Virus record (IMG/VR): IMGVR_UViG_3300009603_000028
Coordinates: 1 to 37,396 of that record
Source: a virus
Strand: one strand, 5' to 3'
Length of the DNA: 37,396 nt
Of the stretch, positions 1 to 37,396 are shown piece after piece (within the stretch, counting starts at the first letter, position 1; each line of letters begins with the position of its first letter). The notes below the pieces were generated by a model that was not told where the DNA came from, ran no database searches, and was given only the letters and a program-made list of their open reading frames with translations. The position numbers were made by a program, and so were the translations under genes.

Positions 1-53
1 GCGGCTTTGCGCAATACGGTGGCTTTGTGGCGTAGGTATTCAGCAGCGCTCAT
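1..53 (-). CDS. Start of 55-aa hypothetical protein (partial, cut by window edge)
   Basis: Codons 1-17 of the small gene found complete at 37159-37326, reading off the left edge. The ATG lies at 51-53. It is a duplicate produced by the terminal repeat, not a second gene. Confidence 0.8.
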   Translation of the reverse strand, partial: MSAAEYLRHKATVLRKA

Positions 54-123
54 TTTGCGTAACGTGGGCTGAGAGTGCGACGGTGAGATGATACCTGTGT
101 TTCGCCGTTCAGTCGGGCTTGCC
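1..123. repeat. Left copy of 123-bp direct terminal repeat
   Basis: These bases are identical to 37274-37396. The repeat spans the start of a 55-aa gene and the end of a 53-aa gene, and both open reading frames continue smoothly across the joined ends. This means the molecule is circular, circularly permuted, or was assembled with an overlap. The repeat itself shows no cos-like or attachment-site structure. Confidence 0.97.
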
Positions 124-211
124 TGCGTGCTGCCAGACGGGATTCGAGTTTAGCGCTCCAGGCTGCGTCGTTTGCTAGACGCGCTTGGGTAACGGTAGGG
201 TCTTCAAACAT
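50..211 (-). CDS. Hypothetical protein, 53 aa
   Basis: Small basic protein with an Arg/Ala-rich centre (ESRLAARRQARLNGE) and no recognised domain. The ATG at 209-211 was chosen because GGAGG lies a few bases upstream. It overlaps the stop of the methyltransferase C-terminal frame (204) and its own stop overlaps the start of the next gene (53), so it is translationally coupled within the leftward early operon. Function unknown. Confidence 0.65.
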   Translation of the reverse strand: MFEDPTVTQARLANDAAWSAKLESRLAARRQARLNGETQVSSHRRTLSPRYAK

Positions 212-677
212 TGATTGCCTCCAATATGGCGTTTCCAATAAGTTCGGGAATCTGCGGCACTACGGCGTTTCCGAGGGCGTGCAGTCTAGGTTGAGCCATT
301 CTTGCGGAAACCCCATCATGCCCTCCACACACGAAGGGCACGGCGCTCCTTTGAACAGCATCGATAAGCCCACTTGCTTCCCTATACGCATCCGTCTTTG
401 GATGGATGGCATTGAACAATCCCCCCGATCTCGACAATCCGAGGCTAGAGGGGTAGGCAATAATCCACAGCCTCTCCCTGCGGTGCGGGGCACCAACGGC
501 TGACGCTGGTATGACTTCCCATTCCGCATCGTACCCGAGTTCGGCCAGCGGCCCGAGAACTCTTCCCATCCATCCATTAAGCAACTCTGGGCTGTTCTCC
601 ACGATGACGAATTTGGGTCGTAGTTCGCCAATAAGTCGAGCGAATTCGCTCCATAATCCGCTTCTTTTTCCGTCCAA
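204..677 (-). pseudogene. C-terminal part of split cytosine-C5 DNA methyltransferase
   Basis: This frame carries the downstream motifs of a Dcm-type C5 methyltransferase. Motif VI appears as [10 protein letters not shown], motif VIII as [11 protein letters not shown], and the C-terminal motif X region as [14 protein letters not shown]. The N-terminal motifs lie in the upstream ORF (718-1413) in another frame. The gap between the two ORFs holds the codons for PCQ, so the catalytic Cys is in neither ORF. The first possible start here is TTG at 677, after that Cys. Unless ribosomes change frame at 718-720, the enzyme is inactive. The same DNA is also open in a third frame (260-820). Confidence 0.8.
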
Positions 678-820
678 TCCCTCGCCCTTTCCGGACGTTG
701 ATAAGTCTTGGCACGGCTTATGGGAAGCCGCCGCAAATCACGTCGATCTGCGAGGCTTCCTGGCTCTCCTTCAAATAAACTTGCTTGTGGTGTTCGTGAT
801 GGTGCTTCTGACATAGCCAC
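260..820 (-). CDS. Overlapping ORF, 186 aa, alternate frame of C5 methyltransferase
   Basis: Open from GTG 820 (or ATG 814) to 260, in a frame different from both methyltransferase pieces. Its translation contains [41 protein letters not shown] and [11 protein letters not shown]. From memory these resemble a protein type common in phage and bacterial annotations (SSWRTxQ ... WPRSGTMRNG ... LLPTP ... MGFPxGWT). Reading these blocks against the DNA shows they are the shifted frame of conserved Dcm motifs VI, VIII and X. The ORF may be a true overprinted gene, or only the shadow of a conserved enzyme. It stays open through the 7-nt lesion that breaks the methyltransferase frame. No product function can be assigned. 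Confidence 0.4.
714..730. repeat. Perfect inverted repeat at methyltransferase frame break
   Basis: CGGCTT-ATGGG-AAGCCG, a perfect 6-bp inverted repeat with a 5-nt loop. Bases 714-720 are the 7 extra nucleotides that separate the GGFP codons from the TGC CAA (Cys-Gln) codons expected next. The extra bases mirror the neighbouring arm, as expected from quasi-palindrome-templated strand switching. Confidence 0.8.
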
Positions 821-1413
821 CTGACCTGTAAGGGTTTCTCGTAGTCATCGTGATGGGCCTGAACCTCGCGCCGCCCATCGGACATTGTTCCGTTTGCACC
901 GCAAACTTCACACGGCTGAGGCTTTAAGACACCGGAAATTATAGCCCTCTCCGTAATATTCTGCGCCCGGTCTACGGCCTTCGCTCCCCCCCTATAAAAG
1001 TGGTTGTCAGCGCCATACCTTTTCTGAGGGCGCATCTTAGTACGCCTCTTCAATAGGTCGTGCATGGACTGCCGCGTTACTCCGTAACAAGTCGCCAAAT
1101 CACCAAGACTCAACCCATTATCATATAAAACCACGGCGTTCGCCGCCTGTTGCTCAGTGAGCTTTTTCAACTTCCCTGGCATCGCTATAACTCCGTCCTT
1201 CTGTAGTTTCCTTACAGATAGTGTCAGGACATCATTATAGCAAGGCACGTTTGGCCAATGCTTGGCGAGGACTTTACGGGGGAACTCTTCGATTTCGCAG
1301 AACGCGACCGTTTCAAATCCGTCATATTGTGCGCCTTCCTTTGTCGCGCGTTCAAGGCCAAGGCTGAAGCCGCCTATGCCGCTGAATAGGTCGAGAACCT
1401 TAAGCTTAGGCAT
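718..1413 (-). pseudogene. N-terminal part of C5 methyltransferase with in-frame HNH insertion
   Basis: Residues 1-75 are a Dcm-type N-terminus: SAM-binding motif [16 protein letters not shown] (8-22), then [17 protein letters not shown] with the motif II/III pattern. Residues about 76-222 are foreign: a helix-turn-helix segment and an HNH nuclease. Residues 223-231 return to the methyltransferase at motif IV, ending IDVICGGFP followed by TAA just before the catalytic Cys codon. The rest of the enzyme is at 204-677 in another frame. The start overlaps the stop of the 142-aa gene upstream. There are no Cys/Ser...HN splice-junction residues, so the insert is not an intein. Confidence 0.8.
748..1188 (-). 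mobile_element. HNH endonuclease ORF inserted in methyltransferase gene
   Basis: About 147 codons inserted between DGV and IDVICGG of the methyltransferase. The inserted reading frame has its own ATG (1182) with GGAG 8 nt upstream, so it could be translated alone. It begins with an HTH ([20 protein letters not shown]), then [13 protein letters not shown], Cys pairs (CEVCGANG and WLCQKHHH) and the HNH core [15 protein letters not shown]. This layout matches free-standing phage HNH proteins of about 130-145 aa. The reading frame stays open through the insert and back into the methyltransferase. Boundaries are inferred from where methyltransferase similarity stops and resumes. Confidence 0.7.
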
Positions 1414-1834
1414 TCTCAGCTTCCTGTTTTAAGGTTGTCACGTCAACGCCAACCCATGTAGACCACAGGTTCAGCGCCTTGTCTGTGTATTCCGCGCGCT
1501 CCGCCTCGTTCATCGCACGATTGCTGGTGCTGGCGGGCTTGAAATAGGTTTCGCCGCTCGGCAGGGCAAATTCGGTCCCGACGCCAAGCTTGCGCTTAGT
1601 AATGGAATGCAGGTCGTTTTCCGATAGCGTCATGCGGTGCTGTTCGTTCAGGATAGGCACTACAAGCGAGCAAACGGACCAATAGAGGCCACGGCGGCGC
1701 TGGTTGGCTACACCGCCCTTAATCTCGACGCGCACCCTGCCGCGCAATTCCCGCATGGATTCTTCGGCTACACGGTTGGCGGGTTTAAGCATCCCCAGCC
1801 GAGTTTCGAATATCAGGGGAGCGCGATCAGCCAC
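1406..1834 (-). CDS. Hypothetical protein, 142 aa (recombination-region gene)
   Basis: No confident family. The protein is basic, with an internal Arg-rich stretch ([12 protein letters not shown]) and a C-terminal part rich in Glu and Ala. GTG at 1834 was chosen as start: it overlaps the stop of the upstream 93-aa gene, while longer versions would overlap that gene by about 100 nt. The next in-frame ATG is at 1792. The segment [19 protein letters not shown] weakly resembles phage DUF1367/NinB-type proteins, which would fit beside SSB and an HNH protein; I do not assert this. Confidence 0.6.
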
Positions 1835-2108
1835 GGCGCATCTCTGCCATTGCGGCTTCGTATTTGCGGACAAGTTCACTATCGTGCGTATAGCCCTCCA
1901 TGGCCGTGTGCTGGATAGCTGCCACTGCTTCGTCAAACTCGCGCACTGTTTTGACAGTCAGGTTATTAAGATATTGGCCGATGAGCATGTCATCATCACC
2001 TTCTGCGACAAGTCTGCATGCGTCCGCCGCAATACTCCCAGCTAGCGCAAAAGCTGCATCATAAAGCCTTTCAATTTGCTCAGGCGTTGCTGTGTCTAGG
2101 TCACTCAT
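1827..2108 (-). CDS. Hypothetical protein, 93 aa
   Basis: Acidic, probably all-helical protein (EQIERLYDAAFALAGS, DEAVAAIQHTAM) with no recognised domain, signal or membrane segment. Its ATG overlaps the stop of the DUF968-like gene (ATGA) and its stop overlaps the GTG of the next gene, so it sits tightly inside the recombination operon. Function unknown. Confidence 0.7.
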   Translation of the reverse strand: MSDLDTATPEQIERLYDAAFALAGSIAADACRLVAEGDDDMLIGQYLNNLTVKTVREFDEAVAAIQHTAMEGYTHDSELVRKYEAAMAEMRRG

Positions 2109-2452
2109 AATCCCCGATCCTTTTTAGCGCGCTCAATCTCCGCCTTCTTCGGACTGGATTTAGCGAAAGCGTCTGCAAGATCGGCCATACTGATGCCGTG
2201 CATATCTTCAAACGAACCTTCACCAATCGCGTGCTGCTGGGAGTGATGCTCGCGACAAAGGCTGATCGTGTGCCAGTCTGACGGCTTGCGACCCATTCCT
2301 GCATCAGATCCGCAGCGGACGTGCGCTACCTCGATAGGCATTTCCTCGCATCCTGGTACGCAACAGTGATGGCCGCGCACAAAATTGCAGTGTGCTTGGC
2401 TTTTCCATCGCGCGGTGCGATTGCCTTTCTTGGGTATCTTGCGCGGTAACAT
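2105..2452 (-). CDS. HNH nuclease, DUF968-like, 115 aa
   Basis: Contains CCVPGCEEMP, then PIEVAHVRCGSDAGMG, then the dense motif SLCREHHSQQHAIG. This Cys-x3-Cys ... His ... CxxHH arrangement is that of small phage HNH proteins of the DUF968 type, usually found among lambdoid recombination and nin-region genes. The basic N-terminus (PRKIPKKGNRTARWK) may contact DNA. ATG 2452 was selected because AGGAG lies 7 nt upstream; a longer GTG version is possible. Its location two genes from SSB supports a role in recombination or branched-DNA processing. The activity is inferred. Confidence 0.7.
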   Translation of the reverse strand: MLPRKIPKKGNRTARWKSQAHCNFVRGHHCCVPGCEEMPIEVAHVRCGSDAGMGRKPSDWHTISLCREHHSQQHAIGEGSFEDMHGISMADLADAFAKSSPKKAEIERAKKDRGL

Positions 2453-2522
2453 GTGTCTCTCCTGAAAGTGTGTCGGGCTTTTAACGGCTACGGCCCGACG
2501 CGTAGCTTCCACTAGGTATCCC

Positions 2523-2535
2523 GTATTGAAAATAC
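2523..2535. repeat. Short inverted repeat downstream of SSB
   Basis: GTATT-GAA-AATAC in the 94-bp gap between the SSB stop and the DUF968-like start. The stem is AT-rich and has no T-run, so it is a poor terminator. It could be an operator or a chance palindrome. Confidence 0.3.
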
Positions 2536-2546
2536 CCGACCGTTAA

Positions 2547-2933
2547 TCAGAATGGCGCAAATCCGTCATCCTGGCTGTCATTACCCCAGCCGCCTTGATT
2601 GCCGCTGTCATACGATTGTTTGCGCTCGCCGCGAGCGTCGCCGGGTGTGTTCAGAATCGTAACGTCATCGGCTTTGCATTGCAGATACGTCTTACCTTCA
2701 TACTCTCGCGTCGAGAGTTCGCCAGTGACAGCAACAGCCGAACCTTTACGGAGGATGCGCGCCAGGCCTTCAGCACCCTTGCCGAACTTGGAAACGTCCA
2801 GCCAGATGGTTTGCTTGTTATCGCCATACCCTACATCGGTAGCCACTGAGAAACGGCAAATATCCGTGCCGCCCTGCGTAGTGGTGTGTTTTGCGTCTTG
2901 GCCCAAGCGGCCCGCTGCGAATGTTCTAAGCAT
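2547..2933 (-). CDS. ssb: Single-stranded DNA-binding protein
   Basis: 128 aa with the SSB OB-fold pattern: start LRTFAAGRLGQDAKHTT, strand block DICRFSVATDVGYGDNKQTIWLDV, then GSAVAVTGELSTREYEGKTYLQCKADDV. A Gly/Gln/Ser-rich linker leads to an acidic-hydrophobic tail ending DDGFAPF, the usual protein-interaction tip. It binds ssDNA during replication and recombination. ATG 2933 has GGAG 7 nt upstream, inside the end of the annealing-protein gene, with which it overlaps by 8 nt. Confidence 0.9.
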   Translation of the reverse strand: MLRTFAAGRLGQDAKHTTTQGGTDICRFSVATDVGYGDNKQTIWLDVSKFGKGAEGLARILRKGSAVAVTGELSTREYEGKTYLQCKADDVTILNTPGDARGERKQSYDSGNQGGWGNDSQDDGFAPF

Positions 2934-3567
2934 TATTATTCTCCATCTTCTTGGCCTCGTCGCCAATCCATTTCATTGCCCCTTTAAAACTTGTCGCGGG
3001 CAAATCGCTAAGGTCTGCTATCTTTTTAGCTGTAAGAACCCGGTCAACTGGGAAATTGAGGCCCTCACATAGCAGCATGAGTTCTTCGCGCTGTGCGTCG
3101 GTTATGTTCTCGACTTTTGGCGCAAATTCCTTTTCCATCTGCTGGACGTATTTGCTGTCATCGAACTGGCCCATGTGAATATCAGCACCAACACCGACGA
3201 ACTTGAAGGCATTGCCAACCGCATCGGTGAAAGCCTTTTTGAACGCCTCGTCATCCGAGAACAGGCCGTGCTTATTCTTGGAAATCACCTTGTCGCCTCC
3301 GACGCCGCAAAAGGTGTTTACCTTGTCTGTGTGCCAGCAAGTGACGGTGCAATAGACAAGCACTTCGCCATCAGCCCCATTCACTACGTTGAATTGAGGC
3401 TCATTCATACCCCAGCCTTCGCCTATAGGGCCGAATTGTTCCGTTAGGCGCTTGACCATCCACATGGGCTTAAGGGCGGTGCCAGAGAACCCGCCAGCGC
3501 GCTTAAAGCCCTTTGTGTGAGCGGGATCTGTTTTGCTCAAAGCATCCCATATTTTCATGTTGCTCAT
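2926..3567 (-). CDS. Single-strand annealing protein, Rad52/ERF-like family
   Basis: 213 aa. The N-terminus KTDPAHTKGFKRAGGFSG, TALKPMWMVKRLTEQFGPIG, the strand-rich VLVYCTVTCW and the block DEAFKKAFTDAVGNAFKFVG are typical of the phage Rad52/ERF superfamily annealing proteins (DUF1071-like as I remember it). Such proteins pair complementary ssDNA during phage recombination. The neighbours fit: a DnaQ-like exonuclease upstream and SSB downstream, forming a compact recombination module. The C-terminal part (ITDAQREELMLLCEG) looks helical. Start ATG 3567; ATG 3558 is an alternative. Confidence 0.8.
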   Translation of the reverse strand: MSNMKIWDALSKTDPAHTKGFKRAGGFSGTALKPMWMVKRLTEQFGPIGEGWGMNEPQFNVVNGADGEVLVYCTVTCWHTDKVNTFCGVGGDKVISKNKHGLFSDDEAFKKAFTDAVGNAFKFVGVGADIHMGQFDDSKYVQQMEKEFAPKVENITDAQREELMLLCEGLNFPVDRVLTAKKIADLSDLPATSFKGAMKWIGDEAKKMENNNA

Positions 3568-3570
3568 TAC

Positions 3571-4233
3571 CTAGTATCCTACGGATTGGAACTTGCGGAA
3601 CACCGAACGCACGCGCTCGACATCTGCCCGACAATATTCTGAAATCTTGTCATGCTCACCGTTCGCCCATGCTTCAGCCACCATCGAGCCGTCAAAGCCA
3701 TCCTTGCCTGGAATGCCGAGGGCCTTGCACAGATCGTCGAGGCTGATACGGTCTTTCGGCCCTGCCCATGCCACCATCGTATCAAACACGTTATCCGACC
3801 ATGGCTTAATGTCGCGGGGGAACATGACGCTAGGCGGCAACTGGACGCCAAGCACGATAGCGCGGTTAAGGATAAAGCGCAGATCAAAGCCGCTGATATA
3901 GTGGCCGATGAAGCGGTTTAGTCCTTGATCTGGCAGGTCTGCAAAGAAGTCGCGAATAATCGCCGCCTCGCTTTCAATATCTTGCGCGTGATATGCCAGA
4001 GCCTCACCATCGCCGATAGCAAACCCTATCGTGCAGATATGGCCGTGCGCCGGGTTAAAGCTGGTCTTGGCAACAATCTCGTCAGCAGCCGCATCGCCGT
4101 TGTCTGCGATCCATTGTGCAATGCTTTCCGGCTTCTTGTATTGCGCCGGGGCAGTGATGGTGTTGCGTACCTCTGCGCGGTATTCAGCCGATTGGCTTGG
4201 AACTGTTTCTATGTCGAGAAAGATGTCATTCAT
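3571..4233 (-). CDS. 3'-5' exonuclease, DnaQ/PolB-exo-like (DEDDy)
   Basis: 220 aa. Exo I motif is FLDIET with D7 and E9. Exo II is in RFIGHYISGFDLRF. Exo III is SEYCRADVERVR near residues 198-209, with Y200 and D204, the DEDDy form. The sequence matches stand-alone predicted PolB-like 3'-5' exonucleases found in phages. It probably produces or trims ends for the annealing protein encoded next. AAGGAG lies upstream of the ATG. It is the first gene after the 440-bp region without a clear ORF, so a promoter there is likely although I cannot point to a strong one. Confidence 0.85.
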   Translation of the reverse strand: MNDIFLDIETVPSQSAEYRAEVRNTITAPAQYKKPESIAQWIADNGDAAADEIVAKTSFNPAHGHICTIGFAIGDGEALAYHAQDIESEAAIIRDFFADLPDQGLNRFIGHYISGFDLRFILNRAIVLGVQLPPSVMFPRDIKPWSDNVFDTMVAWAGPKDRISLDDLCKALGIPGKDGFDGSMVAEAWANGEHDKISEYCRADVERVRSVFRKFQSVGY

Positions 4234-4236
4234 GGC

Positions 4237-4677
4237 TTGCGTCTCCTTTGGACGTAACTCTCCTAACCGTGGGGGTCACTCCTTTGAAAAGTGAACGGCA
4301 TCCCCATCAACACTGTCTCAACCATATTTACCGTGCCGACCGTAAAGTGGTCCCTCCTTGGCCCCCACCGAGTATTTGCGCGTGGTCCGCATTGGTACTG
4401 TGACACTGAGGCACGTATATCGCTTCGCCAGTTGACTAGGCTAGGCGGGAGCGGTTCAACTCCTATGGTTTCCATCCCTTGAGAGAGGATGATGCTCTTT
4501 GTGGATCGGGATTTTGCCGCAACTGTCGGCGTACATCCTAAAACCAAGGCAGTCTTTTCGGGATGTTCGCGGTCAAACGCCAATTCAAACCGGGCTTGCG
4601 TTATCCCGGCAGAACGCCTATACAGGCGCTGGAAACTGACGGGGCCTCGTGGAAACATCCTCTGCGAGGCCCTTTCC
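4237..4677. other. 440-bp region without a convincing gene; structured
   Basis: No ORF here looks like a real protein on either strand. The right part holds three successive perfect hairpins: CCGGG/CCCGG (about 4588-4607), CGCCT-ATAC-AGGCG (about 4614-4627) and the long GGGCCTCG/CGAGGCCC (4642-4672), the last followed by TTTCCTTA on the plus strand. This suggests a structured RNA, most simply rightward and ending at about 4680. Possible but weak plus-strand promoter: TTGGTA (4392-4397), 18 nt, TATATC (4416-4421). It may equally be the leader of the leftward recombination operon. Confidence 0.45.
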
Positions 4678-4680
4678 TTA
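4641..4680 (+). terminator. Terminator-like hairpin, rightward
   Basis: An 8-bp perfect stem GGGCCTCG/CGAGGCCC, extended by a G-T pair, with a 15-nt loop that itself can fold (GGA/TCC). It is followed by TTTCCTTA on the plus strand; the minus-strand flank has no T-run. It sits just outside the stop of the leftward HTH gene. The imperfect T-tract lowers confidence. Confidence 0.5.
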
Positions 4681-4908
4681 TGCCTCTGCTTTTTCTGCAT
4701 TGCAAGCCTTATCTTTGCGCTTTGCGATAATTGCAGTTTCTAACCCGATGCTGGAAAGGATGGTTTCGTTCGCCGCTTTCCTGCCGTTCATCACCTCGCT
4801 AAGGTATGATTGGCTGACGCCGATCCGTTCGGCCAGCTTATAGGCTCCCTTCCATCCAGCAGCCTTGTGCAGCCTGTCGCGCACCTCGTCTTGAGTGTAT
4901 CGCTTCAT
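4678..4908 (-). CDS. HTH DNA-binding protein, XRE/Cro type, 76 aa
   Basis: The segment AYKLAERIGVSQSYLSEVMNGRKAAN is a clear Cro/XRE helix-turn-helix with recognition helix around SQSYLSEVM. The C-terminus is charged and Ala/Lys-rich, without a protease or dimerisation domain. It is the second HTH regulator of the leftward early operon and precedes the 440-bp region upstream of the recombination genes, so it may control transcription there. Weak SD (AGGA) about 10 nt before the ATG. Confidence 0.75.
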   Translation of the reverse strand: MKRYTQDEVRDRLHKAAGWKGAYKLAERIGVSQSYLSEVMNGRKAANETILSSIGLETAIIAKRKDKACNAEKAEA

Positions 4909-4920
4909 GGGTTCAGATCC

Positions 4921-5100
4921 TCATTCATAGCGTAATCCTTCAGTCTCTGTTGCGGCTGTTCTAAGGTGGCTGACATCGTGGCCCTCGCTCTCCAAAGCTT
5001 TGCAGGCAAGAAGTAGAGCGTGGGTTACGTTTCCAAGAGCGGCGCGGGTGTCGGCTAGCTGCATCCTGGATTGCAAGTAGCGGTCGCGGTAGTCGGTCAT
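4921..5100 (-). CDS. Hypothetical protein, 59 aa
   Basis: Probably helical throughout (DYRDRYLQSRMQLADTRAAL, ALLLACKALESEG), with no known motif. ATG 5100 overlaps the stop of the 142-aa gene as ATGA, which fixes the start over the longer alternative. Function unknown. Confidence 0.65.
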   Translation of the reverse strand: MTDYRDRYLQSRMQLADTRAALGNVTHALLLACKALESEGHDVSHLRTAATETEGLRYE

Positions 5101-5525
5101 GTGCCCTGCTCTCGATAGGTGCAATCACAAGGACGCGCCAGCTTATCTGCCGCGTTGGACGTTTTGCAGTCAGATGCGTGGCGACGTTTGCCGGACAAAT
5201 AGATAAAGAGATCGGCAAGCGGCTCATGCAAAGCCTCAAGCCTCTCTTCCTGTTCTTCGCTATATGAAGGGCCAAAAGTCGGATGCCCCCAATTAGTATC
5301 GCTCTCTGCGCTTTCGATCAGAGAAACCGCCCCCGCACAAAGCTGCGCCAAATCATCCAAGGTTTTCTCAAATTCAGGTTTGCGAGCGACAACTCGGGAG
5401 TGAGCTTTCGCAACTGCTGCCAGTACGAACAGTTCGCCAGCATGGTTACTGTTCTCGGCTGCCTCAATGGCTTGGCGCAGCGTATTGCATGCCGCTTCAA
5501 CCTCGGCATCAGTATGCCCACTCAT
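5097..5525 (-). CDS. Hypothetical protein, 142 aa
   Basis: Unrecognised. The N-terminal two thirds look helical and acidic (AEVEAACNTLRQAIEAAEN, EFEKTLDDLAQLCAGAVSL). The C-terminal end has Cys residues spaced as SDCK ... RPCDCTY that could bind a metal. Start and stop both overlap neighbouring genes by four bases, so it is translated within the operon. Confidence 0.65.
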   Translation of the reverse strand: MSGHTDAEVEAACNTLRQAIEAAENSNHAGELFVLAAVAKAHSRVVARKPEFEKTLDDLAQLCAGAVSLIESAESDTNWGHPTFGPSYSEEQEERLEALHEPLADLFIYLSGKRRHASDCKTSNAADKLARPCDCTYREQGT

Positions 5526-5608
5526 GCCGCTATCACCTGTGCAAGCATTACCAGAAACATCCCAAGAGCCGCCCCGATCAGGTATGCGTCGTGTGTATCA
5601 GTCCACAT
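5522..5608 (-). CDS. 28-aa single-pass membrane peptide
   Basis: Short soluble N-terminus (MWTDTHDAYL) followed by one hydrophobic helix IGAALGMFLVMLAQVIAA running to the C-terminus. AGGAG lies 7 nt before the ATG and its stop overlaps the next ATG (ATGA), strong signs of real translation for such a short frame. Role unknown. Confidence 0.55.
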   Translation of the reverse strand: MWTDTHDAYLIGAALGMFLVMLAQVIAA

Positions 5609-5894
5609 GGTTAGGCTCCTTGTTCATTAGGGCGATGATGCCGTGATCCTCTAGGGTGGCTTTAGGCGGCGTAACCTTGCGAAAGCGCGCTTCGTGACCA
5701 ACACTGCCGTCAGAAAGAATAAGCGCGGCGCATCCACACTCAATTCCTGCAATGTTGTGTACCGGCTTTATTCCAATAACTGTCTGAAACCTTCTGGCGC
5801 TATTAAGATTACCGTTATGCTTCATGCCGTGGCGACATGTGAAAGAGCCTGAAAATACCTTTTCGGACAAGTCGCCCTTTTGCCAATCACTCAT
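5598..5894 (-). CDS. Hypothetical protein, 98 aa
   Basis: No recognised family. Features are an N-terminal SDWQKGDLSEKV, a central Cys pair in GIECGCAALILSDGS and a basic stretch EARFRKVTPP. It is the first gene after the intrinsic terminator at 5909-5949, so its expression probably depends on read-through or antitermination. Start at ATG 5894 with GGAA upstream; the GTG at 5897 is the alternative. Confidence 0.65.
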   Translation of the reverse strand: MSDWQKGDLSEKVFSGSFTCRHGMKHNGNLNSARRFQTVIGIKPVHNIAGIECGCAALILSDGSVGHEARFRKVTPPKATLEDHGIIALMNKEPNHVD

Positions 5895-5908
5895 CACACG
5901 TTCCTTTC

Positions 5909-5949
5909 AAAAATGATGCAGCCGGGGCAAGGGAGGTAACCCCGGCTGC
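5909..5949 (-). terminator. Strong intrinsic terminator, leftward
   Basis: A perfect 10-bp GC-rich stem GCAGCCGGGG/CCCCGGCTGC with a 12-nt loop (5918-5949). On the minus strand it is followed by ATCATTTTT (T-run 5909-5913). It lies between the GIY-YIG gene and the next early gene, in the middle of an otherwise continuous operon. Confidence 0.85.
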
Positions 5950-5969
5950 GCCCGCTCGGTGGGGCGGGC
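5950..5969 (-). other. Second hairpin beside the early terminator
   Basis: GCCCGC/GCGGGC stem with an 8-nt loop, ending at the stop codon of the GIY-YIG gene. Placed directly before the terminator, it could modulate termination or be an antitermination signal. Confidence 0.4.
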
Positions 5970-6292
5970 TAAGGTTTGCCATTGCCGCGATAAGGTTTGC
6001 CCCTAGGCAAAATATTCACAAGGGGGTGCCCAATCTTACGGTAAAATCGGATCAAGGTTTTTTCGCATTCCACGACACGAGACGCCGCACATGACATAAC
6101 CCTGATAACTGAATGAGGATTGTTTTTCATCCAGACGTAAATCGCTGATTTGCTGCCTCTGTGGTGCTCAAATCTTAAGGATATGGCCTGCCGTGTTCTG
6201 CCAATATATCGGACAAGACCGTCTTTGCCGCGAACGGCGTAAATGTATTCGTGGCCCCAGTGCGGGCATTCAGGGCTTAGCAAACCCCTCAT
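5969..6292 (-). CDS. GIY-YIG-like nuclease, 107 aa
   Basis: The core YIYAVRGKDGLVRYIGRTRQ has the GIY-YIG pattern (Y-I-Y, then R-Y-I-G-R-T), followed by a basic helix SLRFEHHRGSK and VVECEKTLIRFYRK, where the Glu is placed like the catalytic Glu. The N-terminal tract has Cys/His (SPECPHWGHEY). Such small proteins are common stand-alone phage nucleases; the role is unknown. ATG 6292 overlaps the stop of the HTH gene as ATGA. A terminator follows directly. Confidence 0.7.
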   Translation of the reverse strand: MRGLLSPECPHWGHEYIYAVRGKDGLVRYIGRTRQAISLRFEHHRGSKSAIYVWMKNNPHSVIRVMSCAASRVVECEKTLIRFYRKIGHPLVNILPRGKPYRGNGKP

Positions 6293-6480
6293 TGTCCTGC
6301 CTCCGCTTGCTCTAGCGCCTCGCGCACCTTGTGCAGCGTGATGGGATGGGGATCGCTGCCACCCTCCCACCGCCACATAAAGGTTGTCGAAACGCCAGCA
6401 TTCTTTAGAAGCTGGTTGATCGAGATGCGGGCTTCATAGGCCCGATCCTTCACGCTCTGCGGTGTCATTTCGTTGTCCAT
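6289..6480 (-). CDS. HTH regulator at the divergent control region, 63 aa
   Basis: Contains an HTH of Cro/CI kind: ISINQLLKNAGVSTTFMWRW with recognition helix STTFMWRW. The size is that of a Cro-like or small repressor protein without a cleavage domain. As the first leftward gene facing the eleven-gene rightward operon, it is the natural candidate to bind the inverted repeats between them. There is no clear SD before ATG 6480, so a leaderless message is possible. Confidence 0.75.
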   Translation of the reverse strand: MDNEMTPQSVKDRAYEARISINQLLKNAGVSTTFMWRWEGGSDPHPITLHKVREALEQAEAGQ

Positions 6481-6528
6481 GCACAACCATTAGGCGCGAA
6501 CAAACCCGAACGCAAGCGAAAAAAGATG

Positions 6529-6557
6529 TTGCAATGTGAAATAACCCGGTTTAGAAG
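6529..6557 (+). promoter_or_regulatory. Candidate rightward early promoter
   Basis: TTGCAA (6529-6534), 17-nt spacer, TAGAAG (6552-6557). Each box matches 4 of 6 consensus bases. The -10 box lies inside the AACCC/GGGTT inverted repeat, so a repressor bound there would block it. Confidence 0.4.
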
Positions 6558-6574
6558 GGTTCTCACCAACACAG

Positions 6575-6592
6575 ACCAATCCGACGATTGGT
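6575..6592. promoter_or_regulatory. Operator-like perfect inverted repeat
   Basis: ACCAATC-CGAC-GATTGGT, 7-bp arms, located between the candidate promoter and the ATG at 6607. A nearby TCACCAA (6562-6568) repeats part of one arm (TCACCAAT reads on the other strand at 6587-6594). Likely a regulator site or 5'-UTR hairpin. Confidence 0.55.
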
Positions 6593-6606
6593 GAAAGGGA
6601 GTAGTT

Positions 6607-6780
6607 ATGACCGTTCATTTTCATTCATCGGATAGTCGCTTCTGCGGTTCGATGCGGCAGGGACGGGCGTTCACTTTTGAACCTAACGATGTCACTTGCC
6701 GGTCCTGTCAGGAACAGGATGCTTTTGAACTTTCCAAAGAGGCTGAATCTCTGCTCGCTTCTCTCGGAGAGCCAGCATGA
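6607..6780 (+). CDS. Rightward operon gene 1: small Cys/His protein, 57 aa
   Basis: First gene of the rightward operon. His and Cys residues in VHFHSSDSRFCG and VTCRSCQEQD could form a small zinc site; the rest is acidic and helical (AFELSKEAESLL). GGGAG lies 6-7 nt before the ATG. The stop overlaps the next ATG (ATGA). Unknown function; position suggests an immediate-early host-interaction protein. Confidence 0.65.
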   Translation: MTVHFHSSDSRFCGSMRQGRAFTFEPNDVTCRSCQEQDAFELSKEAESLLASLGEPA

Positions 6781-7130
6781 CCATCATGTCCGCCATCCCT
6801 GCCTACGAGGCAGAGCGCAACCGGCAGGCGGCAAACCATACCGGTGACGTCAGCGAATTGGTTGCCACCCCCACCAAAGCCGAACGCCTTATCGCCCGCG
6901 CCAATGCTGCGATTACCTCCCTGCGCCACGGTGCAGAGACAGGGCATTGCGATGCGGCGAAGGCACTCCGCCTGGCCGACACGATCCAGCGCCAGATGAA
7001 TGCCGCCCACGATACGCACCTGTGGCCGGACAATGTCGAAGGCACCGACCTTTGGGACACGCTGGCGAGATACGATGCTTGGGTCGCCTACTTTCGGCGA
7101 CAGACGCAGGATAGGGAGTGCGTGGCGTGA
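6777..7130 (+). CDS. Rightward operon gene 2: hypothetical protein, 117 aa
   Basis: Unrecognised, mainly helical (KAERLIARANAAITSLRHG, AAKALRLADTIQRQMNAAHD) with a Trp-rich C-terminal part (LWPDNVEGTDLWDTLARYDAW). Coupled to both neighbours by ATGA and GTGA overlaps. Function unknown. Confidence 0.65.
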   Translation: MTIMSAIPAYEAERNRQAANHTGDVSELVATPTKAERLIARANAAITSLRHGAETGHCDAAKALRLADTIQRQMNAAHDTHLWPDNVEGTDLWDTLARYDAWVAYFRRQTQDRECVA

Positions 7131-7558
7131 GCGACATCGAAACCATGCGCCACCTGTTGGATCGCGACCGCTACATCGTTGCAATCGCACTTGGCCACAT
7201 CAAGAGCGCCCTCAACGGCCATCGGTGGTTGCTGGAAGGGCGCGGGCCCTACGATTGGGATGATGAACGCTACCGCGAGGAATTCACTGATTGGGTGCAG
7301 AACGTAGAAGCGGCGACCGGGTTATTGGCTAAGCTCGCATGGGATAAGGGCGATTGCGAAACTGAGGCCGACAAGGTTGCTGCAGCAAGAGAAGCTGCGC
7401 GAATCTATGCGGTGAACCCACCAGTTGGGCACCGTACCATGCTCCCCTCTGATTTGGGTTTGCCGTGCCCCTCCTGCGCTGCCTTTCGCACCCCAAGCGA
7501 CACCCCCGATCCTGAATACACTCCGCGTGTGTTCGCCGGGATGGGGAGGGCGAGGTGA
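7127..7558 (+). CDS. Rightward operon gene 3: hypothetical protein, 143 aa
   Basis: GTG 7127 was chosen: it forms GTGA with the preceding stop and has GGGAG 8 nt upstream; GTG 7118 is the alternative. The N-terminal half is helical (YIVAIALGHIKSALNGHRWLL), while the C-terminal part has a Cys pair LPCPSCAAF and a Pro-rich tail. Function unknown. Confidence 0.6.
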   Translation: MSDIETMRHLLDRDRYIVAIALGHIKSALNGHRWLLEGRGPYDWDDERYREEFTDWVQNVEAATGLLAKLAWDKGDCETEADKVAAAREAARIYAVNPPVGHRTMLPSDLGLPCPSCAAFRTPSDTPDPEYTPRVFAGMGRAR

Positions 7559-7707
7559 TGCGAGGTTATGCGCTCGGCACCGCGGCAGGACTTGCCGCTT
7601 GGCTGCTCTTCGATGGCGATCCCGTCTTGGGATTGTTCGGCGCGTACATCTGCTTGCTTGGCCGCGTCGTCCTCACCCGCACCCCCACAGGAGAAACCCA
7701 TGGATAG
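7558..7707 (+). CDS. Rightward operon gene 4: small membrane protein, 49 aa
   Basis: Two hydrophobic stretches (YALGTAAGLAAWLLF and VLGLFGAYICLLGRVVL) separated by DGDP, then a polar tail. This hairpin topology suits an inner-membrane protein. ATG 7558 overlaps the previous stop (TGATG), and the gene overlaps the next ATG (7700). Confidence 0.6.
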   Translation: MRGYALGTAAGLAAWLLFDGDPVLGLFGAYICLLGRVVLTRTPTGETHG

Positions 7708-8080
7708 GACCAAGGACGTGCCGGAGGTGACTATCACGGGGGCTGACGACCAATGCGTTGCTGAAATCCTGTCCTACTTCGACAGCTATCGGCTCGCGAC
7801 GGTTACACCGGTTTGCCACGAAGTCGCCCGCCACCGCATCGAAGCCACCCGCCCCCTCACGGCAGAGATAGCAGACCTACGTGCTCAACTGGATGAGGCG
7901 ATGGAGGCGTTGGGAAAAGCGCAGCAGTGGTTCGCTGAATATGCCGAAAGCCACAGCGAGAAAGCGAAAATAGCCGGCGATAATGAGCGCGAATACGAGG
8001 CTCGCCGCCAGAAGGCCCGGACCAATGAGCAGCGGAGCGAATACCTCCGCGCCATCCTCACCAAAAGGAAGCAGCCATGA
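7700..8080 (+). CDS. Rightward operon gene 5: coiled-coil protein, 126 aa
   Basis: The C-terminal two thirds are a long charged helix likely to form a coiled coil (TAEIADLRAQLDEAMEALG, then EREYEARRQKARTNEQRSEY). The N-terminal third (VTITGADDQCVAEILSYFD) is distinct. GGAG precedes the ATG by 6 nt. No known family. Confidence 0.65.
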   Translation: MDRTKDVPEVTITGADDQCVAEILSYFDSYRLATVTPVCHEVARHRIEATRPLTAEIADLRAQLDEAMEALGKAQQWFAEYAESHSEKAKIAGDNEREYEARRQKARTNEQRSEYLRAILTKRKQP

Positions 8081-8286
8081 GCGGAATGAACCGAGACAGG
8101 CTCGCCATAGCGGTAGCTGAGGCAGAGCGATTCATCGAACGCGCTAAGGCGCTTCCCAAGCCCGTTCCATACGAACGCGGCGGCCACACGTTCACGGACA
8201 ACTACTTCCCCAAGGAGCAAGGGGCAATCCGCCGTGCGAGCATGGATCTTACGAGAGCCCTTGCCGATCTACGGAGGCCCGCATGA
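8077..8286 (+). CDS. Rightward operon gene 6: hypothetical protein, 69 aa
   Basis: Helical, basic small protein (LAIAVAEAERFIERAKALPK) with a short central YERGGHTFTDNYFP. Overlaps both neighbours by four bases (ATGA). Function unknown. Confidence 0.6.
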   Translation: MSGMNRDRLAIAVAEAERFIERAKALPKPVPYERGGHTFTDNYFPKEQGAIRRASMDLTRALADLRRPA

Positions 8287-8480
8287 GCAGCACCGGACAA
8301 CTAAGCCGCCAGCAAGACCATGCCGCGCGTGATGTTCTCACCCGCGAATGGGAAGCAACCTACACGCTCAACCGGCACATAACGCCCGAGGTGAAGGCCC
8401 GCGCTGACGCTGAATGGCAGGCAATGGATGAGCGCGGAAACCTGCCCGAGGGATGGGCTGCGCAATCAGGGAGTGTTTGA
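8283..8480 (+). CDS. Rightward operon gene 7: hypothetical protein, 65 aa
   Basis: Polar, helical (QQDHAARDVLTREWEATY, VKARADAEWQAMDERG). Starts with an ATGA overlap on the previous gene and ends one base before the next ATG. Function unknown. Confidence 0.6.
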   Translation: MSSTGQLSRQQDHAARDVLTREWEATYTLNRHITPEVKARADAEWQAMDERGNLPEGWAAQSGSV

Positions 8481-8481
8481 G

Positions 8482-8751
8482 ATGGAAGAATGGAAGCCAA
8501 TGGATAGCGCTCCATGGGATGGGCCTTGCGTCCTACTCTGGAGGCATCGGGACAAGCAGCACTATGTAGCTAAGCGCGTTCGCGGCGAGCATGGGCCGGG
8601 TTGGTGCACGCCAGACGGCTATCAGATATTCTCCCCTGACACTTGGATGCCGCTTCCGAAGCCTCCCGTTATTCAGGAGGAGCCGCAGCAGCATGATGAT
8701 CGCCCCGAATGGGAGATGCGCACCGGTTTCCGCGAGGAAGATTTCGCATGA
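8482..8751 (+). CDS. Rightward operon gene 8: DUF551-like protein, 89 aa
   Basis: The pattern EWKPMDSAPWDGPCVLLW at the start, with TWMPLPKPP about 35 residues later, matches the DUF551 type (W-x-P-x-x-x-A-P-x-D-G ... W-x-P-L-P-x-P-P), a small domain common in phage early regions with no known function. The Glu/Asp/Gln-rich tail after that is extra. ATG 8482 has GGGAG 8 nt upstream. Confidence 0.7.
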   Translation: MEEWKPMDSAPWDGPCVLLWRHRDKQHYVAKRVRGEHGPGWCTPDGYQIFSPDTWMPLPKPPVIQEEPQQHDDRPEWEMRTGFREEDFA

Positions 8752-8891
8752 CCCGCTCGCACACATACGAACGCAGCCACAGGTGCGCACCCCGCCAGAA
8801 TTTTGGCGGCGGCTACCACTACAACGCGCCCATCCTGCCTATGGAGAGGCCCGGACTGTTTGCGCGGATATTCAAAGGATCGAGAGCATGA
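8748..8891 (+). CDS. Rightward operon gene 9: hypothetical protein, 47 aa
   Basis: Small and basic, rich in Arg, His and Tyr (SHTYERSHRCAPRQNFGGGY), ending in LFARIFKGSRA. ATGA overlaps at both ends support translation. Possibly nucleic-acid- or protein-binding; unknown. Confidence 0.55.
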   Translation: MTRSHTYERSHRCAPRQNFGGGYHYNAPILPMERPGLFARIFKGSRA

Positions 8892-9070
8892 GTAAGACCA
8901 ACACCGAGGCCGTGGAGGCGGCGCAACGGAAAATCTCAAGCAAGATAGCGGGCCGAACGGTTTTAGAAAAAGCCGCCCACCGCATTGCCCGCCAACTCGG
9001 CCTGGGCACAAGTCAACACGTAATCAACGCGCTCATACAGGCGTATAAGCAGGGTAGGGAGATTGTATAA
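8888..9070 (+). CDS. Rightward operon gene 10: hypothetical protein, 60 aa
   Basis: Basic helical protein; the tract EKAAHRIARQLGLGTSQHVI resembles a helix-turn-helix-sized unit but is not a clear match. It overlaps the next gene as TAATG. Function unknown. Confidence 0.55.
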   Translation: MSKTNTEAVEAAQRKISSKIAGRTVLEKAAHRIARQLGLGTSQHVINALIQAYKQGREIV

Positions 9071-9525
9071 TGTTCGATTTCATTATGATTTCGTTTTTAT
9101 GTCTGGTCACAGCAGCACTGACATCCATATTCTTCGATCTCATCGTCGGATGGTCCCCGAGATTCTTATGGCAAAGCGATTTCCATAGGCAGGCGTGCTT
9201 GATGGTTGGGGACCTCGCCAAAGAAGACCTTTGGGAACCGCATGCCTATTCGACCAACACACTGGTTCATAAGGACAGCGGTGTATCGGTGAGCGAAGAT
9301 CAGACGTTTGATATGCTGCCGACATACAAGGTGAGTGGGAAAGGTGCATCGACGTTCAAGATCAGGCCCGGAGACGTTGGCTACTGGTCAACGCACAAAA
9401 TGGTGAAGCATTCCAAGAAGCGGAAAAGCGATGCAAAGGATGCAGATGCGCTTGCCTCTATAAACGCCGCATACAAATCAATGAAGCAGGAAGCACCTAA
9501 CCCCCACCACTCGCACAAGCCATAA
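9070..9525 (+). CDS. Rightward operon gene 11: membrane-anchored protein, 151 aa
   Basis: An N-terminal hydrophobic segment (FIMISFLCLVTAALTSIFF, residues about 4-22) is followed by a polar domain and a Lys-rich C-terminal part (VKHSKKRKSDAKDAD). Last gene of the rightward operon; a strong promoter for a separate short transcript begins 7 nt after its stop. Function unknown. Confidence 0.65.
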   Translation: MFDFIMISFLCLVTAALTSIFFDLIVGWSPRFLWQSDFHRQACLMVGDLAKEDLWEPHAYSTNTLVHKDSGVSVSEDQTFDMLPTYKVSGKGASTFKIRPGDVGYWSTHKMVKHSKKRKSDAKDADALASINAAYKSMKQEAPNPHHSHKP

Positions 9526-9531
9526 GCGCGC

Positions 9532-9559
9532 TTGACCTTTTCCGAATCCTCGCTATCAT
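9532..9559 (+). promoter_or_regulatory. Strong sigma70-like promoter for a short RNA
   Basis: TTGACC (9532-9537), 16-nt spacer, TATCAT (9554-9559), each 5 of 6 to consensus. No protein gene lies downstream on this strand before a terminator about 100 nt away. Expected transcription start near 9566. Confidence 0.65.
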
Positions 9560-9565
9560 CACCTC

Positions 9566-9660
9566 ATCTCTAGTAGATACCCTGACGAGGGAGGCTTATA
9601 TGAGCACTGGTGGCTAAAACCATCAACCGGAGGGAGGCCTAAGCGCCTCCCTCTTTCGTT
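9566..9660 (+). ncRNA. Candidate small RNA, about 95 nt
   Basis: Bounded by a good promoter (9532-9559) and a GC-rich hairpin with a T-tract (9630-9660). Internal hairpins: CCCT-GACG-AGGG (about 9580-9591) and TGGTGG-CTAAAA-CCATCA (9608-9625, one G-U). GAGGGAGGC occurs twice (9587-9595 and 9630-9638), so either copy can pair with the terminator's 3' arm GCCTCCCTC, giving alternative folds. A 5-codon frame (MSTGG, 9600-9617) sits behind GGGAGG. It could be a regulatory RNA for host or phage mRNAs. Confidence 0.55.
9630..9660 (+). terminator. Intrinsic terminator of rightward unit
   Basis: Perfect 9-bp stem GAGGGAGGC/GCCTCCCTC with loop CTAAGC, then TTTCGTT. It stands between convergent gene blocks. 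The leftward flank lacks an immediate T-run, so leftward termination is less certain. Confidence 0.75.
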
Positions 9661-9946
9661 ATGGCACCACAGTCTCTTGAGTACACGCAAGCAAGGCTGC
9701 GCGCATGGTTATGACTGCAGCCCGCAATTCCAGAGCAGATGCCGCCACGATAAGCAGATCCGATGCCGCGTTGCCGGTTAGCTGGTCGCCTACTTGGGCG
9801 GGTTCATCTGGAATGCTATCGGCAGGAAGGCAACTCACGGGTACAGGAACATTTACGATTTCCGTCCTGATCCCTGGTTGCGGATGCTGGCAAGCGCCTA
9901 GGGCTAATAGAGCCGCTATCGGCCACGCATTCTTCGTAGTTCCCAT
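9659..9946 (-). CDS. Rz1-like lipoprotein (o-spanin candidate), 95 aa
   Basis: An N-terminal signal with lipobox LALGAC (Cys 19) is followed by QHPQPGIRTEIV and the Pro-rich block VNVPVPVSCLPADSIPDEP, typical of Rz1-type outer-membrane spanins, which fuse inner and outer membranes at the end of lysis. It is the last gene of the lysis cassette. Its first ten codons overlap the 3' end of the endonuclease gene, and GAGGG lies a few bases before the ATG. A second, truncated lipoprotein start of the same design occurs at 10804-10902, on the other side of the endonuclease. Confidence 0.75.
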   Translation of the reverse strand: MGTTKNAWPIAALLALGACQHPQPGIRTEIVNVPVPVSCLPADSIPDEPAQVGDQLTGNAASDLLIVAASALELRAAVITMRAALLACTQETVVP

Positions 9947-10731
9947 ACATCCCTCGTGAGGTTAATCGCCGTTTCGACCGACATATTGTCCTTTAGAATC
10001 CTTTTGCGCAACACATTCTGATGGATTCCAGTTTCTTCGGATAGCTGAGAAAATGTCCAATTGCGACCGCGCCATTCCACTTGAGCAACTGATTTTGCCC
10101 GATTGCCAAGCTGGCTGACGGGCCAGCCCTTATTTATCCTATTTTTCAATGTCGAATAGGTTAGACCATGTTTCCTCGCAAAGTCTGCGTGCGTTAAACG
10201 CTCGCCATTCAATTCAATAAATTGATTCCGGCTAGTGTTATTGCAGTTTTGCAACCTCGTCACCCAACGGCAATTGCTAGGGGCATATGGCCCATCATTA
10301 TCTATGCGGTCGCACTCAAGGCTTTCCTCATACCCGTTGGCTTCAGACCAATCGCGGAAAGCTGAAAAATCATCTTGCCATTCTGGCGCAACAGATATTC
10401 CGCGCCCACCATATCTTGAGTAGTTTGTGTCTTTGGGGTTGTTGCAGCGCTGTCTAATGCCACTCCATATGTTGAACAGTCGCGTTCCTACACCGCCATG
10501 CTTGTACGTCCGCGCGGCCTTTCTCTTACTCACACAAGAGGGGCAAACACCGCTATGGTAGGATGCTTTGACTTCTTGCGCCAATGTCTCGAAGCGCTCG
10601 CCACAGGAGCATTCGAATTCCCAAACCGCCATTCTGGTGTTTTGCTTGCCGCCTCGGACTTTGAAGCCAGTGTGCCTGATGGCCACTAGATTTCCGAAAC
10701 GCTGTCCTGTAATGTCTTTTAACGCTGCCAT
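9916..10731 (-). CDS. Homing-type endonuclease (HNH/AP2-like), 271 aa
   Basis: Zinc-ribbon-like Cys pairs (FECSCGERFE and CPSCVSKRK) are followed by LFNIWSGIRQRCNNP, YSRYGGRGISV and ECDRIDNDGPYAPSNCRWVT. This is the layout of a widespread phage endonuclease family with an HNH/AP2-like core (RCxNP ... YGGRGI ... DRIDNDG ... NCRW). The C-terminal half has repeated DNA-binding-like segments (LTHADFARKHGLTYSTLKNRI and WTFSQLSEETGI). GGGAG precedes the ATG. It lies inside the lysis cassette, so it is probably a mobile gene. Confidence 0.85.
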   Translation of the reverse strand: MAALKDITGQRFGNLVAIRHTGFKVRGGKQNTRMAVWEFECSCGERFETLAQEVKASYHSGVCPSCVSKRKAARTYKHGGVGTRLFNIWSGIRQRCNNPKDTNYSRYGGRGISVAPEWQDDFSAFRDWSEANGYEESLECDRIDNDGPYAPSNCRWVTRLQNCNNTSRNQFIELNGERLTHADFARKHGLTYSTLKNRINKGWPVSQLGNRAKSVAQVEWRGRNWTFSQLSEETGIHQNVLRKRILKDNMSVETAINLTRDVWELRRMRGR

Positions 10732-10761
10732 TGCTATTCTCCCTAGCTTTGCAGTTAGGCT

Positions 10762-10788
10762 CGGGGTTGGTGCAGCAACACCACCTCG
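10762..10788. other. Stable hairpin upstream of the endonuclease
   Basis: About 10 bp paired with one bulge: CGGGGT(T)GGTG-CAGCAA-CACCACCTCG. It lies between the truncated lipoprotein stop and the endonuclease start and has no T-run, so it more likely affects mRNA stability or coupling than ends transcription. Confidence 0.4.
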
Positions 10789-10803
10789 GGCCGGTAAACT
10801 CTA

Positions 10804-10902
10804 CTATAATCCGCCCCAAGTATCAATCCCAGGCTGCGGGTGATTGCAGGAAGCGAGGACAGCCGAAGCTGCCCCCACCATCACTATAAGGCGCGCGTTC
10901 AT
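10804..10902 (-). pseudogene. Truncated Rz1-like lipoprotein, 32 aa
   Basis: Signal peptide and lipobox VLASC with Cys at position 19, then NHPQPGID, ending after WGGL at TAG. This matches the complete lipoprotein at 9659-9946 in spacing to Cys and in the following HPQPGI, yet the rest is missing. ATG 10902 overlaps the stop of the 96-aa gene as ATGA, so the start is still coupled. The most likely reading is the remnant of an Rz1 gene disrupted when the endonuclease arrived. Confidence 0.6.
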
Positions 10903-11189
10903 GCGACTTGAGCCTGCGCTTGTTCCGCCCGCTGCTCATCCGTCACAAACCCATGGCTTGCCAGATAGCGTGCTACAGTGGATCCGTTCTTGTTCATGAC
11001 GAACACTGCGCCGAATGGATTTTCGAGGCGAATTTCAAATTCATTCATGTCGTCATCGTCAGTGTAGACTTTGAACCTGTTGCCGATGGCGGGAATACAC
11101 TCTTCACCCTTGGGCTGTAGTCGTTCGATCCGACGTGCTGAAAAGATAGCTTCCGCGCCGTTTGCTTGGCGGTGTAAGATAGTCAACAT
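10899..11189 (-). CDS. Hypothetical protein, 96 aa
   Basis: Unrecognised. Contains EECIPAIGNRFKVYTDDDDMNEF, a strand-rich middle and GSTVARYLASHGFVTDEQRAEQ near the end. ATG 11189 was chosen over an upstream alternative because GAAGGAGAAG lies just before it. It separates the Rz-like gene from the lipoprotein remnant; phage spanin genes are normally adjacent or nested, so this may be a later arrival. Confidence 0.6.
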   Translation of the reverse strand: MLTILHRQANGAEAIFSARRIERLQPKGEECIPAIGNRFKVYTDDDDMNEFEIRLENPFGAVFVMNKNGSTVARYLASHGFVTDEQRAEQAQAQVA

Positions 11190-11250
11190 TCTTCTTCTCC
11201 TTCTATCCCGCAGTAAGCGCGCGGGCCGCAATCCGGCTTATACCGGAATC

Positions 11251-11622
11251 CTACAGGTCGCGCGAGCGCAAAACCCCAGCGGGCGTTACACACTGATCGG
11301 TAACACCTTCCTTGCGCAGCGCGTCAGCTTCATCCTGTAGGCTACCCGCTTCTTTCTCGGCTTGCTTCATGGCTTCGGCCAGCAGGCTTTCGCGTAGCTG
11401 CCCCGCTTCCACAAGTTCTTTCATGCGCCGGGTTAAGGCTTCCAGCGATGCAGCGGTTACGCTATGCTGAGCCTCAGAGACTGCCACTGTGTTGCGCAGG
11501 GTTTCGATTGTGGCTTCCTTGCGGGAGTTAGACCACATGGCTATCCCAAGGGCCACCAGAAGCGCGAGAACGACGCCTGCGAACACCTTGTTGATGGTCG
11601 AGGCGAAGAATGTGCTAATCAT
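11251..11622 (-). CDS. Rz-like inner-membrane spanin candidate, 123 aa
   Basis: One N-terminal membrane segment (VFAGVVLALLVALGIAMW, residues about 11-28) followed by a long coiled-coil domain (EATIETLRNTVAVSEAQ, ALTRRMKELVEAGQLR, AEKEAGSLQDEADALRKEG). This is the i-spanin design: type II membrane protein with periplasmic helix. ATG 11622 has AGGAG 7 nt upstream. It lies downstream of endolysin and holin and upstream of the lipoprotein genes, as expected. Confidence 0.7.
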   Translation of the reverse strand: MISTFFASTINKVFAGVVLALLVALGIAMWSNSRKEATIETLRNTVAVSEAQHSVTAASLEALTRRMKELVEAGQLRESLLAEAMKQAEKEAGSLQDEADALRKEGVTDQCVTPAGVLRSRDL

Positions 11623-11708
11623 GCCGTCACTCCTATAAATAGCCCCAGCGCCAAGCATGTAAGCGCCAGCGCGATAGTGGGCAGGGCGGCTTTAATGCGC
11701 TCGTTCAT
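11619..11708 (-). CDS. 29-aa membrane peptide in lysis cassette
   Basis: Basic start (MNERIKAALP) and a single hydrophobic helix TIALALTCLALGLFIGVTA. It overlaps the holin stop and the Rz-like ATG by four bases each (ATGA), a perfect chain of coupled starts. Could be a small antiholin-like or pinholin-like peptide. Confidence 0.6.
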   Translation of the reverse strand: MNERIKAALPTIALALTCLALGLFIGVTA

Positions 11709-11959
11709 CACTTGGCACCTTTCTCGATAGCCACCGCTTCGGCGCTGGATTTATCCTTTACGCGCGCTGCACCGGCAGTCGCACCCATGATCGCAGCAAG
11801 CCCTACTGGCATCTGAAGGCAGTATTCCGTAAGGTTTGCCCCAGCGTAGATCGCAAGGCCCGTAGAGGTCGCGATATACACCAGGCCGCCCAAAGCGCCT
11901 AGCCCGCGTGTAATTTCGTATTCGCCACCAGGGCCGCGTAGGAAGTCGGAGATGCCCAT
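11708..11959 (-). CDS. Holin candidate, 83 aa
   Basis: Two hydrophobic helices (LGALGGLVYIATSTGLAIYAG and MPVGLAAIMGATAGAARV) with a charged C-terminus (KDKSSAEAVAIEKGAK). Length and topology match a class II-type holin. It directly follows the endolysin gene with a shared base at 11959. It would form inner-membrane lesions that release or activate the endolysin. Confidence 0.7.
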   Translation of the reverse strand: MGISDFLRGPGGEYEITRGLGALGGLVYIATSTGLAIYAGANLTEYCLQMPVGLAAIMGATAGAARVKDKSSAEAVAIEKGAK

Positions 11960-12657
11960 TACCAGCCACCCTTTTGCAGGGCGTCCTGAAAACCGCCGGC
12001 ATAGGCCGCGATCATTTCTGCCCGGTCAGTGCCGTTGATGATGCGTCTAGCCTGCTTGAATTGCTCTCTGGTACCTGTTTCGCCGGGAAGGTAGTCAGAT
12101 AGACCCTTGCCCGTGAATTTGCCGCCCTGCATGCCTTTAACGAGAATGTCGGCAGCAATGGGCAATTCAAGAGCGCGGTCGAAGTCGGCCAAAAGCGTGC
12201 CGTTAAGGCCAAGCGCATTATCCGCCCACTCATAGTTATCGTTCCAAGTAAGCTGGACAAGGCCGCGCCCATAAGGAATCTGTCCGCCATAGATAGGGGG
12301 ACTGGGTATTGATCTCATGCGCGCACCAGCAACGCCGTACTTCTTACCGCGACCCCTGCCGATTTCAGGAATCGGCCTGAACCGAGCCTCATGCCATGCG
12401 GTGGCTAGGGCATACGCAACCCAAGACGTGGGCCAGTGAGCGGCTTTCTCAAGCATGAAATTGACGACATCGACTTGTTCCTGATCCAGAGAGCCGGTCA
12501 CGCCGCGCACCTTGCCGAAGAACGCAGCCGGATCGGATAGCTTGCGACTAGCCTGCCCCATGCCGAGCGCTTTGGCGATTGCAGCGGCAGTGTTAGGCCC
12601 CCATACGCCGTCAGGATTGACGCCTACGTGGCGCTGAATATCGGCCAGGGTTGTCAT
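11959..12657 (-). CDS. Endolysin, GH19-like glycosidase with binding domain, 232 aa
   Basis: Residues about 1-33 look like a peptidoglycan-binding repeat (LADIQRHVGVNPDGVWGPNT). The catalytic domain follows: ATAWHEARF with E90 as probable acid, and YGRGLVQLTWNDNYEWA around 129-145, the signature of GH19 chitinase-like phage lysins. It cleaves cell-wall glycan. No signal peptide or SAR segment is seen, so export depends on the holin. The ATG overlaps the upstream gene's stop (ATGA). Confidence 0.88.
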   Translation of the reverse strand: MTTLADIQRHVGVNPDGVWGPNTAAAIAKALGMGQASRKLSDPAAFFGKVRGVTGSLDQEQVDVVNFMLEKAAHWPTSWVAYALATAWHEARFRPIPEIGRGRGKKYGVAGARMRSIPSPPIYGGQIPYGRGLVQLTWNDNYEWADNALGLNGTLLADFDRALELPIAADILVKGMQGGKFTGKGLSDYLPGETGTREQFKQARRIINGTDRAEMIAAYAGGFQDALQKGGW

Positions 12658-13064
12658 TTCCCGTTCCTCTTTTCCTGCGCCACTATCAAGGCCGCTTTCT
12701 CGCGTGCCTCGCCATAGCCCTGCATGGTGGCCTTCATACGCATTATCTCAGCCTCACCTTCAGCATGGCGGCGCTCGCAATGGCGAAGTTGTTCCTCGAG
12801 GTTATTAAACCGCTCGCTGAACTCCTTGCGCATCTCGCCCATCTCTTGGCGGGTCTGCTTTTCGGACTGCGCCAATCGTTCGTTTTCCTCCCGTAGTTGC
12901 GTAATGATCTGTTGCGTTGCCGCGTCGATCTGCTCTTCTTTCTTGTCCCACCGCCCGGATATGAACACGGCAAGCCAGCGGACGAAGAAAAACCCCGCCC
13001 CTGCGCCTGCACCTGTTCCAACCCATGTAGCAGCATTAGAAAGCGCCCCTTCAACTCCATTCAC
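12654..13064 (-). CDS. Membrane-anchored coiled-coil protein, 136 aa
   Basis: A Gly/Ala-rich membrane segment (GAGAGAGFFFVRWLAVFISG, about residues 18-38) precedes a long coiled coil (QQIITQLREENERLAQSEKQ, EMRKEFSERFNNLEEQLRHC). The design resembles an i-spanin, but a better candidate lies at 11251-11622, so one of the two probably has another role. It overlaps the endolysin start by four bases. Confidence 0.65.
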   Translation of the reverse strand: MNGVEGALSNAATWVGTGAGAGAGFFFVRWLAVFISGRWDKKEEQIDAATQQIITQLREENERLAQSEKQTRQEMGEMRKEFSERFNNLEEQLRHCERRHAEGEAEIMRMKATMQGYGEAREKAALIVAQEKRNGK

Positions 13065-13465
13065 ATTGCGACCCTCAAATCAAATTCGCTCCAATTATCC
13101 TGCTTCAACATTCCTCTTTTCGAGAACCTGTGGAATCGCACCCACGGAAGGGTGAGCACAAATTGCAGGATGACGACTGCAAGCGTCCCGACGAAACGGA
13201 TTTCGGGAGGCGCAAAGTAAAAAGCCCAAGCGGGCAGGAATAAAGCGATGATAGCGACGTGGCGCAATGTGATGCCCAGCCATATAAGTACGCCTATCAC
13301 CGCCATATCCACGAATAACCAAGCGGCCATATCGAAGTTGTAGCCAAACTGCGGCAGGCCATTGCATAGGGCCAGGCTGGCGAGCAAAGGCCATGCAGCC
13401 TTATTACCCGCCGAAGCGCCGATTATGCCCAGCACTGCCGCAAGAATGACGAAACCTTCAGGCAT
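13061..13465 (-). CDS. Polytopic membrane protein, 134 aa
   Basis: Four or five hydrophobic helices (FVILAAVLGIIGASAG, AAWPLLASLALCNGL, AAWLFVDMAVIGVLIWLGI, VAIIALFLPAWAFYF, FVGTLAVVILQFVLTLPW) with a basic C-terminal tail. It sits in the lysis cassette and could be an additional holin or envelope protein. The AAGAAGG before ATG 13465 is unusually close; translation may rely on coupling to the Ser-Pro gene it overlaps by 8 nt. Confidence 0.65.
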   Translation of the reverse strand: MPEGFVILAAVLGIIGASAGNKAAWPLLASLALCNGLPQFGYNFDMAAWLFVDMAVIGVLIWLGITLRHVAIIALFLPAWAFYFAPPEIRFVGTLAVVILQFVLTLPWVRFHRFSKRGMLKQDNWSEFDLRVAM

Positions 13466-13580
13466 CCTTCTTGGTTTTCTTTGTGGAACGCCCGCCCTCA
13501 ATAGGATCTTTCGGCTTTGGGCTAGGCGAAGGTGAAGGCGAGGGGGAGGGCGAAGGCGATGGTGTGGGCGCTACAGCCAT
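13458..13580 (-). CDS. Ser-Pro repeat peptide, 40 aa
   Basis: After MAVAPT the protein is a run of about eight Ser-Pro dipeptides, then KPKDPIEGG and a Lys-rich end (RSTKKTKKDA). Likely an extended rigid peptide. AAAGGA lies before the ATG. Encoded by a degenerate 6-bp tandem repeat (13520-13560), so repeat number could vary. Function unknown. Confidence 0.6.
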   Translation of the reverse strand: MAVAPTPSPSPSPSPSPSPSPKPKDPIEGGRSTKKTKKDA

Positions 13581-13593
13581 GGTATTTCCTTTC

Positions 13594-13686
13594 TTACCAC
13601 TTACTTAGTCTGCGCAGATCGCGCTCTATTTCCCATGCCACAAATCCGCAGCCGATAATAGCCACGAGGGTTGCGAGGCGGATCAT
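13594..13686 (-). CDS. 30-aa membrane peptide
   Basis: IRLATLVAIIGCGFVAW forms one hydrophobic helix, followed by a charged tail EIERDLRRLSKW. Its ATG overlaps the stop of the preceding mini-ORF (ATGA). The SD is weak. Probably one of several micro-membrane proteins of the lysis region. Confidence 0.45.
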   Translation of the reverse strand: MIRLATLVAIIGCGFVAWEIERDLRRLSKW

Positions 13687-13730
13687 TTCCATTCGCCATG
13701 CTTGTCGGGAAAGTCGCTTGGCCAGTTCAT
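13683..13730 (-). CDS. 15-aa mini-ORF linking tailspike and lysis genes
   Basis: MNWPSDFPDKHGEWK, starting as TGATG on the tailspike stop and ending as ATGA on the 30-aa gene. Too short to judge as a protein; it may serve only to carry ribosomes between genes. Confidence 0.25.
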   Translation of the reverse strand: MNWPSDFPDKHGEWK

Positions 13731-15475
13731 CAGTTCACCAGATATGTGAAGGAGAACGCCATGGCCTGTCCTGAGCTGGTCGTAGGCGATGCCCAAGAGA
13801 ATCTTGCCCGATCGTTTGTGGTATCAGCATAGATCGCTACCGCAGCGCCTAGGGCAGCGGAAGTGTAGAAACATCCTGCTCCTCCGGCGTTAGCCGTGGA
13901 TTGCAGGTCAGAAGTGACCGGCAGGGATATTCCAACACCGGTGGAAGTACCACCAGCAGCAGAGTGCGTGATCCCGTTCAACTGGCCACTTACAGTGACT
14001 GTATTACCAACCCTGCTCCATTGGCATTGTCCAGCCGACGCAGCACTCACGTTCGTCACTAGGGTCACCGTGGGAGTGTATGTCCCGTGAGTGGTAACCA
14101 GCCCTGAGCGAATAACCGTGCCGCCAACTTCCACAACAGTAGGCGTTCCAGAGATGGTTCCGTTGACGGTGTTGATGACACCACCCGTGCCTGCATAGGC
14201 CGCAGTCCCTGCGTTACCCGTCGAAGATGCGCTTTCGGCGTTGACAGCCGAGCCTGCCCCCAAAGCGGCAAAACCAGCACCCGTTCCACTTGTGGCCAAG
14301 CATCCATTGGCTGTGCCGCTGACAAAGTTGATGATGCCCGCGTTGAAGGCTCGGACATTACCGCCGCTACCGTCTGCACCGCACCCGTTTGCCGTTGCGC
14401 CGTCTGCGTCGATAATGGCGGCATCGGTCGCACGGATACCATGGCGATAGGCGTTGCTTGCATCACCGCCTTTGAAGGACAGGAAGCCGCCATGCGCTGC
14501 CTGCGCGCCGTAATATCCCGAACCCGTGCAGTCTGCGCCCTCTGCCGATACGATACTGGCCCAAGATGTGATACCGGAACCAGTCGTGCCGACCCGTGCC
14601 GCACCGCTGAAGTTGGAGCCGTTTGCAGTGACGACGCAGCCGTAAAGGGCCCGCAGGCCACCAGCGTGAGTGTTGATAACCCCGCATCCACTTTCAACAA
14701 CCATGTATGAACCATCAAGGTCGATACCAATACCGCTGGTCTGGTCGATTGCGTCGATCAGGCAAGCAAGGGTAGGCATTGTCGCGCCATTAAACCCTTG
14801 GAAAATATCGCCATTGAACCCGACAGGGACCGTTGCGTCTTCAGACACGATGCGGAACTGACTGCAATCGCGGCCTGTCAGGACCACACCCTCGGTAAGC
14901 GTATGCCCGCTCTCGATATTCAGATCGATCGTGGCCTGCTTGTTCAGTGGGGTCAGCCGATCCAGCGCGATCTGAAGTGTTGCCGCATCGGTCGGGATGT
15001 TGACGGTCAAATCATCCAGAACCGCAACCACGAAATCATCCGCAATCGCCGCCGTTATCGCAGCCGCAGTCGTGGAATAGTCAGCGCGGGTTACGATGTC
15101 GTTGAAATTGTCCTCTGCCGTGCGCAGTATCGAACCCACGCCCGGAGCCTTGTAGCCGACGCTAGATGCACCGGAAGGCCCGGAGATAAGCTCCGCTCGC
15201 ACGAAAGTTTCATAATAAGGATCAAGGTCCTGCGTTTCCCCATCCGAATACGTCACCACCCTGCGGTAAGTGATGTCTTCGTCCAGATAAATCGCCGGGA
15301 CCTCGCCGCCCGAAGGCACGACAACCGGATTGGTGCGCGGCGTGGTCAAGGCTGCATCGCTGTAGATGGACGCCAGCGCGTTGGTTCCAGTCAGGTAGAA
15401 CGCAAACGTGGCCCCATCGGCAATGCCGTTATCGTCGATTACCCGGTTAGGAATATAGGTGTGTAGAATCGACAT
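13730..15475 (-). CDS. Tailspike / tail fibre protein, 581 aa
   Basis: N-terminal virion-binding part (SILHTYIPNRVIDDNGIADG ... AIYLDEDITYRRVVTYSDG) resembles phage tail adhesin heads. A long Gly/Ala/Ser/Thr-rich middle with periodic short strands (HGGFLSFKGGDASNAYRHG, DADGATANGCGADGSGG) is typical of a right-handed beta-helix receptor-binding domain; C-terminal strands (VTVSGQLNGITHS) could trimerise. It binds or cleaves a host surface glycan; no catalytic residues can be named. It is downstream of the ejection proteins, as in P22-like genomes. Confidence 0.82.
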   Translation of the reverse strand: MSILHTYIPNRVIDDNGIADGATFAFYLTGTNALASIYSDAALTTPRTNPVVVPSGGEVPAIYLDEDITYRRVVTYSDGETQDLDPYYETFVRAELISGPSGASSVGYKAPGVGSILRTAEDNFNDIVTRADYSTTAAAITAAIADDFVVAVLDDLTVNIPTDAATLQIALDRLTPLNKQATIDLNIESGHTLTEGVVLTGRDCSQFRIVSEDATVPVGFNGDIFQGFNGATMPTLACLIDAIDQTSGIGIDLDGSYMVVESGCGVINTHAGGLRALYGCVVTANGSNFSGAARVGTTGSGITSWASIVSAEGADCTGSGYYGAQAAHGGFLSFKGGDASNAYRHGIRATDAAIIDADGATANGCGADGSGGNVRAFNAGIINFVSGTANGCLATSGTGAGFAALGAGSAVNAESASSTGNAGTAAYAGTGGVINTVNGTISGTPTVVEVGGTVIRSGLVTTHGTYTPTVTLVTNVSAASAGQCQWSRVGNTVTVSGQLNGITHSAAGGTSTGVGISLPVTSDLQSTANAGGAGCFYTSAALGAAVAIYADTTNDRARFSWASPTTSSGQAMAFSFTYLVN

Positions 15476-15502
15476 TCGTCTTAACCCTCATGGCTCTTGT
15501 TG

Positions 15503-15527
15503 TGGTAGCATGTTACCATGATCATGG
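15503..15527. promoter_or_regulatory. Two overlapping palindromes upstream of tailspike
   Basis: TGGTAGCATGTTACCA (15503-15518, near-perfect, two central mismatches that can pair as G-U) overlaps the perfect palindrome CCATGATCATGG (15516-15527). They lie in the 117-bp gap between the large ejection protein and the tailspike. They could be an operator, a processing hairpin or a protein site. Confidence 0.45.
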
Positions 15528-15592
15528 CACGAATTGCTGCGTTTGTCGCTCTGTTCCTGTGGGGCGAATGGTGGGTTTCGTTCTTCGCCATC

Positions 15593-18175
15593 CTACTGCG
15601 CCTGATTGTCTTCGGCGGCTAACCGGCCTGACATATTGCTGTTAGCCGCCTGCGGAACCATTTCCGCAGTCCGGCCCGATATGATGGCCGACAACTTGCT
15701 GATTATCACTCGCTCCTGCTGAGAACCCTCTTTGGAACGGCCCAGGCGCAGCAACAGATTGCGGACAGGTGCGCTTTCGTAGGCGCGAGCAAGAAGCCCA
15801 ATTGATCCTGCCATCGCCGTAGCTGCACCACCCGAACCCGCAATTTCACCTATCGCAATAGCACCGATAACAGGTGTGTTCTGCACGCCAGTGGGCGGAG
15901 CCGCTGCCGACACCGAAGCCTGCTGCGTCGCATCCAGAAGCTTTTTCATGCCCATAACCCGAACGCGCTCTGCTTCCGGGAATGCCACTCCGATAGACTT
16001 GCTCAATTGCCCGATAGCATTGGCGAACCGCTTGGGGCTGACATCATCGCCAGCCTTTTCCATCGCCTGATAAATGATCGCACTGCGAGCCTTCGACTGC
16101 CCCTGTTCGGAAAGGTTGTTGTAAAGCCGTTTTACGTCGCTCGGCTTCTTGCTGAACAGAAGGCGCGCGACATCCTCTGGTGTGCTTTCGGCATTGTTCA
16201 ACATGCGCTTGAAGGTACTGTTGCCAAGATCGCCCGCCAGTTCGGAAAGCTGACGGTTCGACGATTGCCAACGAGAGAAAGCCTCCTGCCCCGCCTTGTC
16301 CTTGATGAACTGGCCCATGTCGGTGCGCAGGGGGTCATAGACCGCGTTGATTGCCTTTTGACCTTCTGTGCGAATACCAGCCAATTGCGGGTCAGCGAAC
16401 ATTTCTCCCAGAAGCTTGCGCTGCCCTTCCACCTGTTCAAGCGTCTTGCCGGAATTAAGCTGCTGCTTGAAGCGTGCGAGCCTGTCGATAACGGGCGCGT
16501 ACTCCTGCGCATCGATGCCGGACAGTCGCGCAATCTGCTTGTCGATTTCGCGCGTTGCAGAAGGCGCGCCAGTGAACGGTTCCCCCACCGACTGAATAAC
16601 AGCCTCCTTGCGCTTTGTGAGCGCTGAGACTTTGCCGCCTCGTGTCGCGGCTAGATCCTTAGCTACATCATCGACAAAGGTGTTACCCATCGGCCCGACT
16701 TCGACGCCGTAATCATCGGCCAGCCGCATAACCGCCGCTTCGCGCTCTGCGTTCTGAGCCGCACGCGGGCCGCCTGTGCCAGCAAAGGGAATGCGCTCAC
16801 CGGCTGCGCGGGCCGTCTTGCCGATAAACGACTGTGGCGGGCGAACATCGGAAGTCATCACGCGAACACCTTCACGCGCACCGATATTCACAAGATCCTG
16901 CCCTTCGGCATTGGCCTGCCCGCGATTGGCGATCCGCTGGCCGATACCGCCCAAAGCGCCGCCGAATGCAGCGCCTCCCGCTGCCCCAAGCGCCGATCCT
17001 TGCGCGCCTTCGCCGTAACCGAAACCGCCCGTCGCGCCCAATGCAGCGCCTTCCGTTGCCGCCTGCCGCGTCATGCGTGATTGAATCGCCGCGCGCGATA
17101 GAGGAACACCTTGGGGAAGCGAACGCGCGGCCTGCAAGCCCCTGCCAAGCCCGCTCATGGCATTGCGAACACCGCCGCCTGCCCCTGCGAACTCAAGTGC
17201 CGTTCCACCCCATCCAAGCGCGTTGCGTGCCGCTTCGACCTTGGCGCGCTCTGCGTCGCGAGCAGACGTATAGCCTTCGCCGAAGTTCTCCCCCTGAAGG
17301 ACATTGGCAATACCACCGCCAAGGCCCGCCGCCTCATCGGACAGACCGAATGTGATGCCCTGCTTGCCGAGAGTAGCCATTGCGTCCAGCCCAGCGCCGA
17401 CCTCGCCTGCAAAGCGGCGCTGACCTTCGAATGGCGTGTTATCGCCGGGGCCGTAAGTATTCGGGCCTTCATAGCTGACTGTGCCGGTCAAGCCTTCGTC
17501 CTGATTGACCTTATCGGCTACGGGTTCGGGTAGGTCACCCTGAGGCTGCATAGCCTCCCATTTGGCCAGCGTGTTTTCGAGTAAGCGCCCCGAGGATTGC
17601 TTGAGGCCTTCAATAGCGCGGACGCGGGCCTGCCGCTTTTGCTCAAGAACCTCTGGACCGTCGCCCGGCATTGGGAAATAGATACGGCGCTGGCGTTCCA
17701 TTTCCTCTGGCGGAATTGCGGCACCTGAATCCTGGCGGAGAGAAGCCGCAATAAACTCATCCTGAGCGCTCTCGGCCACCTGCCGATCGGCGTCGGTGAA
17801 ATAGTTGGTGGCGTCCGGGAACGTGTCTCGGGCCGCCTGACCAATAAGCGAACGCGGGCCAACACCGGAGTTTTCATACGATGTGTTCGAACCCAGCGCG
17901 CGAATAAGAAAGGCCGCCGCCTTGCGCTCGCCCTCGGTGGCGTCAAAACCCTTTTCCTTAAGTTGCGTCTCGCGCTGTTCCTTGGCGGCGGAGCGTTCCG
18001 CACTTTCTTGTGACAGCTGCAATTGTGCCTGAGAGCGCGCTGCTGCCTCCCTCTGCAACTGCTGATCTTCAGCCGCCCGCGCTTCCGCCGACTGCTTGTA
18101 GGGATCGGCAGGCGCAATGATAGGATCGGCATTCACCTGACCTACAATCGGATCATTTTCCCAAGGCGATGCCAT
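15593..18175 (-). CDS. Large ejection (internal virion) protein, 860 aa
   Basis: Long protein with a Gln/Arg/Ala-rich coiled N-terminus (QSAEARAAEDQQLQREAAA), a Gly/Ala-rich amphipathic middle (ALGAAGGAAFGGALGGIG) and a helical C-terminal region, the usual composition of P22 gp16-type DNA-ejection proteins that form the trans-envelope channel. It follows the SLT lysozyme and two smaller ejection proteins (TAATG overlap at its start). No enzymatic motif recognised. Confidence 0.75.
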   Translation of the reverse strand: MASPWENDPIVGQVNADPIIAPADPYKQSAEARAAEDQQLQREAAARSQAQLQLSQESAERSAAKEQRETQLKEKGFDATEGERKAAAFLIRALGSNTSYENSGVGPRSLIGQAARDTFPDATNYFTDADRQVAESAQDEFIAASLRQDSGAAIPPEEMERQRRIYFPMPGDGPEVLEQKRQARVRAIEGLKQSSGRLLENTLAKWEAMQPQGDLPEPVADKVNQDEGLTGTVSYEGPNTYGPGDNTPFEGQRRFAGEVGAGLDAMATLGKQGITFGLSDEAAGLGGGIANVLQGENFGEGYTSARDAERAKVEAARNALGWGGTALEFAGAGGGVRNAMSGLGRGLQAARSLPQGVPLSRAAIQSRMTRQAATEGAALGATGGFGYGEGAQGSALGAAGGAAFGGALGGIGQRIANRGQANAEGQDLVNIGAREGVRVMTSDVRPPQSFIGKTARAAGERIPFAGTGGPRAAQNAEREAAVMRLADDYGVEVGPMGNTFVDDVAKDLAATRGGKVSALTKRKEAVIQSVGEPFTGAPSATREIDKQIARLSGIDAQEYAPVIDRLARFKQQLNSGKTLEQVEGQRKLLGEMFADPQLAGIRTEGQKAINAVYDPLRTDMGQFIKDKAGQEAFSRWQSSNRQLSELAGDLGNSTFKRMLNNAESTPEDVARLLFSKKPSDVKRLYNNLSEQGQSKARSAIIYQAMEKAGDDVSPKRFANAIGQLSKSIGVAFPEAERVRVMGMKKLLDATQQASVSAAAPPTGVQNTPVIGAIAIGEIAGSGGAATAMAGSIGLLARAYESAPVRNLLLRLGRSKEGSQQERVIISKLSAIISGRTAEMVPQAANSNMSGRLAAEDNQAQ

Positions 18176-18543
18176 TATCTTCCTCCAAGCGCGCGCAAGT
18201 TCTTTGCGACATAATTTCTCGTTTCAGCCGGGGCGTAGTTCAACCAGTCCGCCCCGTATCTCTCAATCGCCCTGTCAACATTCCCAGGCCCCCAATTATA
18301 TGCCCCCCACATTGCGGCCAGATCCCCGCCGTAACGCTGCTGCATCTTGGCGAGGTATTCCCGTCCTACCCGCACATCGTCCTGCTGAGAACCATTCGAC
18401 GGGCGGATACCGAAGCCCGGATCGCGTGAGGTTCCGGGCATAACCTGCATTAACCCGCGAGCGCCCTTGGGGCTGACCGCGTTGGGATTGCCGCCGCTTT
18501 CCGATTGAGCAGTGATTGCCGCGATGCGGTCAAAACCCGCCAC
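18175..18543 (-). CDS. Virion lytic transglycosylase, SLT domain, 122 aa
   Basis: Minimal SLT fold: catalytic Glu 15 in AQSESGGNP, GARGLMQVMPGTSRDPG at about 27-43, and MWGAYNWGPGNVDRAI for the conserved A-x-N-x-G block. It is a stand-alone domain, whereas many phages fuse it to an ejection protein. It opens peptidoglycan locally during DNA entry. Encoded between ejection-protein genes and overlapping the upstream gene by 14 nt. Confidence 0.88.
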   Translation of the reverse strand: MAGFDRIAAITAQSESGGNPNAVSPKGARGLMQVMPGTSRDPGFGIRPSNGSQQDDVRVGREYLAKMQQRYGGDLAAMWGAYNWGPGNVDRAIERYGADWLNYAPAETRNYVAKNLRALGGR

Positions 18544-19279
18544 CGCTATTGCTAGCGGTGCCTCCCTTTGTACGAATGTTGCCCTGTGGATCTCGGAACT
18601 GCGCGCCAGCCGGTAACGCCTCGTAACTCGCGTCGTCGGTCACTTGCGGGAGTTCGCCAGCCTGCGGGCCCTGCAAGTCAAGCATCGACCTTCGCCGTGT
18701 GTTGCCCTGTTGATCGACATATTCGCTGGCGTATTTGTTGCTGATAATTTGCCGCGCGGCCTGTTCGTATTCCGGCGTACCCGGTTCATAGCCCGCCTGC
18801 TGCAACTCGTAAGCGATACCCTTCAGGCCTTCTTGGTCCTGCTCCATCGCGTCCATGATGAAAAGCTGCTGGCTTGCCCATTCAGGATCGTACTGTTGCG
18901 GGATCGAACTGACATCTAGCCCAAGGTTCTGCGCCGCGCCCAAGGCTTGTTGCCAACCTTCAGGTGATGCCGCCGCACGCTTCAGCAGACGCCGGAACGT
19001 CCCCATATCGGCCTGCTGCTGCTGGCGCTGCTGTGCCTGCCCTTGAATAGCCTGACTGCGCATAGAAATAGCCGTAGGCGCATCGTATTGCGCCACGACT
19101 GCAAAGTTCTGGTCGTTCGGGTCAATGGCATATTGAGCCAAGGCGTTGTTGCGCTGCGTTGCCTGCTCCTGCGCGGCTTGCTCGCGCTGATTGCGTTTGA
19201 TCTGCTGGCCGAACTGCACACCCAAGGCGAGCGCGTTCTGAAATCCGCCTTGATTGGATAACCCCCACTCGATAGCCAT
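18530..19279 (-). CDS. Ejection protein (gp20-like), 249 aa
   Basis: Gln/Ala-rich helical protein (IKRNQREQAAQEQATQRNN, SQAIQGQAQQRQQQQADM) with PEGWQQALGAAQNLGLDV and a disordered Gly/Ser C-terminal tail. Such composition and position, between a gp7-like protein and the SLT enzyme, are typical of P22-type ejection proteins. Starts with TAATG overlap. Confidence 0.7.
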   Translation of the reverse strand: MAIEWGLSNQGGFQNALALGVQFGQQIKRNQREQAAQEQATQRNNALAQYAIDPNDQNFAVVAQYDAPTAISMRSQAIQGQAQQRQQQQADMGTFRRLLKRAAASPEGWQQALGAAQNLGLDVSSIPQQYDPEWASQQLFIMDAMEQDQEGLKGIAYELQQAGYEPGTPEYEQAARQIISNKYASEYVDQQGNTRRRSMLDLQGPQAGELPQVTDDASYEALPAGAQFRDPQGNIRTKGGTASNSGGGF

Positions 19280-20139
19280 TACAGACCTCCCAGGAAGCCG
19301 CCGCCGAGAACACCCAAGGCATTGGCGAATGGATTGTTCTGACCCTTGATAAGCGCGGCATTACCAACCGCCGATGCGGCCTGATTGTTATTCGCCGCCA
19401 TGGTGTTGGCGTAGTTCTGGCCCACCCCGGCCAGTGCCGACGCTCCCGAAAGGCCAACCCCCTGTTGGTTGCCAAGCGCGCCGAGATAGTTCCCGAACTC
19501 ATTAGATGCGAAGTTCTGCCCATAGCGAACAGCTTCTTTCTGTGCCGCGCCGCTTTGCAATACCTGAGCCGATGCCAGACCGCTATTCAGCGCATCATAA
19601 CCTTCCGCCAAACGCGACTGATAGCCGGTCGAGTTCTTGAAAATATCGAACGCGTTCTGAGCGGCCTTTGTAGCGTTCTCATTTGCAGCAGCGGGTGTCG
19701 CGGCCTGTTGAGAAGGTAGTTGACGCCCCTCATTGCGCCCATAGGTGCTATAGTGGAACTGCGCGTATTCCTGCGGTGTCTTGAATGCTTGCCCCGTTTC
19801 GCGCCAGCCGCGCAAGACATCGGGGTTCTGCTGTAAGTACTGATCCCAGACGTTAGCACCCGCCGCACCGCCCATAGAGGGTTGTGCTACTGCCTGTGTC
19901 CCGCCAAGCCCTAAGAGCGCATTGATCTGGTTGCCCGCCGCGTTACCGCGCGTCATGAACGGCGATAGTGCCTGCTCATTCTTACCATAGATGTCTCTGG
20001 CAAGTGCCGCGTTTTCACGACTAGCCTGAACCGAAGCATCGGCGGCGCGCCCTGCGGCCTTACTCTGCGAACTGGAGGAAAGTGCCGAGCCGAGACCGGC
20101 TACCCCTAGACCGATTGCTGCTGCTGTCCCGATAGCTAT
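19279..20139 (-). CDS. Ejection protein (gp7-like), 286 aa, probable ATA start
   Basis: The first ATG (19956) would remove 61 codons that clearly belong to this protein type: small hydrophobic residues AIGLGVAGLGSALS, then SQSKAAGRAADASVQASRE and IYGKNEQALSPFMTRGNAAG. Upstream of that ATG the frame has no ATG, GTG, TTG or CTG before TAG. The only position behind a perfect AGGAGG (20145-20150, 5-nt spacer) is ATA at 20137-20139, one base after the GNAT stop. The C-terminus is helical and Gly-rich (NPFANALGVLGGGFLGGL). Likely injected with DNA and embedded in the envelope. Confidence 0.75.
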   Translation of the reverse strand: MAIGTAAAIGLGVAGLGSALSSSSQSKAAGRAADASVQASRENAALARDIYGKNEQALSPFMTRGNAAGNQINALLGLGGTQAVAQPSMGGAAGANVWDQYLQQNPDVLRGWRETGQAFKTPQEYAQFHYSTYGRNEGRQLPSQQAATPAAANENATKAAQNAFDIFKNSTGYQSRLAEGYDALNSGLASAQVLQSGAAQKEAVRYGQNFASNEFGNYLGALGNQQGVGLSGASALAGVGQNYANTMAANNNQAASAVGNAALIKGQNNPFANALGVLGGGFLGGL

Positions 20140-20140
20140 G

Positions 20141-20563
20141 TCAGCCTCCTACTTTCACATAAGCTCGCTCTAGGGCAACATACCCGCGACACTCGTAAAA
20201 ACGCTTCATTCTGTCAGGCTCAACCGCTTCAAGTGCTGTCATGCGTGTCACGGCGTCACCTGCCCATTCTTCGTAAGCTTCCAGCAGTTTCAGGCCTTCC
20301 CTGCCTTCGCTCCACCAGAAAATCTCGTCTGCTATCCGGCGACTATAGTTGAAAGGGTGCGGTGCTACAATACCGCCAATTGCTCCATTCTCACCTATGA
20401 AGAGACAGAAGTTTTCGCCCTCGATCATCGCCGCGAAGGTCTTGGCCATGCTATCGGGATCGTACCCTACATGGTCATTGAGTTTCGCGCGCTCGGCGAA
20501 CTTTGCCCCCATTTCCAGCAAGCGCGGAATGTCCTCAAGCGTCGCTTCTCTGATGTTGCCCAT
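20141..20563 (-). CDS. GNAT-family acetyltransferase-like protein, 140 aa
   Basis: Follows the GNAT order: IREATLEDIPRLLEMG at the start, FCLFIGENGAIGGIVAP as the strand beta4 area, and RFYECRGYVALERAYVKVG as the C-terminal beta6-beta7. The usual acetyl-CoA loop (R/Q-x-x-G-x-G/A) is not clear, so activity is uncertain. GNAT-like proteins are common among virion genes of short-tailed phages. ATG 20563 preferred over an upstream TTG; it overlaps the previous stop. Confidence 0.7.
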   Translation of the reverse strand: MGNIREATLEDIPRLLEMGAKFAERAKLNDHVGYDPDSMAKTFAAMIEGENFCLFIGENGAIGGIVAPHPFNYSRRIADEIFWWSEGREGLKLLEAYEEWAGDAVTRMTALEAVEPDRMKRFYECRGYVALERAYVKVGG

Positions 20564-20564
20564 A

Positions 20565-21311
20565 TTACTCAATGTAAACCGGCCCTTCTATTCCGCCCGG
20601 AGGTGTGTACCCTGGCGCTGAAGGGCTGGTTCCCGAAACTGGTGGATCGCCCGCAGCCGGAATATACCCTTGCGCCACGATATGCCTGCCGTCCTTCTGA
20701 GACACTGCGCTTGTGGTTCCGATGTAAGTCACGGCCCCGCCCTCGCGTCCTACATCGTTGTAATAGACCGTCACGTAAGCGCCTTCAGCGAACCCGGATA
20801 CGCTACCGCTATTCACCGCTACGGATGTTCCGCTTATCGGGTAAACTCTGCTATGCGCAGCAATTGTTATTGCGCCGGTGTTGGCGAAGCTTCCTACACC
20901 CGGAGGGTTCGTATAGCTGTCGGCAAGATCCTGCTTGCTTGTCGTGGACGCGGATTCATCCTTGGCCGCCTGCGCCAATGCTTCCGCTGCAGCCAGCCTG
21001 TTGACGATAGAAGTCAGGTCGGTGACTTGCCCGGTCAGGCCTTGGAATGCCTCTTCGATCTTCTCCATCGCCTCTTGCCAGATGCCCATGAAACGGATCG
21101 TCGGGTTGCCGTTGTCAATCAGGTCATCGAAGCGCGTTAGCCTGTCGAGTTCCGGCGTCGTTACAAATGTAGTGACATTAGACTGATCACCATCAGCCAG
21201 CGTCCCGCCATTCCAGTAGGTTTTCGCAGGGTTCACGAAATCCACAGCCGGGGATTCGATCAGCCCAACCCCGGACCATTGCAACTGAACGGGCGTGACA
21301 ATATCAGGCAC
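20565..21311 (-). CDS. Structural/tail protein, 248 aa
   Basis: The N-terminal half has WSGVGLIESPAVDFVNPAKTYW and a coiled segment (IWQEAMEKIEEAFQGLTGQV, SIVNRLAAAEALAQAAKD). The C-terminal half is strand-rich and polar, ending in a Pro/Gly-rich tail. It lies between a 135-aa virion protein and GNAT and resembles tail needle or fibre-associated proteins only in general form. GTG 21311 is the start, overlapping the preceding stop; no ATG fits. Confidence 0.55.
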   Translation of the reverse strand: MPDIVTPVQLQWSGVGLIESPAVDFVNPAKTYWNGGTLADGDQSNVTTFVTTPELDRLTRFDDLIDNGNPTIRFMGIWQEAMEKIEEAFQGLTGQVTDLTSIVNRLAAAEALAQAAKDESASTTSKQDLADSYTNPPGVGSFANTGAITIAAHSRVYPISGTSVAVNSGSVSGFAEGAYVTVYYNDVGREGGAVTYIGTTSAVSQKDGRHIVAQGYIPAAGDPPVSGTSPSAPGYTPPGGIEGPVYIE

Positions 21312-21711
21312 TATTCTGTAACCATGTGCCTGCGGCTATCGTAAAACTCTGCCCGTTCGGCAAGGCATACGAAATCCCGCGATCATACCAGCATATCAAT
21401 TCGTCATTCGTCGCGGTATCATTATACAGCACCACATAACGGAAGCTGTCAAAGTCTGCGCCGCTGGCCGTGAATGTCACCGCCCCCAAGGCAAGGGAAT
21501 ACACCCCGCCGCTTTGCGAAGATCCCGACTGCACCGCAGTTACAGGAGCATAGCCGCCCGTCCCTGCAATCTGGGTAATGTTCGCAAGAACCGTATTGCT
21601 GGCGCTTGGCGCGGTGTTGGTCAGAGCAACCTTGAGCGTATCGCTGCCAAGATTGTGAACCTTCTCGGCTACCGCTTCGGTGAAGCTGTTAAATACTGTC
21701 GGTGTCGGCAT
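21304..21711 (-). CDS. Virion-associated protein, 135 aa
   Basis: Strand-rich protein with the recognisable series FNSFTEAVAEKVHNLGSDTL, KVALTNTAPSASNTVLANI and FRYVVLYNDTATNDELI. This type recurs among phage structural genes, usually near tail genes, with no defined role. GAGG precedes the ATG by 8 nt. Confidence 0.65.
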   Translation of the reverse strand: MPTPTVFNSFTEAVAEKVHNLGSDTLKVALTNTAPSASNTVLANITQIAGTGGYAPVTAVQSGSSQSGGVYSLALGAVTFTASGADFDSFRYVVLYNDTATNDELICWYDRGISYALPNGQSFTIAAGTWLQNSA

Positions 21712-21712
21712 A

Positions 21713-23050
21713 TCAACGGCCTCCCCATTTCTCGTTCAATCTTACATCACTGACGCGCAAAGGAACAGGCGCGGTCATACGAAACTCGGCAAGAAAGCCC
21801 GGTTGTGAGAACTTGCCCAAACCCCTCCAGCGAACCCGCTTGGCATATTCGCCTTGCTTACCAACGGAGCCAGCGAACCAATCGCTCCACGTCTGCCCGC
21901 CATCCCGGCTATAACGCATTTCCAGAAACGGCTCGGCATATTGCCCGTTTAGATATGGCGTTTGGCCGGGGTTGCAGCGCACTTCCAGATTGTTCACCCG
22001 CACACCGCTGTCATGCAGGGAAAACCCCGCGCGAAAAGTGCGGTCAAGAACCGTCTGATCGTAGTCTTCGTGGCCCTCACCCCACTCCAGCAATTCACCG
22101 GACGAGGCACCGAATATCCCATCGGCCCAGCATGTCGGGAGCCAGTTTGCATAGCCGTAGCTTGTAAACTCGAACCACTTGCCGCGCACCCATACTTCTG
22201 TTCCCGTGTCGTAGCGCAGGGCAAGAAACTCGGTGCCGCCAATCAGGAACGTAAACAGCGTCACATTAGTCGACTGCTCGATACGCTTTTCCAAGCCGGG
22301 ATCGGATATAACCTGCCGTTCGCTTTGAATGCAGACCTGATTTTCATTCGTCACGAACGCGAAGGTATGCCCGTAGGCACAAGCGCAACCGGTCTGCTTG
22401 ATGCCCTTTTCGATCACCATGTTGATAAGCGGCTTGATCGGCAGTTCGGCATTTCCGGTCTGCTGATAGAACTCGATGCTTTCCTTGCCGAAAGCAATAA
22501 GCCCGCCGTCGATCCACAAGGTTTGCAGCAATCTATCCGGCAGGCTTTCTGCTGTCAGGAAGTCCAGCGCCTCGACATCGCTTTCCAGCGGGTCGGTCCA
22601 GTAGAGCTTGCCCGTATTCTTGCGTACCGCCCAGAACCGGCTTCCGCCTGTCGTGATATGCGCCACATCGGCATCATCCGGAAAAACAACCGGAAGCAGG
22701 ACCGTGCCGTCATAGAAATACAGCGTCTCACCGCTTGTCACCATGAGGCCGATTTCATTGCCCGCCATGGACGTAAATTCACTGCCGTCTATCGCGCCAA
22801 CCTGCGTAGAGCCGTTATAGAGATAACCCCCAGCCACGCCGTAGAGCGTAGAGCCTAGAACAAGATCACGGCGGAATAACTGCTGGATTGGTGCAGCCAT
22901 GGCTCCACTTGCGACCAACGGCGGGCGCGACTGCAATGCGACCCCTGTGTCCTCTGTGGGGGCTTCCTCGCCATAGAAGTTCTTGACGCGCAGTTCCGGC
23001 AAGTCGCCTTCGATGCGGCGATAGTTACCTGTGGCGAAAGGGATCTGCAT
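21713..23050 (-). CDS. gp10-like packaged-DNA stabilisation protein (tail hub), 445 aa
   Basis: Repeating strand motifs around GSTLYGVAGGYLYNGSTQVG, AVRKNTGKLYWTDPLESD and GGLIAFGKESIEFYQQTGNA give a beta-propeller pattern, as in P22 gp10, the accessory protein that closes the portal after packaging and carries the tail. The FYQQTGN and ALRYDTGTEVWVRGKW segments fit this family as I know it. Starts with TAATG on the gp4-like gene, the same order as in P22. Confidence 0.78.
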   Translation of the reverse strand: MQIPFATGNYRRIEGDLPELRVKNFYGEEAPTEDTGVALQSRPPLVASGAMAAPIQQLFRRDLVLGSTLYGVAGGYLYNGSTQVGAIDGSEFTSMAGNEIGLMVTSGETLYFYDGTVLLPVVFPDDADVAHITTGGSRFWAVRKNTGKLYWTDPLESDVEALDFLTAESLPDRLLQTLWIDGGLIAFGKESIEFYQQTGNAELPIKPLINMVIEKGIKQTGCACAYGHTFAFVTNENQVCIQSERQVISDPGLEKRIEQSTNVTLFTFLIGGTEFLALRYDTGTEVWVRGKWFEFTSYGYANWLPTCWADGIFGASSGELLEWGEGHEDYDQTVLDRTFRAGFSLHDSGVRVNNLEVRCNPGQTPYLNGQYAEPFLEMRYSRDGGQTWSDWFAGSVGKQGEYAKRVRWRGLGKFSQPGFLAEFRMTAPVPLRVSDVRLNEKWGGR

Positions 23051-23604
23051 TAGAAATACTCTTGGCAGCGGTCGGGACGGGTCGAACCCATCTTGAGCGC
23101 CAGATATTGCTTGAACATCGCTGCCGTCCGGCTGTCGGTCGCGTTAAGGCCCTCGCCATAAGGGCCTGCCACCATTTCAGCCAGGCACATGGCAAGCCCA
23201 TGCTCACCGCGATAGGATAGTGGGGCGGTATCGTTCAGCGTCAGCGCCAAAACATCAACCCATGAGCCGCGATCATACAGCCAGACCGCGCGGCCATTAT
23301 CGTCGTTCACCTCGATGACGCTCAGGTCATAAGGCTGGCGCGTATTGGCATCGCCATCATAATCGGGAAATTCTGTCGGGATCGTCACCGTCCCGGTTGT
23401 CTGAATGCGCGTCGTCTCTGCAATCTCTCTGGGGTCGGTAACGTCCTTGAGCCTGCCGAACATGCCGCCTGTGGCCCAAGTGTCGATCATGGATTGAAAA
23501 GCGCCTAGCGCATAATCCGCCGCCGCTGCATCTGGGTCTTCAGTGACGCCGAACACACCTAGCGCGCGGTAAGCGCGGGTCATTATATCGCGAACAGTGA
23601 CCAT
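23050..23604 (-). CDS. gp4-like tail accessory factor, 184 aa
   Basis: The pattern VRDIMTRAYRALGVFG, DYALGAFQSMIDTWATGG and GEHGLAMCLAEMVAGPYGEGL matches the helical head-to-tail adaptor of P22-like phages (gp4 type), which binds below the portal. The C-terminus ends MGSTRPDRCQEYF. GGAG lies about 10 nt before the ATG. Location between coat genes and the gp10-like gene agrees. Confidence 0.8.
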   Translation of the reverse strand: MVTVRDIMTRAYRALGVFGVTEDPDAAAADYALGAFQSMIDTWATGGMFGRLKDVTDPREIAETTRIQTTGTVTIPTEFPDYDGDANTRQPYDLSVIEVNDDNGRAVWLYDRGSWVDVLALTLNDTAPLSYRGEHGLAMCLAEMVAGPYGEGLNATDSRTAAMFKQYLALKMGSTRPDRCQEYF

Positions 23605-23619
23605 AACCCGCGCTCTCCT

Positions 23620-23796
23620 TTAGGCCTTGTCGGCCTCGCCTTTGGTTTCGAAGTGCGTGTTGCCTTCGAACTTTTCTTCTTTGTCAGCCGGAACATCGAC
23701 GAACTTGTCCTTGGGGAACTCTACCCCGTAGACCGTGATGCTTTCCGGAACCTTGTTATCGGGATCGTTCAGATCGCCTACAAACTTGGCCTTCAT
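23620..23796 (-). CDS. Small acidic structural-region protein, 58 aa
   Basis: Strand-rich acidic protein (KAKFVGDLNDPDN, ITVYGVEFPKDKFVDVP, KEEKFEGNTHFETKGE). Small proteins like this often accompany capsid genes; function unknown. ATG 23796 has GGAG 8 nt upstream; the longer frame would include the hairpin at 23816-23839. Confidence 0.7.
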   Translation of the reverse strand: MKAKFVGDLNDPDNKVPESITVYGVEFPKDKFVDVPADKEEKFEGNTHFETKGEADKA

Positions 23797-23815
23797 CGTC
23801 TTTCTCCTGTGGTTA

Positions 23816-23839
23816 GGAGCGGGACCGAAGCCCCGCCCC
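23816..23839 (-). other. Very stable hairpin with UUCG tetraloop
   Basis: On the minus strand GGGGCGGGG-CTTCGG-TCCCGCTCC: about 10 bp with two G-U pairs, closed by C(UUCG)G. It lies directly after the probable decoration gene and has no T-run. It could protect upstream coat transcripts from 3' exonucleases or slow transcription. Confidence 0.6.
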
Positions 23840-23845
23840 ATTCAA

Positions 23846-24274
23846 TCAGACTGCCGCAACGTAGGAATGTGCGACACCCGGTTCCTCAACGATGTAACGG
23901 ATAATCAGGTTCAGCGTACCCGCCGTTCCTGCACCATTGCACAGGCCGGTTACTGCAACCGGACCCATACCAAGGTTCTTGCCCATGACAGTCGAGAGGA
24001 CCGTGCGCTGAGGCACATTAGCCGCCAGCGTGATGCCGTCAAAGATACCATCCCCGTCACCCGTCACACCTACGTCGAGAACCGCAGTCGCGGTCGTGAC
24101 GATTTCAGCGCCAGTGATGACAGCATAGTCCGGCAGAAAGCCGAACTCGATGGTGTCTGCGTTTGCGGTAATAGGCATTGCAACCTGGAACCGTGCCACC
24201 TTTTCGTTACCGCCATGGCCATGCGAGGCAATGGGATAATCGTAAAGAACGGCGTCGCCTTGAACGTTAGCCAT
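23846..24274 (-). CDS. Probable capsid decoration protein, 142 aa
   Basis: Strand-rich protein with repeated hydrophobic strands (EFGFLPDYAVITGAEIVTTA, AVLDVGVTGDGDGIFDGI, NLIIRYIVEEPG). It immediately follows the major capsid gene, where small decoration or cement proteins are normally encoded. I do not recognise the family; the call rests on position, size and secondary-structure pattern. Confidence 0.55.
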   Translation of the reverse strand: MANVQGDAVLYDYPIASHGHGGNEKVARFQVAMPITANADTIEFGFLPDYAVITGAEIVTTATAVLDVGVTGDGDGIFDGITLAANVPQRTVLSTVMGKNLGMGPVAVTGLCNGAGTAGTLNLIIRYIVEEPGVAHSYVAAV

Positions 24275-24295
24275 TAGACTAATCCTTTCTTTCTA

Positions 24296-25378
24296 TCAGC
24301 TGTCAGCCGGGGCGGATACGTAAGCGGTCACAATCGAACGCTGCACGCCGTTTTCGTGAATCTTCTTCACGCCCAGCAGTTCTTCAACTGCGACACCCTT
24401 GCGGAAGTCGTAGTCAGTGAGACGGGTCGGGAACTTCGGCATCTGACCCCATGCAACGGCAACTGCGCCGCCACCAGCCAGATACATCGGTTCAACGTCC
24501 GAACCAGAGTTGCCAACACCCGCATAGACCGGAATTTCCGGCTCTTCACGAACGATGACACCACGGACCAGAAGGTCGCCGCCCTGGAAGAGCGGGTTGC
24601 CGCTACCGACACCGCGTGCGCGGGCTTCACGGTCGATCTGCTGGATGGTCGGATCGTTTTCAAGGTCACGGAATGCACGTGTGCCGACGAACAGCACGAA
24701 CCATTCCTCGCCCGCAGCCTGATCGCTCTGGTACGGAGTAATATCCGCTTCCTTCGCCATCCGCTTAAGCTTGGTAACCAGAGCATAGTTCGCCCGGTCG
24801 TTGGTCGTGTCGATGTTGGCCAGCGATGCCGAGTGATCGGTGCCGCTGGTGTTAGCCAGATCCTTACCGAAGATAATGCGGTCGGTGTTGAGGCCGAGCC
24901 ACGTATCCTTCTGACCTTCCGTTGCAGACGCATAAGCAATCGTCGAAAGCGATGCGTCGTTGACGGTGATTGCACCCAGTTCGCGGATGATATCGGCGCG
25001 GAGGGAAACTGCCTCCCAACGCTTCAGTTCCGGCTTGGCTGCATTCAGCAGATCGATGTCGGTCTTGTGCTGTTCGGACTTCGGCACGATGACAGCATTA
25101 CGCCGCCAGTCGACAGTCACCGGCATGGAGCCAGTGCCCAGATCCTCTTCGTTGCCTTCGAGAACCTGCGAACCCGATACACCGCTTCCCGTCAGCTTGC
25201 CGACGAAGGGAACGATGATAGTCTTACCCGCTTCGGTCTGAAGCTCGTACATCTTGACGATGATCGAATCCAGCCCTTCGCCCATATACGGAGCGAAACG
25301 GGAATCGCGGACATAATCGCGGAAATACTTTTTCCGCCAACGAGTGATCGAAAGACCACTATTCAGAATGGTTTCCAT
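24296..25378 (-). CDS. Major capsid protein, Phage_capsid_3 / N4-gp56 type, 360 aa
   Basis: The block KTIIVPFVGKLTGSGVSG, then SQVLEGNEEDLG and a strand beginning VDWRRNAVIVPK are characteristic of the DUF4043 / N4-gp56 HK97-fold coat family. Later WFVLFVGTRAFRDLENDP and the C-terminal GVAVEELLGVKKI also fit. Combining this coat type with P22-like portal and tail genes implies modular exchange or a distinct lineage. AGGACG precedes the ATG. It assembles with the scaffold encoded just upstream. Confidence 0.87.
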   Translation of the reverse strand: METILNSGLSITRWRKKYFRDYVRDSRFAPYMGEGLDSIIVKMYELQTEAGKTIIVPFVGKLTGSGVSGSQVLEGNEEDLGTGSMPVTVDWRRNAVIVPKSEQHKTDIDLLNAAKPELKRWEAVSLRADIIRELGAITVNDASLSTIAYASATEGQKDTWLGLNTDRIIFGKDLANTSGTDHSASLANIDTTNDRANYALVTKLKRMAKEADITPYQSDQAAGEEWFVLFVGTRAFRDLENDPTIQQIDREARARGVGSGNPLFQGGDLLVRGVIVREEPEIPVYAGVGNSGSDVEPMYLAGGGAVAVAWGQMPKFPTRLTDYDFRKGVAVEELLGVKKIHENGVQRSIVTAYVSAPADS

Positions 25379-25392
25379 TTTTCCGTCCTAAC

Positions 25393-26118
25393 CTAAACGG
25401 CCCGGAAAATATCCTCTTCACTCGGTTCTGGCTCGGTTGTTACACCGCCTGCACTCGGTGCAGTAGCCAGCGACTTGGGAGGAACAGTCTTCGCGGGTTG
25501 TGTGGTTTGCGCCTGAACGCTCGCTTGCGCGTCTTTCCAGGCCTTGAACTGTGCGAACTCATCCGGCGTCAATGCAGACGCCATCTGGTCGCGTTGAAAT
25601 TGCTCGACGGCAAACCCGACAGGATCGGGGTTGTTCATTACCGCCGTGTTGAAGGACGGATCTTCCGCGCAACGCTGCTGGCCCCATGCTAACGCCTGTT
25701 CGACGGTTTCCTGACCGTGATCCTTGACCGCTAGCCTGTGACTAAAATCTGCACGCTGCCGATAGAGTTCCTGCTGCATGTTCTGGCGCTGATAGCTCTG
25801 CCACCCTTCTGGGTCTTCGAACATATCCGGCACTTCCTGCGTTTCGGGCTGCCGTTCGGCGGCCTGATACTTGGCAAGCTGTGCCTCCAGTGCCTTGCGC
25901 TTTTCCCGTTCGTCAAGCACCGCGTTAAGCGGCACATAGCCCGGTTCCGGCTGCTTCGGCTCGACAACGGGTTCTTCTACAGGCTCAGGCGGGGCCTCAT
26001 TGCCCTGCGATACCTCTTCCGTCTGGACTTCCTCTTGCGGTTCCGTTTGCTCTACGGCCTCGGTTTCCTCAATCGGATCGTCCTTGTCGATGTCAGTCAG
26101 AAAGTCTTCGTCTTCCAT
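25393..26118 (-). CDS. Scaffolding protein, 241 aa
   Basis: Extremely acidic N-terminal 60 residues (DFLTDIDKDDPIEETEAVEQ, EEVQTEEVSQGNEAPPEPVEE), a helical middle (VLDEREKRKALEAQLAKYQA) and a Pro/Thr-rich end. This composition plus its location between portal and coat genes marks it as the internal scaffold for procapsid assembly. Confidence 0.82.
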   Translation of the reverse strand: MEDEDFLTDIDKDDPIEETEAVEQTEPQEEVQTEEVSQGNEAPPEPVEEPVVEPKQPEPGYVPLNAVLDEREKRKALEAQLAKYQAAERQPETQEVPDMFEDPEGWQSYQRQNMQQELYRQRADFSHRLAVKDHGQETVEQALAWGQQRCAEDPSFNTAVMNNPDPVGFAVEQFQRDQMASALTPDEFAQFKAWKDAQASVQAQTTQPAKTVPPKSLATAPSAGGVTTEPEPSEEDIFRAV

Positions 26119-26223
26119 TACCGTCCTCTTGCCCTATCGCGGTGCCACGTAACGCCCGAATGTCGGCGGCCCATCAACAGAAACGGCTGCTGAACCCGTA
26201 TCGCCCTTTGAGGGAGGCGGCCC

Positions 26224-27990
26224 CTATCCCTGCACGACTTTCGCGCCCGTCTCGAAGGACTTGCGCGCTTCCTCCGCCAGCTTGGCTTCGGCGTCTGCAT
26301 CGTATTTCTTGGCGCGGGCCTGTTTCTCGACCACACCCGCTTCCTTGTCCGCAAGTTCAAGCATGGCGGCTTGCTGCTGTATCTGCTGTTGCGGCCCCTG
26401 ACCTTGCGCGGCTTCCTGCATACGAGCCTGCCGCTTTTCCAGTATCTCGCGCTTCTTGGGAAGGCTCGACGCCTCAAGCAGATCGTCGAACGGCACTTCC
26501 TGCGGCCCGTAGAACTGAGCCAGCTTCACAAGCTCGGCAAACTGTTCCTGCGCAATCGTCGCGGTATCCGGTACGCTTTCGAGAATGATGTCCATGTCCA
26601 TTTCAGCAGCGCGATTGTTCACCGCTACAATCTGCTCGGTCATGCCCACCATCGGCTGCCCATCCGGCCCCATCACGATACCTGGAACCTGCTCGATGAC
26701 AGGTTCGTTCATCACCAGGAACTTGGGTGCGCCCAGATCATCGGTTACGCGGATGAGCTTCGGCTCATCCCAGAACTGCCGAATGCGGTTCCACATTGCG
26801 CGATAGACGCGAAGCTCAAGATCCTCGATGCCCCCAAGTGCGGGAGTGAGTTCGGTGAGGCCTGCCTGCTGGCGCACCATCTGCGCACGGCCCGAAGCGT
26901 CCGAACTGCCTTGCCCCAAAACAGCCGGGTTCGGCCCCATGCGCTCGATTTCGTTCTTGCTTTCCTGAAGAAGCTGGATCTGGCCGTTCTGCAAGTCGCC
27001 GGTCGGTGAGGGCTGCACACCGAACGGAAGAACGCCGTCAGGTCGAGCGGCTTCATCACGAATGACATTCGCATCTTCAGCAATCGCGCTTGGGTCAACA
27101 ATACTGACCTGACGACTGTTAGCCAGATGCAGCAACCGCGAACGGCGCATGTTGATTTCATCCTGGATCGGAATCATCGCCTGCACAATGCCGTAACGCG
27201 CATTGTCACGATCGACAAAACACGACTGCGCGACTATCGGGCAATCAGGCCTGCCATTCTCGTCCAGATACGGGCTTCCGCCTTGCTCAAGAACGCCGCC
27301 GCCCCAGAACACGATGCGCTGCCACCCGTTCTCGTTGACGTACATTTCGCACACCAGAACGCGATTGCGGCGATTGTCGGTCCACGTATCGAGAGGCTTG
27401 TCCTCATCGTCCGCGTTCATGCTTTCAGGGCCAAGTGCGGAAGGATCAATATCCGCGCCGGGATACATCGCCTTCACTGCATCGACATACATCCACTTCG
27501 CTACACCGAGATAGCGCGCGTCCTCGAAGTCAGGGTCACGGCTGTGCGGATCGTAAACGAACTCACCCTCGCGAATGATACGCGCAACAGGGTCAAGCTT
27601 TTCATCAACCTCCACCACGACCGCACCGACACCGCCGATCAGGAATGTGCGCGATGCCGCAAGCTTTACGCGATCCCAACGGCAGTTGTCGGCAGCATAG
27701 CGAAGCGCATCCGTCGCCACCTCACTGGCCGCCTGATCGTCCATTGTGCGGGGATAAGCGCGCGGGTCAGATGCGCCACGCTCCAAGACGCCGAGAATAC
27801 CATTCACTGCCGGGGCAATGCGGTTGATCCAGATTTCAGGCTGTTTGCGCTTCCGAAGGGCCTTGATGGCCTCTGAAGACCATTGCTTATTATCGTAATA
27901 ATCCTGCGCAAGTTCCGCATTGCGGCGCGCATCCATTGTTGCGTCGCGGGCTTCGCTATAAAGCTGTTTCAGTCGATGCAACGTGGCCAT
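26224..27990 (-). CDS. Portal protein, P22-like, 588 aa
   Basis: The N-terminus RRNAELAQDYYDNKQWSSEA, then KRKQPEIWINRIAPAVNGILG, RTFLIGGVGAVVVEV and YGIVQAMIPIQDEINMRRS match P22-type portals. The C-terminal part is helical and Gln-rich (QEAAQGQGPQQQIQQQAAML), corresponding to the barrel. It forms the dodecameric DNA entrance channel. Directly upstream is a consensus TATAAT (27999-28004) ending about 8 nt before the ATG, and there is no SD, so some portal mRNA may be leaderless. Confidence 0.88.
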   Translation of the reverse strand: MATLHRLKQLYSEARDATMDARRNAELAQDYYDNKQWSSEAIKALRKRKQPEIWINRIAPAVNGILGVLERGASDPRAYPRTMDDQAASEVATDALRYAADNCRWDRVKLAASRTFLIGGVGAVVVEVDEKLDPVARIIREGEFVYDPHSRDPDFEDARYLGVAKWMYVDAVKAMYPGADIDPSALGPESMNADDEDKPLDTWTDNRRNRVLVCEMYVNENGWQRIVFWGGGVLEQGGSPYLDENGRPDCPIVAQSCFVDRDNARYGIVQAMIPIQDEINMRRSRLLHLANSRQVSIVDPSAIAEDANVIRDEAARPDGVLPFGVQPSPTGDLQNGQIQLLQESKNEIERMGPNPAVLGQGSSDASGRAQMVRQQAGLTELTPALGGIEDLELRVYRAMWNRIRQFWDEPKLIRVTDDLGAPKFLVMNEPVIEQVPGIVMGPDGQPMVGMTEQIVAVNNRAAEMDMDIILESVPDTATIAQEQFAELVKLAQFYGPQEVPFDDLLEASSLPKKREILEKRQARMQEAAQGQGPQQQIQQQAAMLELADKEAGVVEKQARAKKYDADAEAKLAEEARKSFETGAKVVQG

Positions 27991-27998
27991 GCGGTACT

Positions 27999-28025
27999 AT
28001 TATACCCAACCCCTGTAACTTGCAA
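27999..28025 (-). promoter_or_regulatory. Candidate internal promoter before portal
   Basis: Perfect TATAAT on the minus strand (27999-28004) with TTGCAA (28020-28025), spacer 15 nt, which is short. It overlaps the 3' end of the 76-aa gene. If active, transcription would start within a few bases of the portal ATG. Confidence 0.35.
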
Positions 28026-28230
28026 TACCGCTATCGATCACAAACCGCGCCATTGCCCGCTTCAGCGCCAGCCTCTCCCCATCAGATGGTGTTGGCGTAT
28101 CATCGGTGTCCGCCTGCCCCTCAAAGAACGCCGCTGCATTGATGATGATCGTTCGGCCTTCCTGTGACAGGGCCTCGAACTCATCGTTGCGCGGGAACGG
28201 CTCGTGGTCGCGTCTGTAGTCGCTTGTCAT
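28000..28230 (-). CDS. Hypothetical protein between terminase and portal, 76 aa
   Basis: Acidic N-terminal two thirds (NDEFEALSQEGRTIIINAAAF, EGQADTDDTPTPSDGERLAL) and a helical end. No family recognised. Located exactly between the large terminase and portal genes, so it may be a packaging-motor accessory. Confidence 0.65.
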   Translation of the reverse strand: MTSDYRRDHEPFPRNDEFEALSQEGRTIIINAAAFFEGQADTDDTPTPSDGERLALKRAMARFVIDSGIASYRGWV

Positions 28231-28231
28231 T

Positions 28232-29812
28232 TTACGCTGCCTTCCAATCCGTTTCCATTGTGCGTCTCGGTGCCCATAGATCGCGGGGCTTGTCGGTTGA
28301 TGCGGGTTTTACAATGGCAGGATGCGCCATGTCTATAGCCCTGCCTATATTCGCCGCAGCATCAACCTCGTCATCCCACCTGCCGGAAGGGAACTTCTTG
28401 TATTGGTCCAGCACCTCATCACCCATTGAACCAACAGGTAAATGAACCTCACCCATTGCGGCTTTAGCCTGGAACGGTTGCGCCTTAGTCGGCTTATCGC
28501 CGCCTTGAGTGCTAATCTCTTCTATCCGACACAGAACCCGATGCTTGCGCATGGCGGCTACAACGAACGGCTTGGCGCTTTTCCAGTTGTTATCATTCTC
28601 AGGAAACCAGCACAGAGGCTTCCACTTTTTGATAAGAGGGAGCGCCCCTTCATCCGCTACTGTTTGCTCACCTGTTTTAAGATCCAACTTAACGCCCATC
28701 GCGACATCTATCGTTGCCTGAACCCTATAGCCATCAAGAAGCCATATGTTCTGATTGTGGTCTATTCCCCACACGCGAAACACGTTGAAGTCGTTGTGAT
28801 CGTCGCCCCCCGGCGCATGGTCGCTTGTCATGTAGATGTTGAGGTTCTTTGGCCTCTCTTCGTACCGCTTGAACCAATCGGTCTTGAAATATGTACCTTC
28901 GTCGGCGGTAGGTTTCTGCTGGTATAGGCTTGTCCATGTCCGCGTATTTTTCTTGAACGGTGCCCAGTGCTCATGACTGAACCATTCAGGCCATAGCGTC
29001 TCACCTATCTGGCGTCCTAGAGGATCGTCGCGGCGATCTGCGATAGCAGGGAGGCAGATAACATCCCACAAGCGACCATCGCGACCTTCGAATATACCGC
29101 TTTCGCCGTCCCAATCTTCAGGCAGAATGCGCCCAGCCGGATCGTCCTGGTGCCAGCGTGTAAGGATCATGATTTGCGGCGAGCCGGGAATTAGGCGCGA
29201 ACAGAAGTCATCTATGTATGCGTCCCAAGTCGTGTCGCGGATCGTCTGGCTTTCTGCTTGCTGGCGTCCCTTGATAGGATCATCCAGAACCCCAAGCGCG
29301 CCGCGATTACCAGTCAGGCCCGACAGGATACCACCCGCCATGTATTCCGAGCCATTCTCAAGCGCCCATTCGTCCGCAGCAGCCTGATCGCCTTTCAGTG
29401 AGCATCCGGGGAATATCTGACTGAACTGCGGCGTCTTGATAAGCTGGCGCGCCCTTCGTCCCTGTTTCTTCGCAATGTCGCTTGCATAGCTTGCGAGGAT
29501 GACATTACGGCGCGGCTTCTGCGCCATGAACCACGGAACGAATACAACATCAGCGTAAGTTGATTTTGCTGATCCAGGCGGCATCAACACCATAAGGTTC
29601 GGGCATGCAGCAGTCCCCAATAATTGTAGTTTATGCAGCAGCAAAGCATGATGAGAGGCAAGCTTCGGCTGCCGTAAAGGCGTGAAGCGCGTCTCTTCCG
29701 CGTCATCCGTCAAGGGGACAGTCGGTATATCAACCGAGCACGCGAAGTCTGCCACATGACTACGGGCAAGCTGTAACCGGGCCTGCCTTACGTGTTCAGC
29801 CGTTATCGTCAT
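28232..29812 (-). CDS. terL: Terminase large subunit, 526 aa
   Basis: ATPase: Walker A MPPGSAKST at 77-85, Walker B LGVLDD near 173-178, and ILTRWHQDDPAGR (216-228) as the coupling/C motif area. The nuclease domain has D331 in MTSDHAPGGDDHNDF and an acidic motif WDDEVDA near 485. It packages DNA into the procapsid and cuts it. It overlaps the small subunit by 17 nt. Confidence 0.93.
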   Translation of the reverse strand: MTITAEHVRQARLQLARSHVADFACSVDIPTVPLTDDAEETRFTPLRQPKLASHHALLLHKLQLLGTAACPNLMVLMPPGSAKSTYADVVFVPWFMAQKPRRNVILASYASDIAKKQGRRARQLIKTPQFSQIFPGCSLKGDQAAADEWALENGSEYMAGGILSGLTGNRGALGVLDDPIKGRQQAESQTIRDTTWDAYIDDFCSRLIPGSPQIMILTRWHQDDPAGRILPEDWDGESGIFEGRDGRLWDVICLPAIADRRDDPLGRQIGETLWPEWFSHEHWAPFKKNTRTWTSLYQQKPTADEGTYFKTDWFKRYEERPKNLNIYMTSDHAPGGDDHNDFNVFRVWGIDHNQNIWLLDGYRVQATIDVAMGVKLDLKTGEQTVADEGALPLIKKWKPLCWFPENDNNWKSAKPFVVAAMRKHRVLCRIEEISTQGGDKPTKAQPFQAKAAMGEVHLPVGSMGDEVLDQYKKFPSGRWDDEVDAAANIGRAIDMAHPAIVKPASTDKPRDLWAPRRTMETDWKAA

Positions 29813-30212
29813 CTAGCTTAATCGATGCCAGTGCCCGCAACTGTTCTTCGCTAAGTCCAGCAACGTCAATCTTGGCGTCGTGCCTTATCGCCCCACCATC
29901 CGGCCCGCTGTGTTCGTGCTTGGTCTTGTCGCTGAATGCGTTAGACAGTTTGCCGAGATACCAGCGGCGCGCATCGAACAGAAGCCTGCCCTTAGAGGCA
30001 TCTTCACAATCTGCCGCGTCACGCAATGCCTGATCTGCAAGTAGCTGGAAGCCATCATCTCTCGCGCGCGTAACTGCGGCATCCCATTCAGGCTCCGCTT
30101 CCTGCCAGCGCTGTACCGTCCTGCGATCAGGCATACCCTTCGAACGACAAATCGAGGCGAGGCTTTCACCATCGGCCAGTCGCTCTAGGATTTCCTCGCG
30201 CTTATCACTCAC
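29796..30212 (-). CDS. terS: Terminase small subunit, 138 aa
   Basis: N-terminal HTH of terminase type: REEILERLADGESLASICR, then KGMPDRRTVQRWQEAEPEWD. The middle is a long helix (LLADQALRDAADCEDASKG), and the end is acidic. It binds the packaging site. GTG 30212 was chosen since it forms GTGA with the upstream stop and has AGGTGG nearby; a longer version would extend into the 93-aa gene. Confidence 0.85.
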   Translation of the reverse strand: MSDKREEILERLADGESLASICRSKGMPDRRTVQRWQEAEPEWDAAVTRARDDGFQLLADQALRDAADCEDASKGRLLFDARRWYLGKLSNAFSDKTKHEHSGPDGGAIRHDAKIDVAGLSEEQLRALASIKLDDDNG

Positions 30213-30490
30213 GTTGACCACCTGAATTGTCCATAGCGGCAAAGTTCGCTGTAATAACTTACTGATGGAGAAACGGTAACGTTCTGACGTTTGGTCTTTA
30301 GGTCATAGCCTATGGGATGTTTTGTTGCCGATTGATTGCGTGGGAAGAAATGTTCAGTGACCACCCTGCATCCGTTTGATGCGTATCCCTCTTGGTCTGG
30401 GTAATAAGACCCTGGCCCTTCCCATGTGGATATGCTGACAAGCACACCTTTGCCGAGTGCATCGTCGTCTTTTCGCCCAATGCGTTCCAT
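30209..30490 (-). CDS. Hypothetical protein upstream of terminase, 93 aa
   Basis: Unrecognised. Contains ISTWEGPGSYYPDQEGYASNG and a basic, strand-like C-terminal half (HPIGYDLKTKRQNVTVSPS). Its GTGA overlap with terS shows it heads the packaging operon. A GCTAGAT-type -10 box ends about 7 nt before its ATG, suggesting little or no leader. Confidence 0.65.
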   Translation of the reverse strand: MERIGRKDDDALGKGVLVSISTWEGPGSYYPDQEGYASNGCRVVTEHFFPRNQSATKHPIGYDLKTKRQNVTVSPSVSYYSELCRYGQFRWST

Positions 30491-30497
30491 ACCGCCC

Positions 30498-30526
30498 TAT
30501 CTAGCCTGTATTGCCTTTGTGGGCAA
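30498..30526 (-). promoter_or_regulatory. Candidate late promoter before packaging genes
   Basis: TTGCCC (30521-30526), 17-nt spacer, TAGATA (30498-30503) within GCTAGATAG, close to the GCTANAWC box described for Caulobacter. The predicted start falls on or next to ATG 30490, so the message may be leaderless. Confidence 0.45.
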
Positions 30527-30555
30527 GTGGGGAGTGGTTAGGGGTGGTGCGGCGG

Positions 30556-30741
30556 TTATTCCTCATCACGCTGCGCACATGACCATGCAACAGTATGGCA
30601 AACATCTACGTCAAATGTCTTGCCGCATTCGTCGCACGTTTCTTCGGTATATCCGCTTTCATCGTAATAGAACGAATCATCTGCCGTATATTGCCTATCG
30701 CAATAAGGGCACTGCGGACCTTGGTTTGAATAAGTCTCCAT
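30556..30741 (-). CDS. Zinc-ribbon protein, 61 aa
   Basis: Two CxxC pairs: QCPYCDRQY and TCDECGKTF, separated by an acidic aromatic loop, then DVCHTVAWSC with more possible ligands. This forms a rubredoxin-like zinc ribbon; DNA, RNA or protein binding are all possible. ATG 30741 overlaps the HTH gene's stop (TGATG). Confidence 0.7.
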   Translation of the reverse strand: METYSNQGPQCPYCDRQYTADDSFYYDESGYTEETCDECGKTFDVDVCHTVAWSCAQRDEE

Positions 30742-30947
30742 CACCCCTTCTCCGCTCTAACGCACTTAGGCTCCCATGTGCCATCGTCAAGCAATTCCAT
30801 CAGGATCGACGTTGGCCCTGAAACAGCCCTTGTCCCTGCTTCGTAGTGCCTAATCACTCGGCTATCGGATAAGCGCAGGAGCGAAGCAAGGCCAGCCTGT
30901 GTTAGGCCAGCCCGCTCACGGATTGATTTGAATTTTGTGGGGGTCAT
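30741..30947 (-). CDS. HTH regulator, XRE type, 68 aa
   Basis: KFKSIRERAGLTQAGLASLL followed by RLSDSRVIRHYEAGTRAVSG is a full XRE helix-turn-helix, with recognition helix around DSRVIRHYE, and a helical end. It lies between HNH and zinc-ribbon genes just ahead of the packaging genes, so it could regulate the late promoter at 30498-30526. Confidence 0.78.
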   Translation of the reverse strand: MTPTKFKSIRERAGLTQAGLASLLRLSDSRVIRHYEAGTRAVSGPTSILMELLDDGTWEPKCVRAEKG

Positions 30948-31399
30948 GCTGCGCCTCGATTGCGTTTAGGGCGGGTCTTTTCACGTTCTGACCAATATTC
31001 AGTTCGGCATTGGCGACACCTTCTACTAGGCCCGTCGTAATAGATATTGCCTTCGTCCAGCCTGTGTCCGTTCTGGCAGACGCCGCCTACAAATGGTCGA
31101 TTTGTCCTTCCCCGTTCTTCCCTATCCTTCATGTTGTCCTTATGAGTTCCGGGGCGAATATGGTCAGGATTGACGCAATCTGGCTTATCGCAGGAATGCA
31201 AGGCCAACATCCCTTCAGGGAAAGGGCCATTCTTAATTTCCCAAGCAACCCTATGAGCTGGCGCGGGTCTTTTTTTGCTGTCGTATGTCCTGCCATAACC
31301 TTTGCGGTTTTTTGCGCCAATCCACTTTACGCAATCGCCATCAGGAATGGTCTTTTCAAAAAAGCGCCTAAGAGATTTTTCCGAATACACGTAATGCAT
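30944..31399 (-). CDS. HNH endonuclease, 151 aa
   Basis: The core APAHRVAWEIKNGPFPEG, ALHSCDKPDCVNPDHIRPG and THKDNMKDREERGR is the classic HNH of phage homing nucleases (His, Asn/His ligands, CxxxxC). A C-terminal zinc pair follows (VCQNGHRLDEGN and CRQCRTEYW). It may be a free-standing mobile nuclease or take part in packaging. ATG 31399 is preferred; AAAGG is very close to it. A longer frame to 31471 would cover the promoter at 31440-31468. Confidence 0.83.
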   Translation of the reverse strand: MHYVYSEKSLRRFFEKTIPDGDCVKWIGAKNRKGYGRTYDSKKRPAPAHRVAWEIKNGPFPEGMLALHSCDKPDCVNPDHIRPGTHKDNMKDREERGRTNRPFVGGVCQNGHRLDEGNIYYDGPSRRCRQCRTEYWSEREKTRPKRNRGAA

Positions 31400-31439
31400 C
31401 CTTTCTTCGTGGTGGGCCAGTGGCCCGTTCGATAGATAC

Positions 31440-31468
31440 TTGATAGGCCCAATGTTCCTGCACGTCAA
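31440..31468 (-). promoter_or_regulatory. Candidate promoter upstream of HNH gene
   Basis: TTGACG (31463-31468), 17-nt spacer, TATCAA (31440-31445). Good -35 and fair -10. It could drive the HNH-HTH-zinc genes and continue into the packaging genes. Confidence 0.5.
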
Positions 31469-31492
31469 CACAAAAACGACATTAGGCGTGAA

Positions 31493-32032
31493 TTATTTTT
31501 CAGCCCGAACGCGCTTGATTGCGGCGAGGGCAACACCCGCAATTTCATCCCGATCATAGAATGCTTCGAGATAGCTTTCTGCCACCTCCCGCGCCAGTTC
31601 CAAGTCAGCATCGGGCTTAGGCTCTAGTTCTGCGAGGATGGCGTCAAAATTCCTTACATGCTCGTCGGCTTCATTCGCCCAGTAGGATGCCTCATAGGAT
31701 CGAGGTTCATCCAAGCCAGTGAAATTGATTGCCGTGGCTCTAATCCTGTTGCGGGCCAAGTCCAAGTGATCGCGCATCGAGCGTAGCTTATCCACCAACT
31801 CCGGCGAAGGCGCATTGGCGGGCTTTGTGGTGCGGTTGCGGATGCGCCACGAAGGATCGTCACCGCGTCCGGTACTGCTGAAATACGGAGCATGCATGCT
31901 TTCAGGGATTCCGTCTAAACGATACTCACCATCGGCATCGGCACGATCCCAACCGCGACTTTTAGTTACACTAACAACCCTGCCGTCATCATGCACGGCC
32001 TCAAGCGGTGCGTTCCAGTCTATCTCGGTCAT
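31493..32032 (-). CDS. Hypothetical protein, 179 aa
   Basis: N-terminal strand-rich part (DWNAPLEAVHDDGRVVSVTK) and a long helical region (LVDKLRSMRDHLDLARNRI, ADEHVRNFDAILAELEPK, LAREVAESYLEAFYDRDEI). No family recognised. Its start lies just after the stop of the 202-aa gene and it ends the cassette before the HNH promoter. Confidence 0.65.
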   Translation of the reverse strand: MTEIDWNAPLEAVHDDGRVVSVTKSRGWDRADADGEYRLDGIPESMHAPYFSSTGRGDDPSWRIRNRTTKPANAPSPELVDKLRSMRDHLDLARNRIRATAINFTGLDEPRSYEASYWANEADEHVRNFDAILAELEPKPDADLELAREVAESYLEAFYDRDEIAGVALAAIKRVRAEK

Positions 32033-32034
32033 TG

Positions 32035-32643
32035 TTATGCCTCTACGATCTTGAGGTTTAGTTCCTGAAATATCTCAGTCAGGTGCCTCGCGTGGAATTT
32101 ATGGCCGTTCGGATATAACCGCTCAGCTATTCTTTCAAAATGATCAACCGGCCTCCGCTCTGCCACGATTGCCTCACACTCCCTGACATCGGTCATGGAT
32201 GCTACACCGTTAGAGGCTATGCGTTCGATGATTGAGAGCATGCGCGCATCGCTGGTGTCGTCGGGCTTTGCTTCGGTGGTGGCCTTGGGTTTGTAGCCGA
32301 TGACATATCCAATACCAGAATCCCTAGCGCGATCCCAATACATTGGGGAAAGCGTCTCCCGCTCTTTGCTTAACTTCCCGAAGGACCACAGCGTCTCACC
32401 GCCAGCATAATCGGCAGGCTTTTCGAGGCACGGCTTGAAGCCTTGCTTGAGTGCGGGAACGGCCCAGTGGTCGGCGGGGATGCGGATGGATCTAACTCCA
32501 AACTCAATGTCAGTCGCCAACCAACTAAAGTGGCCAGCGTCATCCCAGCCCAGGTCGCGATCATCGAAGTCTATAGCATCATCATCTGCTAACCAGTCAG
32601 GGCGTACCCCTACAGGGTCCAGCTTGTGTTCGTAGTATTCCAT
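32035..32643 (-). CDS. Hypothetical protein, 202 aa
   Basis: Acidic N-terminus (DWLADDDAIDFDDRDLGWDD), then DIEFGVRSIRIPADHWAVPA and a C-terminal helical region ending EIFQELNLKIVEA. Unrecognised. Coupled to the gene upstream by TAATG. Confidence 0.62.
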   Translation of the reverse strand: MEYYEHKLDPVGVRPDWLADDDAIDFDDRDLGWDDAGHFSWLATDIEFGVRSIRIPADHWAVPALKQGFKPCLEKPADYAGGETLWSFGKLSKERETLSPMYWDRARDSGIGYVIGYKPKATTEAKPDDTSDARMLSIIERIASNGVASMTDVRECEAIVAERRPVDHFERIAERLYPNGHKFHARHLTEIFQELNLKIVEA

Positions 32644-32870
32644 TATGGGTTCCGATCATCTGCGTAATAGTCGCCATTATCGATTTTGATAATCTGCATG
32701 CGGCCATCAACATGAACCACGCGAACAATGTCATTGGGCATAAGCGGGGTGCTTACCACATCCAGGCCAAAGAACTTGGGCAGATTGGCGGTCTTTGGTG
32801 TAGAGACTTCGGCCATCAATTTAGTGAAATTCAGTTCACTCATGTATGACACGCCTTTACGCTCATCCAT
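32643..32870 (-). CDS. Hypothetical protein, 75 aa
   Basis: Strand-rich small protein (NDIVRVVHVDGRMQIIKI, DNGDYYADDRNP). ATG 32870 overlaps the upstream stop (TGATG); ATG 32843 is an alternative. Function unknown. Confidence 0.55.
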   Translation of the reverse strand: MDERKGVSYMSELNFTKLMAEVSTPKTANLPKFFGLDVVSTPLMPNDIVRVVHVDGRMQIIKIDNGDYYADDRNP

Positions 32871-33025
32871 CACTTGCACTCCCTCACAATCAACCCGCCG
32901 CCCTGATAGAACAGGGCTTCGTATTCCTGCCCGCCATCGGTGATGACCTCGCCAGCGCGGATAGGGTGCTGCGTTTCCCACTCGCCTAGATCCTGGCCGT
33001 TCTCGGTTGATACGCGGGTTATCAT
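32870..33025 (-). CDS. Hypothetical protein, 51 aa
   Basis: Small beta-rich protein (ITRVSTENGQDLGEWETQH, GQEYEALFYQGGGLIVREC). Linked to both neighbours by four-base overlaps. Unknown. Confidence 0.55.
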   Translation of the reverse strand: MITRVSTENGQDLGEWETQHPIRAGEVITDGGQEYEALFYQGGGLIVRECK

Positions 33026-33165
33026 GGTTTCACGTCCCTCAGATAAATCAAGGAGTACCCGACTCCACTGACCACAAGGAATCCCACAGCAGGGCTGCCA
33101 GAAACCACTCCCGCTGCAATGCCCAAGGTTATAGCGGCACCCAAAAGATTGAACGCACTATTCAT
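33022..33165 (-). CDS. Small membrane protein, 47 aa
   Basis: Two hydrophobic helices (AFNLLGAAITLGIAAGVVSG and AVGFLVVSGVGYSLIYL) and a short RDVKP tail. ATG 33165 overlaps the end of the preceding small gene; this start is much better than the longer frame. Inner-membrane hairpin; role unknown. Confidence 0.6.
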   Translation of the reverse strand: MNSAFNLLGAAITLGIAAGVVSGSPAVGFLVVSGVGYSLIYLRDVKP

Positions 33166-33325
33166 CTCTAGCCCTTTCTGTCGGGAATGTGTTTGCGCGC
33201 TCCATGCGTTTGCGGGCGCGGTCGTATATCTTGCGGCGTTCGGCGCGGACGGCGAACTTGCGTTCGTCAAGCTCCTCCAAAAGCATCCGCTCGCTTGCGG
33301 TCATGTATTCCTCCCACCCGCTCAT
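33158..33325 (-). CDS. Basic helical protein, 55 aa
   Basis: Highly charged single helix (LLEELDERKFAVRAERRKIY, DRARKRMERANTFP). Starts as ATGA on the previous gene and overlaps the next. May bind nucleic acid; unknown. Confidence 0.55.
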   Translation of the reverse strand: MSGWEEYMTASERMLLEELDERKFAVRAERRKIYDRARKRMERANTFPTERARDE

Positions 33326-33564
33326 GCCATGAGTTCCGCTAGCAATTCGTCATCGCTCAGAAGCGGATCGTTCCAGTCGATCGAAACGGGAGCGCTTAGA
33401 CCCATCGTCATTTCGCGTTCAGCCATTTCAGCAGCCGCGACAGCTTCAGCCTGAGTTGCAAAGCCGCCAGCCGAACGAAACAGATCGCCCGAATAATCGA
33501 AGCACTCGAAAGAAAACCCGCCTTCGCGTTCTGCGCGCTTGCTGCTGGAAACTGTGTGGCTCAT
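33322..33564 (-). CDS. Hypothetical protein, 80 aa
   Basis: Contains GGFSFECFDYSGDLFRSAGGF, then a helical region (TQAEAVAAAEMAEREMTMG) and an acidic C-terminus (DPLLSDDELLAELMA). First gene after the promoter candidate at 33590-33618. Function unknown. Confidence 0.62.
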   Translation of the reverse strand: MSHTVSSSKRAEREGGFSFECFDYSGDLFRSAGGFATQAEAVAAAEMAEREMTMGLSAPVSIDWNDPLLSDDELLAELMA

Positions 33565-33589
33565 TGCTTTATCCCTTTGCTATATCCAT

Positions 33590-33618
33590 TCTATAGCCGT
33601 GACATTCCGCGTGCACAA
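33590..33618 (-). promoter_or_regulatory. Candidate promoter, small-gene operon
   Basis: TTGTGC (33613-33618), 17-nt spacer, TATAGA (33590-33595) inside GGCTATAGAAT, an alphaproteobacterial-looking -10. It lies in an 81-bp gap, about 20 nt before the start of the 80-aa gene with AAAGGGA as SD. Confidence 0.5.
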
Positions 33619-33645
33619 GTGGAAATCACACTCAACTCGTCGCAT

Positions 33646-33867
33646 TTATTCCACCAACCGCACGCCGATCAAATCTCCCGCGCTGCCGTCGTGATCCCAG
33701 CGTATGCGCTCCAGCTTCCATGGCACAGGGTCAACCCATCCTTCGCAGCCTTTACCTCCACGGATCTGGGCATATACCTTTGTCTCAGGGCTTAGGCGCG
33801 CAAATCCTGGAGGCCTGCGTCCATGGCATTCTGTGAATCCCTTGGCTGGTATGGGTTGCTTAGGCAA
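33646..33867 (-). CDS. Hypothetical protein, 73 aa, probable TTG start
   Basis: Basic protein (KGFTECHGRRPPGFARLSPE, KVYAQIRGGKGCEGWVDPV). AAGGAG lies 9 nt before TTG 33867, inside the end of the methyltransferase gene; the longer frame from 33978 would overlap that gene entirely. Function unknown. Confidence 0.5.
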   Translation of the reverse strand: MPKQPIPAKGFTECHGRRPPGFARLSPETKVYAQIRGGKGCEGWVDPVPWKLERIRWDHDGSAGDLIGVRLVE

Positions 33868-34534
33868 TGAACATATCTCCTTGCCTCTGGGCGTCTTCAA
33901 TCCTGCGGCAAGCAATCTCAAAGTAACGCTCTTCACGCTCGATGCCGATGAAGTCGCGGCCCATTTGAACGGCTGCAACTCCTGTGGTTCCGCTGCCCAT
34001 AAAGGGGTCTAGGATGGTGCATTCGGGTGTTGTGCTGGCGGCTATCAGTCGCGCCATCAGGCGAATGGGCTTTTGCGTTGGGTGCTGTTGATCGGTTTCC
34101 GTGGGGCAACGCCAGACGGCGGAAGCGCACATTTCAAAAAAGGGTGCCTTCGGTGCGCGTCCAAAAACACAATGTTCCAGGCTGGAAAGCCAGAACCTCT
34201 GCCCGTTCATTGGGCTGGGGTTGGTTTTCTCCCATACACAAGAGCGAGTAGTCAGGCCAAGCTTGACCATTTCAGCGCGGATCGCGGAAACTTGCTCGAT
34301 CCCGCAGAACACATAGTTTGAATGTCCGCGAGCGAGCAGCCGCGTAAGTTCGGCAAGATCTAAGTCTGCAATATCCGCAGCGCCCTTGTCGAGATTACGC
34401 AAACCGCCGCTCTCGCGATTTACTTCGCCATAGGGAATGTCAGTCACCAACGCATCCACCTTGGGCAGCATCGGCAGAATGTCAACGCAGTCACCACAAT
34501 ACAACGTGGCCCGTCCTATCGTTACAGCTTCCAT
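33860..34534 (-). CDS. DNA methyltransferase, N6/N4 amino type, 224 aa
   Basis: Motif IV TDIPYG (31-36) comes before motif I LDPFMGSGTTG (175-185), the beta-class order, with WEKTNPSPMN and QHPTQKPIRLM around the target-binding side. It would methylate adenine N6 or cytosine N4. The catalytic tetrad is DIPY rather than the usual DPPY. No restriction enzyme is adjacent, so it is an orphan that may protect phage DNA. AAGGAG precedes the ATG. Confidence 0.85.
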   Translation of the reverse strand: MEAVTIGRATLYCGDCVDILPMLPKVDALVTDIPYGEVNRESGGLRNLDKGAADIADLDLAELTRLLARGHSNYVFCGIEQVSAIRAEMVKLGLTTRSCVWEKTNPSPMNGQRFWLSSLEHCVFGRAPKAPFFEMCASAVWRCPTETDQQHPTQKPIRLMARLIAASTTPECTILDPFMGSGTTGVAAVQMGRDFIGIEREERYFEIACRRIEDAQRQGDMFIA

Positions 34535-34558
34535 TCCTATCTCCTTGGGTAATGTGTG

Positions 34559-34711
34559 TTAGCGGGCAGGCCAGCAGTCTTCCATCGACATAAGCCCGTC
34601 TTTCTCGATAATGCGATACCGCTTGCGGGTGACGTTCTTCCTGTCGCGCTCGGCATTAAGGCTTGCCACCCATGCCCTAAAATCGGCTTGGCGATGTTCT
34701 TGTTCATTCAT
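34559..34711 (-). CDS. Basic hypothetical protein, 50 aa
   Basis: Reads EHRQADFRAWVASLNAERDR then KNVTRKRYRIIEKDG. Helical and basic. Its ATG overlaps the stop of the 152-aa gene. May bind nucleic acid; unknown. Confidence 0.6.
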   Translation of the reverse strand: MNEQEHRQADFRAWVASLNAERDRKNVTRKRYRIIEKDGLMSMEDCWPAR

Positions 34712-35162
34712 TGCCTGTCTCCGCTAAAACTACCTTCCCGTCGCGCTCGATAAGATACCCGCAGCCAAGCCCTATGCCGCGCAGTTGATCGGACATTGCG
34801 TCAACATGCTCTTGCGTCAGTTGCTTGGCAGGTGGAGGCAATTGTTCTTGCGGCGCATACCCATTCCAGCAGTCGTCCAGCTTGAAGGCCTTAGGCTGGT
34901 TCTCGATGAACTCCACAATTGTGGGCACGATCTGCGAAAAGTGCTTACAGGTCCGGCGCGCATGGCGGGCACCGCGCTCTAGCAATCCGAACGGGCTTCC
35001 CTGCAATTCGTAGGAAGCTACTGCCAGCCAGTCCGCTGTCTCTTCGGCGCTAAGTCCCACGGGCCGCACCAATGAGAGGCAGGCCGTTAGGAAGGCAGTC
35101 GTTTCCGCCTTCGTAGCTGGCCGCGAGGCGTTCGCCGATCTGGCGTGTGGTTGGTTTGTCAT
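34704..35162 (-). CDS. Replication-region hypothetical protein, 152 aa
   Basis: Helical core TAFLTACLSLVRPVGLSAEE, ADWLAVASYELQGSPFGLLE, HARRTCKHFSQIVPTIVEFI. A partner of the upstream initiator is plausible (helicase loader-like) but not shown by any motif. ATG 35162 has GGAG 8 nt upstream, but this start makes a 113-nt overlap with the initiator gene, unusually long. Confidence 0.6.
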   Translation of the reverse strand: MTNQPHARSANASRPATKAETTAFLTACLSLVRPVGLSAEETADWLAVASYELQGSPFGLLERGARHARRTCKHFSQIVPTIVEFIENQPKAFKLDDCWNGYAPQEQLPPPAKQLTQEHVDAMSDQLRGIGLGCGYLIERDGKVVLAETGNE

Positions 35163-35805
35163 TCTTAGGTCTCCATGCTTCCGCATTATCAATCCACTTC
35201 CGGAACGCGGCCTGCCAATCCTTAGATGTCCGTCCCTTGTCGGATGCGTGATCGCGGAACTTTTCAATCTCAACCTCAAGCATTCCTCTAGGCCAGCCAG
35301 AAACTATCCCTTGTGAACGCTCTGTCAGCTTAGGCTCCCAATCAGATGGGAGCGCGCTTGCGCGCCTAGAACCTTTAGGTTCTGGTTTATTGGTTACTTG
35401 GTTACTTGGTTCTTTTATGTCCCGCTGCTGTCCCGCTGCTGTCTCGGTTGCTGTCCCGCTGCTGTCCCGCTTACCGCTTTGGACGTCCTGATATTTACCG
35501 TAATTACATATAGTTATAATGCTACGGCCCTGTCCCGCTTTGCGCTCGATCATTGTCTCGGTTTCGAGACGGGTCAAAAACCGCTCAACAGCCGATTTAG
35601 ACCACTTCAGATCGTCGGCAATCTGTCGAATTGAGGCGCATAATTGGCCGCGCTCCAGCGTGATAGTGCTGCCGTGAACATCGAATTTTGTGGGCTTCCA
35701 GCATGCCTTGCAGATCAGCCAAATCCAGGCGCGCATTCGGTCACCATCCTGCAATAGGTGGTGGTCAATCATGTCCCTCTGGATGGCTACAAAACCGTTA
35801 TTCAC
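35050..35805 (-). CDS. Replication initiator-like protein (winged helix), 251 aa
   Basis: The N-terminal domain (FVAIQRDMIDHHLLQDGDRM, AWIWLICKACWKPTKFDV) and ASIRQIADDLKWSKSAVERFL, an HTH, are typical of phage replisome-organiser proteins (lambda O / DnaD-like N-domain). The middle is low-complexity and overlaps DNA iterons; the C-terminus (WQAAFRKWIDNAEAWRPKN) resembles the end of many such proteins. GTG 35805 has AAAGG about 9 nt upstream. It would bind the iterons and recruit host helicase. Confidence 0.75.
   Translation of the reverse strand: MNNGFVAIQRDMIDHHLLQDGDRMRAWIWLICKACWKPTKFDVHGSTITLERGQLCASIRQIADDLKWSKSAVERFLTRLETETMIERKAGQGRSIITICNYGKYQDVQSGKRDSSGTATETAAGQQRDIKEPSNQVTNKPEPKGSRRASALPSDWEPKLTERSQGIVSGWPRGMLEVEIEKFRDHASDKGRTSKDWQAAFRKWIDNAEAWRPKNDKPTTRQIGERLAASYEGGNDCLPNGLPLIGAARGT
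35390..35540. other. Probable replication origin: iterons plus AT-rich tract
   Basis: TTGGTTAC occurs in tandem (35390-35412, nearly three copies). Then TGTCCCGCTGC repeats at 35418, 35429, (degenerate 35440), 35452 and 35463, with an isolated TGTCCCGCTT at 35531. Between them 35490-35521 is AT-rich. The 11-bp period is not a multiple of three, so the repetition is a DNA feature, not a protein repeat. All lie inside the initiator-like gene, as in lambda gene O. Confidence 0.65.
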
Positions 35806-35863
35806 CGCTTGCAACCTTTCGGCTGTTCGGGTATTTCACCCCTTGAGGGCGCGGTTGTGGCAT
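35798..35863 (-). CDS. 21-aa peptide upstream of initiator gene
   Basis: A short basic peptide (PQPRPQGVKYPNSRKVAS). Perfect GGAGG lies 5 nt before the ATG, and its stop overlaps the initiator GTG, suggesting a leader peptide that couples initiator translation. Confidence 0.45.
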   Translation of the reverse strand: MPQPRPQGVKYPNSRKVASGE

Positions 35864-35889
35864 TTAAACCTCCATTTGCTTCTGCCGCG

Positions 35890-35958
35890 TTAGGCTTTCG
35901 TACCCGCAAAGATCGAAAGTCGCCGCGTCCCAACTACATGCCACACCGCTAAGGGCAT
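35890..35958 (-). CDS. 22-aa mini-ORF
   Basis: AAGGA lies 7 nt before the ATG; translation begins MPLAVWHVVGTRRLS. It follows the 47-aa gene by 10 nt. Could be a small peptide or chance. Confidence 0.3.
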   Translation of the reverse strand: MPLAVWHVVGTRRLSIFAGTKA

Positions 35959-35968
35959 GGCAATATCC

Positions 35969-36112
35969 TTAAAAATCTTCCACGGTTCTGTTTTTACGCA
36001 TTGACGTAGGCAATCGCATGAACCTGTCATGCGCCTCCTGCCTCATCACTTGCGCCATTGTGCGATGGTTCTGATATGGGAACCATGGCGGCGCTGCTTT
36101 AGGCTTTTCCAA
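35969..36112 (-). CDS. Hypothetical protein, 47 aa, probable TTG start
   Basis: Basic protein PKAAPPWFPYQNHRTMAQVM then RQEAHDRFMRLPTSMRKN. TTG 36112 follows GGGGA by 6 nt and overlaps the RusA end by 14 nt; other starts would sit deep inside RusA. Function unknown. Confidence 0.45.
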   Translation of the reverse strand: MEKPKAAPPWFPYQNHRTMAQVMRQEAHDRFMRLPTSMRKNRTVEDF

Positions 36113-36440
36113 TTTCAATCCCCATCTGGCTAAGGCGCTCGCCTGATATACGAACAATTGGCGAAGCGAACGCACGATCATTGATCCCCATCGCTTCAGC
36201 TATCCCATCGAGATACGCCTTGGCGCTGGCGACCACATTGTCTTTGTCCGGTGCTGGCCCTTTGGGTTTTGGGTAAAGCGTGATTCGCACCGGAATAGGC
36301 TCCCCGTCAGCAGAGGGCTTTGCCGCCAGTGCGGCCCCATGCGCCCATGCACGATGCTTCTCTGTCTCGCGGGCTTTCTTGGCCCAATGGGCGCGCTTGT
36401 TCGGCCACAGGGGCGGCGCTGGATAAGGCAGGAGTATCAT
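36099..36440 (-). CDS. rusA: RusA-like Holliday junction resolvase, 113 aa
   Basis: The family pattern appears as LLPYPAPPLWPNKRAHWA at the start, PAPDKDNVVASAKAYLDG with D65, D67 and D78, and IAEAMGINDRAF with D88. These Asp residues correspond to the RusA metal site. It cleaves four-way junctions during replication and packaging. Coupled by TAATG to the DnaA-domain gene upstream and close to the probable origin. Confidence 0.88.
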   Translation of the reverse strand: MILLPYPAPPLWPNKRAHWAKKARETEKHRAWAHGAALAAKPSADGEPIPVRITLYPKPKGPAPDKDNVVASAKAYLDGIAEAMGINDRAFASPIVRISGERLSQMGIEIGKA

Positions 36441-37159
36441 TAGCGGTCCTTATACTTTTCATATGTGCTGGCGACACGCGGGTCTTTCCGGCAATATGTC
36501 GGGAACATGTGATATGCGTTGATCGTGGTGCTATGATCGCGACCGCCTAGTAGCCTTCCAATGACGGGATATGACGCGCCTCGCTCTTGCAGGATTTTCA
36601 CAAGCACGCATCGGGCATATAGGAAATTCTTCCCCCTCGCCTTGCTGCGCACACCTTCAGGGTCAATGCCGAACGCAGTGGCAACAGCCTGGATTAAATC
36701 ATGCAAGGGAATGCGGCCATTCGCAGGGTGTATGATCGTGCGCTCTACAATAGCAGCACGTATTTCATTGGCTCTACGGTTGGCCTGATCGCGCAACCTG
36801 CGCTTTTCCTCTCGCTCGCGCCTGTAGCGTTCGGCCTCGCGTTGCTTTTCGCCTTTACGCCTCTCAATGCGCCGATCTTCCATCTCGGCAGCATGAACAG
36901 CAAGGGCGCGCTCTACAGCTTGACGCTGCGCAATCACCTTCAGCGCACTGTTGATTTTATCGCGGCGGCACTTTTTGCATTGTGTCTTTCCGGCTATGGT
37001 GTGTGTGTTATCTGGCCCACGATGGTGGCCGCAAAGCCAATGTGTCCCCTTGGCGGTCTGGATCGCGGTTAGAAACGATTGGCTGCTACGGCGCATGGAA
37101 TCGCGATAGTCCGCAAAGTCTTCCGATGGTTCGGGCTCTGCAAAGTCGATGGCTAGCAT
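36440..37159 (-). CDS. DnaA domain-IV protein with zinc motif, 239 aa
   Basis: The C-terminal 90 residues match DnaA DNA-binding domain IV: IHPANGRIPLHDLIQAVATA, FLYARCVLVKILQERG and GGRDHSTTINAYH at 205-217, the DnaA signature. There is no AAA+ ATPase. The N-terminal part has CGHH (43-46) and CKKC (61-64), likely a zinc site, then a highly charged helix (about 90-135). It could bind host DnaA boxes or regulate phage or host initiation. The ATG overlaps the upstream stop (TGATG). Confidence 0.82.
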   Translation of the reverse strand: MLAIDFAEPEPSEDFADYRDSMRRSSQSFLTAIQTAKGTHWLCGHHRGPDNTHTIAGKTQCKKCRRDKINSALKVIAQRQAVERALAVHAAEMEDRRIERRKGEKQREAERYRREREEKRRLRDQANRRANEIRAAIVERTIIHPANGRIPLHDLIQAVATAFGIDPEGVRSKARGKNFLYARCVLVKILQERGASYPVIGRLLGGRDHSTTINAYHMFPTYCRKDPRVASTYEKYKDR

Positions 37160-37326
37160 CAGTCTTCCTCGTTAAACTTGTTCTGGATCTCGTCTGCCGC
37201 AACATTAAGCTGCGTAGCCGCGTAGATCATGCAATCGCGCGTTTCCTCGCCATATCCCTTGCGGGGATTGTCAGCGGCTTTGCGCAATACGGTGGCTTTG
37301 TGGCGTAGGTATTCAGCAGCGCTCAT
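37159..37326 (-). CDS. Hypothetical protein, 55 aa
   Basis: Helical acidic protein (AAEYLRHKATVLRKAADN, CMIYAATQLNVAADEIQNK). Complete copy of the gene cut at the left edge (1-53). Overlaps the DnaA-domain gene and the next upstream gene. Unknown. Confidence 0.65.
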   Translation of the reverse strand: MSAAEYLRHKATVLRKAADNPRKGYGEETRDCMIYAATQLNVAADEIQNKFNEED

Positions 37327-37396
37327 TTTGCGTAACGTGGGCTGAGAGTGCGACGGTGAGATGATACCTGTGTTTCGCCGTTCAGTCGGGCTTGCC
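37274..37396. repeat. Right copy of 123-bp direct terminal repeat
   Basis: Identical to 1-123. Joining the two copies gives a 37,273-bp circle with continuous genes. Confidence 0.97.
37323..37396 (-). CDS. End of 53-aa hypothetical protein (partial duplicate)
   Basis: C-terminal codons of the gene complete at 50-211, truncated by the right window edge. Present because of the terminal repeat. Confidence 0.8.
   Translation of the reverse strand, partial: QARLNGETQVSSHRRTLSPRYAK

Follow-up and report, generated by a model that had tools for sequence, protein, structure and literature searches.

What does a phage gain from a short stretch of DNA that has the layout of a small RNA gene, lies where two operons run into each other and holds no proper open reading frame? 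The stretch in question, positions 9566-9660, belongs to an IMG/VR virus record that was analysed whole (37,396 bases, hereafter the window). P22-type head genes are present in the window, namely those for portal, major head protein, terminase, head closure and DNA-transfer protein. Among the closest relatives by these genes are a prophage-like region of Sphingopyxis (portal 68%, head protein 79%) and, for cultured phages, Pseudanabaena phage Pam1 (portal 45%); from these relatives, the host is probably a sphingomonad or another alphaproteobacterium. The late genes run leftward and an early block, 6777-9525, runs rightward, such that the two converge at 9525-9659. Comparison with related phages reveals an early region that is strongly mosaic. 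Within the divergent early promoter region, 29 nt (6563-6591) are identical in one relative, G832, and are probably an early promoter/operator.

The features of the junction, with the basis of each assignment, are these:

9070-9525, plus strand: last rightward gene of the early operon, which may start internally; no family match
9497-9532, minus strand: 36-nt junction element CTAACCCCCACCACTCGCACAAGCCATAAGCGCGCT, conserved in three lineages
9532-9559, plus strand: sigma-70-like promoter, TTGACC-16-TATCAT; consensus match
9533-9703, no strand assigned: insertion of ~165-170 nt, absent from related phages; alignment
9566-9660, plus strand: predicted short RNA of ~90 nt, without a proper ORF; sequence features
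9580-9591, plus strand: hairpin CCCU-GACG-AGGG; folding
9590-9617, plus strand: Shine-Dalgarno-like GGAGG, ATG and the five-codon frame MSTGG with its stop; frame listing
9608-9625, plus strand: hairpin UGGUGG-CUAAAA-CCAUCA; folding
9629-9654, plus strand: predicted intrinsic terminator GGAGGGAGGC-CTAAGC-GCCTCCCTCT with tail TTCGTTAT; sequence
9659-9946, minus strand: Rz1-like outer spanin lipoprotein, last leftward late gene; lipobox and Rz-like neighbour

The anatomy described in an earlier, sequence-only reading is indeed in place. That reading had put a promoter with five matches of six in each box just after the last rightward gene, and TTGACC (9532-9537) and TATCAT (9554-9559), with a 16-nt spacer, do follow the stop of that gene at 9525, giving 10 matches of 12 overall and a predicted start at ~9566. 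The roughly 95 nt that it described as lacking a proper ORF hold only ATG-AGC-ACT-GGT-GGC-TAA at 9600-9617 (MSTGG) and a 10-codon GTG frame at 9610; its two further hairpins are found at 9580-9591 and 9608-9625, with an additional weak one at 9594-9605; and its GC-rich terminator is the hairpin at 9629-9654, which has 10 pairs, seven of them G-C, a loop of 6 nt and a tail that is U-rich but interrupted. Because a promoter-like/terminator unit without an ORF lies between convergent operons, the small RNA that was proposed for this site is possible, but the regulatory role attached to it is unsupported. No DNA homologues of 9526-9660 were found in phages, plasmids, 41 head-gene relatives or 397 Sphingomonadaceae genomes, and Rfam gave no match across the whole window. 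The short matches to 9526-9660 that were looked at lay for the most part in host sequence that looks coding, and were taken as chance. When paired against the translation starts of the phage, the RNA does not outperform shuffled versions of itself, 143 of 200 of which do as well. Moreover, folding of 9566-9660 gives a z of -3.25, which falls to -1.49 when the terminator is excluded (9566-9628), so the stability of the RNA is mostly that of its terminator. The motif GAGGGAGGC occurs more often than expected (5 copies against 0.4), but three of these copies are the element's own hairpin and repeat, and no exact repeat patterns of it were found in IMG/VR. Antitermination by way of two GAGGGAGGC copies was considered and rejected, since a single 3' arm would have to serve both and the adjacent copy would pair with it first. 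To our knowledge, the stretch bears no resemblance to a solitary CRISPR-repeat decoy.

The same junction in related phages bears on how the stretch arose. It is absent from the head-gene relatives and from the endolysin relatives. A search with the small early-operon proteins retrieved six loci (L166-L171, in the records G829, G834, G830, G831, G832 and G833), which fall into three lineages, G829/G834, G830 and G831/G832/G833. The early genes are common to these relatives and the window, as are both spanin genes in G830 and G832. In this regard, the Rz1-like name of the gene at 9659-9946 is inferred from its lipobox and the neighbouring Rz-like gene; it shares 74-76% identity with its Rz1-like counterparts in G830 and G832. 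No family could be found for the protein of the opposing gene, 9070-9525, the C-terminus of which, PNPHHSHKP, is common to L168 and L169.

In L168 and L169 the two convergent genes overlap by 29 nt, and these code for the early protein end PNPHHSHKP one way and the spanin end ALMACASGGG the other, each followed by a stop (the Rz1-like proteins themselves end in ALMACASGGG in L168 and ALMACASDGG in L169); in L166, which has a different late gene, there is instead a gap of 30 nt. In the window, the corresponding sequence is the single-copy (in each related record) element CTAACCCCCACCACTCGCACAAGCCATAAGCGCGCT, identity to which is 100% in G829, 97% in G830 (over 38 nt) and 92% in G832 (over 37 nt). 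In the rightward direction it codes for the C-terminus of the last early protein, and in the leftward direction for SALMACASGGG with its stop. Immediately after it lies the insert, as a single clean piece: window positions 9534-9703 align with 2 nt in G830 and positions 9530-9694 with 0 nt in G832, and in both phages the base or two that come next after the element are already spanin sequence. The site is likewise empty in G829 (L166/L167); G832 belongs to the L169-L171 group. The element is 100% kept in G829 (L166, near 6800-6835) despite the unrelated late gene behind it, and may be a recombination joint between modules.

By this comparison, the insertion is the derived state, because the window retains the native spanin end only as the relict beyond the insert, while the present C-terminus, LACTQETVVP, and its stop codon are supplied by the insert. 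By the same comparison the stretch is an optional extra of this lineage and not a conserved regulatory RNA, because the site is empty in three related phage lineages. Conservation of the promoter and hairpins in related phages, one of two checks that the sequence-only reading had set itself, was looked for and the sites in G829, G830 and G832 are empty; in other words, the regulatory RNA that it proposed is missing from every related junction examined. Promoter, RNA and terminator all lie within the insert, save for one or two bases at the start of the -35 box.

An attachment site at the junction was also considered, and there is no tRNA at this point, nor a tyrosine integrase in the window or its relatives. 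Elsewhere, a tRNA-like sequence stands between the two spanin genes of L169 (about 6530-6620), and another, beginning GGCGGCGTAGCTCAGTTGGATAGAGC, lies between convergent genes at the junction of G014 (L097); ARAGORN does not accept the latter, which is possibly an altered tRNA or an attachment-site remnant.

The clearest gain from the insert would be the predicted terminator, because the hairpin at 9629-9654 is the only strong rightward terminator of this junction and nothing comparable was found at the junctions of L168, L169 or L166. An enrichment of intrinsic terminators between convergent genes has been described in the sphingomonad Zymomonas (PMC7566282). We tentatively favour, as the leading account though one held at slightly less than even odds, a moron-like insert peculiar to this lineage, for which the ending of early transcription is the best-supported function. 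On this account the lineage would have gained a noncoding piece of ~165-170 nt, either inserted or brought in through recombination with an unknown phage, that now separates the last early gene from the spanin end; its strong hairpin and U-rich tail would end early rightward transcripts, which would otherwise run antisense into the late lysis genes. The 90-nt RNA would then be chiefly the tail of the early mRNA, a separate start at 9566 being possible yet unnecessary. Against such a function, a terminator alone needs neither the 60-70 nt upstream nor a promoter match of 10 in 12, the U tract is short and interrupted, the insert is known in one copy only, and the relatives evidently do without a strong terminator here.

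In a different account, the insert is a self-contained noncoding unit (promoter, structured ~90-nt RNA and terminator) whose RNA acts in trans, with host RNAs as its most likely targets. We consider this possible, although less than likely. The full anatomy of such a unit came in with a single insertion, where the relatives have an empty site, and no comparable promoter exists at the insertion point of the related phages. Among 4000 dinucleotide shuffles of the spacer, only 19 (0.5%) produced a promoter of at least 10/12, and the site is the sole TTGAC-N15-18-TATNNT on either strand of the genome. The alphaproteobacterial promoter consensus is CTTGAC-N17-CTATAT (PMC2873474), to which the CTTGAC-N16-CTATCA of the window is close, with a spacer one base short; by inspection, the motif also outscores the likely early promoter of the phage, TTGCAA-17-TAGAAG near 6570. 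However, sites of at least 10/12 occur twice on the plus strand of the genome, where 1.3 are expected, and not at all on the minus strand; there being no genome-wide excess, the motif is suggestive and is not proof. Moreover, the -35 box spans the insertion edge, with its first one or two bases in the conserved 36-nt element and the remainder in the insert, so the match may be an accident of joining. The absence of conservation anywhere, the unremarkable structure outside the terminator and the lack of a phage mRNA target weigh further against an RNA that acts in trans.

A third account is a coding origin, in which the insert is a worn-down protein moron whose ORF has been deleted to the five codons MSTGG, or in which the five-codon frame is itself translated. 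GGAGG is correctly spaced from the ATG, 34 nt past the predicted start, and promoter, Shine-Dalgarno, ATG, stop and terminator stand in the order expected of a moron gene; but 4.6% of shuffled inserts also show a Shine-Dalgarno plus ATG, and no relative was found with a longer ORF here, the related sites being empty. A protein origin is, in our judgement, unlikely.

The same spanin gene has received a second insertion, an HNH endonuclease gene at 9806-10824, which replaces 63 nt of G830. Upstream of it the native spanin N-terminus is left as the remnant MNARLIVMVGAASAVLASCNHPQPGIDTWGGL, ending in a stop, and a new N-terminus restores the spanin; across the HNH region (9806-10904), a remnant MNARLIVMVGAASAVLASCNHPQPGI is seen at about 10898-10800 and the new spanin start at 9946. 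The two insertions, ~100 bp apart, may have been acquired together, and the proximity of the HNH gene, with the mosaic early region, would fit a noncoding stretch that is recombination debris, that is, the neutral, functionless end of a tract exchanged with the endonuclease insertion. Yet the 102 bp that separate both inserts are ordinary native spanin, 94% identical to G830, and a terminator of 10 pairs just past a stop codon is unlikely as debris, such that we regard a wholly functionless origin as quite improbable.

Among known phage elements, the closest are morons and some small RNAs of lambda and P22-like phages. The pid locus of P22 has been termed a genuine moron, since at that place its relatives are either empty or carry a different insert (PMC3573128), and morons with promoter and terminator are discussed in PMC2147016. 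With these the insert shares a site that is empty in related phages, here G829, G830 and G832, and a terminator of its own, at 9629-9654, as predicted from sequence. Its own promoter is putative, being a 10/12 match with its -35 box at the insertion edge, and the insert has the orientation of the early gene and opposes the late one. Morons are usually protein-coding and of distinct base composition, whereas the insert offers five codons at most from an ATG, and at 52.7% G+C its composition is no different from that of its surroundings (52-56%).

In the P22-like prophage BTP1, nine candidate ncRNAs are expressed, one of them a counterpart of OOP (PMC7067206), so short phage RNAs at operon edges are of a known kind, and the unannotated ncRNAs of P22-type prophages also lend something to the account of an RNA acting in trans. 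OOP of lambda and OOP-BTP1 resemble the predicted RNA in size, in having a promoter, here putative, and an intrinsic terminator, and in facing an opposed neighbour gene (PMC12197685, PMC7067206). There is no sequence relation between them, as the negative Rfam result indicates, and OOP overlaps cII and acts antisense, whereas the predicted RNA would cover only the 3' flank of the late gene: the terminator stem ends at 9654 and the opposite gene stops at 9659, leaving the coding part outside any overlap. Antisense action of the OOP kind is not indicated, since the end of the RNA falls at about the end of the opposite gene. A further likeness is to PreS (LPR1) of lambda, a small RNA gene in the early-left part of the lambdoid map; but PreS binds Hfq and targets host dnaN (PMC12197685), whereas nothing comparable is known for the predicted RNA, and no homology to PreS was found.

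A distant relative, G031 (L112:9919-10545, minus strand), has at its own early/late junction a terminator, a promoter-like CTTGACCCCGGAATCGGGTGGTGGTCTAATTC and a second terminator, with ~200 structured nt between the promoter-like sequence and the second terminator, no evident ORF and a z of -2.16. The layout is that of the window and the sequence is unrelated. It is conceivable, if doubtful, that phages gain noncoding RNA morons, in the form of an inserted promoter-RNA-terminator unit at the early/late convergence whose small RNA acts on the host, and that the layout may recur at this junction, with unrelated sequence, in other phages that have the head-gene set of the window, as in G031.

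Lineage-specific inserts that hold no ORF are easily overlooked in phage annotation. Here, a polarised insertion with an empty-site control offers a clean test between a terminator, an RNA gene and a remnant. Were the insert's own promoter active, this would be an instance of an RNA-only moron; were it inactive, the insert would show how a terminator is gained between convergent phage operons.

Follow-up and report, generated by a model that had tools for sequence, protein, structure and literature searches.

The DNA that encodes the wing and the linker of a phage initiator protein very probably forms the replication origin of the phage itself, with iterons bound by the initiator encoded there. 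The window analysed is the whole of an IMG/VR phage record of 37,396 nt, and from sequence patterns we infer that initiator binding, melting, helicase loading and the start of replication would all be located at this gene. As part of this reading, the gene product is in all likelihood a phage replication initiator composed of an N-terminal winged-helix domain, a disordered linker and a DnaT/DnaD-like C-terminal domain. In the proposed mechanism, several initiator molecules would bind CGGGACA sites of about 7 bp through their recognition helix, and the spacing of these sites by one helical turn (11/12 bp) would line up the initiators on one face of the DNA. The initiator oligomer would strain or melt the adjoining A-rich zone with its 8-bp repeats, and the C-terminal domain would then recruit the replicative helicase of the host to the opened strand. 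The features concerned are collected in the table, in which residues are numbered by the 254-aa form of the encoded protein.

Features of the initiator gene and its candidate origin (positions in the window)
Feature	Position	Strand	Details
Initiator gene	35050..35814	(-)	At most 254 aa with a TTG start; 251 aa with the alternative in-frame GTG start
Winged-helix domain code, residues 8-109	35488..35793	(-)	AlphaFold2 model, pLDDT mostly 80-95
Predicted recognition helix code, residues 73-85 (K73 SAVERFLTRL)	35560..35598	(-)	Helix 73-85 in AlphaFold2 model; S72, K73, S74, E77 and R78 track iteron sequence
Possible degenerate unit GAGACA, 23 bp from wing unit	35554..35559	(-)	Sequence only
Isolated sixth iteron AGCGGGACAG in wing codons	35530..35539	(-)	Exact copy
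AT-rich strip between wing unit and main array	35488..35520	(-)	79% AT; encodes conserved TICNYGKYQ
Disordered linker code, residues 112-152, containing the array	35359..35481	(-)	pLDDT about 30
Main iteron array	35418..35471	(-)	Perfect units 35463-35471, 35452-35460, 35429-35437 and 35418-35426; degenerate unit 35440-35445
Candidate DNA-unwinding element, A-rich and purine-rich, adjoining the array	35370..35417	(-)	67% AT, 52% A on coding strand; includes the 8-bp repeat
8-bp tandem repeat GTAACCAA within the A-rich zone	35390..35411	(-)	Tandem Repeats Finder period 8, 2.8 copies, 100% matches
DnaT-like C-terminal domain code, residues 154-218	35161..35355	(-)	Pfam DnaT E=1.2e-3, below cut-off

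The family best matched by the encoded protein is PHROG 2514, 'DnaD-like helicase loader' (E=1.1e-25, residues 5-150), which its relatives match as well, and the matches to phrog_391 and phrog_345, 'replication initiation O-like', are weaker (E=4e-8 and 4e-6, respectively). A Foldseek search with the AlphaFold2 model returned winged-helix proteins, all of them weak and generic matches (E of at least 3e-3), and a sequence search of the PDB gave no clear homologue. Residues 115-219 are matched by the phrog_3992 primosomal protein (E=3e-10), and we infer helicase recruitment as the function of the C-terminal domain.

The array within the linker code is the top-scoring tandem array of the window in Tandem Repeats Finder (35418-35471, period 11, 4.8 copies, score 85). 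The sequence-only reading had counted five units at 11-bp spacing, and the array is confirmed with the correction that there are four perfect tandem units, AGCGGGACA on the coding strand, and a degenerate fifth, GAGACA, with one step of 12 bp. On the coding strand the order is AGCGGGACAGC AGCGGGACAGC AACCGAGACAGC AGCGGGACAGC AGCGGGACA, and exact copies of TGTCCCGCT are found in the window only at 35418, 35429, 35452, 35463 and 35531. Four exact 8-mers chained at 11/12-bp steps were obtained in none of 60 Markov simulations of the window, 53 of which gave two and one of which gave three. When synonymous codons were redrawn under an unchanged protein sequence, none of 4000 simulations reached the GGGACA count or the lag-11 identity observed. 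Chance does not explain the array, either window-wide or with the protein held fixed.

A scan of viral sequences with a pair of units (22 bp) gave, among the matches listed, 25 further viral loci, most of which carry the array in the same kind of gene, directly after the winged-helix end ITICNYxxYQ. A set of 120 non-identical relatives was fetched from GTDB genomes and viral contigs by peptide motif, unselected for repeats; as the motif used was ITICNY, more distant initiators are under-sampled in it. Alignment A1 was set aside as too diverse to be used in scans. Directly after the YQ codons of these 120 genes, lag-11 identity is 0.423, and codon shuffles reach 0.293 +/- 0.004 (z=30). Further peaks appear at lags 12, 22, 23 and 34, and identity stays flat around 0.26 in the coding regions on either side. 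Of the 120 relatives, 109 have three or more exact 6-mer units at 11/12-bp steps, where 0.4 would be expected from codon shuffles, and positions +17, +29, +41, +52 and +63 are frequent. The position and spacing of the array are kept across relatives while the sequence of the unit varies. The raw count of GGGACA 11-bp arrays in viral contigs was dropped as evidence, since the control hexamer GGCAGA also gave at least 120; among the matches listed, 12 of 175 GGCAGA control arrays nevertheless fall within related initiators, whose unit is a different one. At another locus (L168:6-263), GGCAGA arrays lie upstream of, and not inside, an initiator-family ORF (392-1283).

Most GTDB loci come from alphaproteobacterial hosts, and the remaining hosts include some Bacteroidetes. 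Cultured phages with the layout include Sulfitobacter phage pCB2047-A (gene SUAG_00025, 5 units), Staphylococcus phage PVL, where orf46 holds 7 units of ACATCA, and Enterococcus phage EH-TP1 (3 units). The array is short or imperfect in several cultured relatives, e.g., Vibrio 1.167.O and Pseudoalteromonas SL25.

The sixth unit also extends to relatives. In 145 of 164 genes, the wing codons contain the unit of that gene, one mismatch being allowed, compared with 24.9 expected from the units of other genes, and a control region gives 25 compared with 20.9 expected. The isolated unit pointed out in the sequence-only reading is therefore a real and general element.

Codon and frame usage in the relatives, assessed by sequence comparison, show that selection acts on the DNA rather than on the protein, which supports a further point of that reading. 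The units of the array cover all three reading frames in 122 of the 164 genes. In the 31 genes with a GGGACA core, Gly-Thr is written GGGACA at 59 of 74 places in the linker versus 1 of 16 elsewhere, and Arg-Asp is written nGGGAC at 43 of 46 places in the linker versus 8 of 49 elsewhere. The fixed position and spacing with varying sequence, together with the covariation with the recognition helix described below, support the same conclusion. An explanation at the protein level would see in the repeats a low-complexity linker (GKRDSSGTATETAAGQQRD) that expanded through DNA slippage and whose DNA sequence plays no part, and the linker is indeed predicted to be disordered, such that repeat expansion could be tolerated there. 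Slippage is nevertheless already contradicted by steps that carry the units through all frames, by synonymous codons that are fixed to the iteron in the linker only, by the recurrence of a gene's unit in its wing codons, beyond the linker, and by a position that is kept while the sequence changes, leaving it with hardly any probability.

Units differ among phages and include CGGGACA, CCGGACA, CGAGACA, CGACGCA, CGATACA and others, which allows them to be compared with the proteins that would bind them. The site register was fitted by expectation-maximisation, and wing columns were excluded from the covariation claim because the wing codons contain iterons. Among 84 pre-wing alignment columns, those of R78, S74 and K73 best track the differences between units once relatedness is regressed out, and all three residues lie within the recognition helix of the AlphaFold2 model. 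Residue 73 pairs with base 4 of the unit, with Lys accompanying G in 51 of 60 genes, Glu accompanying C in 14 of 22 and Pro accompanying A in 16 of 19, and the two change together in 72 disjoint nearest pairs (p=2e-5). This pairing is in line with the common contacts of lysine with guanine and glutamate with cytosine. For the five key residues, the identity-corrected partial r is 0.376 versus 0.046 +/- 0.145 for random column sets (98/10000), a test in which some columns outside the helix, e.g., V11 of the ORF, also score well. The raw correlation of helix change with site change in the 72 disjoint pairs is no better than that of random columns (1053/5000). When distant relatives are compared, more bases of the unit are predicted correctly from the closest recognition helix than from the closest remainder of the domain (4.92 versus 4.23 of 7 bases, p=4.5e-6). 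Locus L278, which has an SKS-type recognition helix and an ACCCGA repeat and in which no CGGGACA array was found, is either an exception to the code or a case of a mis-detected array.

These correlations point to the encoded protein as the reader of the units. The repeats could instead be bound by another protein, such as host DnaA or the phage's own DnaA domain IV-like helix-turn-helix protein, which is encoded shortly upstream of the initiator at 36440-37159 on the minus strand (Pfam Bac_DnaA_C E=2e-13). Such binding is very improbable, as the iteron sequence tracks the recognition helix of the initiator itself and the DnaA box closest to the array, with up to one mismatch allowed, is not in its vicinity but at 31788.

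For the site of melting, the sequence-only reading had named an AT-rich tract between units five and six as part of the origin. The tract exists, and the corresponding strip over the TICNYGKYQ codons is 64-69% AT family-wide (positions -40 to -1), a composition that is at least partly protein-driven because these codons encode a conserved motif. It may aid melting, and the likelier melting site, judged from composition and repeats, is the A-rich zone on the other side of the array, 3' on the coding strand. Only 0.1% of the 48-bp stretches of the window are as AT-rich as this zone, and the 8-bp tandem repeat noted earlier is present within it. In 170 genes, the zone from +60 to +120 nt after YQ is A-rich and purine-rich, reaching 54% A and 77% purine at +80 to +100, and it shows an excess of repeats at lags 8/9 in the relatives. 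The suggested check of GC skew lends no support to an origin, as the skew is negative throughout the window with no turning point.

Binding of the encoded protein to these sites could also serve an operator, copy-control or partition function and not an origin, as tandem sites in genes could repress transcription or pair DNA, and covariation speaks for binding and cannot separate these uses from an origin. A function of this kind is unlikely given that the protein belongs to replication families, that some 340 bp of the gene precede the array, which is therefore not at the gene start, and that the combination of array, A-rich zone and initiator gene matches known origins in lambda (PMC7466680) and pSK41 (PMC5703833). 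The proposal of origin-like iterons inside an initiator gene is supported by comparative evidence, comprising conserved position and spacing, synonymous bias and helix covariation. If the array is the origin, then the origins of hundreds of phages and prophages can be located directly in their sequences; for uncultured phages, origins are rarely known.

The C-terminal parts of the relatives fall into 39 clusters, the largest with 76 members, and the same units are found with several clusters, as if the winged helix and the origin moved as one module. A broader interpretation, to which we assign roughly even chances, is that these loci represent a very widespread class of phage origins that share a single geometry, namely 7-bp iterons at 11/12-bp steps that start some 17 nt past the NYxxYQ codons, together with one unit within the wing code. 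The class would have a readable recognition code, in which the identity of residue 73 determines base 4 (Lys-G, Glu-C, Pro-A) and base 3 responds to residues 72/74, and its module of winged helix and origin would pass intact from one kind of C-terminal loader domain to another. If so, the origin specificity of an uncharacterised phage would be predictable, and switchable, from its recognition helix. Provided that the array is the origin, more than 150 natural pairs of protein and site show how a winged-helix initiator chooses its DNA. Small swaps could then test origin specificity and, beyond that, how phages or prophages that share iterons compete.

Other arrays were noticed outside this gene family. 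Two inverted arrays of the AGCGGGACAGC unit (L032:328-640) occupy a largely non-coding stretch beside a long ORF, presumably a D5/P4-type primase-helicase. No initiator of the winged-helix family described here was found in this 39-kb record, and the arrays may form an origin that another initiator recognises. Intergenic arrays of TGTCCCTnAGGGACACCATAGGGACACCATAGGGACACCAT followed by AT-rich DNA occur at L038:3379-3406, L039, L043, L061, L085 and about 30 similar loci, and L132, L095 and L140 carry GGGACA arrays at both 11-bp and 8-9-bp spacing on both strands of one short stretch. GGGACA 11-bp arrays are also present in other replication-like ORFs outside the winged-helix profile (L145, L120, L149, L074, L116 and L088, the last with 14 units), e.g., GTVTGQSRDSHGT. 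The array-in-gene layout may extend to other initiator families.

Among phages of Gram-positive hosts, the lactococcal phages TP901-1 and Tuc2009 have replisome organizers with origin repeats inside the initiator gene. The family name of PHROG 2514 describes loading, whereas an origin inside the gene and its code are absent from the annotation. No description of 11/12-bp phage iterons, of a wing unit or of a residue-base code was found in the literature, the coverage of which was incomplete, making this weak evidence. Origins inside initiator genes as such are already known from lambda O (PMC7466680) and from pSK41 RepA_N plasmids (PMC5703833). In lambda, the iterons lie in the middle of gene O, between the parts encoding the DNA-binding and C-terminal regions, and are followed by an AT-rich zone, and extra iterons add amino acids to the O protein (PMC7466680). 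The parallel with the lambda origin drawn in the sequence-only reading applies to the layout, in that iterons lie within the initiator gene with an AT-rich zone beyond, but does not extend to unit size and spacing, as lambda has four 18-bp iterons 20-24 bp apart (annotated 39034-39118) and the phage described here has sites of about 7 bp repeated at single-turn steps of 11/12 bp, with one further unit in the wing codons. Lambda O and the encoded protein have no BLASTP similarity, and both match phrog_2514, phrog_391 and phrog_345. In pSK41, the N-terminal winged helix of RepA binds to four Rep boxes that lie within rep itself, the central linker encoded by the origin is dispensable as protein and the C-terminal domain resembles DnaD (PMC5703833). 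The likeness to such RepA_N systems consists in the origin inside the initiator gene and the winged-helix N-terminus; they differ in being plasmid replicons, and the encoded protein has no Pfam match to RepA_N at E<=0.1. In plasmid pPR9, the N-terminal domain and the origin have been replaced by phage-like sequence (PMC5703833), which provides a precedent for a winged helix and its origin moving as one module.
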